A stretch of 64,000 nt of DNA, from positions 1-64,000 of the forward strand of contig JAMKCH010012727.1 in NCBI GenBank assembly GCA_023653785.1, written 5' to 3'. The notes beneath the pieces are model-generated. The model did no database searches. It was not told the origin of the DNA and saw only the letters and a list, made by a program, of their open reading frames with translations. Below are positions 1 to 64,000 of the stretch, in pieces; within the stretch, counting starts at the first letter, position 1, and each line of letters begins with the position of its first letter. Both the position numbers and the translations under genes were made by a program. This DNA comes from Ophioderma brevispina. Its lineage: Eukaryota; Echinodermata; Ophiuroidea; Amphilepidida; Ophiodermatidae.

Positions 1-176
1 CTATAAGAGAAGAAAGGGGATTCCCCTAAGTTGTTTTTGCAAAATGCACTGTTAGATTGTACAATAGGGGAAGTGGGGAATTCCCCAAGGATGCTAAAAC
101 TTATAACTTGTTTATGTTTTGAGATCAAAATTATTGCCATAACCTAGGGAAATTCCCCCACAAAGTTATATCTGAG

Positions 177-993
177 TGATGTAATTCGGGTGATGAATTC
201 AATTGGTCCGCTAGTGTAAGGTTATGTTTATACATGAGAATGATGTAATGATTATGTTAGAAGGGGAATTTATCTGGTTGTAGATTAAAATATATCACAG
301 AAGGACTCTCTACTCTACCATCATTTTGAAATCAGAACTGAACTAGAGCTCTGGAGCTATACAGTATCATTATAGCTAGTTTTACTCTACTACATAATGG
401 TAGATTGAGTTCTACATCTAGTGGCCAGGATTTCATATTTGGGATGCCTGCCGCCCGGAGCTTGATCGCTAAATTGTCTGCTGTCGCCCATCTTTTAAGC
501 CACAGAGCTTCGGTTTTTGGAATCAAAAAGGGATTCCAGTTTGTGGTCCTATGATGACAAGCGACAGCACTGATGGGTGGTATATTACCCTGGATTTTAA
601 TTATTATGGACCATTTTTGTCGAGGGAATCCCCTCGCCTTGAACTGCTGGACACAAGGATACCTTCATGACTGAGAATATTCCCTTGGAATTATTACCTG
701 AGTTTGTATGCACTTGTGCGCTGTCATTTTGGAGTCTTCGCTGAGAGACATATCAGGTTGAACTGCAATCCGCCTCTTTTTGAACATTAAGTATCAGTTA
801 TAAATTGTGTGTAATGTTGTAATTTGATTTTAATGTAATGTTTTGGACATAATACCAAATGATTGAACCAAATCAAGTAAAGATCATTAATAAACTGTTT
901 ATTATATATACAATTCAATCACTTGTGCACAAGGCTCATTTATTTGTGTTTGAAAGGTATTTCTGACTTAGGCGACACGAGACGTTCATAACA
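177..993 (+). mobile_element. LTR-like dispersed repeat, copy 1 (solo LTR candidate)
   Basis: This stretch is visibly related to 48033-48830: both begin TGATGTMATT, share GGGATTCCAGTTTGTGGTCC, TGTCATTTTGGAGTCTTC and a CTTGTGCAC block, and both end near TTTCTGACTT followed shortly by ACA. An AATAAA-type signal sits near 890. Length (about 800 bp), TG start, CA end and the polyadenylation signal fit a solo LTR of an LTR retrotransposon. I could not find a target-site duplication, and no gag or pol sequence is present, so another kind of dispersed repeat is possible. The sequence upstream (1-176), with GGGGAATTCCCC-like motifs, may belong to the same or an adjacent element. Confidence 0.45.
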
Positions 994-2015
994 CCATTTG
1001 TTGCTAGAACCCGATACTACTCTGATTTCCTTCTATAAATCCATAAAGTATAATTATGAAGTCTAAATAGGTTTATGTTCCGATTTTCACTGGAATGTAT
1101 ATAGGCCAAGGTTTGCATTTTGCTATATCCTGGCTCTGCAGAATCGTGAAAATCATGTCGTTTTAAGCCAGTATCACAATTTTGGCTATTTTGTAAAGAA
1201 ATTTGTTTGTAAAAACTTTTCTTTGCAAATATAATAACGAGATATGGCAAGCTCTGTCTCTCCTTTTTTCTCAGTAGGGACATAGGGCGAACTGGGCATA
1301 CGATTTAGGTTTGTTTTTTAAAATCGGTAAGGTAATAGCCAACATCCCCGATGGTATACATTTTAACCCAAATTCCTATACGTTTTCAAAATTTTGACCC
1401 TGTATATCTTTGACCGGGAAGCCTTGATCCTTCTTTCAAAAGCTATAAAACGTTTCCCAAAGATGGTTTTAGTGGATTTGGAGATGTGGGCTGTTCCAGT
1501 GCAACATCAGATCTGATAATAAAAAAAACGATACTAATACGCTATAAAGTTTGGGCGTCAAAAAAAATTAAAATAAATAAATGTGTGTGCTGCGGTCGTT
1601 GGTCAATAACCCTTATTATATACTACACTAAATATTCATATTTTTAATCCTGGACGAAAATTCAAATATAATAGTTCAGTCCAGGTGCTTTATAGTGTCA
1701 AATAATAGCAACAATTAAAGGATAAGTCTGTAGAATTCTCATGAGTTAATTTTTTTCCAAAACGAAACATGGAGAAGAAAGAAAACAACAGTCTTAGCTA
1801 GTCTTCAAAGATATAAATCCCACTCGATTACGGTCGATAAAAATATGGGTTTTATGGGGTGCCCTATAGATTATGGACAAAAAACTGTTTGAAATCATGT
1901 TTTTAAAATCCCAAACACTGTTAAGAATTTGAACATAGGAAACTATTTAAATGATACCCTAAATGTTCTGTCCACGACTTTCTAAACACACCTCATTTAG
2001 AGTTAGTTTCAGTCG
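994..2015. other. Interval without recognisable gene
   Basis: AT-rich DNA with stops in all frames and no domain I recognise. The short open frame on the - strand at 1017-1283 has no recognisable motif and looks like chance. Confidence 0.5.
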
Positions 2016-2017
2016 CA

Positions 2018-2180
2018 CTGATATATTTTTCAATCCGTTTTGAGGTGAGAGCTAAACGTGATTTTGAAACGCTGTATTACAGGGTATTGGTATACTTACT
2101 CTGTAAAAATGTCGATCCCCAAATCGGGCAGATTTTATTCACACCAATAAATCGTAAAATTTCGCAGGGTAAATGTATGA
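2018..2180 (+). repeat. Decayed fragment of the TTAA-MITE family (see 31351 and 45692)
   Basis: Patches such as CCGTTTTGAGGTGAGAGCTAA and GCAGGGTAAATG align with the middle of the better-preserved copies at 31351-31694 and 45692-46044. The ends are not recognisable, so this is an eroded internal fragment. Confidence 0.4.
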
Positions 2181-2839
2181 CCCTCTCCCTCGGTCCACGG
2201 TTGGATTCAAACACTAAGCGAGAACTGAAATTACACTAGACTTCTTCAACCCATATCCGTGACCCTCCGAATCTGTAGGAAACGTCTCCATTCTCCCCCG
2301 AGGTCGGGGGCAGTACTCCGCCACAAACATTAGTCAAACACATGGTTCTGGTATATACTCGCACTGTCTCTCGCCGTGCCGTATGGGCGTAAGAGACACT
2401 CGCACGCGCCCTTGTTTTTTGGGAGGCTCAAGGCAGGTGTTCGCCCCAATTCCCGATTTCTCTGTTTTGATGTTTTATTTGACTTTATTATGAATCCATT
2501 TTTTATTGTCAACTCTACGAATCAAATATAGTAGTTTTTTTATTATTATTAATTATTATCAGTCAAATATCCGGAACCCTTGTCGTGTACATTTATTGCT
2601 TATATTACTATAAAAATACGGTACAAAATCAGTTTTATTTTGATATGTTGTCAATCACTATTTAATAAAGATCTCCATTTAATTTTATTTTGCATTTCAA
2701 TAACCTGCGCCTCATGCTTCTTAAATGAGCCTGGATGAAGACAAGATTATCATTGCTCGTATCGCCAAATCTGATATCTATACTACTAAAACAAATCTGT
2801 CTGTCTGTCTGTCCGGCTATGCATTTGTTATACTTGGAC

Positions 2840-3275
2840 ATATGGGCTAATACGGGGTGGGGGAGGCACTCCATATGAAATGGATATGGGTGATAGGTTC
2901 GTTCGTGCTTCCAACCCAGGGCAGTGGTGACAGAAAAAAGATGGGGCCTTTGTTGAGATATAGCCAAAAATAGCCAAATACGGGTTTTCCGAGTGACAAT
3001 ATTGAAAATTTTCCCAAAATGGGGTCTCTGGGTGTGATTTTTTGCAAAATTTTCTAAAAAATGAGGTCTTTTGGTGTTTTTTTTTTTTCCCAAATAAGGG
3101 TCGGTGATCAATTGGTAAAATTTGCACAAATATGGGGACTTTGGGTGAAATTAAAAAAAATGGGGTGTTTGTGTGACAACGATACTGAAAAGGGGTCCCT
3201 AAACAGCTGCCGTGATACGCGTCGCTTCCACGATGGAAGTGCCGGGGGTGGCTAATGGTCATATTTGGCATGAAG
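2840..3275. repeat. G-run-rich minisatellite-like repeat
   Basis: The block contains repeated variants of a phrase of about 45-55 bp in which a G run, a short T/A-rich spacer and a motif like TTTGGGTG recur (for example near 3020, 3065, 3105, 3140). Both overlapping long open frames on the - strand across 2662-3271 are translations of this repeat in two frames, which argues against coding. Similar G-run repeats recur at 3960-4510, 24790-24980 and 63500-63720. Confidence 0.5.
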
Positions 3276-3479
3276 GTAGGGTGGAGTACGTCTGACGTTT
3301 GGTTATTAGGTTTTTTTTTTTTTTAATAATTGTTGAAATTAGAGGTCAAAGTCATCTAGAGGTCAATACGTAGAACTACTGACCTGGGCAGCAGAACAAG
3401 TTCCTGTGGTCAAAGGTCACACACATAAGTCGAAGGTCACACATGGTGGGGATCATGCACTAGAGTTGGTACCTATTTT

Positions 3480-4520
3480 CGGTAAATTAATCTTAGACGT
3501 GGGGCCTGACACCCGGGAGGGGGGGGGGAGAATTTCCCCCTGACACAACGGCTTTTACCGGGCACAGCTGGCTGACCAAGCCATTAATTCTGCTACAGAT
3601 GGTTATGAAGGATTTTAAGAAAGGAGAAGAAACGGGGGAGTAGGTACATACACAGGATTCTTGGGGTCGGGACTCTTCGAAAAGTGTTAACCCTTTTGGA
3701 AAAAAAATCCGTGGACCCATATTTTCCCCGTAAGTCGATCTAACCCGCGGGTACTTTTGAACTCCTGATACCAACAAAGTCCACTTTTTCCGATTTTCTC
3801 CAATCGTAACCTTTAAATCGAAAATCAGGAATTGGACCGTCTTCGCTTCCCCTTTTGTGGTATCTGGTGCGCAATACACCGATGGCTTCCGCTTTCTCAC
3901 TTTCTTTGCACTTGAACAGTATGTTAACGTAATGTGTGTTGATTAGGGAAAGATTTCCCGCATGCAACCATTTTCATGAACATTGTAAGGCAGGGCCATA
4001 CGCGGGATTTTTTTTTGGGGGGGGTGCCCCGGGGTGGGTACTCGACCCAAAATTGGCTACAGGTGTGGCGTCCCGGGTAAAAAAAATCGACCCATGTTTT
4101 ACTCGTGACCAATTTTACAAAAAATATGATTATTTTTTTTATTGTTGGTTTTTGAATTGGTTAAAATTGGCCCATTTTCTATACTGTTGGCTTTGAAATG
4201 TCGCACCATTTTCATAGTTGATCTTAGCAAAATCGCCCATTTTCAAGTAACTTTTCCTTAAAATCGGAAAAATCCACCATTTTCATTGTGATTTTCCGAA
4301 ACAGGCTGAAAACAATTTACCCATTTTCATCATAGTAAAATTGTAACCAAAAATTGAAAAATGGACCCTTGATATAGGTACACTGACCTCAAAAATGACC
4401 CATCAATATAGTAAGCATGGTGGGAAAACGACCCATTGTTATAGTAAGGGGATGAAAATGTAACACCACCTATCCTTTTCCACTGAGTTAACCCCCCGGG
4501 GGGGGGCAGGGCTTAGAAAA
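3480..4520. repeat. G/C-run-rich low-complexity repeat region
   Basis: Homopolymer G and C runs (3520-3528, 4016-4023, 4493-4507) bracket a stretch where ACCCATTTTC-like and GACCCAT-like phrases recur between about 4085 and 4440. It reads as a degenerate minisatellite, with no coding signal. Confidence 0.45.
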
Positions 4521-4739
4521 AGTAGACTATTTTGGTGACCATCTCATCACCCAAAAGTGGAGTTTCTAGTCAGAATTTATATATAATTATGGAATTTTTT
4601 TATTTAAAAAATCAGCAGAAAGTGGACCCCCCCCCTGTGTGGCCCTTTGTTTTGGGGTACCTGAGGGACCGGACTTTCTTTGTGTCAGATGCCTCCCGTC
4701 ACCAACAGGTGAGGACGTTGTTTATCTGATTATAGTATA

Positions 4740-5690
4740 ATTATTCATTTTTAAACAAGCAGCTATTCACTGCAACTGCTTGGATAATTTCGTTATTTTG
4801 ATTATTGAGTTCCACTTTGTTTTTATTTTATAAATAGTACAAATGAAAATAAACACAAATAAAAGCAAACGGATAGAACGCATCATGTTCAATAACAAGT
4901 GATAGGGAAAAATGGCATGGAAATCAGAAAATTCGGGTTCTATGTGGCTTGAACCTTACTCTTTAGGAAATACAAGTATGATAATATACTAGCTGACCCT
5001 TGAACATACATTTTTAATTACCTGTTCACAAACCACACAAGGATACTTACGGGTCAGTTTGATGGACACGCTAGATGGAACATTGAAATTGAGATGAATT
5101 GGGAAAGATTTCGTCAGAAAGCTGTATAGCGCTGGGAAATATTCATGGAATAATGGATCACCCACTGGCTTTGGTAAAATAAAATAAATAATTTGATTGT
5201 GTGGCCCTGCAGTTATGCATGAGTAGGCCCGATTATTTTCAAATGATCAGCCATCCTCAATAGGAAAATCTACAAACCACCAAACAAACAAACCAACAAA
5301 AAAACGAGGAAGAAATCACAAGACAGAATTGCTGATTTTCTAGCTTCTCCTTCCTCTCCTTCCCCGTCTTTTATTTTCACTTGCTATTGTGTATTTTCCA
5401 TACTTGGTCACTCTGAGAAAGGACTTGCGGTCCCGTAATCGATAACTGATAGCTATGTTCGCGTGCCATTGATACCACCTGTTTGTTGTGTTCGTATCTG
5501 TGGTCCCCGGATTAGCATTCAATTAACGCGAGATGTGGGCAAGGTAATGCAGTCACTTACTGTGAATCGATACTGCTGGAGACAGATTCGTACAGTCTCT
5601 GCGGGCTACTCCCTACCTATTGTTAATTCCAGGAGCCCTGTGCAATTTGACAAGTGGGTTGGCAGGGCTGTCCGGGGGTGGTAAGCTGAA
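4740..5690. other. Interval without recognisable gene
   Basis: AT-rich unique-looking DNA. A short + strand open frame at 5463-5684 has no recognisable domain and no neighbouring splice or promoter context that I can support. Confidence 0.45.
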
Positions 5691-5703
5691 AAGTCATTAG
5701 TTT

Positions 5704-5893
5704 TTATTTAGCCCGAGTTTAGCATCATCTTTCACCAAGAGCGTTCTAAACCCAGAGACAGAGCCGAGGATGGGGGTACAGTCTAGGTAAATGAGAAAAT
5801 AGTGAGCTTTCTTCAGGTACCAAACTTTTGGCCACTTAGGTAAATCTGCATGTTTATGGGTTATGGGGCCGAGGCTATTGCGACGGCCTTTAA
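5704..5893 (+). repeat. Right-end fragment of the TTAA-MITE family
   Basis: The phrases AGCTTTCTTCAGGTACCAAA, GGCCGAGGCTATTGCGACGG and the terminal GGCCTTTAA match the 3' half of the copies at 31351-31694 and 45692-46044. The left half is missing or replaced. Confidence 0.5.
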
Positions 5894-5924
5894 ACATACC
5901 TAAAACATCAAATAGGCCTATACA

Positions 5925-6981
5925 GCCTGTCTCAAAAATAATGTAACAATCAAAAACCGATTTTTTCAACATTATATCTCAAATAAGTAAGTTGTTTGTC
6001 TATCCATATTCACGAGAAAGACAGGGCTTTCCAAAAGTTTTTGTTCTATCATTGTTTTTCATCGAGAGATAACTCCAGTTACTGCGGAACACAAAAATTG
6101 TGTTGTGCCACTTTCTGGTGGTGAAACGGTGAACGAATTAGTAAACATAAGTATTCACACTTGAAACATATGAAATTCTTTAAAACGGATTCACGTCATA
6201 AAGAAAAACTCTAAAGTACGAAAACGGATACATAATGGTGGAAGTTATGCAGTAAGTTCTGGTTTAAGATAAAAGTGAATAAACATTCCACATGTGTTGT
6301 TTGTCAGATGAGAACATGAGCGTACAGGGGCGTACAGCAATCTGGAGGAGAGAGTTTCTATGATCTTGAAGTAGCATAAACGCAAAATCCTACCACCACT
6401 TTGATACTGCTTCCAATTAAATTTTATTGACTTTCAACAATTAGTAAATGGACCAAAGATTAGTGCAATATTTTAAACATGTCTTTGGATTTGGAGTGTT
6501 TATTTTGGTGCATGTAATCCTTCTGGGATGATTGAATCATACCCTCTTGTAAATAAAGTCAAAAGCTCCATTTCATTGACGTGCATAAAAGAGTTGGATT
6601 GGTGATTTTATGAAAAGAAGATTTTTATAATTGAACTGATTATGTCAACTATTAAAAACTTGTGGCGATAAAAGTAGACTTCCTGTTACTAAATTTAATC
6701 TGGGTTTGGTCAAGTTGCAATCTTTGTGAGCTTCAAGACAGCATGGGAAAGCTGGGCGAAACAAACTTGCCCATGCATAAAAGTGGCACCCAAAATCGAT
6801 TTTGGTATATCGCACTAAATTGATATATCTCTGGATTGACAAAAGCAAATGAGATGAAACTAAACACCATTGGAAAGCATGGGTCTTTGTTCTTTAACAT
6901 TATGTCAAGTAAAGAATGAATTATTTTGGAAATTATATTTAACCATTTTGTTTCTGATTGTACCATTTTTTTGAGACGGCG
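5925..6981. mobile_element. Decayed DNA transposon with about 33-bp terminal inverted repeats
   Basis: The left end (5925-5957, starting GCCTGTCTCAAAAA) is matched in inverted orientation by the right end (6949-6981, ending TTTTTTTGAGACGGC), with roughly 29 of 33 positions agreeing by eye and weaker similarity continuing inward. The interior of about 1 kb has stops in all frames and no transposase motif, so it is non-autonomous or dead. No clear target duplication was found, so the superfamily is not assigned. Confidence 0.5.
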
Positions 6982-7835
6982 TGATTAAATTGGTAATTTT
7001 TTTCTTCGATTTTTACTTTGCGTTGGAAATATCTGAATATGCTTCAATGGGGCTCTGTAAATTCTAGAGATGGGGATAAGGGCCGCACATAGGCCTATAA
7101 TACCCGTACGGTATTTCCCTGTGTCAGTTCCCTCCATCCAACCCTGGGCTCAACCATCCCCGGACACCACATCCACAAGCTAAAAAAAAGTTTATACAGT
7201 AGGTTTTAAAATTACCAAATTGTTTAAGATAACAAATATAAAATTATATGAATTATTTTTGGTTATATCAAACTACGACATTATTAAACCAAAAAGCTGG
7301 GTGTCCTGGTGTAAGATATTCATGAGTAGACTCACAGTAGACTAAGAGTTAAAGGACTCTTTTACGGAATAAAAGCTCCCGTTACAATCCGTGTAATCTT
7401 TGATCCTCTATAGAAGATTTCATGCTAGGCTAATTTCATGCAGTCTTACTTGAAGGATGAACCAAAAAGCTGTATTCGTCGGACTAACCCAGATTAATAT
7501 CAAGTAGTGCACTGGCAACACGTGGATTTGTTTCCCGACCGCAGCCCACATTTTACGCTTTCTTGAAAGTTGTTTTAGCCGTGCATTTGTGCGAGGGCGT
7601 ATTTGCTTACTTCAGTACGCACGGCGAGTTCGAAACGAAAACAAAATTATCTGGCTTCGCTGTGTACATCAAATGCGCGGAGTGTCTCCCTTCTAGCGCT
7701 TCGGCGTCTATAAGATTTCTGTTGATTACTTACCGCATAGCGCCACCCTTGACTCTATTAAATATACTGTTCGGCGGCACCTATTTAGCCCTACAGCTAT
7801 ATAGCTATATACCTCAAATTATTATCCTCAGCCGT
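6982..7835. other. Interval without recognisable gene
   Basis: No domain seen. An open frame on the + strand at 7563-7958 overlaps the tRNA-like SINE head at 7840-7909 and is composed of hydrophobic residues without a recognisable family, so I do not call it a gene. Confidence 0.4.
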
Positions 7836-7839
7836 GTGG

Positions 7840-7909
7840 GACTCGTGGTGTATATGGTTAACACACTTGTCATGTACGCAGGTGATCCGGTTCTATTCCC
7901 GGCGAGTGC
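7840..7909 (+). repeat. tRNA-derived SINE head
   Basis: An A-box-like TGGTGTATATGGTTAACAC and a B-box-like GGTTCTATTCCCGG lie at tRNA-like spacing, with a GTGT/ACAC D-stem and partial pairing of ACTCG with CGAGT at the ends. The T-arm lacks one expected G, so this is a tRNA-derived pol III promoter remnant rather than a functional tRNA. Confidence 0.5.
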
Positions 7910-8039
7910 TCTTCTTGAGGCTTTCTTCTACTCTGATCTTTCTTTCTTTCCATATTGACTTGTTCTTCTTTTATAGTGCCTACGGCCCTTTTAAAAAATA
8001 CTTCAATCGGTATGTGCGTACCCTTTAGCACCTATGATT

Positions 8040-8040
8040 C

Positions 8041-8073
<33 letters not shown>

Positions 8074-8465
8074 ACTCGCTATCATTCCTGGCTTATGGGA
8101 AAGTGAGCTTTTCATATTCACTCATTACGGCTTAGGGCGAAATTACCTTCCCCCTAACGCCTCCCTTTGTATTGCGATTTGTATTCCGTCAAAGGATATG
8201 AAATTAATTTTGCAATGAAGGATAATCCCCTAGAATAACAATGTTGAATATTAATTATTTGTAAATAACTATAAGAGCTCATTTAACACTAATAAATTAT
8301 TAAAACTTCCCCCTAACGACTATATTAGCAAAGATAGATATATAATATATATATATATATCTATTTATATATAGATAATATCTATATATATATATATATA
8401 TAATATATATATATTACTATATATAAATCTTATATCATATATTTATAGATATATATATTATCGTT
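8040..8465. repeat. TA-rich microsatellite cluster
   Basis: Long (TA)n runs at about 8046-8074 and 8338-8460, broken by a short stretch in which CTTCCCCCTAACG occurs twice (8146, 8306). Similar (TA)n runs at 9665-9714 and 13402-13445 border PLE-related sequence. Confidence 0.8.
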
Positions 8466-9660
8466 ACGGTCATATAAGACACGACCGTCAACGTTGCCTT
8501 TCCAGAGGTCTATACTTTGGAAAAATTTTTTTTATTACGCTCTCATATGTCAGTGTATGGAGCACTTTTAAAAATTCCAAGATTAAATCCCACCTGAACA
8601 AATAGCAATGGTTTTATATATCAAGGCCTCATGGCCGAAACATGTTGTGCTTTTATAGGGCTTACGGTTGTCCTCCATATCTCTTCGGAGTTCGAACAAT
8701 TTATCTTACAACAACCGACTCAGCCACCTTTTAAAACTATCCCCATCATTCATCAAACTTTATTCATAAGAAACAAAAGTAAGTACATAAAAACCAGGAC
8801 ACGCGTTGGGTAATCCCACTCAGCAGGGTGAATTACATCCAAAACGGAACAAACGACAAATAGCACAATTATAGTAGAACTAAGCATATATAGATAAAGT
8901 TTAACGCATAAATTGGGTTTGAGGCGGCTGCAGACCAGGAGAAAATGAATGCGGCTAATAACGATAGGCAATGATACCAGAGCGCCACTAGATTTGATAT
9001 ACTGGGCATTCAATCCACTGGGGCTCGTGTCTGCAGTTTCACAAAGCATAACTACAAAGCAAACGTTTTTGGCACCGAATCTTAAAAAAGGAATTCGGGG
9101 CCGCTCTAGCTATACAAATGTAAAATGGTTTTTAATCTGGTCTTGTTGTCTTTGGTAATGAGCCCCTAGAACCAATCTCGACACAAACCAAGTTTAGTGT
9201 GTAAGCCGCTAGATCAAATCAGCTATGGGGAGCTATATCTGTCATTTCGAGGGAGCATCATTAATGTTCATTTCGAACGGAATTGGACCGAAATGCGCTT
9301 CCCAACCTCGTCCACGATCACAAGATCGGGACGTTGGCTCCCGGTGGTGAGAATATTAGGTGGAATAGTACCTCCCCCAATAACCCAGCAAGAAATATCA
9401 GCATAGATATTAATCCCAGGGATGGCACTTTGGGCAATTAATCGGAGCTTGCTCTGATTGTGGAACAGATTGAGTTGTGCCCGCCAGGTGAACGTCCTTG
9501 ATTAGGCGTAGGACATTATATTGAGGAAGTGTATGGAGAGTCTTTGGTTGAACACAGTTTACAGGCGGTTTTGGTTCTGTACCCCAACGTCGTTAAAACT
9601 TATGAAGGGGAGGAAGTCTAAGCTTGACCTAACGCCACAGCTAAGGACCCCTTGGAAGGT
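8466..9660. other. Interval with possible PLE-related termini, otherwise unassigned
   Basis: The phrase AAGGCCTCATGGCCGAAACA near 8622 resembles the kind of short palindromic motif found near Penelope-like element ends, but I cannot assign it firmly. The remainder has no recognisable domain. It sits between (TA)n tracts. Confidence 0.25.
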
Positions 9661-9678
9661 CAAACAAATATATAATAT

Positions 9679-9712
<34 letters not shown>

Positions 9713-9814
9713 TCAAGTCTAGAATAATAACGAACCAAAGTACAATCAGCAAAGTTCTAGATACCCATTGGTAGGAGTCTGCAAATTTTATTAAGATGCG
9801 AAACTTGTTTCTTC

Positions 9815-9866
9815 TTTTACGATACTCCGTAGTTTCACGTGTAGGTACACGATCATCAGGCGAATT
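9815..9866 (-). ncRNA. Hammerhead-ribozyme-like motif, - strand
   Basis: Read on the - strand, CTGATGA (9859-9853) is followed by T, a perfect 5-bp stem II CGTGT/ACACG with loop ACCT, T, then GAAA (9836-9833), a very short stem III (CT/AG) and a TA cleavage position. This is the order and core of a type I hammerhead with minimal stem III. Stem I is imperfect by eye. Such ribozymes are known from the pseudo-LTRs of Penelope-like elements, and PLE sequence in the same orientation follows at 10030-10506. Confidence 0.5.
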
Positions 9867-10029
9867 ATGCACGAATAAATACCAACAATAACAAAGAACA
9901 AGAGCGTGTCATGGGTTCGGTAGCAAGCTGTGCGCTATGAAGCGTATCAGCTTTCCCACCCCTCCCTTATAGGCGCGTACGTGCGGGATAAAAGAAAAGC
10001 GCGTGAAATAAAGTAGTGAGTATACACGC

Positions 10030-10506
10030 TATGTTTCTTTTCAACTTCCACATTACGTATTTAGACAACTCGGTTTTTTTATACTTTTGTGCTTGAAAAG
10101 TTCTTCTGGTTTGCGTATCTTTCCTTAAAAGTCCCTCCAGGTATTCCACCAATATGACCTGTTTGAGTCAGTTGTGTTTGTATTGTTGCTTTGCATTACA
10201 CTATGTAGTGGCTGACATCCCCCATCAGGGGGCACTCCTCTTTTTTACGGCAGTTACACGATGGGGTGTTTATCCTGTGTTTTTGTCTATTATACGGGAA
10301 TTGTGTGATTTAATGTGTGGTCATGTTCCGTGTACACACCTATAGCTCATTTTGACAGTATCTTATGATATTTGGAAGTTTGTTGATCACCGTGGGAAGT
10401 GTTTGGCTACTGTTTAAGGAATTTACCCCGACGTTTGTTTGTACGTTTTTGTTGAAACGGGGGGTTGAACCATGTCACTTTTCTAGTCGATTTTTCTTTT
10501 TGTCCT
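10030..10506 (-). mobile_element. Inverted segment of PLE copy A
   Basis: The - strand of this segment aligns with the + strand of 12426-12920: both encode the end of the reverse transcriptase domain region, a CNCR-type cysteine motif, YIG-type residues and ELSKYVW. The inversion breakpoint at 10506/10507 is where the same copy continues in + orientation with the next part of the protein. The result is a 5'-inverted, truncated PLE insertion. The coding sequence is frameshifted. Confidence 0.75.
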
Positions 10507-10787
10507 GAATTCAATCATATGGAATCCATACGTAAATCCAACACTAACAAAAGGCAATCAGGCCAGTGTAACCTCTGTTTAGAGGAGAAATCGAAATCCT
10601 AACTCGCAAAGACCACGGTGTTATAAACAGGCCTCAGGAAGTGATAGACTCCTACAAGGTCGTCATACAACAAGGTGCCCAATCGTGCGAAAAAGAAAGC
10701 GTCATCAAAATAACTTGCATCATTTTGCCTGATGATCGCCGGTAATTTGTTTTTTCGGACGTGAAACTAAGAGTAGCAAATTACTCG
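10507..10787 (+). mobile_element. 3' part of PLE copy A (GIY-YIG C-terminus and 3' end)
   Basis: This segment aligns directly with 12937-13200. It encodes SGQCNLCLEEK, typical of the C-terminal part of the GIY-YIG endonuclease region in Penelope-like elements, then continues through the shared block GCGAAAAAGAAAGCGTCATC to the hammerhead-like motif at 10723-10781. Frameshifts and stops show it is not translatable. Confidence 0.75.
10723..10781 (+). ncRNA. Hammerhead-ribozyme-like motif of PLE
   Basis: The order is a stem I 5' strand TTTGC, CTGATGA (10729-10735), stem II (CG and CCG at 10737-10741 pairing with CGG and CG at 10756-10761 around one bulged A), GAAA (10763-10766), a 2-bp stem III CT/AG with loop AAG, the cleavage triplet GTA (10773-10775) and the stem I 3' strand GCAAA (10776-10780). 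All core hammerhead positions are present. Predicted cleavage would fall after 10775. Position at the junction between two PLE copies matches the known use of hammerheads in PLE pseudo-LTRs. Confidence 0.65.
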
Positions 10788-10929
10788 ATATAACTTAGTG
10801 GTATTTTTACACTATGCTCTGACGTAGACATAGCCGTATACGAGCACTTTTTTGGACGGGTTGATAGTATATCAATTGTACTATTGCTCCCGCTACCGGT
10901 AGAGCACTCCATCACACTAGCCAAAGGAC

Positions 10930-13140
10930 TTTAGCACTAACAGGAACTACTTTCATATGAACTATTCAGGATAAAAACATCCAGACCCTTCGCACCAGGG
11001 AGTATCTGAGACGTGCTGGAGAAGGTGGAAAAGCGTAATAAAGAATGCGGTGGAAGGCGTATTTCTACCTCAGTAAAAACAGGATGCAGAGGATAACAGC
11101 AGGATAGTGACGACCGATAGCAAGGGACACTGTGGTTTCAAATCCAAGCGTTCACCACCACAACATCGAAGAGATGGCAGAGTTTGAGAAAGACCTCCTC
11201 GACATGGTAGAAGCCATTGGAAATATCAGGACAAACGACACACGTTCCAGTCTCAACTCAAGATGATGTAAGTAAAAAAAACTCCCAGACAAAGTCTTGG
11301 TGAAAGCGGCACAAACCAAGAAACGTAACCAAAATGGAATTCAAAAGACTACGGACAAGATCATCAACGATAACATAAACAGAAGTACAAACTGGCGAGA
11401 TGAAAAAACATCAATGAAATAGACACTGAATGCACGAACATCTCGAAAAACTAGGCATATCAGATAGAAATTGACAGAACAACCGAAAGTCGTGCGTTCG
11501 TCACGTTGAAAGATCACAAAGACGATTTCGAAGGGAACCCTAAATGCAGGCTAATCAACCCCACCAAAAGTGAACTGGGTAAAGTTAAGCAAAACAATGC
11601 TGGATAGAATCAACACCGATATAAGATCCAAAAAAAAAATTAAAAGGTTAAATCAGTGGGCAAAAACGGCCTTCATGCACTAGAATGGTTCAAACAATCT
11701 AAAGGAAAAACCAACAATCGAGCTTTATTATGTTCGAACATGTCGGAACTACTACCCCTCGATACCGGAAAAAATACTCAACAAAGATTTAAATGGGCCA
11801 GGCCAGTTCACGCATATATCAAAAACGGAGAAAAGAAACAATAATGATTCCAGGAAAACTTTCTTACTCGACAACCCAAGTAAAACAGAGGTTAAGAAAA
11901 GAAACATCGTGGGGCATTTGATGTAGCTATGGGAGCACACGACGGTGCTGAAGTGTGCGAGTTAGTCGGACTATAATCATAAACGACTTCAAATAAACTC
12001 CAAAATGCAGTATGGTCTCTACAGAGATGACGGGCTGGCACCATGAGAAATAGTTCTGGTAGCCAGGCGACCGGTTTTTTTTTTGGCATTCAGAAAGCCA
12101 AATAACACAAATCTTTAAAATCATGGGGTTGAAATAACTGTACAAAAACTAACTTGACATAGTCAATTCCTTGGATGCAAAACTAGACCTTACCACAGGC
12201 ACACACAAGCATATCACTAAACCCAACGACACACCAATGTACATTCAAACCCAATCCCAACCACCCACCCAAAATATTAAAAACACATACCCGAATCAGT
12301 AGGAAAAAGAATAAGCACATTATCGTCGAGCGAAGTATTTTCAAGGCAGCAGCTCCCAGGTATAATGAAGCCTTAAAATCAAGCGGTTTTTCCGACACCA
12401 TAGCATACTCTAAAAAATCAACTGGAAAGGACAAAAAGAAAAAAAAAACGAACTAGAAAAGTGACCATGGTTTCAACACCCCCCGTTCAACAAAACGTTA
12501 AAAACAAAACGTCGGGGGTTAAATTCCTTAAAACTAGTAGCCAAAAACACTTCCCACGGAGCCCAAACTTCACAAAATATTCAATAAGGATACTGTCAAA
12601 ATGAGCTATAGTTGTACACGGAACATGAAACAACCACCATTAAATCACACAATTCCGTATAATAAGCACACAAAACACACAGGAGAAGAAACAACACAAA
12701 TCGTGTAACTGCCGTAAAAAGGAGTGCCCCTGAGGGGGAATGTCAAGACACTAGCATGTGTACAAAGCAACAATACAAACACAAATGACTCAAACAGGTA
12801 ATATATTGGAAAAACTGGAGGAGACTTTTAAGGACAAGATACGCAAACCACCAAGATCTTCAAGCACAAAAAGTATGAAAAGAAAAACGAGTTGTCAAAT
12901 ACGTCTGGGAGTTGAAAAAGAAATAAACACTGACTTTTCAATCACATGGGACATCATACGTAGATCCAAAACCCAAAACACAAGGCATCTCAGGCCAGTG
13001 TAAACCTTGTTTAGAGGAGAAAATCGAAATCCGACCTCGCAAAGACCAAGGTGTTGATAAACCGGAGAAGTGACGTACTCTCCAAGTGTCGTCATAACAA
13101 CAAGGTGCCCAATTCGTGCGAAAAAGAAAGCGTCATCAAA
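10930..13140 (+). pseudogene. Penelope-like element (PLE) reverse transcriptase / GIY-YIG endonuclease, frameshifted
   Basis: Read across frames, the segment carries an N-terminal region with EEMAEFEKDLLDM (near 11170), LKDH (near 11510), an RT core with NYYPSI (11748-11765), the catalytic YRDDG (12020-12034), the cysteine motif CNCRKK (near 12706), a YIGKTGG of the GIY-YIG nuclease (12802-12822) and ELSKYVWEL near 12890. The order and spacing fit the single-protein layout of Penelope-like elements, in which RT copies the RNA and GIY-YIG nicks the target. Many frameshifts and stops (for example one extra T after GGDF near 12830) disable it. The upstream region from 10788 probably holds its 5' leader. 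The neighbouring copy A at 10030-10787 forms a partial tandem with it, which is common in this class. Length is near that expected for a complete PLE. Confidence 0.85.
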
Positions 13141-13200
13141 ATAACTTACATCAGTTGCCTGTATGTGTCCGGTAATGCGGAGTGGAAAACGGCAGAGGAG
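13141..13200 (+). ncRNA. Degenerate hammerhead-like remnant at PLE copy B 3' end
   Basis: This aligns with the motif at 10723-10781. CTGATGA has become CTGTATG (13159), a TCCG/CGGA stem II with loop GTAATG remains, followed by GGAAAAC. The core is broken, so self-cleavage is not expected. Confidence 0.4.
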
Positions 13201-13224
13201 CCAAAGAAGGGAGAAAGAGTGGGA

Positions 13225-13235
13225 GAGGGGGACTG

Positions 13236-13298
<63 letters not shown>

Positions 13299-13360
13299 CA
13301 GAGAGATAGAGAGAGAGAGTAGAGAGAAAGAGAGCAGAGAGAGAGAGAGAGATAGAGGAG

Positions 13361-13401
<41 letters not shown>

Positions 13402-13445
13402 TATATATTACTTATATATATATTATATATATATATATATATATA
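13225..13445. repeat. (GA)n microsatellite followed by (TA)n
   Basis: GA dinucleotides with small interruptions run from about 13227 to 13400, then TA repeats run to 13445. The 155-residue open frame across 13051-13518 is a read-through of PLE remains and this repeat. Confidence 0.9.
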
Positions 13446-13653
13446 CCACGTAAGAAATGATACTGACCGAATTGATGTGAATTTTGTTGATAGAAATATA
13501 ACATTTCTTAAGATATAAAATTATCGTTGAGTTGTCCGTATCACATTCGAGAACAAAAAAACGAATGATGATCGTCTGAGTGAGGGCGGCAACTACGTGA
13601 CGTTACAAGGCGGTGAACACTAGTGATGTAGAAACTCGAATAGAACCCTTCAA

Positions 13654-13726
13654 GTTGTGATGGCGCAATTGGTTAGCGCACTCTAGTACTGACAGACAGG
13701 TTGTGGGTTCGAGTCCCATTCACAGC
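13654..13726 (+). repeat. tRNA-like module, unit 1
   Basis: The 73-nt module folds as a near cloverleaf: acceptor GTTGTGA with TCACAGC (one G-T pair), D-stem GCGC/GCGC around AATTGGTTA, and T-arm GTGGG-TTCGAGT-CCCAT. A- and B-box promoter elements are intact. The 22 nt between position 26 and the T-stem have the correct length and a T at position 33 followed by ACT, but the anticodon stem makes only three central pairs. This favours a tRNA-derived repeat over a working tRNA gene. Confidence 0.65.
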
Positions 13727-13983
13727 AAGTTCCTTTTACGATAGTTAGCTACGCCCGCTTTGTTATCAATTTCTTTCGCCTATACATTATTTCTATAACA
13801 AAATTCACATCAGATTCGTGTCAACTTATCATTTCTTACGTATATATAATTAATTTGAGTTGTCCGTATCACATTCGAGAAAAAAAAAACCCGAATGATA
13901 ATCGTCTGAGTGAGGGCGGCAACTACGTGACGTTACAAGGCGGTGGAGACACTAGTGAGGTAGAATAGAATAGAACCCATCAA

Positions 13984-14055
13984 GTGTGATGGCGCAATTG
14001 GTTAGCGCACTCTAGTACTGACAGACAGGTTGTGGGTTCGAGTCCCATTCACAGA
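13984..14055 (+). repeat. tRNA-like module, unit 2
   Basis: Same as unit 1 except that one T of the acceptor strand is lost (AAGTGTGATGG) and the 3' end reads CACAGAAA instead of CACAGCAA, weakening the acceptor stem. Confidence 0.6.
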
Positions 14056-14313
14056 AAGTTCCTTTTACGATAGTTAGCTACGCCCGCTTTGTTATCAATT
14101 TCTTTCGCCTATACATTATTTCTATAACAAAATTCACATCAGATTCGTGTCAACTTATCATTTCTTACGTATATATAATTAATTTGAGTTGTCCGTATCA
14201 CATTCGAGAAAAAAAAAACCCGAATGATAATCGTCTGAGTGAGGGCGGCAACTACGTGACGTTACAAGGCGGTGGGAACATAGTGATGTAGAAACTAGAA
14301 TAGAACCCATCAA

Positions 14314-14385
14314 GTGTGATGGCGCAATTGGTTAGCGCACTCTAGTACTGACAGACAGGTTGTGGGTTCGAGTCCCATTCACAGC
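14314..14385 (+). repeat. tRNA-like module, unit 3
   Basis: It shares the acceptor-strand T deletion of unit 2 but keeps the CACAGCAA end, suggesting that units 2 and 3 arose from each other by local duplication. Confidence 0.6.
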
Positions 14386-14642
14386 AAGTTCCTTTTACGA
14401 TAGTTAGCTACGCCCGCTTTGTTATCAATTTCTTTCGCCTATACATTATTTCTATAACAAAATTCACATCAGATTCGTGTCAACTTATCATTTCTTACGT
14501 ATATATAATTAATTTGAGTTGTCCGTATCACATTCGAGAAAAAAAAAAACGAATGATGATTTTCTGAGTGAGGGCGGCAACTACGTGACGTTACAAGGCG
14601 GTGGAACACTAGTGATGTAGAAACTAGAATAGAACCCATCAA

Positions 14643-14715
14643 GTTGTGATGGCGCAATTGGTTAGCGCACTCTAGTACTGACAGACAGGTTGTGGGTTCG
14701 AGTCCCATTCACAGC
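14643..14715 (+). repeat. tRNA-like module, unit 4
   Basis: It is full length, with the acceptor pairing and both pol III boxes as in unit 1. Confidence 0.6.
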
Positions 14716-14969
14716 AAGTTCCTTTTACGATAGTTAGCTACGCCCGCTTTGTTATTAAGTTCTTTCGCCTATACATTATTTCTATAACAAAATTCACATC
14801 AGATTCGTGTCAACTTATCATTTCTTACGTATATATAATTAATTTGAGTTGTCCGTATCACATGCGAGAAAAAAAACGAATGATGATCTTCTGAGTGAGG
14901 GCGGCAACTACGTGACGTTACAAGGCGGTGGAACACTAGTGATGTAGAAACTAGAATAGAACCCATCAA

Positions 14970-15032
14970 GTTGTGATGGCGCAATTGGTTAGCGCACTCC
15001 GAGAGTTTGTGGGTTCGATTCCCATTCACAGC
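14970..15032 (+). repeat. tRNA-like module, unit 5 (anticodon arm shortened)
   Basis: The anticodon arm is reduced to CTCCGAGAGTT, about 10 nt shorter than in the other units, while acceptor, D-arm and T-arm remain. It cannot form a normal tRNA. Confidence 0.6.
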
Positions 15033-15047
15033 AAGTTCCTTTTACGA
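15033..15047. repeat. Target-site duplication, left copy
   Basis: AAGTTCCTTTTACGA occurs here and again at 22781-22795, exactly flanking the LINE. The sequence is part of the tandem unit just after the tRNA-like module. Confidence 0.9.
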
Positions 15048-15495
15048 CAAAAGGGCGCTCGTCACCGTCGGCATGAGTGGTTGCGTTGTTTTTTTGCTCC
15101 ACTAATCTCTGCTCAAATGCAGCGGAGCCCGAGTTTGTTTTGACAACAGTGTTTTGTTTTTGGATACCTTAAATTGTATGACTCTTTTGTGGGCTTTGCC
15201 TTTTTATTCATTATGAGTTCTCCAAAGCATCCTAGAGGTGATACACCGTCAAAGTCTTCGCCAGTGCCCAAAAAGCCAAAAGGAAATAAAACGCACGATG
15301 ACAACTCGAAGGTCGAAGGTCAAGCAATGGCCGCCTCCATGATCGCGGCTCATGATCAACGAACTTCTCCGAGGCGTAACATTATGGACTCTTTTGACCC
15401 CATGGACACAGCTGATAAGCCGCCAGAGTGGTTCTGTAACTTTGATAGGAAAATTGAGGAACGCTTCAAAGATCTGAAAGTTAGTGTGGAGGATA

Positions 15496-16423
15496 CGGTA
15501 AGTGTAATTTACATTCTCCTCTACATTCTGAGAAACTCTGTTTTAGAGTAGGTATGTGGCAGGTATCACTCACTTTAACAAAATTGACTTCAGCTACGTT
15601 GGGCCACTCAGTTTCAGAATTATGTTTGTTGTATCTTAAGCTGTATTATGTGACAAGTTGGTAATGCACTGGCTCTTGTATCATTGGGAAAAAAAGTGGG
15701 CCCCCACACAAAAAAAATAAAACTTTTCTAAATGATTTGACAAGTGTTTTTCAAAACAGAAATCCTTGCATGCATTTTTGGTGGCAGCTTAATTGCCCTG
15801 GTGATTTAAGGCTCATGAATTCACGGTAAGATGCACAACCGCTTAGCAAACTCAATCCCATATTGCACTGTGACTTGAAAACGTGACTTGAGGCTTGATA
15901 AATTTGGAAAGTCCTTATGTTCCCAGGCTTGTGGTATCCCCCGGGGTATTCTAACCATTAGTGTACCATATGGGGCTACTACATTGCATTTTGGGATTTG
16001 TATGGAAGAAATGGCCTCTTACAAGAAAGCAGTTTCATGAATCAGGCCACTGTCCCCTCCTTTAGCGCCTTGGTATGCTGCAGTCCGATATATACCTTTG
16101 CATACTCTGCAACTATCAAGCCATAATACTGGCACATCAAAAAGTGTATGTCAGGTTATTCCTGTAGAAGGATGTCCCAAACAGCTCAAAATAATACTAA
16201 TAAGTGTTAACAAGGTCAACAGCACATATTTGTGCCTATAAAATGTGCAGTACAGCATCTTTTATCTGTTAATTTCAAATGTAACTTTTATAACAAACAC
16301 AACAAACTCTGTTTAACATGGGCAACGCCGTCGAGACAGTCAAGTGAGCTCACCACATACCTACTCTAAAAGTAAACAGAAGGTCCCAGAAGGTAAATGA
16401 TAGAATGTAAAATACACTTACCG
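15496..16423. mobile_element. Nested non-autonomous DNA transposon with long TIRs
   Basis: The left end starts CGGTAAGTGTAATTTACATT and the right end finishes AATACACTTACCG, its inverted match. Inward, AGAGTAGGTATGTGG at about 15544-15558 is matched by CCACATACCTACTCT at about 16357-16371, so the TIR runs about 65-70 bp with a gap. Flanks GTGGAGGATA and TTGGAGATAT are compatible with an imperfect 8-10-bp target duplication. Removal restores ORF1 continuity. No transposase is encoded in 928 bp. The GTAAGT at its left end mimics a splice donor. Confidence 0.8.
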
Positions 16424-16735
16424 TTGGAGATATTTCTGCCATTAATGGAATCCCGATTTGCAATCAGTTGACTATGAAATTGGAGAATTGAAAGATAGTG
16501 GAAACACTTGAAAACGACAAAAGCGTTGATTCAAATGGAGAGCTAGAAAATCGCGCCAGGCGTAATAACCTTGTTTTTACGTATCCCGGGAACCTGAATT
16601 CCGATCGATAGGACTGTTTGAAAACTGTAAGTGAACTGCTTCAGAACTTTTGTTGGGGTTGAAATTATTGATTTGAACCATATCTATAGATTCATCGGAC
16701 CACCTTCTTACAAAACACAAGACCCCATACCACGT

Positions 16736-17086
16736 TACTGTTAAAAAATGTTCCGTAAATTTACGGAAATTTCTTGCAGCGATTTCCAGTCTTTTATGGG
16801 AAATTACAGAAATTTCTGTCAGTTAACGGAAAAAAAACACTTGACAGTATTTTACGAATTTGTCCTCATCTTAGAAAAAATCTGTATTTAACAGATTTTC
16901 CGTCATTTAAAATTACGGAACCCAAAAAATTCCTGAAATATTGCTGCCAGAATTTTGAAATACATATTTCCTTACATTACACTTTTAAGCTATTTTCTTT
17001 TTTTGTTTTTATTTTATTGTTTCTAAAACGATTTTTTCCGTAATTTACGCAATCTGTTTTCTTAATTTACGGAATTTTTAACAGTG
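16736..17086. mobile_element. Nested MITE with CACTGTTAAAAA-type TIRs
   Basis: The left end reads ACTGTTAAAAAATGTTCCGT and the right end ACGGAATTTTTAACAGTG, an inverted match of about 25 bp. TTACGGAA-type motifs recur inside. It lies in the RRM part of the LINE ORF1. A target duplication was not clear. The 89-codon frame at 16774-17043 lies wholly within it and is not a gene. Confidence 0.75.
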
Positions 17087-18139
17087 ATTAGATTCATGTG
17101 TCTTTTCCGTCATTTCTAACTAAGAAGTGTGAGGAGGCGTGCCATCTCCAAGTTTAAAACTACCCTATCCGAGATGGGAAGAAGATTTTGTGGGTGAAGA
17201 TTTCTCTAAGCTAAGGCTTAAGGAAGAATAAGATGGAAGCATTTATCAAGCTGAAACGAGAGTAAAACAACCCTTTTTTTGCGTTACCGGACTTTTGAAA
17301 TATAATGACAATGAAAACCATCACTGTTAACCGAAAGTATTTGCTTTCAGAGCTTGCTACTGCTAACTTTGTGTCTGACGAGTTTTCCCTTTACTTGAAG
17401 AACTTTGCTTTTATGTTATCCTCATGTCATCAATCACAAAATTTGGTGCCTCTCTAGTTTACTTAATTTTGCATTATAATTGAACTGTTGTTTAATCATT
17501 AATGATATGTGTTTGTTATACTTCTTACCCCTTCTACTGCAGCTCGATTCAGGCTCCATACTATTTTGTGATTTTTTTCGCCTCTAATGACTAGTATTGC
17601 CATGAAGTGTGGGCTCTTGGGTGCTTTTTTATAAGGTTTTGTTTTAGAAAATTAAACTCCAACCCCTTTTTTGGGGCGGGCCTCTGGCTCTGCTGCATTT
17701 TTTGCGGGTTCATGCTGCCCTTTGCTCATTCTGGATCTGTTTCTGATTGAAGACCAGAACGTTTGCATCCCTGCGCCCAAATTTTGCGCTTTTTTTCTCT
17801 ATGTTTTTGTGCTTTTTCCCCCTTTTGATCTTTTTCTGATATGTGTTGTTGTTCATTTTTTGTGTGATTCTGCAGCAGCAGATTTGTTTACGTTTATGTT
17901 TACTTATGGTCTTACTTAATTCCACCTTATTTGTCTACACATTCTGTAATGATAGTCATGATAGCAGGGTAAATTGATGATACCTGTATCTCGATATAGT
18001 CGCCAGATTTTAAATATGATTATTTGATTGGCGTAACTTTTTTTGTTTATTTCAAATTTGCATGGTGAATTCATTCAAATGCGATGCATCATCGTACCTT
18101 TTATATTGTATAACTGACCGTCAAGTGGTTCTAATATGA

Positions 18140-21100
18140 CTCCATAAATCCGCTAACACTTCGTACATTCAATGTAGAGGTATCAAGGGATATTTAAACG
18201 TAAGCAAAGTCTTTCATTTTTAAGGTCAATTGATAGTGATATTCCTTTTCTACAAGAGACCCACTCCACCGCAAATGACGATCTTTTTTGGAAACTCAGT
18301 GGGGTTGGGCATGCATGGTTTAGTTCTTTATTCATCAAATAGTAAGGGCGTGGCTATTCTGATTCAAAATTCTGTCCTTCGGTTGATGTTAGGGCTATTA
18401 AATCCAGAGGGCGGTTTTTTAATTTTGTCGTGTTGTCCTGAACGGATTTCCTGTGATCTTGGTTAATGTGTTTGGACCCAATAATGACAATCCTAGTGAG
18501 AATTTATGTCTGACTTATTTGCTCACCTTGATATTTTTGACCATCCCTCTTTTTAAATTGGGGGTGATTGTTAATATAGCTTTGGGTAAACTAGATTACA
18601 AGGTTCTCGTAATGTCATTCAATAGTAATGCTTGTGAACTGTCAATATTTTAGATTGAGGATTTTAATCTTCATTGATGTTTGGCGCCATTTTCACCAGA
18701 AAAGCTACTTTAAAACTATATACAACGTCATCAGCATAACCCAACGGTGCTTCTAGACCTTTGTTATATTTGGTGTCTGAGATATGTATTGGCATTGATT
18801 ATGCTTTCCAAAAATTATTCCCGGGATTGCCTCAGATCACTCTATTTGTTAAATGTTAAAGTTTAAATTTTGACCAACCCCCATGGTAGAGGCTATTTGA
18901 AATTACATGTCACTTCTTCAAAGAGATGCTGATTTCCTTAAGTCTATTAAGATAAACATGAGGATTTCAAACGGATTCATAGAGATACCGATTGTAACCC
19001 AAATACCAGCTGGGATGCTTTCAAGTGTACCTCATAAGGCACTGTATTGAGTATACATCAGGGGAAAAACGAAAGAGAGAATTTAACGAAGGTTAACTTA
19101 TGGCTGATTTGAAGGATTCGAAATAAGTTGAGCATGTGGTCCGATGTTGAGATGATTTTGATGTTACTGACCTTACTGAAGAGCTTAAGGATCTGGAGGC
19201 CCAATTTAATTATATTTTGGCTTTGGAAACTGAAGGGCTAATACCGAGGTCCTTTGTCGTTGGGCAGAAGAGGGCAAAGGAAGCTCTAATTCCTTTTGTA
19301 TCTCGAGAAAAGGGCTCTGTAGAAAAGTATTAATCGCATCAGGACCGCTGACCAAACTGTATCAACTGAAGAAAAGAATTTCTGGAGGAATTCTTATTTT
19401 TATTCTAATCTGTACAAACCTTAAGGATGGCGATAATGCTTATGACCTGACGGTTCTTTTCCGAAGCGTTTTTGGATTCCTTAATATTCCTAAGATTTCT
19501 GAGATGAAAGCGCATTCTTGATCAGCCTCTTACCAAAAATGAAACTTTTTCGTACTATTTTCGATAGGAGTCGCAATAATCTCAGCCCTTGATGGCCTCC
19601 TTGATAATTTTACATTGTCTTTGGGTTGACAAAGAACGGTGTAATCACTTGTTTCCAAAAAAGGATAAAGATCTGCTCAATATTAGTACTTACAGGCCTA
19701 TTTCATATTACTGTTGATTACAAAATTAGTGCCAAACATGGCCAACAGGTTGAAAATGTGTATTGGTAGTTTAATTCACCCCGATCAATCTGGGTTTTTG
19801 AAAGGCAGAAATATTGGGAGTAACATTCGCCTTCTTATGGAGTTTGTTGATTTTTGCTTTTGTGTGATAAAGGTGCTTGTGTCTAGTTGCCATTCGTGAG
19901 AAGTCTAAAATTAAAGGGATTCGTATTACGAGGAAATTCAATGTCTCTATGCTGGCCCGATGATACACTGTTTTTATTGAACGGTTCAATAGCTGCCATT
20001 TAATAATCTAATTTTTTACTCTGAGAAATTTGGTAAATGTTCTGGTTGTCGAAGTTTAATTTCTCAAATCTGTGGTCAGTTTGGATTGGCTCTAAGAAAG
20101 GTTCTCACAATTTCCCTTTTCAGATAAGGGTCTTCACTGGGGTCCAATAGTTTAATACTTGGGTTATCAATTTTTCTTGAATTTGATTCATTTTTTTATT
20201 TGAATACAAAGTCAAGTGAAAAAAATAGAGCAACCCTTTAAATTGCTGGAGGCAAGAAAACATTATCCCTTATTGGACATTTGTGTTATTGAATCCCTTC
20301 TTTTACCTCAGTTTTTGTATCTTTTTTCCGTTTTATGTATCACAAGATCCCAGATTCTTTTTAGATCAATAAACAAACTCTTTTTTAAATTATTTGGAAT
20401 GGCGGTAACGACAGGTTAAAAGGGGAGTTTTTGTGTGTCTTGATTTATAATCTTGGGTGCTTGGTATGGGTTGATATTCATTTTTGCCTAATCTCAAAAA
20501 GATTTGGTAAAACATCTTTTAGATGATAACTATAATATACTGGGGGGGGGGGTGAAATCAATGAATTGTCTGTCCTGCTAGTGTATTTCACCCTGACGTT
20601 TTAATCTAATGGAAGTCTCACGCTCTCCAGAAAAAAATTTTATCACAATTAGGTAATGTTCAATTAGTAGATTCATTAAGGGCATCGGGTAACCTTTAGA
20701 ACAAACTACTGAGATCTTGGTATAGACTCATGAACTCGCTGCCATGTGGTTCTATTTGGTTTAATAAAGAATATAAATCAAAATCCAAGAGTTTTTTTTT
20801 CTATCAGCTTGTAATAAAATGGTTTTTGTTGCATTGATGATCGTTTGTATGATGATGAGCCTAACCCTGTTCTTAAATCTTTTGTGACCTTATTATTGAA
20901 TTCGATATCCCATATAGAGATAGAAAGGAAATATAATCGTTTGGTTGATAACATTGTTCGATGTGGGTTGCTTGATGTTTTGCCCAGATTTTGACTCAGT
21001 TCGACAGTCTTCTCATAATAATCTTATTTTGGCTCCTAAGGTTCCTATGGTATCCACCACACCCCCTGTGCCATAATTATCAACATGCGTGTGTAAAGCA

Positions 21101-22470
21101 ATTTATTTCACAAACTTGATTTAAATTGTATCGTGGGATTTCTTGACTACCCATTACTTAATACAATTGTCAACGTGGGGATTTTCACCAGATGACGTTT
21201 CCCATAATCAAGTTCGTCGACAAACGTTTAACTTTGATTTTCCTCTTTATCCCTTAATAGGGCTGGTAAAGAAGCGGCTAATGATAACTGCCGATTGTAC
21301 TCCAGAAGGAATACAGGCATAGGAACGTCCAAAAGTCTTCCGAATAGTCGCCTAATGAACTTTACAGTTCGTCAGGGTCTACTCTAAATGTTTAGGTCTA
21401 AAATTGGTGTGGCTGTATGGACCGGGAATGATATCATGTCATAAAAGATTGGAGCACGTTCACGCACGTTGGACTCGGGAAATTTAATGGCAGAAAGAGG
21501 CCACGTGATTACCCTGAAACAACTTTTAAATGGCACCGTTGACATTGTGCTGTTTGTCATGTAATATGAACGCGTAATTTACACATTATTACTCAACCAC
21601 GTTGAGTTATCATTAGAATTGCCATTTTCAGGTGTCTCGGATTCTCGAATATTTCGAAGACCACGTCTTCCATTGACTTTATCTCGTTCCGGTCCACACA
21701 ACAACCATGACTTTCTCCCATAAAAATTTTAAGTAAACCCTAATGAACCCGTACAATCCATTAAGTGGATGTTTTGAAGCCATATCTTTTGTGTCTGTGT
21801 CCGCATTCCTTCTGGGAGTGCAATCGACAACGTTATCGTTTGCGTTCCTTTTATCCGCCCATATTTAGGGAACGGGACAATCAAATCAAACGTTTTTTCA
21901 CTCTCTTGGATTTGGGGGCAATGGGAATAACGTCGTTTTGAAAAACACAACTTTGGAATTTAAATACGTATTGAGTAGTCAAGAATCAATAGTATAGTTT
22001 GAAATCAATTGGTGATTATTGGAATTCAGTTTTTGAATTGTGACAATACTTTTGGCCAGTGTGTGTATTTAATATGTCAAGAAAGTGTGTCTCAAAAATC
22101 ATTGTGAATTTTGGAAAAAGTTTTTGGATGACCCATGTGTTCTCGACAATCTTGATTGGGATGAAGTTCATACTCGAAATTACAAATGTACGTTTGAGAC
22201 GCAGCTCGAGTCATTGTATTCAAAAAATTTTCACAAACATTGCCCTCAATAACTCCTCTTAAAATAAATCGGAAAGGATTCCACCGTGTGTGATTTTTGG
22301 CCAAATGCCCCTGAAACCATTGAGCATATTTTTTGTGAATGTGACACAAGTTAAACAAATTTGGGAGTGCCTAAGTTCTTTGATTAATGAGGAATTTGAT
22401 CCAGAATGTCATTTTAAATTTGGTATTGGGAAAGACCCTTTCCTTTCCTCCTTAGTTTGTGTGTAAATTG
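18140..22470 (+). pseudogene. LINE ORF2: AP endonuclease - reverse transcriptase - zinc finger, degenerate
   Basis: Across frames one can read an endonuclease start near 18165 (RGIKGYL), QETHSTANDDLFW at 18253-18291, SNSKGVAILIQNS near 18334 and VNVFGPNNDNPS near 18462. RT follows with TYRPIS near 19690, HPDQSGFLKGRNIG at 19777-19818 and a broken YADDT box around 19945-19965. The thumb follows near 20216 and a Cys/His motif CDFWPNAPETIEHIFCECD at 22289-22345. About 80-90 residues expected between FLKGRNIG and the YADD box are missing, including the first catalytic aspartate region. The protein would nick DNA and copy the LINE RNA at the target. Stops and frameshifts throughout show it is inactive. 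Confidence 0.85.
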
Positions 22471-22780
22471 TATATTATAAATGCCGTTTCCAAAACAACG
22501 TCCCTAACTTTACTGCATTTAAATCTTTATCATACTGAAAGTAAGGTTGAATATCATATTGCCAATAAAAGGGTTGAAATTATCTCAACATTTTAAAAGT
22601 GGCGTTTCGATATACAGTAAGTTTATACCTGTACATTAGTAAGACTTGATCTGTATACCTTTGATTTTAGTTTTTATTTAACTTTCTATTTAAGTAATAC
22701 TGATGCTTGCAACTATGTAATTTCATGATTGTGATTGTTTTGTGCTTTTTTCTGGAATGATAATAAGTATGAAGGGAAAA

Positions 22781-23035
22781 AAGTTCCTTTTACGATAGTT
22801 AGCTACGCCCGCCTTGTTATCATTCTTTCGCCTATACATTATTTCTATAACAAAATTCACATCAGATTCGTGTCAACTTATCATTTCTTAGGATATATAA
22901 TCACCGTATCACATTCGAGAAAAAAGAAACCAATGATGATCGTCTGAGTGAGGGGCGGCAAACTACGTGACGTCGCAAGGGGGTGGAACACTAGTGATGA
23001 AGAAACTCGAATAGAACCCATTAAAGTTGTGCTGG
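22781..23035 (+). repeat. Distal unit of the tRNA-like tandem array, with right TSD copy
   Basis: It begins with the second AAGTTCCTTTTACGA (22781-22795) and continues through TAGTTAGCTACGCCCGCC and GTGAGGGGCGGCAAACTACG, matching the array at 13727-13980. Similarity ends near 23035, just at the start of the next tRNA-like module (AAGTTGTGCTGGG), so the array boundary or a later deletion is here. It is more diverged than the left units. Confidence 0.85.
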
Positions 23036-23286
23036 GTGTAGTATTAAGGCGTTGATGGTTGAATGTCATATTTTAAAACAAAGTTCGCTTTGAGTCATAA
23101 AATCTCATGCAATTAATTAAAGATCTATATATTTTAAGAGATGTACCGGTTTATAAACAAAGCATACCCTAATTAGTTCGTGCATAAGTGTTAGTTGGGC
23201 GGTGCTCTTTACGCTTTTCAATCTTGCTTAGGCGAATAGTAGGTTAAATTAGGTAATGTTGCTCTGATTCACAAATGACATGACGG

Positions 23287-23388
23287 GGCTTGGTATTTTT
23301 ACGTATTAGAATGCTTTGATTGCTTTTACTTAGTTAACCTAAGTAAAAGGCAGATCAAAGCATTCTAGCTAAGTAGAAATAACAAGCC
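23287..23388. repeat. 102-nt near-perfect hairpin (small foldback or RNA hairpin candidate)
   Basis: Arms of about 48 nt pair around the loop TTAAC: TAGAATGCTTTGAT matches ATCAAAGCATTCTA and GCTTTTACTTAG matches CTAAGTAAAAGGC. The base closes with GGCTTG/CAAGCC. It has a small-MITE or pri-miRNA-like form. No flanking duplication was seen. Confidence 0.7.
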
Positions 23389-23860
23389 GATTTTATAAAG
23401 CGACAGGTCTTAATAAATTGAGAGCGCAAATTCGATAAAAAGGCATTGCAAAGTCTAAGGTGGGATTCTTAAAGCCATGTTCGTGTCTCTAAGTGTTGAA
23501 TTTATCGCTAAGAGGAACAGTCGAGATCTTTTCATAAGACATCCTCCATAGCTTAAGAACCTCAACGGCAGTGTATGGGTGATTTTTCGAAATTTCATTT
23601 ATGGTGATATGAGCCATTCTGATTCAAGTTGGGTTTTTTACTTACCGTTACTTGGAAGCGGACCATTTCAGCTCGCCAAGGAGAGGAATACGCGCGCTAT
23701 AGCTACAGCGAGCCTTCAGCTTCAGGTTTTTTCAGATATCCGGTCAACTAGGAATTTCCCATTACCGGAATAAATCAACTAAAAATTATTCACATGTATC
23801 ACCTAATAATCTTCTTTGGAATTTTTTCGCTGATACGAATTTTGAGCTTCGTTCATCCTC
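23389..23860. other. Interval without recognisable gene
   Basis: AT-rich. The short open frame on the + strand at 23579-23773 has no recognisable domain. Confidence 0.4.
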
Positions 23861-23863
23861 AAT

Positions 23864-23990
23864 TTAAAGGCGCTATCAGGGATTTGCTAATAGAAAAATT
23901 CGAAAAACAAAATCAATCAAAAATCAAGATTTTGCATTTTGTAACAAATGTAGGTATCTTAACATACATGTGTAAAGTCAATGACGATTT
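23864..23990 (+). repeat. Left-end fragment of the MITE family seen at 28008
   Basis: TTTAAAGGCGCTATCAGGGA and GATTTGCTAATAGA correspond to the left end of 28008-28357, and GTAGGTATCTTAACATA corresponds to its GAGGTATCCTAACAAA. The right end is not found. Confidence 0.5.
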
Positions 23991-24079
23991 TCTGCTTACG
24001 CGGTATTCATTAGCCCGCGTCAAAAGAGAAATTTCCAAGTGGTTGCATTGTTTCTTCAACGAGGGCGTGTTTATGTAAT

Positions 24080-26410
24080 ATGTAAGACATGCTGACTGTA
24101 AGGTTAGGGAGCATCTCAGAAGAATAAGTAGTTCTAAGATATAATCTAGAGGTTTATAAAGCCCAATCTGGAGCAAATGGTGCACTTCTGATAGAAGAGA
24201 ACATTTGGTACACGCTTAAAAAAGGACCATAACCAATTATTCAATAATCATGACCCAGTGGATTAGACCTGTGGCGGCCGTGGTGACAAGTTTTTTTTTT
24301 TTCCCCAAAAATGGCTGCCATTCATATTTAATGTCTCATATCTTGCGTTAATAACACTGATATTGGGTCTATACCATGTTTTGAAATGCCAGGGCATCAA
24401 ATATGACACTAGTTTTTTAATTAAAATATTCTGTCAGGTATTTTGTTTTCCAATATGCGCCGCACAATTTGCATAAAATTGGACGACTTTTCTTTTACAT
24501 GCTGACAAATGATATGGACTTGTGTTGTATGAACTTTGTTTTTAGGGCCCAGAAGCAAAAATATAACATAAATCTTGAAATATAATTCCTTCTGTTTTTC
24601 AAGTATAACAGCCGTTTTTGAGTGTAAACATTGACCAGTTTCTTAAAGAGAATAGTCAGTCTATTAACGTTTGAGATGCTATTAAGGCAAAATTGCAAAA
24701 AATATACACTTAATCAAGAGCCCTGTGTAATTGTTAAAAGTAAATTAAAAAAGACTACTCATGGAAGCCTCCATTTTCAAACAGTGGCGTACCCAGCCCT
24801 TTGCAAAAATGGAGGGGGGGCAGAAGGGGTGCGACCGAACTTTCAGAGGGGCGAATTTGGGTCCTGCTCCATAGACACTGCACCAAAAGTTCAGTTCATT
24901 GGGGGTGGGCTGGGGGGGAAAATGTTCTGAGCAGAGGTCGCTCCTACCGCCCCCCTCATCCACCCCGCTGGGTCGGATCTAAAACCGATTAAATAACAAT
25001 GTATGCAGCTGAGTGTGCCATCAAATAATTGGAAAGTGAACCATGGGAAACATGCAGGTCTGGTACATGATATAATGTTGATTCATACTGATTTCACCAC
25101 GGTACAAACAGTTTGAAAATGGCACCTTCTGTATGTTGTTATTTTTAATGTCATTACAAGAAAGCCCATGCTGGATTTGGCACTCCTGTGCTTTGATAAT
25201 TGTTTGACCCATAACCTGCCACGTATCATACTCACCACAAATGCTAGGCTAGTGTATCTTGTGTTGGTGAAATGCTTCCAATTTCTATGCCTTTTCTGAA
25301 TGAATAACCGCTGCCTTTCACTATTAAAGCTAGTACATTAATGGATGCTAATATAAACTAAAGTCGAAAATGGAGTCTGTGAAAGACTTGAAATGGAATG
25401 CTTGACCACCAGACATTCGAACTTATTATTAATGTCTACAAATCGTAACATACTCTTTTCCTCCTAACAAAATTTTTATTAGGAATTATTACAATGTAAT
25501 TCAGTGCAATAACGCAATTGAAGACTACAGTGGATGATGGTTCATTTCCACCAGTCCCTCGATCATTAGGCTGACGGGAATTTTGGGATGCACTCGGGAC
25601 AGTGGTGGCATTTGAGTCCTTCTTCCACAGCGCTCTCCAATGTTGGTACTCTTTTTATGTGCAATATCATTTTATGTTAATATATTTTTACAATTTCTGT
25701 TTGGTCTTTTGACCATAGAGGCTATTTTGATAAACCATAATACACTTTAATACTATGCTAGTGTATTATGGGCGGTAGGGTTGTTGTGTTTGTCAATGAC
25801 CCGCCTTTCATCAACGCGGCCCTGATTCGATTTCTTGTAGAACTAGTGCCGTGAATTTGATTGCCGATCAAGTACTCGTTCGGTTTCACCGTACATTCTA
25901 AAATTTTTTTTCTTATTTCTTATTTCTTTCCAAAACTCTTTCTTTGCTCTTATGGATTTACTCGTTGTATTGTAACAGCATTAGGCGTTCCACCAAGGCG
26001 CCGTGATAGTCCACTCAATCTCCAGTATGACCTATACAAAACATGTAACAGAAGGTTTCTTGCTATAACTTGCTGTACAAACCCTCCCAAACAACATATC
26101 AAAAAGGTAGGAAAAGGGAGCATTGCAAGACATGCTAATTTGCATAAAACCTATGTGCCATTTTGCCTATATTTTGGTTATTATACAGCATATTTTAAAA
26201 CTCTTGTTTCATTGAACTGTTTAAGGTTTTTTTACAACATATTAACTCTTGTTTTGTTAAATCTTGTTTAGTGTATTGTTACAGTTGCAAGGTTATGCTT
26301 ATGTTTTGCAATTATAATTGATACATTAAAGTGGAAGTGGGATGATATTTTTTTCAAGATGGCTGCCGTTTTTACGCCAAAATTTTAAATCCCGCCAAAT
26401 TGCAAAACTA
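24080..26410. other. Interval without recognisable gene
   Basis: Mostly AT-rich unassigned DNA. A T-run lies at 24290-24302, a G/C-run repeat similar to those at 2-4.5 kb lies at 24785-24980, and a CACTTTAATACTATGCTAGTG stem-loop lies near 25742. The 136-codon frame at 25861-26271 is hydrophobic and lysine-rich by composition, without a recognisable domain. Confidence 0.4.
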
Positions 26411-26414
26411 ATAA

Positions 26415-27150
26415 AGGGACCAGGTGTCTTGGTGATGTTCAGTTTCTTCAGGTAGTTCTGAAGCTCCTCTATAGTGAAAGGTCCAGTCTGGATGGGAACG
26501 GTGTCTGCTATCTTGTGATGGAAGAAAGGTTCATCAAGGTTGATGTTATTCTGAACCGATTTGCCAAGTAGAGAGCTAAAGTGTTGAAACCGTGTGTTAA
26601 GGCACTCCTCAACTAATTTCCTTTTGATTCTTAGGTGGGGTAGCCTTCTTGTCAGTCAGCTCCATCAGGGCCTCCCAGGCAGCACCATACTTGTTTTCAA
26701 TATGTAGGGTGGCAAGCGCCTTGGACTTAACAATCTCCTCAAGCTTGTTGACTTTGTAGGCCGTAGTCCTCTTCTTTCTCCTGTGTCGGGCGGGTCTCAA
26801 ATGCAATTTCTTTGTTGGCTGTAGCGAGGATATCATATACTGTGTTGGAGTTATTTGTCTTTAAGCTTGTCAACAAGAGTGTTGGACCTGCTATGTACTG
26901 CTACCTTACATTGCTCACAAAGCTTTGTATCTCCAACTATATACCTTCCTACAGTCGAATATTTTCATGGGATCTTGAAATGGGGGGGGGGGGGTCTTGG
27001 GTTTACTCTAGGATAACTTTTCGGATTCCTATAAGAGACAATTCTAGGAGCAGTCTTAACAGCTTCAAAAGTGTTGAAGGCTCTGCTTAATCCACTTCTT
27101 TCTGACCAGAAGTAGTCCAGCTGGACAAGTTCTCATTTGGGCGACGGTAC
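26415..27150 (-). pseudogene. RTE-like LINE fragment (endonuclease end to RT start)
   Basis: On the - strand, reading from 27150 down, one sees an endonuclease-end remnant (AFNTFEAVKTAPRIVSYR, near 27070), a linker with ILATANKEIA (near 26830), a lysine-rich stretch containing YKVNKLEEIVKSKA and AAWEALMELTDKK, then TGPFTIEELQNYLKKL (near 26480). This order is that of the endonuclease-RT connector in RTE-type ORF2 proteins. The catalytic parts of both domains are missing and a G-run interrupts the frame near 26985. Assignment to RTE rather than a related clade is tentative. Confidence 0.65.
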
Positions 27151-27264
27151 TGGTCACAGCTTATACTGCTTTTTTTTTGTTTTTTTTTCTTTACTTGTGT
27201 TTGGAATCTTATTGGCAATAAGGTAAAATTGTTCCATGCAGTCAAAAAGTGCAAGGTTTAAGGG

Positions 27265-27424
27265 ACGCAACGTCCCTAGAGGAAAATCTGACGATCACAC
27301 CGCAAAAAGGGAGCTAGCGATATCTTCTTGTTAGATCTAGGGAATTTCCCCCTAAAACAAGACATGGGTCCGCTCCGTGATTTTTTACAAAAGTGAATTT
27401 TAATGCAGTTAAGGGGCGTTAGGA
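27265..27424. mobile_element. MITE of the AACGTCC family, copy 1
   Basis: Starts GCAACGTCCCTAGAGG and ends GGGGCGTTAGGATA. The interior shares GGTCCGCTCCGTGATTTTTT with 45258-45415. TIR consensus over the three copies is CCCTAACGTCC. No coding capacity. Confidence 0.7.
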
Positions 27425-28007
27425 TATAATAAGATATGTAAGGTTTGTGTCATTAAGATGTCAGTCATCTTGGAAAATGGCGGCATATGCAAAATTTGAT
27501 AGTTTGGGGAACAGTTTTATTGCACTTCTTGACAAAGACAGAAAAAAACATTTTAACACATACAAATTGTGTTCCTTGTGTTTTTGCTTTCAAGAAGGCT
27601 GCCATTTTGGAAATGATACACCTCAAAGTGAATCCACATAGTATTTAACAAGTTATGCCAACGTATTATGCATTCTCATGATCTTGTGTCATGCAGAACT
27701 CATACATGCGGACATTAATTTCTGATCTGAAATTTGATATGTGAGATTATATACACTGCACCGGAAGAAAGGTCATCCTATAGTCTTTTTCGCTATAATG
27801 TTTCTTCAATCAATGCCACTATCTAGAACAGTTATTCAGGTTTGGTTTGTATTTCTTCATGCTAGCTAAGAAAACTGTAATGTAATATCTTTTCAATGAA
27901 AACCCTCGTGGAAATTTAGACATGGTAAGGGGGACCACTTATGGGTGGATTGTTCAATAATTTCTAATGAAAGAGGTATACTCATTTTTCCCCTTTATAG
28001 CAACGCA

Positions 28008-28357
28008 TTAAAGACACTATCAGTGATTTGCTAATCAGACGATCGAAAAAATCATCTAAGATCAGATTTTTGCTTGTATGAACAAGGAGGTATCCTAACA
28101 AACCCTGCAAATGATAAGACGGAAGCAACCTAATAAGGACAAAATCGGAATTTCATGTCATTACTGTCCGTACGGACACTTACTACAACACGTAATTGAA
28201 TGGAGAATCGTATCTTGGAACACTGCCGTTTTCTGACTTTTCTGTCAATTCTTCAGTTGGAAAAAGTAACTTATGAGAGTTCTACAGACTTATCCTTTAC
28301 TTTTAAGCTATTCCTGCAAATTTCAAATATTTTTCAAATCACTGATAGTGTCTTTAA
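28008..28357. mobile_element. 350-bp MITE with perfect 23-bp TIR and TTAA ends
   Basis: 28008-28030 (starting TTAAAGACACTATCAGTG) is the exact reverse complement of 28335-28357. Both ends carry TTAA, the target used by piggyBac-like and Kolobok-like transposases. A truncated relative is at 23864. It has no transposase. Confidence 0.8.
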
Positions 28358-28439
28358 AGAGCAATCCATTAAAGAGCAAACATTTTTAAGGTTCTATTGG
28401 GACCATACAACATCTGCAAAAGTAATTTTAGATTAATAA

Positions 28440-29360
28440 GTATTATTTTTTTTTAAAAACGAAAACGTTAAATTTGATTGCATATGGACGAAAGTGTAAA
28501 ATATGCTAAGTGTTCAGTGGCTGTTGAAAACCATTGCCAGATTTTTACTGATTTCTTTTGAAGTTATTTTTAAAAAGATTAACATATGGGCCTTTTGTGA
28601 AGAATTGTCAGGTTAGTAAAAATATTGACAAAAAAATAATTTATCGTTGTCATAATTTTGATTTTAAGTAAAAAAGCGTTTTATGGCATGAATCAACATT
28701 TACATAACTGACAAATATTTATGACTACATGTATACGATGACCTTTTGAATGTGTTTGACTTCCTTAATATTTTACATGTATGCTAAGCATAAATTTACA
28801 ACAGTATTTAAAATTGAAAGGGTAAATGATTTTATTCTCAAATGCGCTAAACATAACAAATAAAACATGTGAAGTGTGTCTCTTTAACACAAAAAACCAT
28901 TATCATGAGCTAAACGGCTTATGTCGTAGCTGTGGTTGAGATGACGGTTGGCTATTTACACCTAATCAATAACATTAAATTAATTTGGGTAGTTTTCAGC
29001 TATTTAATCCCTGCGAACAGATTCCGTTCACGGCCATTCATTATAAACAATTAGTGGAAATGTCGTGCCTATTGTAAGGAAATAACTTATTTCATTTAAT
29101 ATAAAAAAGTCAGTTTACCCACTTACACAACCCAGTTATTGACCGGTTTTACATTAACTCTTTCAACCTTGTCAGATTCTGTATAGGTTATACATATTGC
29201 TTTTTTTAAGATGACCTCTGCCCTCATTTGGGAAACCATTTCAAGAAACACTAAACGACTAGGCTTGTTTGGGTTCCTTCGGATGCATTTTCATGCACAA
29301 TTTTAGAATCTGAGGAGAAAATGACAATTTGATCTCCGAGCGACTACAGGCCTGCAGTGC
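28440..29360. other. Interval without recognisable gene
   Basis: AT-rich DNA without domains, repeats or RNA genes that I can identify. Confidence 0.4.
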
Positions 29361-29367
29361 CCAAGGG

Positions 29368-29541
29368 TTATGGCGCAAAGGCATATTTCTCAAATATTTC
29401 ATCGCTTATCAAATTGGCGCGAAAAAAGGCACATTTCTCAAATATTTCGTTGCTTCGCGAAGGCATATTTCTCAAATATTTAGTTGCTCATTAAATAATG
29501 GCGGGAAGCTATATTTTTCAAATATTCCCTTGCTCATCAAT
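29368..29541. repeat. Minisatellite, about four units of 45-60 bp
   Basis: The phrase GCATATTTCTCAAATATTT and close variants recurs at about 29378, 29428, 29462 and 29508, each followed by a TTGCTCATCAAAT-like segment and a GCG-rich join. Confidence 0.75.
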
Positions 29542-29544
29542 TTA

Positions 29545-30992
29545 TACCCGAATTGGTATTATCAGATACATAAGAGGCAACTGGTATAATAAGATACGAT
29601 TCCTATACCAGCGATTGATTTAATTGTATTCATTCCAAGATAAAGCTGTGGCGCACTTTCTTGAAATTCTTGGAAAAATGCATCGTCTGCTAAAATCATG
29701 AAGTTTGCAGGTTTCTAATAAGTTAGATCTAAGTTATTTGCATGTCATACGTATTTCGAGCAGGCTGTAGTCATGATGCAGCACCAATCTTTTCTTAAGC
29801 TTAATGTTGCCTGCTGACTCGCCCCATTTGTACTGAGCGACATACCGGCTAATGGTGTAAACTAGGTAATGTCGTCGATCACTATACCATGTGGGATCAT
29901 TGAGCAAAATACAAATGCACCTTGCTCTGTGGAAATTCTCTGCGAGTTTTGAACGGCTGAGCTTTTAGTAAATACTGTCTGGTTAAGCGGGTTCGGCTAG
30001 TGCGGCATTTTAAATATTATGTGATCAGATACTATTGGTATTATTTTCACATGATACTGGTGGAGTATCGCTTCAACTTATCATTTTGTTTTTCACGACA
30101 TCGGGTAAAAGGGGACATCATCTGCTAGCTGTGCTTTTGGCACCGCGAGACCTTTTTGTAACAATCCTGGCATTGCGGTATGATAGGAGTGAGAATTCTT
30201 TAAAGAACCTGAAGGTGTACGTTTTCTTCTTTCAGTCTCAAAAGGAGATACACGTGCAGACAATCACTATATGTTTTGTGGTGAAACTGTGAAGCGTCGG
30301 CACGATGTAAAGGAAATTCAAGTCCAACAGCTTGAATGAACCGTTTCCTTGTATTGAAGTGTTAACAGGCAACTGATGAATACTTGGTCGTATATTCGCC
30401 AATTTTAATAGAAACTGCATAAAAGATATTCGTTCTCCTAGCTACGTGGAACTATTTTAAGTACTATCAGCAAACACGGACACATTTAAAGACATAGCTA
30501 TGTGAGTATATGTTTAAAACTTGTGTTATTGATGTTGCGTGGGCATTTTTACACAATATAGTTGATACGACCGTATTTTTATTGATTATTTGTCTATTTA
30601 TTTTTTATTTATATTTGTAGTATGGAAAACATCAAAAATCGTTTTCATTTTTTTTTGTTAGCAATCTATACCTCTTTACTTTAAAATTTGCTCAATTCTT
30701 ATACATTGTGGTCCGTATTCGCAAATGACTAAGTCGTACTAGTCCATGACTAAGTCCAACATGTAAGAACCTCTAATTTTGTTCCTTTCGTATATTAGTC
30801 TTTACCGCTAAATGTGAAATAACAGTTTTGGAGGACACACCCAAAACGGAGAACTTTCCTATTTAAGGTTCTTTAATATTACATTTAAAAAAAAAATAAA
30901 AAAATGAAAAGGGCCTTAGGGCGTAGTCCTGAACTAAGAATTAAACCAGGATGAAGTTATTATGATGATTGTTCAATATCTCTCTCCCTCTC

Positions 30993-31029
<37 letters not shown>

Positions 31030-31345
31030 CTTTCTCTGGTTATCAAGAAGGTGATACGTTGGTTGAAATTCCTGTATAGGCATCTTCGTGTATTTTCTCA
31101 AACCCTTCGTAGAAACATCATTTGAACTACTGTTGTATATCTTGGTCCGATATCAGTAAAAATTCTGTACTCTCCAATAATCAAAACAAAATTGTCCCGT
31201 TGTATCCCTGATTTGTCGCACAAGGATCATAATATTGGTGAATTTGAAATCAGCTATCTACTAATGTTTAAAATTGTGCTCGGCACCTTGGCCTAATCAC
31301 AAATCAATATTCATATTTCTTAAATTCTTTGGCCTCATCTTACTT
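29545..31345. other. Interval without recognisable gene; (CT)n microsatellite
   Basis: The only clear feature is a CT dinucleotide tract at about 30980-31026. Remaining sequence has short chance frames only. Confidence 0.5.
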
Positions 31346-31350
31346 ACACG

Positions 31351-31694
31351 TTAAAGGGGGATGACCCGATTTAGGTATATAAAGTTTTCATCTTGATAGA
31401 GGGGCCTTCACCCCAAAACCCCATCTGAAAATTTTTGCGCCGACATTTCAACCGGTTTTGATGTGAGAGTGATTTTGTAATCCCATAGAGTACTCTGTAA
31501 AACTAATATTGGTCAACCAAAATGAGGCACATTTTCGCTCATAACATCCAAACAAAATATCATTTAGCCCTAAGATTTCACAGGGTAAATGAGAAAAATA
31601 GTAGCTTTCTTCAAATACCAAAATGTTGACCACTTCCGGTAAAATCTGGGGTTCTGGGGACGAGGCTATTAGCGATCGGAAAATGGCCCTTTAA
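31351..31694. mobile_element. TTAA-MITE, copy 1
   Basis: Begins TTAAAGGGGGATGACC and ends AATGGCCCTTTAA, giving a TIR of about 12 bp with TTAA at both ends. Interior landmarks CCCCAAAACCCCATCTG, GTTTTGATGTGAGAG and GGTAAAATCTGGGG are shared with 45692-46044. Confidence 0.8.
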
Positions 31695-31853
31695 CTTACA
31701 TCCGTATTATACCAGATCCGGTGTAAAGAAACTGAGTGTCCCCCATTAGAGAGTGTCCTAGCTACCACGCCAACATGTACGGAATAAACCGGTACATTTG
31801 GGTACAGAGCTGAAACAAATGATGCTTATAGCACTCAATGGAGAACACAATGG

Positions 31854-32602
31854 CTAGATTATGGCACGCTCCACGTATCAAATCATGGCGAGTTTCATGC
31901 GATGTATATCGAGTTTACCCTGCTATATGTCGAGTTTGCAGCGCTGCCTATCCAGTTTGAACTCTATGTGCCGAGTTTCATAAATCATGTCCAGATAAAT
32001 CATGCCGAGTTTTTAAAAACTGTACATGGTTTTATTTCAAAATGTGCACACTGGACATGATTTTTTTTCTCAACATGAGCAAACTCGACATGATTTTTTT
32101 TCTCAACATGAGCAAACTCGACATGATTTTTTTTACACATACACCAAAAAATCATGTCGAGTTTTCCTCACGTTGAGAAAAAATCATGTCGAGATTTTGA
32201 AACTGGACATGATTTATGTCAAACTCACCATATAGAGAGCACAACTCGATGTATAGAGGGCAAACTGGACAGATAGCGCGCTGTAACTCGACATATAACG
32301 CTGCACACTCGACATATGGCGAGGAAATCTCGATACACGGCGCGTGAAACTCGACATGCGCGGAAAAAACTCGCCATGATTAGATACGTGGAGCTTAAAC
32401 TGGACATGATTTATGTCAAACTCACCATATAGAAAGGCACAACTCGATGTATAGAGGGCAAACTGGACAGATAGTGCTGTACACTCGACTATAACGCTGC
32501 ACACTCGACATATGGCGAGGAAATCTCGATACACGGCGCGTGAAACTCGACATGCGCTGGAAAACTCGCCATGATTGATACGTGGAGCGTGCCATACTAG
32601 AT
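31854..32602. mobile_element. Foldback element built from about 21-nt motifs, with 6-bp TSD
   Basis: CTAGAT at 31854-31859 and 32597-32602 flanks a 737-bp element whose ends are inverted repeats (TATGGCACGCTCCACGTATC and its reverse complement). The interior is almost wholly made of short variants around CTCGACAT, spaced about 20-22 nt, in one orientation in the left arm and the opposite in the right arm. The right arm contains two tandem copies of about 195 bp (32203-32397, 32398-32592). A central cluster near 32060-32190 repeats AACTCGACATGATTTTTTTT. Long open frames on the - strand here simply translate the repeat. Confidence 0.85.
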
Positions 32603-34140
32603 GGGTGGAAGGATACTCAGTCACACGGACACTGGAGTCTTAAATTTTGTGGCTCCCACCCAGTGTAAAAAGGTATCGTGGTGAACTTATTCTTGTATAA
32701 CACGATCATAGACCAGATTGTTGCACCTCACCACAATAAGGATATTGAAACTAAAGCTATCCTTTAAACCAACCGTCAAAATATCTTGTTGATGTATGTT
32801 ATGTCTCAGTGTGTTTTTACTTGTTCCTTGCTGTTGGCCCTACCAGAAATAAAAATAATATGAACATTTTGTGTATTGTGTTGCGTGATCTTGAGATTTA
32901 TCCCTTTTAAAAGTCAACAACAAGATGATAAAAAACAAATATCTGCAGACAGAAATTACATTTTCTCCAATAACTCTTTTGTGCTACGTAATTTGGCTAT
33001 TAAAATGTTGGTATTAAGAGCAGTATTGACCAGAGGTACCTCATGTCAGTTTATTCAACGTGAAAACATACTGTTTTTGGATTGAAGTGTTCAGCATGTA
33101 AAAAGATTTCTTGCCAAATTAAAATTTTAACAGGTCAGTCTACACTTCGAAAACGTACTCGTCAGATTCCAAAGCGCATTCCCATACTTTAACTAATTAA
33201 GACCATTACCCCGGAAAAACTATTACTGACAAATATAGAAAAACATCCTGTATTTGCGATTAGGTAGGTTTTGATGTTAAACCATTTTTTTTTCATTTAC
33301 CGGGCACGTCAATATTAAGATATTTCAAAATGTAAGCATTTGGGTTAGTTTTAAAAGCGCAAGGTCGTTTTACACTGTCGGCATACGCGGCTTGATGTTA
33401 TTCGACTGGTCACATGTTTTAGAAAGGTGATTCCTTCTCACAGATAGAAAACCAATTGTGGCTTATCGCATCAGCAAAAAAAAAATCTTACTCAAAGAAC
33501 CAATTAAACGTCATAGGTAGAGCACAGTTTAAATTAAAATCCCTGCGAGGCCTGTTTATCTGCCACGATCTATTCCAGGGAAGATACATCACTTCATAGC
33601 ATCACAGAGATTACAGGATGCAAGAAATTTACAGTCTCGATCTAATCTCTTTATCCCTCTTAATTAACTTGCAAGCACAACAACCATCGCGTCGGGGTAA
33701 GTCACTTTTCATTTCGTAGCTCAAATTAAGGTCCGTTTCTTTCACCTTTGAATGGGTAAACAGCGGATACGCGTAGCCCGAAAACATCCATTATACCCAT
33801 TTTTCAACCACTCTCGCTTTTATTTCAGGGGCGTGAACTGCAATTAGATGTAGTCTACGAGCCTTTGAAGGTAAATCAATCAAAATGCAATGTTGAGTTT
33901 TGTTAAGCAATGTTAATGTTTTCACTCTGCTTTTATGCTACTTACGTTACGCTTTTTAACTATAGTACGTATCTGAAAACATTTGCCTGTGAAGCTTTTG
34001 TGAAGAATATAGCACAAACGTTTAACTAAAATTGCTAAAATATGCAAATATATTTCGCTGTAGTTAAATTCATGTTACACGATGATGTAAGACCTACATC
34101 TCGAGATACTTATTTACTAAAATTATCGTATAAAGTCCTT
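32603..34140. other. Interval without recognisable gene
   Basis: AT-rich DNA without a domain or repeat that I can identify. Confidence 0.4.
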
Positions 34141-34149
34141 CAAAGAAGT

Positions 34150-34612
34150 GGACGCTGTGTCCTGTGACGTTATGGGTTTTTGAGAAAGTCACCGGTTGGG
34201 ATTCACAGGAAAGTAGAAACCTTCACCCTCCCTTAACAGACCCCTCATTATTCAATGTTGGGGAACCTGAGACACACGCTGTGACATAGCTTGTATCAAC
34301 TTTGTATCTGGAGGGGTGGAAGCATATTTCCAAACCATATTTCACTGTCCCAGCTTTATTCGAGCATTGTAGCATATTTCCAATCCTTGAAAACTCGGAA
34401 GAGAAAAAAAGTTTTTTAAAAGAAATTGGTCAATTTGCATGTGACGTTAATTTTTTAGGAATCAAAGGGAAGCGGATACTTAAACTTCACTCTCCCCTTC
34501 CCGGTTACCTTCCCTCAATCAATGTTAGGATGAACTTTGTATCAGGGAAAAGGCGGATGAATGTTTCCAAAACACACTAGAGTGTTCCAAGCTTTATTCT
34601 AGGATTATGAGC
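34150..34612 (+). repeat. Diverged tandem duplication of about 250 bp
   Basis: Two units share GTGACGTTA, a CTTCACCCTCCC/CTTCACTCTCCCC block, ATTCAATGTTGG/AATCAATGTTAGG, ACTTTGTATC and CCAGCTTTATTCGAG/CCAAGCTTTATTCTAG. Units start near 34165 and 34440. Confidence 0.6.
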
Positions 34613-34879
34613 CACCGCTTAGCTAACCTGCTACCTGCATACCCTGGGGTCACTTTATATTCCAAGGTGGATATAATGCTCGTGTACAAAAACGCGTAAT
34701 TAGAGTAGTTCTTGGCGATCAGGCGATGCACGCGCGTACATTGTTTAGGGTATAAAATTTTTTTTCAGATTTTCTCCTAATTTCATATGGTAGCGCGGTT
34801 GATTTTTGGTCGTTTTTTTAATTTAAGGACCCCCAGCATTGGGTCAATATGAGACTGCCGCCTGTTCAAGGTATCTGGT

Positions 34880-35100
34880 TACAGGCAAATTGCATAAACG
34901 TACTCGTTTAGGGTAGCAAAACCATATCAAAATACTTGTTTAGGGTGCATTTCTAAAAAGCCACACAAATTACTTATTTAGGGTAGCTAATTCCAACAAA
35001 GAGAATATTTAGTGTCGCAAAATCAAATCAAAATACATGTTTATGGTGGTTTTCTCGCCAAGTGCAAATACGCATTTATGTTTTGGGAAGCCGTACACGA
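34880..35100. repeat. Short degenerate tandem repeat with TTTAGGGT core
   Basis: GTTTAGGGTAGCAAAACCA and variants recur about every 40-50 bp (34906, 34943, 34976, 35007, 35038). The spacing and unit length show it is not a telomeric array. Confidence 0.6.
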
Positions 35101-36029
35101 GCAAGATATCCAATTTGGTATACAAGTACCCCCTCCCCAGGTTACATGCCCAACAATGTTATGGTGGCAATTTATGTTGCAGTAAGTCATTGTAGACTAC
35201 CCAAATGACGTAACAGAGGAAGAAGTTATAGTTTATATTTTAAAATGCCGAATCTCGAAAATTCTTGATTTGAATCAAATGTGACTATGTGGCTATAATG
35301 AACTCCGAATCAGTGCTATACACAAAATCAGAAACTATCTAGTACTTGCTGCCCTAGAGTAGCCAGTCGTAGCCTAACTTTCAAATTATTCAAATTGATT
35401 TCATTTCGCCGGACTCAGTTTAATTATTTTAGGCAAAATGGAATTAGCGAGTGTAATTCTGTTCCCGAAGGGCTCTATTTGAACCATCTTTGAGATTGAC
35501 GTTGTATTGGAACAAAATTTACTCTCAGGGTTGCACAATAGTTTAATTATAAATATTTCCTCATGAAAATCAAGTATGCATCAAAGTATTCCATGACTTA
35601 AGCATTCATCCCTTTTCATTATTCCTATTTCATCCATTTCCTATTTAATTTGACAATAAGACGCCCTTACTTAGGAACACTGCTTGTGCGTTCAGAAATC
35701 TTGGACACCAAGCCAAGCATTCCTCATTGGATTCCCAATATTAGAGGGCTTGTTCAAATTTCAAAACTTTATACCGGATATTTCTTGAAGATATTATATT
35801 AGATTTGCTTCCAGTGTTCCCCAATTGCATTAAGGGAGAGGACGAAAATATTTCATGGCATATGAACAGTTGCTATCAGATGGTATTTAATCCTGTGGCA
35901 CTTAATTGAACATTTCCTAAATTCCGGATAGGATATGTGGCTTCCTATGTGCCTAATAACTGGTGTCCAATGCTTTCTCATGGTACAAAAATGATGTAAA
36001 CTACACGAAATATATAGTATTATATAGTT

Positions 36030-39000
36030 GGGCCTTTATTGTATTCCTATGTACCACAAGACGATGTGTACATTTCACCCGCTAATGAAATATACATGCA
36101 ACAAAAAAAACGACTGGGTAGGTTGCGAAGAACCATAAACGTCTAACGCGAACACCTATTCTTACACCTGTCTATTTAAAATCTTGTCACAAGAGAGTCT
36201 CCCCAATATTGATTGATACCGTATCTTCCGCACAGAGAAATTGGGCCCAAACATTTTTATGTATATGTTTGTGTAATTTTCGTCGGCTTGACCCTTTTGG
36301 GTGTTCCTGTAATTTAAAGTGACATGAGGAGAATTTTTGACTTTACAAATTCCTCTCAATTTGAACTTGTTGTAGAACTTGCCGTAGAACACCTACCGAG
36401 TATGTTTCGAAGTTTTTTGTGCAAACAAGTAAAAAAGAAAACGGGAAAATTATGTTTTGAGCTTGCCTGCTATCGTAATCGCCTCTATAGAAAAGCATGC
36501 ATGCTTTGATTTTCTGTCATGCACGACAGAAAACACAAAATCATCATCTTATTACATAAAGACGGCGTATTCGGCTTATTTATTTCAGATGTGATCTAAA
36601 ACATCGGTAAGCATTTCAAATATGCAAAAAGCATCTCTTAAACCTTTATATTATAAATTCCAATAACGGTCATTTAGATTTAAATACTTGTGACCATATA
36701 GGCTTTGGTCAAGTCTTTCTCTTTAAGAGCGCCCTCTTGCCGTTGAGTCTGTGAAAAGATTAGCTCTTAGGTCATGTCGGTTGTTGATGCCGATTTGAAT
36801 TTACTGTTGCTGTTGACAAATGGCTGAGATGGCATGTCCCCTACCCCCATGAAATCTGAGTTCGAAAAAAAATGGGGGCGATTCTTTCTGGAAATGTCAT
36901 CGTGTCTCTTAAATTTTTATGGATTATGGAAGGAAATGATGTAAATTTTGTCCGTTTCCTATAGTATTATTTACGGCATGATTTTTGCTCTACTTTGTAT
37001 CCAAAACTGTGCCATTTGATTGGTTTGAAAAATTACATTTTCACATTTAATATCAACTATCGCTGATTTTAGCATACTACTTTAGACATATTTTTAGTAA
37101 TTTCAAAGTTGGTTACAACGCGAAATCCAACCACAATATAACTTGACCTAATCTAATTTACGCATTTTTCATAGCGGACATTCGAAATTAGTTTTGTTAC
37201 TGAAAAGTTTTGTGGTGACCTGCGCTTTGACTGTTCAAAACTATTCTCTTACATTATATCGTTCAGTTCTATATTATGTGAAAATATTCAATCATGTGTA
37301 GGATAGTTTCATAGCCATTTCTCTTTTCTAGAGGCTAAAATGATTTGATATAAATGTATTGATTAAGAGCTATTGATTTGTAAAATATGACTGCAAAGGA
37401 AATTTAATTGATTATGAATAAAACTTCAGCTGGATAGCCGCAATGAATGTATCCGCAAAGAAAATGAGAGCAATACCATCTGCCTGCAACTATTCAAATG
37501 CCTTGAAACTATCTGGGGAAACAATTGGATGTTTAAATAGTGAATGTTAAGGGGGAAGTGCGTATCTCAATGGACGGTGAACGTGTAGTGTCATATCTTC
37601 TTAAATGTAGAACCTGTAACGTATTATTCTTTAAAGCCTTCTTTAAAATACTGATATTTACTTATTTCTTCGCTTAAATCGAGATTTAGTTTCAAATTTG
37701 AAAAAAAAAAAAAAAATCTGTCGATATTTGGCCCAGTATATTAAAAACAAAATCACTTATTTAAACTTTCTCTTTTGGAAGTATATGAAAAGAAATGCTG
37801 AAAAGTCGTTTTTTTGATGAACTTCTTTAGAGGTATTTTATATGAGACTTAAAACACTTTTTGCGACGGATCGTTGTGAAACCATGCTTGGTACAAAGCA
37901 CAAAGAACCTTCGTAGAGCCATCTGATACATCGATGGTTCAAAATCAAATGAATAAATAAATAGCTAGGTATGTAGAAGATAGACCCACTCGCACGTATA
38001 CGAGCACCTAAAATGTTTGAAATGTTTTTGTTTATTTGTCATAGCCTTTAGGATTTGTCTCAGGTCAGAAGCAGACAGGAAAAACAAGAAAAAACATTAA
38101 CATCTATGTATTTGCGCAGATATTAAAAGAAACTATAGTGTGGTCATTTGTCATTGTCCCGAGGAAAACAGTCCGTACCCTGGAGTACCACGTAACCTAA
38201 GTTCATGTAATATTGCTGCGCCACATACTCTGTATTATGTCGATGCATGCGTCACTCTAATGTGTAAGATGTTTTATATCTCGCAGTTTTACTTTAGACA
38301 TATTGCTGAACCTGTTTTTAGACCCGCAGTCCGATTCGTGTGCAGCCCTTGGCTCTTCTACCCAGACAGAGAATAATGATCTGTCGGGTATTATTGCTAT
38401 AAATGCTTCCGGTTCCTTTATGAGCAGCTCCCGAAGCAGCCCTTATATAAGCTAAATTAACTTAAACGAGTTTTATCTTACACTCTTATTAATTTGACCT
38501 TGTATATTGAAAGGATGTACGTGAAAGAGAGATTGATGGTTAGGAACGCATGAAATATATAGTCAAATGGTGCTGGAGGAAGAATAACTGATATGATTGA
38601 AATGATTCCTTTCGAAATTGATTATGTAATTGCATTTTAATCGCAGTTAACTCTAAAATTTTGTTATGATCGTTTGAGGTCATCTTTGAAGACCTATTTT
38701 AAGCAAGTTAAGCAACCATAAAATTATAAAAGCACATTCCCACATGAGACAGGACCTAATCGCATGTTCTGTGTGTACATCGGATCATATCTTCCAATGA
38801 CCTAACACAAAAGACATTCTTTTGAACAATAGTGCTGCGAAGGGGTTTTTTTTTTTGGTCTCAGAAGTATAACAATGCACTTTATTTGCCTTTACGACCG
38901 AGGACAGAAGCTTTGATGTCTATGGAAATATTAGATGATACAAAACTGTGTGTGTGTGTGTGTGTGTATGTGTGTGTTTGAACCCCATGCAAATATTAAT

Positions 39001-39170
39001 TTGGAAAACTTTCTTTTAAATGAGTACTTTTGGAAATTACCTTACTTTGAAAATGATGTAAAATGTCATTCTTTCACACAGATGGTAATCAGAAAGTGTT
39101 GTGCATCAAATTCGACGGAGAGTTGAGAGTTTAAATTAATTGACTGGATTTAATTTTTAAAAATACAGCT
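36030..39170 (+). repeat. Segmental duplication, block Z, unit 1
   Basis: Collinear with 46740-52220. Matching landmarks include TACCACAAGACGATGTG/TACCACAAGACAATCCGATG, GATTGATACCGTATCTTCCG, CAGCTGGATAGCCGCAATG, the CCGTACCCT region near 38170, and the GT-repeat block near 38945. Divergence is uneven, with one very conserved island at 37427-37525. Confidence 0.8.
37427..37525 (+). other. Highly conserved island in block Z (possible exon remnant)
   Basis: Over about 95 bp this is identical to 49190-49288 except for one base (G versus A at the codon before CAACTATTC), far more conserved than flanks. An AG acceptor-like TTCAG precedes CTGGATAGC. In the frame starting at that CTG both copies read ECIRKENESNTICLQLFKC, and the single difference is synonymous. 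The frame ends at a stop soon after in both. A GTGAGT donor-like site follows in the second copy at about 49346. No homologue is recognised, so exon status is speculative. Confidence 0.3.
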
Positions 39171-39179
39171 TTCACGGAA

Positions 39180-39650
39180 TGCATGTGTCGTCTGCCGTTA
39201 CGGCGGTCCGGTAAGTACGTAATTCCTGTTTCTAAAATTTAAAAAAAAAAGTTGGCGTAGTGTTTGAAAATTCTCAAGACTGGAATAATACCGAAAGGCA
39301 TTGTGGGAAAAATGGATTCGCCCGTAGAGATTGCGTGTTAACTTTTCCGTGTCTGCGAGTACCGAAGTACCCGACAAAAACGTTCAATTTTCTCGCTAGG
39401 TTCTATAGGTTCAGACCCAATTACGATACATATTTAAAACAAAACATAGTAACGGACCCTCTGATGCCAAAACTTCCATAGAACCCCTCCGTTTTCCGGA
39501 GATATTTGAGATTTTAGTTTCATGTACACACATTCTCTATGACGGACTGATAACGTTTAATCTCTCGCGCAGTACCAATTTAGATAACATCTTTCGCAGT
39601 CTGTGACACAGACTACACACTTTCCGGACCCGCCGTAGTCTGCCGTCGCG
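39180..39650. other. Interval without recognisable gene
   Basis: Present only in unit 1 of the duplication as far as I can see. No domain seen. Confidence 0.4.
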
Positions 39651-39654
39651 TTTG

Positions 39655-40080
39655 GGAATGAGCACAAAGGTCACATGAGGTCACCAACATTTGCGACACT
39701 ACCCAAGGACCATTGTATCTAAGTGTCATGAAAATCGAAAGCATAGGCATAGGTGGATATAGGTGGATGAACGAAGCAATTTTATAATTCTGACTATGTG
39801 GGGGCCACAAAGGTCACATGAGGTCACCAAGGTCACATGAGATCACCCACATATGGGACACTACCCAAAGACATTGTATCCAAGTGTCATGGAAATTGAT
39901 CAACATATGTGGATACACCAAGCAATTTTATAATTCTGACCATTTGGGGCCATGACCTGTAGATGACCTTTAACCCCGTTCGTGAGAGGGGAACTGTGAT
40001 GTGGGTCACTACCCAAGGACCATTACATGTAAGTGGCATGAAAATGTGTGCATGTATGTGGAAGCGGGTAATTATGATTA
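39655..40080 (+). repeat. Tandem repeat (three units) with DR4-like AGGTCA pairs
   Basis: Units share AAAGGTCACATGAGGTCACC, CACTACCCAAGGACCATTG, AAGTGTCATGAAAAT and CAATTTTATAATTCTGAC, starting near 39667, 39810 and 39950. Direct repeats of AGGTCA with a 4-bp spacer CATG occur at 39668-39683 and 39811-39826, and an AGGTCA/AGATCA version at 39830-39845. Confidence 0.75.
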
Positions 40081-40091
40081 GGGTTAACATT

Positions 40092-40403
40092 TAAATAAAT
40101 AAAATAAAATAAATATCGACATTTATATAGCGCATTTCACAATCTATCAAAGCGCTTTACATTTATTCCGCTGCCACTAGAATATGTCAGCTGCCTAACA
40201 AATGCCCAAGGCATACTCATACTATGGGCGGCGCTCAATGGACAATATTCCTTACAGCTCCCCATTTTGCACCTGGGTGGAAAGAGGCAAGCGAGGTAAA
40301 GTGCCTTGCCCAAGTGCACAACACATTGGCCTCAGCGGGACTCGAACCCAGGACTTTTGGGCCATGAGTTGGTCGTTGTATCCACTGGACCACATGTGCC
40401 CTC
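40092..40403 (-). mobile_element. tRNA-derived SINE, near full length
   Basis: On the - strand it starts GAGGGCACATGTGGTCCAGT (40403), has a B-box CTGGGTTCGAGTCCCGC near 40350, a body with GGGCAAGGCACTTTACC and CCACCCAGGTGCAAAATGGG, then GCGCTTTGATAGATTG and a (TTTTA)n-type tail ending near 40092. Head, body and A/T-rich 3' tail in this order define a SINE transcribed by pol III and mobilised by a partner LINE. Confidence 0.8.
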
Positions 40404-40559
40404 ACATTTGGGTCAACAATTTTACCACAGACGCACAGACCGGTACACAGACTTTGTACACAGGCCCACACACTAGCAAAGCAATCCCTATTGCCTATTG
40501 CAATCCCTATTGCCATCTTGCCACCACAGATGACTGTCAATTTGTGTGAACACGTTTTC

Positions 40560-41660
40560 TATGGAGCGTGAACTGCGCAGAACAGCTCCACTAAGATGAG
40601 ATAGCGATTTATTCCGTATTAAAATACGTGTTCACATAATTTGGCACTCCACAACTCTATGCAGACGACACAAAAAAGGACTTCCGATTTGTGCTGGTAT
40701 AGTTTGGGGGCAGTTGTCATTGTTTTATTTCTACTTCATAAGTTGGGCCAAAATTGATTTTGTATAGATTTAAGGACATCACAGAGAATCATTTCTAACT
40801 TGTTGTGAAATTATCCAGGATTACTTCTTGCCATGGTAACATCCTAATTTGGCCTGACTCAATAGAGTGCAATGGACATGGATTTACATTCGAGTGTTAC
40901 CATGGTAACGAGAGATCCTAGATAGGACAAACTATTTTGAATATGAATTAGATTGGAGAAAAGATCAATTTGAGACCATTTGCATCGAAATCCATGGTTT
41001 TGTTTGCATTTTTTACCCCTGTAGACCAAAATATTGACCTTGACCTTTTTGCTAATAACTCCTGGACGATCCATCCCAGAAAGGGCAAACTATACCTTTC
41101 TGAATCCTTACGACGAAAGAAACACATTGGTGAGGATTTTTGCAACAATATCATCAATTTGACATTTGATCCCTGTACAAACTTTAATGGCACCCTCAGA
41201 TGGACACTGACAATTTCGCAACAAGTAGCAACTGGTTCTCTGTGTGATAATTTTTGGCCACATAACATGAAGTAGGAGACAGCTGCCTCATGACTATTAA
41301 GATCATTGCTATTTTGATTTACATTAAGAATGATACCAATTAAAGGGACATAACACGCTAATTTTTAGTTTACATATGTGATAAATAATGTTGAAACGAT
41401 TCTCAACATTGATGATATTACAAGAAATTAGTTAGCTTATTAGAAGATAAAAATGAAATCGGGAACTGATGGGCGCATCCATGTTACCAATAATCTCACG
41501 GCCATAGTGACGTTTCAGCCATCTCACGGCCACTGCTACGTCATGTCTATAGTTTGTCCCATGATGATTGTCAAAACAAAGTAATTTACTTTTGAGTATC
41601 TATATAACATGTCTAATAGGTTTATATGCCTTTGAATCGACGCACATCTGCAGTGATTAT
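40560..41660. other. Interval without recognisable gene; end of block Z
   Basis: 41280-41410 matches 52230-52322 (TTGCTATTTTGATTTACATT and TTGATGATAT landmarks), continuing the segmental duplication. The overlapping short frames on both strands at 40948-41275 have no recognisable domain. Confidence 0.4.
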
Positions 41661-41666
41661 ATTCCA

Positions 41667-42000
41667 ATAACTACTTCACATATTAACCTCAATACAAATA
41701 ACGAGTAGGTCTCCTTACTTTGGATGTAACGATTTTACCACAAAGAGCCAATTGAAGTCCCACCTGTCCCACATCACCGTTCAGCTGGCCAGATAGCAAA
41801 ATAGTGTCATTCCAAGGTACGCATTGAAGGTCTCAATTGATCTTACGCGGGGAATTGTATAGCATGTGGCATTGAGGGACTCTAATATGAATGGCTCTAC
41901 TCGAGCATTACATGCTGAATAGCGTTTCGGTTGACATTTAGTCCCGCTTTTTAAAATCTTAGAATACAGTGACATTTTGTGAGATACACTATATAATCCA
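41667..42000. repeat. 334-bp direct repeat, copy 1
   Basis: Appears identical to 42204-42537 (offset 537 bp), from ATAACTACTTCACATATT to CACTATATAATCCA. A 19-A run follows directly. The identical 64-codon frames on the - strand in both copies reflect the duplication and show no domain. Confidence 0.9.
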
Positions 42001-42019
42001 AAAAAAAAAAAAAAAAAAA

Positions 42020-42172
42020 GGGATATAATTGCATACTTGGAGGCATTAATAAAGTAATATATGGATAAGCGGGGCCACTGTGAGCACTCGCGCTAAAGCG
42101 CTCGTGCTCACAGTGGCCCCGCTAATGCATATGTTAATTTATTAATGCCTCCAAGCATACAATTATATCCCC
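42020..42172. mobile_element. 153-bp foldback / hairpin element
   Basis: The left arm GGGATATAATTGCATACTTG is matched by CAAGCATACAATTATATCCC at the right end. Further in, GGAGGCATTAATAAA matches TTTATTAATGCCTCC and GCGGGGCCACTGTGAGCAC matches GTGCTCACAGTGGCCCCGC, with the centre at CGCTAAAGCG (about 42091-42100). It is preceded by a 19-A run and sits between the 334-bp repeats. Confidence 0.85.
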
Positions 42173-42203
42173 GAATGCACTCCACTAATGCCTTATCCTA
42201 TAC

Positions 42204-42537
42204 ATAACTACTTCACATATTAACCTCAATACAAATAACGAGTAGGTCTCCTTACTTTGGATGTAACGATTTTACCACAAAGAGCCAATTGAAGTCCCAC
42301 CTGTCCCACATCACCGTTCAGCTGGCCAGATAGCAAAATAGTGTCATTCCAAGGTACGCATTGAAGGTCTCAATTGATCTTACGCGGGGAATTGTATAGC
42401 ATGTGGCATTGAGGGACTCTAATATGAATGGCTCTACTCGAGCATTACATGCTGAATAGCGTTTCGGTTGACATTTAGTCCCGCTTTTTAAAATCTTAGA
42501 ATACAGTGACATTTTGTGAGATACACTATATAATCCA
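42204..42537. repeat. 334-bp direct repeat, copy 2
   Basis: Apparently exact copy of 41667-42000. Flanks differ (CTTATCCTAT before, CTAAAATTCT after), so the similarity ends sharply at both sides. Confidence 0.9.
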
Positions 42538-43369
42538 CTAAAATTCTAACATTCCATCACACACCTGCTTTATTTGTTGGCAACATGGCCGCTCCCATCA
42601 ACCCAGCGAGAAAAATAACCAAAGCGTAGCGTGATGATCTCCTTTAATAATATTTCTTGCCTTCTGTGTAAAAGAATTCCTTTCTCGACCTTCTCCTCAA
42701 AATAGATAATTTTATAAAAGAAATTACCAAAATTTAATGAAAGCTTTCTAAATGAATAGTTTATGAGAGGACCCACCAAGGGGGTGAAACGCAATCAAAA
42801 CCAGTCGTCCGTGACGGGCGCTGACATTTTGAATATTGCACGGAATAATATCAGTTTGGGTGCTTGTATACAACATAATGTCAATTCGATACAAACAATC
42901 CGCCCAAAAATACAGGGTGTTGATGTTGGGCGCATTGGTGGGTATAAATTTTGGGCCACCTCATGGCCACGCACGATAAATGAAACATCAGACTCGTCTT
43001 GGATTTAAAATAAATACCCGCCTCAATGATACGATCTTTTTGCACCTAAGCGCGCATTGCATATGAGAAAAAAGAGTATCTGAGCACAATGATCCAGGTA
43101 CACTATTTATTACACTGGGCCCCTCTAACACATACATTAATTTGTATCACTACCTATTAGTGTATATTCAAGCGGCACCCACAGTATGTGGAAGAAGCGG
43201 AGGCAGCCATTGCTTTCTATTGTTGGTACTCTATGTTTTCTTTGTGGTCGGCAAAACATGCGAGACGGTGAATTTCTAAAGATTACGTAACGTTTTGCCT
43301 CTCTATCTTATAGGACTAAACCTCTTTGGGACCCACACAAAAAACACGTGATTACGAGCACTGAAGTGA

Positions 43370-44870
43370 TTCCTTATATAGGAATATACAGGAATGTGTT
43401 CTAACTTCAGCATACGTTTTCTTAAAATAAGAAAGATGCATTCACAAAATTATTATATCAAAAGCCCTTAAATGTCCACTTAAACAAAAATAAGTTGAAA
43501 AGATTTATCAGTACTGTGTGCATTGATAACTAACTGGTGTCTTATGAGCTATGTTCTTCTCTCAATATTGGCTGTATAATAAACCGAAAGATTCCTCGAG
43601 GCTACAATGCACGTAATCTAAGCTATGGAATTTCACATTGGGGAATTTGTCAAGATGACATAGGATTTCTTATGTCTCAGGTGGATAAAGAAAGTGAAAA
43701 AAGACACTGCCTCGATTGTTCGCGTATAAAGTTAGAGCGTTTTGTGTTTCATTATGTCCCAATCAGGTTTCTTTCAATCCCAGGATATTTAACAAAACAA
43801 GGAAGAAGAAAAGAAAGCAGAAAAAACAAAACAGAAATGATCTATCAATACTAACGACATAAGCTTTCTTCAGCAATTTTATTTTAAATCAGAAGTTGAC
43901 TTTCTGTTCATTCTTCAAATTTCAACTTGGCAAGTGCCAACATAATTAACGTTTGTCTCATATTCAACTGAGTTTGATTGAGCTTAAGCAATTTTACCAG
44001 AAGTTTGAGACAAAATGCTCCCTGATAGTTTTCGTATTGAATTGTTGCTGTGTAGCCTCTCAGTCTTATCTGTCGTATATACAAGTCGTACAAGTACATA
44101 ATAGAACTGAAGTGGAATACGCTTTCAGTTTGTGAACCACTTTGTTGTGCCAAAGACTCTGCATATAATGCAACTGCGACAAGTTGGATTGCTCCGGAAT
44201 ATAAAAGTAACGAAATTCCCATATAGATAACAGAATATGAACTGCAAAATCCAAATGTTTTTGTAACTTAGTACAAACAGGAAAATTCTCAAAATGAAAC
44301 TTTTAAAATTTAAACACTCCCAATAGGCTTGAAGACAATTTTACATTTCTCAGGTGGATCGTTTTAAAGCTGTTTGACTTTGCGCTTATACTACTGAACC
44401 TAGATCTAAATCCCCATAGCCAGTTCAATACCTCCCTGAACTCATTCCTATACCTGTAGCATCAGTGGTGGTTTGCTTGCAATTCTAACCAATTAGCGTA
44501 ATGCTGATTTACGTCGAATAACGCTTATTATTGTGATGCCTGCTTGCTATGACATTGATTGTCAATGGCACTCTTAGCCCACTTTTAGAGGTCAGATTCT
44601 TTAAATGTGTATGCGGGCAGGCTACTTCAATAATACAGTGTAAACTATGGTAAAATACAAAGCTGATACACCAATCATCAGTGGCAAGAAAGAAAACAAA
44701 GAAGAGAATAAAAAAAAAAAGAATTACAGAAAAAAAATTAGGCAAAACAGTTGAAAGATTGACATGTATTGCATAGGAAAATGCCTGCCTCGACATAATA
44801 TATTTCCCCAATTTTCGGGATCGAATTTGCTCCAACAGCACAATACTGGCACATTTTCATAAAATAAGAA
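43370..44870 (+). repeat. Segmental duplication, block C, unit 1
   Basis: Collinear with 52595-54370: shared landmarks CTTATGAGC, CACATTGGGGAATTT, CCCAGGATATTTAACAAAAC, GAAATGATCTATCAATACTA and CCTATACCTGTAGCATCAGT. A 105-codon frame at 43537-43854 on the + strand is open here but broken in the second copy, so I do not call a gene. Confidence 0.8.
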
Positions 44871-44979
44871 ATTTCTTCAATTTGCTCCCCATATGAATAT
44901 ACAGATATATTTTATACATAAAAATAACATAACAAATAGATAGGGGCAGAGGCTAAAGACATTGAGGTAATTTGCAGGC

Positions 44980-45440
44980 TAACTTTATGTTTGCCATTAA
45001 TTTCAATTAACAAATGTGTCTATTACATGAATATCACAGACTCGTACTCATTGCTATTAAAACCACAAATGTGACAGACCGGTCAAACAAGGTGGATGTG
45101 TGGGAATCAACTCCGGTGCGTGTTTTCTTGTGTTAAACGTCATTTCCGTCGTATGCTGAATAAAATCACTCCGGAGAGATTTATTATAAAATCGTTCTGT
45201 TTACCCGTAAGGGCGCTGAATTGGGCTTAATCAATTCAGGTGAGGGCTAATGCATATCCCAACGTCCCTAGAGGAAAATCTGACAATTGCCTCAAAAAGT
45301 GAGGTAACGGTATTTTTGTTGTCAGATCTAGGAGAATTTTCCTACTAATCAAGGCAGAGGTCCGCTCCGTGATTTTTTTTGTCAGGTGGGTTTTTAAGGT
45401 TTACGGGACGTTAGGAAATATAAAAGCTTTACAACCATGC
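44980..45440 (+). repeat. Segmental duplication, block X, unit 1 (contains a MITE)
   Basis: Matches 58220-58500: ATCAACTC, GTGCTGAATAAA-type, CTCCGGAG and TTCAGGTGAGGGCTAA landmarks. The MITE at 45258-45415 is absent from the other copy. Confidence 0.7.
45258..45415. mobile_element. MITE of the AACGTCC family, copy 2
   Basis: Starts CCCAACGTCCCTAGAGG and ends CGGGACGTTAGGA. Flanked by CATAT and AATATA. The paralogous site near 58473 (ACACATGTAAAAGC) lacks it. Confidence 0.8.
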
Positions 45441-45542
45441 AAAAATATCAATTTTGAACAATCTTAAGGGCGGACTATTTTTTTTCAAAAGTGCAAGTGT
45501 CTCTTTATGCTACAAGCACAATCTGACAATGTGAATTTACTG

Positions 45543-45620
45543 GAGGAGCGTGGCACATTGATTAAGGTCTTGGCTTTTGGTGCAGAAGGTATGAGGTTCA
45601 AACCTCGGTAGGACCGTCAA
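45543..45620 (+). repeat. tRNA-derived SINE head in block Y
   Basis: A-box-like TGGCACATTGATTAAGG and B-box-like GAGGTTCAAACCTCGG at tRNA-like spacing. The paralogue at 56585-56660 is more decayed, so the SINE predates the duplication. Confidence 0.6.
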
Positions 45621-45691
45621 AAAATCAATTATTCCGCTCTTCCCATTGTTAAATCTTAAAGACGTGCTATCTTTGGCGTCTAGTTGTCAGG

Positions 45692-46044
45692 TTAGGGATG
45701 GCGCGATTTAAGTCTATAAATTTTTCATCTTGATAGAACGGCCTTCACCCCAAAACCCCATCTGTAAAGTTTCACGCCGATATTTCAACCCGTTTTGATG
45801 TGAGAGCTAAAAACGTGATTTGTAATCCCCACAGAGTGCTGTGTAAAATAATATTGGTTGACCAAAATGGAGCATATTTTCGCTCATAACATCCAAACCA
45901 AACATCCTTTAGCCCTAAGATTTCACAGGGTAAATTAGAAAAATATATAGTAGCTTTCTTCTGATACCAAAATGTTGACCACTTCCGGTAAAATCTGGGG
46001 CTTCTGGGGACGAGGCTATTAGCGATAGGGCCATGGACCTTTAA
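45692..46044. mobile_element. TTAA-MITE, copy 2
   Basis: Begins TTAGGGATGGCGCG (TTAA mutated to TTAG) and ends CCATGGACCTTTAA. It interrupts block Y: the paralogue at 56820-56845 has only CTAAACCCCCTTAA at this point. Confidence 0.8.
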
Positions 46045-48032
46045 TTACAGCTATAATGCCAAGATATGCCCTAAACAAAACTATGAATTTAATACACGAA
46101 AAAGGCAAATGTTTATACGCAGTAAACAATAGAAGAAATATAAAATGTGAGTTTTTCTTATTTCACTTGTTACATTTGGATATGAAATTATTCTTCAGTG
46201 CCATTTTCTCCTCTTGCTTACTGTATAATTTTAACATACTATTAAAGCCAGAACTGAGCGTAATGTTACTTCACCTGGAGTTATAAATAAAATATTTTGC
46301 AGGAAGAATAACAAAATTAAGTATGATTATCGGGGATGCCTAAGGTAACGACCTTCATATTAAAATTAATCTTGTTATTTAGAATCTAATGGTGTGCCAA
46401 AAATGCGCAGCAAAAGCACATTCTTAAAAGATGGGGAATATTTTCGATTTGTTTAATTAAAAATACATAAATTAACTATAATATAACACCAGTTGATCCA
46501 GCAATTCTCAGCAAGATATCTTTCAAACGTTACAATTGAAAGTATCGGCAAACGGTACTTTTTTCACTCAAGTCACTCTCGGTGATTCACTAACTCGGAA
46601 AATCTTCTTTAGAATTCATCAACAACTATTTTTGGCACGGGGCTTCGTTTTCTTCCTTACAAATTTATTATATGAACAAAGTATATTATGGTATTATTTT
46701 GCACCTATTACTAGTATTACTTCGGCCTTTTACGAGAGCAAGTTTTATTGTATTCCTATATACCACAAGACAATCCGATGTGTTCATTTCACCCGCATTA
46801 TTTATATAATATTGAATGGCTTTGTATCATACAAGAATATATTGCGCCAGTTAGAAAAAAAAATTGTACGAGTCGAAGACGAGTACAATATTTTTCTAGC
46901 GAGTACAATTTATTCTTGTATCATACGAAAAAAACATTCAATATTATAATTAGTATTTAAATAACAGCTGACTCAAACCAAACCATGTCTTGTAGTCCAT
47001 CTGAGGAGTCTTGATCAAACACCATTTGCATGCGTGAAGTTAGTATCCTTGGATGTCAATTACCAATCATTCTTCAAAAGCTCGTTAAATTCATCATCGT
47101 TTTGTTATACTCGCGATGAACACTCGGTATCGGGGAATTTTCGATATCGATAGCCAATCTAAAAAAAATATTGTAGCGCATCTGGGGACAAAACTGTACA
47201 ATACAAAGTTTTGTTTGTGCCACTCGGAAGCCTGATATAAATAATAATGATTGATACCGTAGCTTCCGCACAGAGAAATTGGAACCAAATATTTTGAATT
47301 ATATTTGTGCAATTTTCGTGGCCGGGCTTGACCATTTTGGATGTTCCTGTAATTTAGTATTGATGGAATGTGGAAGGAAGTGATGAACATTTTGTAAACT
47401 GTCAAAGCTGTCCGTTTCCTATAGCATACATAATTTACGGCAGGACTTTAGCCCAACTTTGTATCCCAAACTGTACCATTTGATTTATTTTACAAATTAC
47501 AGTTTTTATATCAACTATCGCCGATTTTAGCAAGCCACTATAGACAGTTATAGTATCCCCTATTTTGTAATTAAAATTATTATTGTATTTTATTTCTCTA
47601 TTTACTCGAGAAATGATCTCTCACGGGAAAAGTACTTTTTTTATTATAGAAGAAAAAAATGGAATTCCCCTAGTGCTATATTGAGACCAGTCCAGATATT
47701 GTTTACAAGTCAGAGATTGAGCTAAACGTACACTGTACAAATATGGAGTACACACAAAGGGATGCTCGGTAACAAAAGGCGTAAAATCTTACTCGAAATG
47801 AGTAAATTTCACTCCATTTTGAGTGGTAAAATTGTAAATTTCACTCCGTTGAGGAATTTAACTGCCATTTAGAGTAAGATTGTACTCTGATTACAGACTT
47901 TCCCCTTTTTATCCATATTTTTTCAGGTGTAATATGAAATGGCATGGATTTTCACTTGCTATATGTTGCAAAACAGATTGCAAAATGGGTAGTTTCCCAT
48001 GATGTCATCAATGTAAGATGATGCAATGCATA

Positions 48033-48830
48033 TGATGTCATTTGTGTGTGATCCAGTTGGTCAGTATTATGCTATGTTTATGCATGATGATGTTGTAATA
48101 GTTATTATTAGAGATTAGGGAAACTTAACTTCAGAAAAACACAAATACAGATTGATAATAGAGAACTTGGCCAGTAGTTAAATTGCCAGTTGTTTGGTTG
48201 CGGATCTCCAGTATGGTAGATCAGTGCAGAACATACTATCAGGATCAATTGATAGATACCACAGGAGCTGCATGTGCAAGCTTTTTCTCTGCTGTCATCT
48301 TTGGGGCAAAACAAGATTAAGGTTTTGGAATAAAAAGGGATTCCAGTTTGTGGTCCTAAGGTGGACTTAAGGTGGAAATACATTGGATTATTGTACTATG
48401 GAATATTTGTGTCGTCGAGGAACAACACCGTCGTCTTGAACTGCTGAACAAAGTTATCTTCACTGCTCCGAAAAAGGAACTTTTATTTGAAGAAGATTCT
48501 CATGAATTATATTTCCTGTGGATTCTTATGACTTTGCATCCTGTCATTTTGGAGTCTTCACTCTGGGGACACATCATCGTTGAACTGCAATGCTTCCTTT
48601 AATTCTGTGAACATTATGTATATCAGCTATAGGGACATTGAGTGTCTCATTATTGAATTGTACTTGTCTTTTGGACATTCCAAATTCTTGAACTTGAACT
48701 ATTAATTTGAGAAAATCATATTAACTCAGTTGGTTATTATAATAAAATTCCAGATCATTTGTGCACATGCTCATTATATTTGTGTTTAAAGTGTTTCTGA
48801 CTTTGGAGCCACGATAACGTCGTACAGACA
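48033..48830 (+). mobile_element. LTR-like dispersed repeat, copy 2
   Basis: Related to 177-993 along its length. It lies inside a stretch (about 47550-48885) absent from unit 1 of the duplication, which reads directly from the TTAGACATATT region near 37085 to TTGGTTACAAC near 37108. It is therefore an insertion in unit 2, possibly larger than the LTR-like part. Starts TGATGTCATT and ends CGTACAGACA. No coding region. Confidence 0.5.
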
Positions 48831-49189
48831 TTATAGTAGTCCATCAGGCAATTCCTAGTCATTTAGTTATTTAAAAGATAGGGTTACAACTTAAAATCCA
48901 ACAAAAATATAACTTGCCTTACACTTTGTTCAATAGCGGCCATCAAGTTATCTGTGTTGCTTCACCAGTTTTGTGTTGATCGCGCTTTGACCCTTCAAAA
49001 CTATTTTCTCTTTATATGGGGGGGGGGCGTTGATCCTGTGAAAATATTCTTTCATGTGCACGATAATTTCATAGCCATTCATCCTTTCTGGAGGCTAAAA
49101 TGATTTGACATAAATGTATTGACTGAGAGCTATTGTATTGTAAACATCACAGCAAAATATTACCGCAGAGGAAATTATTGATTATGAAT

Positions 49190-49356
49190 AGAACTTCAGC
49201 TGGATAGCCGCAATGAATGTATCCGCAAAGAAAATGAGAGCAATACCATCTGCCTACAACTATTCAAATGCCTTGAAACTATCTGGGAAACAATTTGGAT
49301 GTTTAAATGGTGAATGGGGCAGTGCGCATCACAATGGGCGCGACGGTGAGTGTTTA
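49190..49356 (+). other. Highly conserved island in block Z, unit 2
   Basis: Paralogue of 37427-37525. In this copy a second frame also stays open through GKQFGCLNGEWGS up to a donor-like GACGGTGAGTG at about 49339-49349. The other copy carries a shift and stop in that frame, so I cannot choose a frame. Confidence 0.3.
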
Positions 49357-50619
49357 GTGCCATATCTTCTTAAATACCAATGCAGAACCTGTAACGTATT
49401 ATTTTTTTCAAGCCATCTATAAAATACAGATATTATTTCTTGGCTTAAATTGAGATTTATATAGCTTCAAATTGAAAAAAATATGAGAACCCTTCGAGAG
49501 AGCTTGGCTCACAGGATATTAAAAACAAAATCCTTAATTTAAAAATTCTGTATTTAGAGTAAATGAACACAAATGCCGAAATGTTGACCGTTTTTTCTTT
49601 TTCAAAAATTAATTCAAACGCTAGTTTTTTACCAAAATTCCTAGCTACCTATATTTAAGACAGATACACAAAAAACATTCCAAATCATTGTTTCTTGCGC
49701 ACTTACCCCTTAACAGCAAGGTTGGTGTGTATTGAAGATTCAGGGAAATTCGTGTGAATCGCTAGAGCGGGAAGCTGAGGGGAGGCGAAAATCCAACTCG
49801 GAGACTTAAAATGTCCTACTTCAACATTCGTACCAAAGTTGTTATTTATTTGTTTACGTGTATGTGCTTACCTTTGGGAGTGCATTTTGTTTGTTGGTAT
49901 AGAGATGGATCATTGTGAAACCGTTTTTTAATACATCGATGGGTTCAAATTAAAATAGGTAGGTATGTAGAAGATAGGGTCACGCGTACGTATACGAGCA
50001 CCTAAAATGTTTTAAATGTTTTTATTTATTTGCCAGAGCCTTTAGGTTTATTTGTCTCAGGATAAAAGTGGGCAGGAAAATTACAAGAAAAAAACATGTA
50101 TAGTATTAATATCGATGTATTTTGCGCAGAAATTCACAGAAACTTATAACTATAGTGTGGTCATTTGTCATTGTCCTGAGGAAACAGTCCGTACCCTATA
50201 GTAGCACGTACCTAACGTTCATTGTAATATTGCTGCACCGCCACATATCTGTATTATGTTAGTGCATGCGTCACCTAATGTTCAGATGTTTTTCTATCTA
50301 TCTCGTCAGTTTTCCTTTAGGACTATTGCCGGAACCTGTATTTTAAAACCCGCAGTCCGATTCGGTGCACCCTTGGCTCTTCTACCTAGACAGAGAATTA
50401 ATGATCTGGTCGGTATTTGTCTATAAATCTTCGCGGTTCCTTTATGAGCCTCTCCCTGAGCAGCACTTGTTAATAAGCTAAAAAATAAACTTTAACGTTT
50501 TTTATCTTACACTTTATAATTTACCTTGTATACTTGAAAAGGGATGTAGTAAAGAGAGATTGATGGATGATACGTATGAGAATAACACATGTGAAACTAT
50601 ATAGTTAAATGCGTTTTTA

Positions 50620-51900
50620 TAAAGTATGAGCTAGATACATTTCAGATGATTCTATTCAAAAATTTATCAAGGTAATGCCTGTAGGGAGTCGGGACCTATT
50701 TTAAGGCTAACTCAGAGATATCTCGAGATTGAGCCCTCAATTTTCTACCCAATCGTGTTTTTTCTTGCATATACATAATCTTTGTCCACATACTAACCAC
50801 TGTGTGAAATAGCTAAACTCAAGTCGATGTCCTTCATATAGAAAATCCCAACTTTCTAACAAATTTCTGGATCCGGAATTTTCGTTTTACACAGTATCCT
50901 ATGGTACAGTTGTACTATACATAAATGTTCAAACGAAAAAATTCGATTTATCTCAACTTCAGAAATGAACATTTTAGGTGACTATCTTTAGTTATTTTTA
51001 GTTATACACAAAAATTTTATACTTCAAAATCTCTGAGTTAGCCTTTAAGGTAGGATCATCGGACAAAATGGTGTTACAAACAAATAACTATTAAATCAAA
51101 TCTGCTAAATTGATTTAGTCCAATCTTGAATATCATAAGAATTGAACTTTTCTTTCCACATATTTTGTACCAGAAGGTACAATTTGCGCTAGTGTTTTAT
51201 TTATTTTTTGAAAATTCCTTAATTTTTGCACTAATAATTTTTCCCTTTTAAGCTAAAACTCCAGGGATGTGTGTATAAACAAAGTACCTGAAATCTCACG
51301 TTGGCTTTTTACATCAAGTGTTAATTCTTTAGAAAAATTATTTTAGGGAAAATAATTTAGGGAAAATTAAAAACACCTGTTATTTCAAATAGAAATACTC
51401 AATCTGCAAAATCTAAAGTTAGAATTTTCTAAATTTGATTTCCTTTCATATGACACCTTATCCATCACCAAGGGAGTTGTAGTTCCTTCTAAGAAAAATT
51501 ATGAAAAGAGGATACTTCAGTATTTCTAGAAGTACTCATGCAAAAAAAAGGTGTTGTTGCAACCACCTGTCCTTTGTTTTGATGAGACCCATTAAAATTA
51601 AAAATTGCATGGATATTTGATATTTCTCTAGCCATAAAAACAAACACCAATTTCATAGCTCATCAATTACTTGAGAAACAAATGCAATACAATGTGTAGT
51701 TTTTCACAAAATTGCCCCATTTTGGTCCATTTCCTATACTGCCAAAAATCAATCCCTGTCTATTGGAATTTGAAAACGCATTGGGTGACGTATCTCCAAA
51801 ACGCCTTTTTTTGAAAAAAATATAATTTGGGACGCATGTTTCTTTTACCAATACCAACATTCCATGATAATTTCAACAAGATCTGGGCACGAAGCCGTAG
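50620..51900. other. Unmatched interval in unit 2
   Basis: No counterpart seen in unit 1, so this is probably an insertion or a unit-1 deletion. Sequence is AT-rich, with repeated CTAAC/AGATATCTC-type phrases near both 50710 and 51030 (AACTCAGAGATATCTCGAG and AAATCTCTGAGTTAGC, in inverted orientation), hinting at a foldback or TIR element between about 50705 and 51045. Confidence 0.35.
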
Positions 51901-52331
51901 CCGATGATCCAACCTTAAGCAAGTTTAGCACCGAAATAAAAACACGCTCCTACATGAGACAGGACTACAGTGATCCTAATCACATTTTTGGTATGTTTCT
52001 GTGCGCGCTCTCGCGAATGTGTGTGTTTGTGTGTTTCTGTTTATGATAGCATACATTTTTAAAACACCGTGCATATATTCATTTGGAAGACTTTAAAATG
52101 GGTATTTTTGGATATTAACCTACTTTGAGAATGATGGTGATCATACACTGTTGTGCATTTAAGCCGACGGATATATGAGATTAAATGACATTAACTAAAA
52201 AAATTAAAACGTCTGATTTGTGCTGGCACTAAAATGTACAATTATTGCTATTTAGATTTACATTAAGACCGATACCAGTTAATAATACCAGAATTATCTT
52301 AATGTTGATGATATAAGTTTACAAATATATC

Positions 52332-52590
52332 CATAAGGAAGCTCCTACTTACCTCACTAATCTTATCTGTTTGGATAGTGATAGTATTTTAGGCAGTTAT
52401 AGGCAAAGACTACTCTCGGCCTCTGATGCTACCCGCTCTAAAAACAAAGCAGACGACAATTGCTTTACGATCGCAGCTCCCTTGCTTTTGAATGAGCTTC
52501 CTTCTAGAATCGAAGAGTCAAGAACAATGTCTTTGTTCAAGAACCGCCGCGCCAGAAAACTTTCAGGTATTATCATCTGTTGCTTTGTTG
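52332..52590 (+). pseudogene. C-terminal fragment of a CR1-like LINE reverse transcriptase
   Basis: Reads HKEAPTYLTNLI, then RQRLLSASDATRS, then FTIAAPLLLNELPSRIEES and MSLFKN, which follows the conserved tail of CR1/L2-type ORF2 (short peptide, basic stretch, AAP-LWN-LP-like motif, FK). It is 5'-truncated and lies in unit 2 only. Confidence 0.65.
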
Positions 52591-52594
52591 TCTC

Positions 52595-54370
52595 TGTAAC
52601 ACGTGATTAGGAGCAATGAAGCCCTTCCTTATAGTGTAATGTGTTTTTACATCGGCTCGGCTCTAAGTTTTCTTTACATAAGAAAGACGCATTCACAATT
52701 ATTATATCAAACGCCCTTATTATCTACTCAAACAAAAAGTGTAGATGATTTATCATTAGTGTATGCATTAGCAACTACTCTATCCCTGACGTCATTTTCG
52801 GAAAATGACTACCAACCTGACGATCACCGCAAAAAAGTGAGGTAGCTAAATCTAGGGTCAAGTTCCCCTTAAAAACGAGGCAGGGGTCCGATCCGAAAAG
52901 TACAAAAATGCAGTTAAAGGACGTTAGGGATATACTGGAGTCTTATGAGCGCTGTTCTTCTCTCAATGTTGGCTGTAAAATAAACAGAAAGTTTCCTCGA
53001 GCCTAAACTATAGAATTCCACATTGGGGAATTTATCAAGATAACATGCGATTTCTTATGTCTTAGGTGGATAAAGAGAGTGAAAAAATACACTGCCTTGA
53101 TTATACGTGTAAAAAGTTGGAGCTTTTTTTTAAATGCATTTCATATCTCAATCAGGTTTTCTTTCAATCCCAGGATATTTAACAAAACAAAGAGGAAGAA
53201 AAGAAAGGAAGGAAAAAAACCAAAACAGAAATGATCTATCAATACTAACGATATGACTCTTTAGAAAATCCAACGCCATGATAGCATTGAAGTGTGTTAC
53301 ATTGAAATTAGCTCAAGGGGACAAGATCAAAGTTTTCTTCAGATATTTTATTTAGAATACGAAGTTGACTTTCTGTTTATGATAGCATACATTTTTAACT
53401 TGGCAAATGTCAATGTAATTAATGTTGGTCGCATATTCAACTGACTTTGCGCTTATGCAGTTAATTTAACCAGAAGTTCGAGACAAAGTGAGTTTTCAAT
53501 TTTCGTATTGAATTATTGCTACATAGGATCAAGCCTGAAAGTGGGACGCCTCTCAATCTTATCTATCATTCGCGTCTGCCAATTGATGTGACAAAGGAGC
53601 AGGAGAAATGTATTTAAGTGCATAATGGAACTGAAGTGGAATACGCCTAAAGTTTGTGAACCACTCTGTCGTATCAAGACTCTGCATTTAATGCTTCGGA
53701 ATATAAAAGTAATGGAATTCCATTACACATAGGTAACAGGATATAAACTACAAAATCTCAATGTTTTTGTAACTTAGTAAAAGCAGGGACATTCTCAAAT
53801 CTATGAAACTCAATATAAACACTCCCAATAGGGAGCCGCTAAGCTTGAAGACAATTTTACATTCACAGATGTATCGTTTTACTTTGCGATTATACTACTG
53901 AACCTAAATCTAAATTCCCATAGCCAGTTCAATGCCTCCAAGGTTTAGCCCTGAACTCATTCCTATACCTGTAGCATCAGTGGTGGTTTGCTTTGCAATT
54001 CTAACCAATTAGCGTAATGCTGATTTACGTCGAATTACTCTTATTAATTGATACCAACCTGCCATTCAATAGTTGCAATGGCACTTTATGAGTCATATGT
54101 TTTAACTGTGTAAAGCGGGCGGGATATCTACTTTAAATAATACAGTGAAGTGTGGTAAAAACACACTGCTAATACACAAGCGAGAAGAACATTGGTGTCA
54201 ATATCATCACTGCCAAGAAAGGGAAAACGGAAAATAAAATGAAAAAGAAGGTAGAAAGTGATGGACGAAACAGTGAAAAAATTAAATGATGCCAAAGGAA
54301 AGCCATTCCATTAATATATTTGCCCAATTCTGCGGATAGGATTTGCCCCAAACCATTTATTGCATTGGCT
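52595..54370 (+). repeat. Segmental duplication, block C, unit 2
   Basis: Second copy of 43370-44870, with a MITE inserted at 52784-52929 and further small indels. Confidence 0.8.
52784..52929. mobile_element. MITE of the AACGTCC family, copy 3
   Basis: Starts CCCTGACGTC and ends GGACGTTAGGG, the clearest TIR pair of the three copies. Flanks CTCTAT and ATATACT suggest a TAT or TA duplication. The equivalent point in unit 1 (near 43530) is uninterrupted. Confidence 0.8.
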
Positions 54371-54439
54371 TCTTAACACCATCATGTACAATAAGCCAAA
54401 CAATTTAACAACAACCAAATACTACGAATTTCAAGACAT

Positions 54440-55345
54440 TAACATAAGACTTTTTATTGGTTTCTCCAATCCTGCAAGCCAATGCTAAGACAACAAAGCC
54501 ATGGTCATATCCACTAGGCACAATCCATACCCAAACCTACACACAAACTTTTATTCTAAACAACCAGGCCCATTGACCCAAAGTTAGTGACGTAGTCACC
54601 TTCCTTGGGATCCATATACCAGCAAACTTACCTGGAATGACATATAGATGCCATCTGCAAACAGGCTCAGAAGATACATTGGCTGATCCATGAAAATTTC
54701 CATCTTGCTCTAAAAAAATCTTCGTCGCACCCCCCTGTCCATTTCCTTGGTTGTCCCAATCTGAATACAGCAGAACAGCCTGGCACCCAACCTTAATAAG
54801 ATCCTTATCCATTGGTTTGGAATCTGTTCAGAGATTTGCAGTCGGACCAGTTTGCAGTATTGAGAATTTGAAACATGATGACCTCCTTTTCAAAAACTTC
54901 CATGCCGTCTCTTGAGGCTCCGGCCCGTGACTTTTTTGCGGGTCTTTCCTCTGACTCCCAATGTTTTTACTCCTCACTCTCGTGCACCTCCAGATTGTAA
55001 TCATTCTCGTGCCCTCTGTCCACCATTCAGTCGCCTCTTTGTCGGAGAAAGAAGTTTCTTCTACAATGGCCCAAGTTGGGGAATGGACATGATTCTGCAC
55101 GGAACCATGGGTGTGACTGTGCCTCTTTCCGGCTTTTCAAGAGCTGTAGACCAATCAGGTTTAAATGTGTTATTATTCTGTTTTTTTTTGGTCTTTTTAC
55201 ACTTTTTTCTTCATTTTAGTTCCCTGTATTTAATTTGTCTGTTAAAGGGATTCCTTAATTTAGTTGCTTTAGTCACACTATTGGGCTCTTGATGTGTGTG
55301 TGCCAATGTTAATACAAATAAATAAATAAATTAAATAATGTGACA
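54440..55345 (+). pseudogene. 3' fragment of a Jockey/CR1-group LINE with A-rich tail
   Basis: Across frames it reads KAMVISTRHNPYP, then VTFLGIHIPANLTWN and AICKQAQK, then AWHPTLIRSLS, LESVQRFAVG and later GERSFFYNGPSWGM. This is the thumb and C-terminal order of a Jockey/CR1-like reverse transcriptase. It ends in an AAATA-repeat tail at about 55310-55335. It is 5'-truncated, frameshifted and follows block C in unit 2 only. Longer frames on the - strand (54537-54812, 54828-55100) are antisense shadows. Confidence 0.75.
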
Positions 55346-56571
55346 GGGTTGGAAACTTCAAGAAGAAGAAGAACCTATTTCTTCCCGGAAGATTGGAAGA
55401 AAATGAAAAGGGGTTTCTTCCGGAAAGAAGAAAAAAGAAAAGAAATTGAAGAAACTGGATGAATAAAGAAAAGTATTAGACCAACAAAGTAAATTTAAAC
55501 CATATTCACATGCTTTGCACTTTCAATCACCAAGGACTACTTAATTAATATAGACAACAGTCCAAATATTTTTTTCCAAAAATGAGTTTACAAGTTTATT
55601 AGCCATAGCCTTGCAAGTCTTAGTATTTGTTTGCATTTGTTTGTTTTGACAATAAAATTATATATTGATAATTGTAACTGGATTTCCGAATCTTTCCAGG
55701 TGCACTTATAAGTATTTAATTATCCACAATGTGGGCGTGGATCACAGCGATCAGCCTCATAAGCATAAGGTTGTGGGTTCGAGCCCACTGTCGCCAATTT
55801 GCTGTTGACACTTTGCAAGGCATTTACCTCTCTCCACCAAGGAGTATAAATGGGTAAGGCATTATGCTGGGAATTGACAAAACAGAGCGCTTGCGGGAGG
55901 AGCGGCGAAACCCCCACAGCAATATAACACATGTAGGCCTATATGAGGGAGTCTGGCCAAAAACGTCAAAGAGAGACAGATGGTCACTCCGCCTGCGGGC
56001 CGTTTACCATTTGCATTGCATTTTTTTGCATCACAATGGTAGTGCAAACAATCTGTCTGGCCAATTTGTTTAATTTTACAACAAAAAAACATCATAATGT
56101 AGTGACCATATTGTTCGTTAGTAGTAAAGGATTTGTATTGCTTTAAATGGAAAAAAACCATGGGTATTTTCAGGAGGGACTAACAATTGCTTAATGAAAA
56201 ATATAAATTGAAAGACGTCAAAGCTTTCAAGTAAGTGGTATGGCATATCATGCATTACCTGGTTCTCATAAAAAATGTCCATAAGACATTGTTGTTTGTA
56301 GTTTGTTATTATTAGACATTGCGGTCAATGGAGTTTAATGTGCTATAGCATGAGGGGGTTAGGGGTTCCCTAAATGGTTATTTTAAATTATTTCAGTGTA
56401 TTGCCAAATCATTAATATTATAAAACCAAGGAATAAAAGTCATTTGCACTAAAATAGGGAATTTTAAAAAGGACTTTTTGAGTTTCTTCCACTTTCACTG
56501 GAAGAAAGAAAACCTGTTTCTTCCAAGTCCGCGTATTTTTCCACCGTTGGAAGAAACTTGCGAACCTGGCA
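55345..56571. mobile_element. Possible hAT-like TIR element
   Basis: The left end CAGGGTTGGAAACTTC resembles the inverted right end, which reads CAGGTTCGCAAGTTTC on the other strand. Internal TTCTTCC-rich and GGAAGAA-rich motifs mirror each other. No convincing 8-bp duplication. A SINE lies inside. Confidence 0.35.
55727..55935 (+). mobile_element. tRNA-derived SINE
   Basis: Head with a B-box GGTTGTGGGTTCGAGCCCAC, a T-arm GTGGG/CCCAC and GGCG/CGCC acceptor remnants, then a body with GCAAGGCATTTACCTCTC and AAATGGGTAAGGC that resembles the body of the SINE at 40092-40403. The 3' limit is approximate. Confidence 0.65.
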
Positions 56572-56579
56572 ATATAAAT

Positions 56580-57960
56580 GGACAACGAGGGGGCGAGCGG
56601 CACATGATTCAAGTCTTTGCCTTTGGGCAGAAGGTCCGAGTTAGAACCTGATTTAGAACCATATCCGTTCTTCCAATGGTGGCAATCTGAAAATAGACGC
56701 TAGGCATATAAGCCATTGCACCTGATATAGTCCTGATTGATCAGGATAATGCCTGGCTGTCAAAGAATCAAGAACAATGGGCTGTCTTTAAACCCTAGCG
56801 TGCCATTTTGCGCCTAGTTGACAGGCTAAACCCCCTTAAATTACAGGTTATATGCCAATTATATATGCCTTAAACAATATATGAATTACTACATCAAAAG
56901 GGCGTTTATACCAGTAAACTATTCGAACAAAGGAAATCTACGCGTCCGTATGTTTGCCAAAAAATTGTAATTCAGGTTTTAAATGTTTACACCTTCGCTA
57001 ACTCACAATTAGTTTTGTCCAAAATCGACAGTTATTCATATTTTCTTCAAAAGTAACTAGCAAATTAAAGGATTAAACATCTCAAGTACAAAACTTAAAT
57101 AACAAAATATATAATGCCAATGTAAAGAATTTTTTTTTTTCTGTTGGGACTAAAGTACACTAAGACCGGTGTTTAACTTAAGAACCGGTGTGTGTGAAAG
57201 TAATCATGTCCGGCAGGTATCATAAGTCCGGGCTCCATAGACGACAACGGAAAAATTTCTCTCCTATTTTTATACAGAGTGATGAAACTAATTTGCGTGA
57301 AGAGTCAACTGATCCCCCGACCTTGCCCTAGTCCCATTGGTCCGGATGTGAGCCGAGGACTATATCTCCCTGCCACACCTGTCTAATTTGTGAATACAAG
57401 ACCCTAAAAAGTTACATCTGGATATGAACTTATTCAATCAGTGCCGTTCTTTCTCTTGCTTCATGTATTAATTTTAACATATTATTAAAGCCAGAACGGA
57501 GCTTAATGTTACACACCGGGGAGTTATAAAAGTAACTATTTTGCAGGAAGAATAACAACGTATGAGTATGGCTGCCTGAGGGTAAGCGGCCTTCAAGATT
57601 AATCTTGTTATTTAGAATTTTCAATTAAATGGCGTGCCAAAAATGCGCAGCAAAAGCATATTCCTATAAGATGGGGAATATTTTCGATTCATTCATTAAA
57701 AATACATCAATTAACTAATACCAGTTTGATCAAGCAATCAATTCTCAGCAAGATATCTTTCAAAGTTACAATTGAAAGTATCGGCAAACGGTAATTTTTA
57801 TCACTTGGAGGCACTATCGGTGATTCGTTAAATCAGAAGATCTTAAAATTCATCAAACATTATATTTTTGCACGGGACTTCATATTTTGAATAGCACCAA
57901 TGTTTCTTCCTTCTTAAAAATTTATTACATGGAAAAGTATATCATTGGATAATTTATACT
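56580..57960 (+). repeat. Segmental duplication, block Y, unit 2
   Basis: Paralogue of 45540-46900, without the TTAA-MITE. Additional sequence at about 56940-57440 is not matched in unit 1. Confidence 0.75.
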
Positions 57961-58219
57961 TAACATTCCTAAGATAAAGAAATATTTTCACGGTTTTAAG
58001 ATAATCACTGATAGACCTACAGCCTTCAAAACAATACGGGCTCATTTTCAACAAAATATATAATTCCTATACAATTTGCTCTCAAACGATAACAAAAATA
58101 ACAAAAACATATTGTTACAAAAAAATATATATCACAATACTCGATGTTGCATAATATGAACAAAAGACTATTTCCTGATTTTACTTTACTACTGGACGTA
58201 CTGTAATTTTAATCCACCA

Positions 58220-58500
58220 AAATGTTTGAGAATTAACTGATTACGTGAACATCATAGATTTATACTCATTGATACTATGTCCAAAAAGGTGATAGACTGG
58301 CAAACAGCGTAACGTACAGCCACAGTGAATCAACTCTGACGTGTATTTCATTGTGTTTTAACAATGCGAACTGCTAGATGTGCTGAATAAATCTACTCCG
58401 GAGTCGGTTTATTACAAATAAAAGGCGCTGATTTTGGACTTTTATCATTTCAGGTGAGGGCTAACACATGTAAAAGCACACAACGATGAAAGCCATTGAG
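58220..58500 (+). repeat. Segmental duplication, block X, unit 2
   Basis: Paralogue of 44980-45258. Here X follows Y, whereas in unit 1 X precedes Y, so a rearrangement accompanied or followed the duplication. Confidence 0.7.
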
Positions 58501-58513
58501 TTTTGAAAATTTG

Positions 58514-58516
<3 letters not shown>

Positions 58517-58562
<46 letters not shown>
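58517..58562. repeat. Poly(T) tract of about 46 nt
   Basis: Uninterrupted T run. It could be the reverse-strand poly(A) tail of a retrocopy lying to the right, but no canonical polyadenylation signal or recognisable gene sequence follows. It could equally be a simple repeat. Confidence 0.9.
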
Positions 58563-58566
<4 letters not shown>

Positions 58567-59600
58567 GATTTATATAATTATTGTTGACTCGATTTGTTAA
58601 GGAGAACTATGCCTCAACCATGCTATAGTGCAGGCTACAGACCATGAGACCTTGTTATATTATAAATATAATATTTGCATAACAATATTGCACAATTAAC
58701 ACTTTTCTAAAGACTTGCTCCAGTGCCCAATCCACAAAGTCATTCAGTTTAATTTCAAACATTTATGTTAAACGGGCTTCTTGAACTTGGCAAAGAAAAC
58801 ATTATAATTATGTCTGTTGTCTTAGTTCTGAATCAAGATTTCCTTCAACGTTGATTTCTACCTTTGAATTTGAAGAATTGTCTAAAATTATCCAGCCATA
58901 ACAATGGACTTGAGCTACTGAAACTAAAAATACTTAAATTAGAGAGAATAAATCTTAGCCAGGTGATAATTGACTTTTTGAATATTTACAATGTTAAAAA
59001 TTAATAATCTGAAAAAAAAAAACGTAGAAGTATTTTTAATTTTTTATTTATCTTTGAATCATGTACAGTCTTTTACACTCCTTGTTAAGCAAATGTCAGA
59101 AAGATGTATCGCAATATTCAGACAATATAGTGGAACGAAAACCCGCTTAACTATGTAAATAACATGGAAGAGGTAAAATCATTTACAAAAAATCCCTTGC
59201 CCCATTTCTTCTCAAATTTCTTCTTTTGTTTTCAGCATAGAAAGTGCAGTATTGTGTTATCAAAATTATTTACATATATGTGGCTCCAAACTGTCCCGTT
59301 TTCCTACCCGCGCCCAATAAAATAGAACCAAATGTACAAGAAAATACATTATGCAATCATTGTTTGCAGTTTTGAAAAAAACCAGCGCTTTGGTATGAAG
59401 GGAATTACCATGTCTAGAGAAAGATTGAAAACATGTAAAAAACAAATAAATTGGTTACAACTTCCTGGTGGTCTGTGATGCACACAGATTAAGGCGACTG
59501 CTATGGTATAAGACAAAAAAATATATAATAATACATACAACAAAATCTGTTATATGCGGATTTTGTCTGAATGCGTTCAAAGCCGCTGTTGCCTATTTCG
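58563..59600. other. Interval without recognisable gene
   Basis: AT-rich DNA. No domain on either strand. Confidence 0.4.
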
Positions 59601-59608
59601 TGTATGTG

Positions 59609-61050
59609 GGGTAGAAGGGGGTCTCGTGCACCCCCTGAAATAAATTTCTAAACGATGTCTCTATATCAGAAAAAACGCGTAGAAAACGATTAGCTATGTT
59701 AAAAAATTCAAAAATTGGTCCCAATCACCATTTTTTTGTAAAAAATTAAAAAAGTTAAAAAACTTAAAAAAAGCAAAAAATAAAAAAAATAAAAAAAATA
59801 CAAATGTTTGTTTCTGAGGCATTGTGAACTCTTGTCGATCACATTTGTACTATGATCTTGCTGGCAAGCCAAATGGCCCTCTAACGTAAAAAACCACTGT
59901 ATTACGTAATATTTAAGTGTATAGTCAAAAAATAATAATATAAATATAAAAGTGAAGTAGAATGGATTTGTCTTTGACCACAAGAAACTCATATCTATCT
60001 TGTGTGTGATGATATGCATCTTAAAAATTCAATGCAACGACTAATTTCTCCCCATCAAGAATCCTTCACCCAGGAGAATTGCATGTGTAACTGGATATGT
60101 ATCTCACAATAATAATAAAGTCTAAATTAAAGTATGAGAATATGCGTTGGACCAGGATAAACACAACAAGCTGGTAATTTTGTTTGTTAAATTTAAGATG
60201 GCGGTCAATAGGGCACATTCAAACAATTTAAACCTTAAAATAAATTACCCATTTTTAATAAAACGGTGTGCTTCTAATACATAAAATACGAAATTAAAAA
60301 TTACAAATTAAAATGTGTATATCAATCATTAGTAACTCATAACTCCTATTTTGTTCCAGTCGTATTTCTTAAATTCAAGGAATTGTTTTCGGAAATAAAG
60401 CCACTTTCAAGATTTTTGAACTCGGTGATTGATATTAGACCGCCTCTTCATTTCAAATAAGTTACACCAAAACAAAAATACCAGCTTTGGGTTTGTAATG
60501 GTCAAAAGCACATTTCTCATCTTTACTTCACATTTTCATCCTACTTGGGGACAATATAAGGTAATCTAAGTGTTGAACACATTTTGAAGGCGGACAAATG
60601 GCCTACATATTGAATGTTAAATACTTACTCACTAAGCAAAACATGGCCAGATATGAGTTTCTAATAGACGAAGAAGATATTCCTTAATTTATTTTCTTAA
60701 TTTTATGGACTATACGACTAAATAATACAGCATTAGCATTTTATACTTTGTAGATCTTGAGGCGGCCGGTTGGCTACCATTTTGGCTCCGAAGCAAACCA
60801 AACAATCAAATATGCATTGCAAGCGGTCATAATGGGCTCTAGAAGAATAATTTTTTGTTTCCTGTTGTGAGATATACGTTGAGATATTTATTTCTGTTAT
60901 GGCGATCCTAATTTGCATAAATTTACCTAAAACTGGCACGTGGGACAATTTGATTTTTGAACATGCTAATCGTTTTCTACGCATTTTTCTGATATAGGGA
61001 CATTGATTAGAAATTGATTTCAGGGGGGTGCACGAGACCCCCTTCTACCC
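59609..61050. mobile_element. 1.44-kb non-autonomous DNA transposon with TIRs of 90 bp or more
   Basis: 59609-59700 (starting GGGTAGAAGGGGGTCTCGTG) is the inverted counterpart of 60961-61050. Agreement is high, and weaker similarity continues inward to about 59730 and 60940. The interior has A/T-rich low complexity (59735-59805) and no transposase motif. Target duplication uncertain. Confidence 0.85.
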
Positions 61051-61059
61051 ACTAAAATA

Positions 61060-62035
61060 ATTATTATTACGCGCCATAAGGAAAATCGTCACAATCATTT
61101 CGCATACCCATCCGCAAAAGAGTATCACAAATAGGATGCTCAGAGGAAATGAGTGCAACTAACTACCGAGGTAACCGAGGGGGAGGTATTTTACACCATT
61201 TCCCGAAATTAGAGCAGGTCAAGAGTTTGTTTTATATTAACAAGTAGAAGATTTTCTGTCATGACAAACTTGCCCAAGTCTCGTCTGAGATTCAGATGCC
61301 CCGCAATAAACCAATGCAGGGAAAAAAGGTTCCCAATAAAAATTTGAACTATTTCTCCGTGATAGGGGAAATAGTAGCTTTTTATGGGAACTTTTTCCCT
61401 CCTGTGAAATTTTGGGGACATAGTTAACTCAAATTTTTTTATGGCGCCCATGATATATTATCCACAATCAAATGACAGAAATGTTTGTGTGTATATATCA
61501 AATGTGTAATAATCCCCATAACAGCTCCCCGGTTAATGATCACGAGTCCTGCGCTTTTTTCACTGGACCACAGGCTCTCGGCCACAAATACCCCTAGTGG
61601 TGAGGTGCAGTGGTTTTGCTACTCAGGGGCACAGCCTTGATTAAATTGCTTTTCTGGTTTTAATCTTCCCTGCATAAAGCCCTATCAAATCCTTGCAAAT
61701 GCGAGACAAAGCCTGACCTATTGAACAAGGCGCGCTGCCTGAGTTGACTTATTGAACTTGCTAGTGGAGGCATGGAACATAGGCCAGTGAAACTCAATGG
61801 ATCTGTGGCATCCCACAAAAAATCCTATTCCTAACACTGAACCCACTGACTTTTAAATGTTAAGCTCATTTTAGCCACAAAGCGTTAATACTTAGGGGTT
61901 TTGACTGCGAGCAAGCTCCTCACTCGCCCAGAAACTCTGTTTAGTGTGTTCGTTCGTTACGGTAACATAAAAATGATGTAAGCCATTGATTGCTCTTTTT
62001 ACAGCTGTCCGGTGTGAAAGCGCATATAGTCTGGG
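61060..62035. other. Interval without recognisable gene
   Basis: No domain or repeat that I can support. Confidence 0.4.
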
Positions 62036-62041
62036 AGATAT

Positions 62042-62121
62042 TATAGTCCGGCGGGCTATTGTTCTAGGGACATGGGTCCTTCGGACCCCTGTCCCTAGGA
62101 ACAATAGCCCACCGGACTATA
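62042..62121. repeat. 80-nt near-perfect hairpin
   Basis: The left arm runs TATAGTCCGGCGGGCTATTG to GGGTCC and the right arm GGACCC back to CCGGACTATA, with a TTC loop at about 62080. About 38 bp per arm with two or three mismatches or wobbles. Related GGACTATA/TATAGTCC motifs recur at 62131, 62254 and 62301. Confidence 0.85.
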
Positions 62122-62392
62122 GGAGGAATGCTCCTCCGGACTATGACTCCTTGGTACAGCGGTCCCCTGGACAATGCACCTAGGAATGGTAGCCCTTACA
62201 GCATCATGTATGTATCTTAGCCTATTGTGTATGTGAAGCGGGCCATATCCCCCACCGGACTATATCCGCTTTTACAGCATAAAGTAATCATGTCCGCGAT
62301 ACTATAGTCCTATTGGTTACGCTCTTCTAATCATGAATACAGCTATTCAAAAGGGGATGACAAATAGAGTAAAACGAACGGTGTGCCAAACC

Positions 62393-62461
62393 CCTTCCGT
62401 GGTGTAACGGCAAGGTCTAGGACTATCAAATTCTAATGAAGTTTGTTCGAATCCAATGACC
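62393..62461 (+). repeat. tRNA-like SINE head, degenerate
   Basis: A-box-like TGGTGTAACGGCAAGG (62400) and B-box-like TGTTCGAATCC (62444) are 44 nt apart, as in a tRNA. Acceptor ends do not pair. Confidence 0.4.
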
Positions 62462-62739
62462 AGTTCGAATCCTTCTGCTGGGATTGTTAAGTATATTTTT
62501 TTACACTCTCTTATTTTTGGGTTAGTTGGCGTATGTTATTTGAACACAAATGAAAATGTCTTTGGCATAAATACTAACGCAGAGTTTTTTATTATTATTT
62601 GTTTAATCGTGCAACGATGAAAGGAACTGAAGCTTGTACAGTACAGGCATGTTTCTGATGTTTACTAATATCACACATAATATCACAATATCACGGCTAT
62701 AATCTCAGGGAAGCATTGTCCCATGGATTACAACTCCTA

Positions 62740-63310
62740 GTGTTTAGTTGTCCACAGACAATAATATCCGTTACCATTGCCAGGGGACCATAGTATCAGG
62801 GTAGTTGTCCACTGGACATTATACCAGATACCATGTCCAAGGGACAATTCATACCCAGTGTTAGTTGTCCAATGGACATTCATGGTCAGATGCCATGGTC
62901 CAAGGGACAATGATATCCAGTGTTAGTTGTCCACTGACCATTAATATCCATTATCATGGCCCAGGGGACCATTTACCCAGTGTTAGTTGTCCACTGGACG
63001 TAAGTATCAGATATCATGTCCAATGGACCCTGTACCTCAGTGTTAGTTGTCCACTTGACATTATATAGATACCATGGTCCCCGGGGACTATGTACCCAGT
63101 TGTGGTATTTCGACTGGACTTTTACTGTAGCATCAATCGTGGTCCATGGACCATGCTACCCAGTGTTAGTTGTCCACTGGACATTAATATCCGATATCAA
63201 TGGTCCAATGGACATGAAAACCAGTGTCATTTTTGTCCCACATGACAGTAAATTCAGATACCATGGACCAGGGGACCATGATACAGTTTGGAAAGTCCAC
63301 TGGACATTAA
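62740..63310. repeat. Satellite of about 61-bp units with two palindromes each
   Basis: About nine units begin TAGTTGTCCACTGGACATTA-like (62741, 62801, 62861, 62923, 62983, 63043 and on). Each carries a first palindrome around GTCCACTGGAC and a second around CCATGGTCCAGGGGACCATG, and most end CCCAGTGT. Units are diverged, but the palindromes are often kept. Open frames on the + strand across 62865-63315 are repeat translations. Confidence 0.85.
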
Positions 63311-63319
63311 CGTAAATGA

Positions 63320-64000
63320 ATTAAACATTAGCCCTGTGCTGAAAACATTATAAATATTAATAAATGCAAGTTCCTTACGTGAGTGCAGTTTGAAGTTTAA
63401 GCTCTTTATTTATATGATAATATTGTTTTGTAATGGGTAATTGGGACCAAGGAAATATCGAAAACCGTCATATTTACATAATTTCCCCGGTCTACAAAAG
63501 GAATGCAGGCCCGTGATCAGGATTGTCTTGGGGAGGGAAGGGGCAATTTTTGTCCAAATGGGATTTTCTCCAAAATTCCGCCTCCAACCCAAAAAAAAGG
63601 GGATTTAGCGTTTTGTCAAAAGGGACCTTTTTACCAAAATGTTAACTTTTTTTTCGACAACAAGCATTATGGTATTTTTTTTAAGCCTTTTTAGCTTTAT
63701 GTGGCTTTTTTCGCTACCCCCCCCACTGGGGAATGTGTATCGTATAACCCCTCCTGATTTAGTTCCCTCTTAATAAATAAAGATTTGTTATGACAGTTTG
63801 TGATATAATAGTATTACTACGTTTGTGAGTTTAGGCTTTTGCTGATTTTGACATTAGTTTCTGAAATTCGAATATTTGATATTGAAATTATTAGAATTAT
63901 GTTTACATGTTTAGAGCTTCCACTTCAGCACTGATTAATGTTTGTCAATTAAACATATTCTCAAAAGATCCTCCCAAATAATCTAGCCGAAAACTAAACC
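63320..64000. other. Interval without recognisable gene
   Basis: Includes a G/C-run-rich stretch at 63525-63720 similar in style to 2840-4520. The rest is AT-rich and unassigned. Confidence 0.4.

Follow-up and report, generated by a model that had tools for sequence, protein, structure and literature searches.

Does the point at which two copies of a Penelope-like element (PLE) meet in the genome of the brittle star Ophioderma brevispina carry a genuine hammerhead ribozyme, and how does such a ribozyme stand to the ends of the element that bears it? In the window (the whole 64,000-nt stretch of DNA that was analysed), a preliminary description made from the letters had proposed a hammerhead at such a junction. 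Every piece it named was found at its coordinates and in canonical order when the letters were checked (Table 1), and the window letters supply the core elements CUGANGA, GAA, A15.1-U16.1 and H17. The helices turned out somewhat differently: stem II, counted before as 5 bp, comprises 4 bp with a bulged A and a flanking U.U mismatch (10736/10762), and stem III, counted as 2 bp, allows 3 bp (ACT/AGT) closed by a 3-nt AAG loop. Stem I (TTTGC/GCAAA) is present as described, but in the family it is longer (~10714-10789), and its outer half has decayed in the window copy. Shuffled sequences fold at least as well as the window copy (-7.2 kcal/mol, z +1.0), for which a ribozyme fold scores -0.6 against an optimum of -7.0 for that piece, and the case for a hammerhead therefore rests on its homologues.

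With positions 10500-10900 as the query, a DNA search of the genome (2.51 Gb in 65,844 contigs) returned at least 43 matches, the other copies being 71-88% identical to the window region. We aligned 27-28 hammerhead segments from 30 loci, the window's two included and five duplicates and six partial matches left out, and obtained for this family (F1) the majority form CTTGCATCATTTGC CTGATGA T CGTCCG GTAATT CGGACG T GAAACT CAG AGTA GCAAATAATGCAAT. This is a clean type I hammerhead, with a 12-bp stem I (one mismatch), a 6-bp stem II, a 3-bp stem III and the GUA triplet. One copy, L003, is identical to the majority form and has a folding energy of -25.2 kcal/mol (z -4.87; 0/200 shuffles as good). 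This best fold pairs the core CUGA with the stem III loop UCAG; the ribozyme fold of L003 stands at -19.2. Exact CTGATGA, GAAACT and AGT[ACT]GCAA are retained in 19, 21 and 20 of the 28 F1 segments, respectively. Relative to this consensus, one stem II base is missing from the window copy, which explains the bulged A noted before, its loop II is enlarged, and the outer half of stem I is gone. Three helices around the core, with the open end in stem I, are seen at the family level, stem III being invariant; stems I and II are damaged in the window copy, which is decayed and most likely inactive. Pair counts within F1 were not above those of shuffles, a result that fits neutral decay after insertion and lends no support to pairing either. 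Model R1 scored 61.7 bits at the window F1 hammerhead (10714..10789), a score that is not independent because the window copy is in its training set.

A covariance-model search, put forward in the preliminary description as a check, gave no Rfam hammerhead match above threshold for the window hammerhead. None was present in the whole window at the gathering score, in 9500-13600 or 10700-10800 up to E 10, or in 9750-9900. Better-kept sisters were missed as well (eight sister-copy loci, together with the isolated L003 and L039 pieces), and the failure on the window copy is therefore uninformative; the Rfam library used passes over a set of PLE hammerheads that have U.U at the stem II base.

A genome-wide pattern drawn from the two window motifs, CTGATGATCGN{4,24}CGTGAAACTN{2,8}AGTA, matched 67 times on the forward and 68 times on the reverse strand (135 in all, a few places being counted twice owing to the variable gap), compared to 0+0 for the reversed control. 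The matches listed are sorted by stem II into F1 (CGTCCG/CGGACG), F2 (CGTGT/ACACG) and F3 (CGC/GCG), the last being the most frequent among them; the window's minus-strand motif at 9859 belongs to F2. We then compared base pairs across 42 distinct copies (12 F1, five F2 plus one irregular F2, and 24 F3). Compensatory differences between families, in which the commonest pairs differ on both sides, occur at pairs 1, 3 and 5 of stem I and pairs 3, 4 and 5 of stem II, all positions left free by the pattern that fetched F2 and F3. The core letters, the U.U and stem III of F2 and F3 provide no independent evidence, since the same pattern demanded them. Of the 24 F3 copies, some of them truncated at stem I, 13-19 keep any given stem I pair, and in F2, stem I pairs 4 and 6 hold in 0/5; single F2 and F3 copies favour a non-ribozyme fold (-1.7 v -5.9 and -3.9 v -6.5). 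Among places fetched by similarity alone, U.U replaces the standard pair at 10.1/11.1 in 15/18 F1 and 8/10 F2 places. We regard it as a variant rather than a ground for exclusion, given that the axolotl hammerhead HHR_Amex2 is described with U.U at its helix II base in the available text of PMC7229834.

The sequence upstream of the F1 hammerhead identifies its carrier. The endonuclease piece of F1 has six relatives, the best of which is named at its source as a 'predicted GIY-YIG superfamily endonuclease' and is 62% identical over half of the piece. Pfam GIY-YIG gave no match on this relative or on the F1 pieces, and NCBIfam and PDB gave nothing telling. The RT piece, a reverse transcriptase of the PLE type, has 26 relatives; one (P0021) matched RVT_1 at E 3.8e-6 with 27.2 bits, just below the cut-off of 29.6. 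The F1 RT piece itself returned no Pfam, NCBIfam or PDB match, and presumably contains PLE motifs. A PLE protein match (E 0.01 or better, in either orientation) was seen at 19 of the 30 pattern-fetched loci, and both tandem and inverted copies with pseudo-LTRs (pLTRs) were found. The endonuclease relative ends in ..SKCRHDKRPVSRVKKK (..RVKKK), F1 in ..SKCRHNNKVPNRAKKKASSK-stop, with the stop 1 nt before stem I in well-kept copies. An ORF running through the hammerhead was ruled out, as the endonuclease frame closes with this TAA and the relative ends at approximately the same place. In agreement with the preliminary description, the hammerhead of F1 copies sits at a tandem junction, between the upstream stop codon and the 5' region of the next copy. 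Hammerheads in PLEs are on record, as far as the available text of the sources goes (PMC6155905; PMC11167929), and the window motif is a decayed member of this known kind.

The first description of the surrounding insertion was right but incomplete: a truncated copy does meet a longer one, and an inverted left arm lies besides (Table 1). Our reading of these pieces is of a composite arranged head-to-head, its two 3' ends pointing outward, in which the left arm (F1/F2 join at 10034/10035) may perhaps reflect a template switch from F2 to F1 RNA.

Table 1. Features of the composite PLE insertion and of its F1 hammerhead (window positions; for the F1 hammerhead core, predicted cleavage is after 10775).
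Feature	Position	Strand	Basis
TA repeat, left edge of composite	9668..9712	.	window letters
F2 3' region adjoining inverted F1 piece, TA repeats at end	9668..10034	-	78% to L054
Second hammerhead motif, F2	9823..9859	-	core pattern; R1 21.5 bits, E 0.0091
Inverted F1 ORF fragment, head-to-head with plus-strand arm	10035..10506	-	84.6% identity to L033
F1 ORF 3' end (endonuclease C-terminus), 5'-truncated upstream copy	10510..10713	+	sequence comparison
F1 hammerhead over its full family length, both outer stem I strands included	10714..10789	+	copy alignment and model R1
TTTGC	10724-10728	+	window letters
CTGATGA	10729-10735	+	window letters
F1 hammerhead core to H17	10729..10775	+	pattern match and core letters
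GAAA	10763-10766	+	window letters
GTA	ending 10775	+	window letters
GCAAA	10776-10780	+	window letters
Second tandem F1 copy: 5' region, decayed ORF, second-hammerhead remnant from ~13145	10790..13176	+	sequence comparison
Tail hairpin region past hammerhead, decayed copy	10816..10847	+	L001:1817-1848
TA repeat, right edge, after GA repeat at ~13205-13400	13401..13445	.	window letters

Searching with the F2 3' region gave 46 genome matches. Within 6 kb, neighbouring copies of F1 and F2 are arranged as 15 head-to-head, 0 tail-to-tail and eight same-orientation pairs (seven, 0 and three in F1; eight, 0 and five in F2, two of the latter five having gaps of 10-15 bases and possibly being one split copy). 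According to the accessible part of PMC11167929, the anole PLE can, in vitro, nick each of the two strands and extend it, and such two-strand activity could give rise to head-to-head pairs. Five F3 head-to-head palindromes (L040, L045, L058, L065 and L068, each near 1490) have their junctions at stem I, which places two hammerheads of opposite orientation a few bases apart; in L068, 70-nt arms are 100% complementary and 3 nt apart. In the F2 pairs L069 and L070, ~10-20 nt separate the junction from the core downstream. Direct-tandem F2 copies were also noted, with a spacing of ~2.9 kb (G000:C13383, 6121-12232).

Several other repeats were noted in the window. At 13502-15047 lies a tandem array of 4.7 copies of a 330-bp unit with tRNA-like stretches, in which Rfam finds five tRNA matches and ARAGORN calls four tRNA-Ser (anticodon act); the unit resembles, by eye, the 3' flank of L012 and may therefore be a tRNA-derived SINE-like repeat. 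An inverted repeat at 42020-42171 (75-nt arms, 89% complementary, 2 nt apart) is enclosed by 300-nt direct repeats at 41667 and 42204 that are 100% alike, and ~60-nt units in which TTGTCCACTGGAC recurs form a tandem array at 62745-63214.

Two origins other than a PLE hammerhead were weighed. The window motif on its own might resemble a hammerhead by chance, which would suit the missing Rfam match and the weak fold of this copy, yet copies at 71-88% identity carry a better-kept form, the pattern returned 135 matches versus 0 for its control, and the three families show compensatory differences; this leaves chance as barely credible, and the motif is confirmed as genuine. Hardly more probable, at very long odds, is that the motif stems from a retrozyme (a non-autonomous 170-400 bp tandem repeat with a hammerhead) rather than from a PLE. 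Retrozymes co-occur with PLEs in metazoans and include one axolotl family with U.U at the base of helix II, as far as the text available of PMC7229834 describes them, and the 330-bp array lies nearby. Against this origin, the F1 motif follows PLE endonuclease/RT sequence, as do the motifs at F2 and F3 loci, and the 330-bp array has tRNA matches and no hammerhead match.

What becomes of the elements past the hammerhead is seen from their genomic 3' ends, which in the three families cluster into a short class, ~22-45 nt beyond the cleavage site, and a long one, at ~75-115 nt; these positions, taken from local alignments, are uncertain by several bases and by more in TA-rich flanks. For F1 (27 segments), eight ends lie at ~25-45 nt, eight at ~91-115 nt, eight segments run into the next copy and three are unplaced (L010, L024, L030:1654), the ends being mostly at TA-rich DNA. 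The 24 F3 segments comprise 11 at ~22-40 (with L046, L055 and L064 placed by eye), seven at ~75-100, three that run on, two unplaced, and L062 at +1. Five of the six F2 segments end at ~84-103 and one at 76, and short F2 ends appear in the match table, where 12/46 rows stop at query 253-258, corresponding to +35 to +40. L062 (1495-1533, C9382) is a ~39-nt solo hammerhead beside tRNA-like sequence, ending 1 nt past the cleavage site, and is the sole placed copy to stop there. Since nearly all placed 3' ends lie past the cleavage site, the RNA that was reverse transcribed was, as a rule, uncut at its 3' hammerhead. The two classes suggest a constant spacing between the hammerhead and the sites where PLE reverse transcription starts.

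Between the two classes of ends, F1-F3 share a stem-loop with a CTC/GAG lower stem, a bulge of 2 nt (TC or TT) and a variable upper stem. This tail hairpin begins at ~+34 to +47 in F1 (16/28 copies), ~+37 to +52 in F2 (11/17 places, retained on inspection out of 46 rows so labelled), and in F3 at ~+34 to +47 (13/32 places, fetched by a loose pattern and including a few that are not F3). In copies that lack it, the 3' end mostly falls before the hairpin position. Taking one example per family, 20, 51 and 14 of 2000 letter shuffles were equally stable for F1, F2 and F3, respectively. Pairs were counted by script, and two of the eight differ on both sides between families (in the order F1/F2/F3, pair 6 is A-U/A-U/G-C and pair 8 is U-A/C-G/U-A), with gaps in that pair 1 is unpaired in F2 (0/10) and pair 6 holds in no more than 5/10 F2 and 6/12 F3 copies. 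These cross-family differences lend moderate support to a shared hairpin; the 5' arms failed to line up in a MAFFT cross-family alignment of the region.

The two ends of a head-to-head insertion tend to be unlike. One long arm (with the hairpin region) and one short arm were seen in 16 of the 17 head-to-head pairs with both ends resolved, an asymmetry first noticed in the same pairs that were counted rather than in a fresh sample. From sequence, 13/14 pairs are long/short (L069, L070, L073, L074; L036, L034, L009; L039, L040, L045, L058, L065, L068), the exception, L020, being short + short, and the F2 match table adds 3/3 (C59349, C17322, C2417). Ten of the 13 pairs came directly from the script, L070, L040 and L039 were classed by reading, and C11757, C26987, C13370, C50511, C36763 and L056 were left out of the count.

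Taken together, we consider that the window probably holds a decayed minimal type I hammerhead of PLE family F1 at a tandem junction, with two classes of 3' ends spaced comparably downstream of the hammerhead, and we put the probability of this reading at roughly 0.86. Lying after one copy's stop codon and ahead of the following copy's 5' region, the F1 hammerhead would act on tandem transcripts: the RNA of relatives still in working order would form a three-way junction and be cut after GUA, and this cut would part tandem transcripts into units. The genomic 3' ends would mark the RT start sites, in two classes that flank a hairpin of common architecture. The deleted stem II base and the lost outer stem I would leave the window copy out of this process.

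It is also conceivable, though we think it rather unlikely, that PLEs retain the hammerhead chiefly to serve the start of reverse transcription, as a structural landmark or a fold assisted by protein, and not to cut tandem RNA. This would agree with the similar spacing of the two 3'-end classes in F1, F2 and F3, although the sequences there differ, and with the one-architecture hairpin between them, as well as with the anole PLE, in which, as described in the part of PMC11167929 available, insertion continues when the hammerhead is mutated and cleavage depends on protein. The same spacing could, on the other hand, be a functionless legacy of common ancestry, the conserved catalytic letters in F1 suggest selection for catalysis, and the ends were read from local alignments, partly by eye in TA-rich flanks. 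A more elaborate and slightly more doubtful proposal is a two-part RNA landmark, in which the hammerhead is followed after ~34-52 nt by the bulged hairpin, RT starts just before or just after the hairpin, and a two-strand insertion uses one start of each kind, as if by an asymmetric dimer; the hammerhead would then anchor initiation, with cutting secondary. What most merits follow-up is how hammerhead, hairpin and 3' ends are spaced relative to one another. This geometry bears on the open question of why PLEs so often carry a hammerhead, and the dozens of insertions in three families with similar geometry form a natural set that is directly testable.

Neither the constant spacing nor a hairpin common to the families was met in the available portions of PMC6155905, PMC11167929, PMC7229834 and PMC3846280 or in literature listings, and both may still be published. 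The minimal type I hammerheads of PLEs were reported by Cervera and De la Pena in 2014, a set available here by description only, via portions of PMC6155905 and PMC7229834. The present hammerheads resemble that set in their position at the tandem junctions of PLE repeats, their type I order, minimal stem III and core letters, and may differ from it in the U.U at 10.1/11.1 of F1 and F2, in being missed by Rfam, and, for F1, in lying 1 nt after the ORF stop. The axolotl retrozyme HHR_Amex2 shares the U.U at the helix II base and a short stem III, but is, in the text available, a non-autonomous 350-bp tandem repeat and not an ORF-bearing PLE (PMC7229834). In the Penelope elements of Adineta vaga, the accessible text describes a predominance of head-to-head inverted pLTRs, junction palindromes and an optional tail on one inverted pLTR (PMC3846280), all reminiscent of the arrangement here; the word hammerhead is absent from that paper, whereas several F3 and F2 junctions here lie at or near stem I. 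Closest in geometry is PAc, the Poseidon-type PLE of Anolis carolinensis, whose hammerhead lies by two internal RT starts and a stem loop in the part of PMC11167929 available. Its ORF starts at stem II, and no such start was seen in the present elements; its cleavage was shown to be protein-dependent (PMC11167929). With RT starting 111-118 nt into the ORF and the cut falling 26 nt into it, as given in the same available text, PAc would by arithmetic begin reverse transcription 85-92 nt past the cut, close to the long ends observed here.
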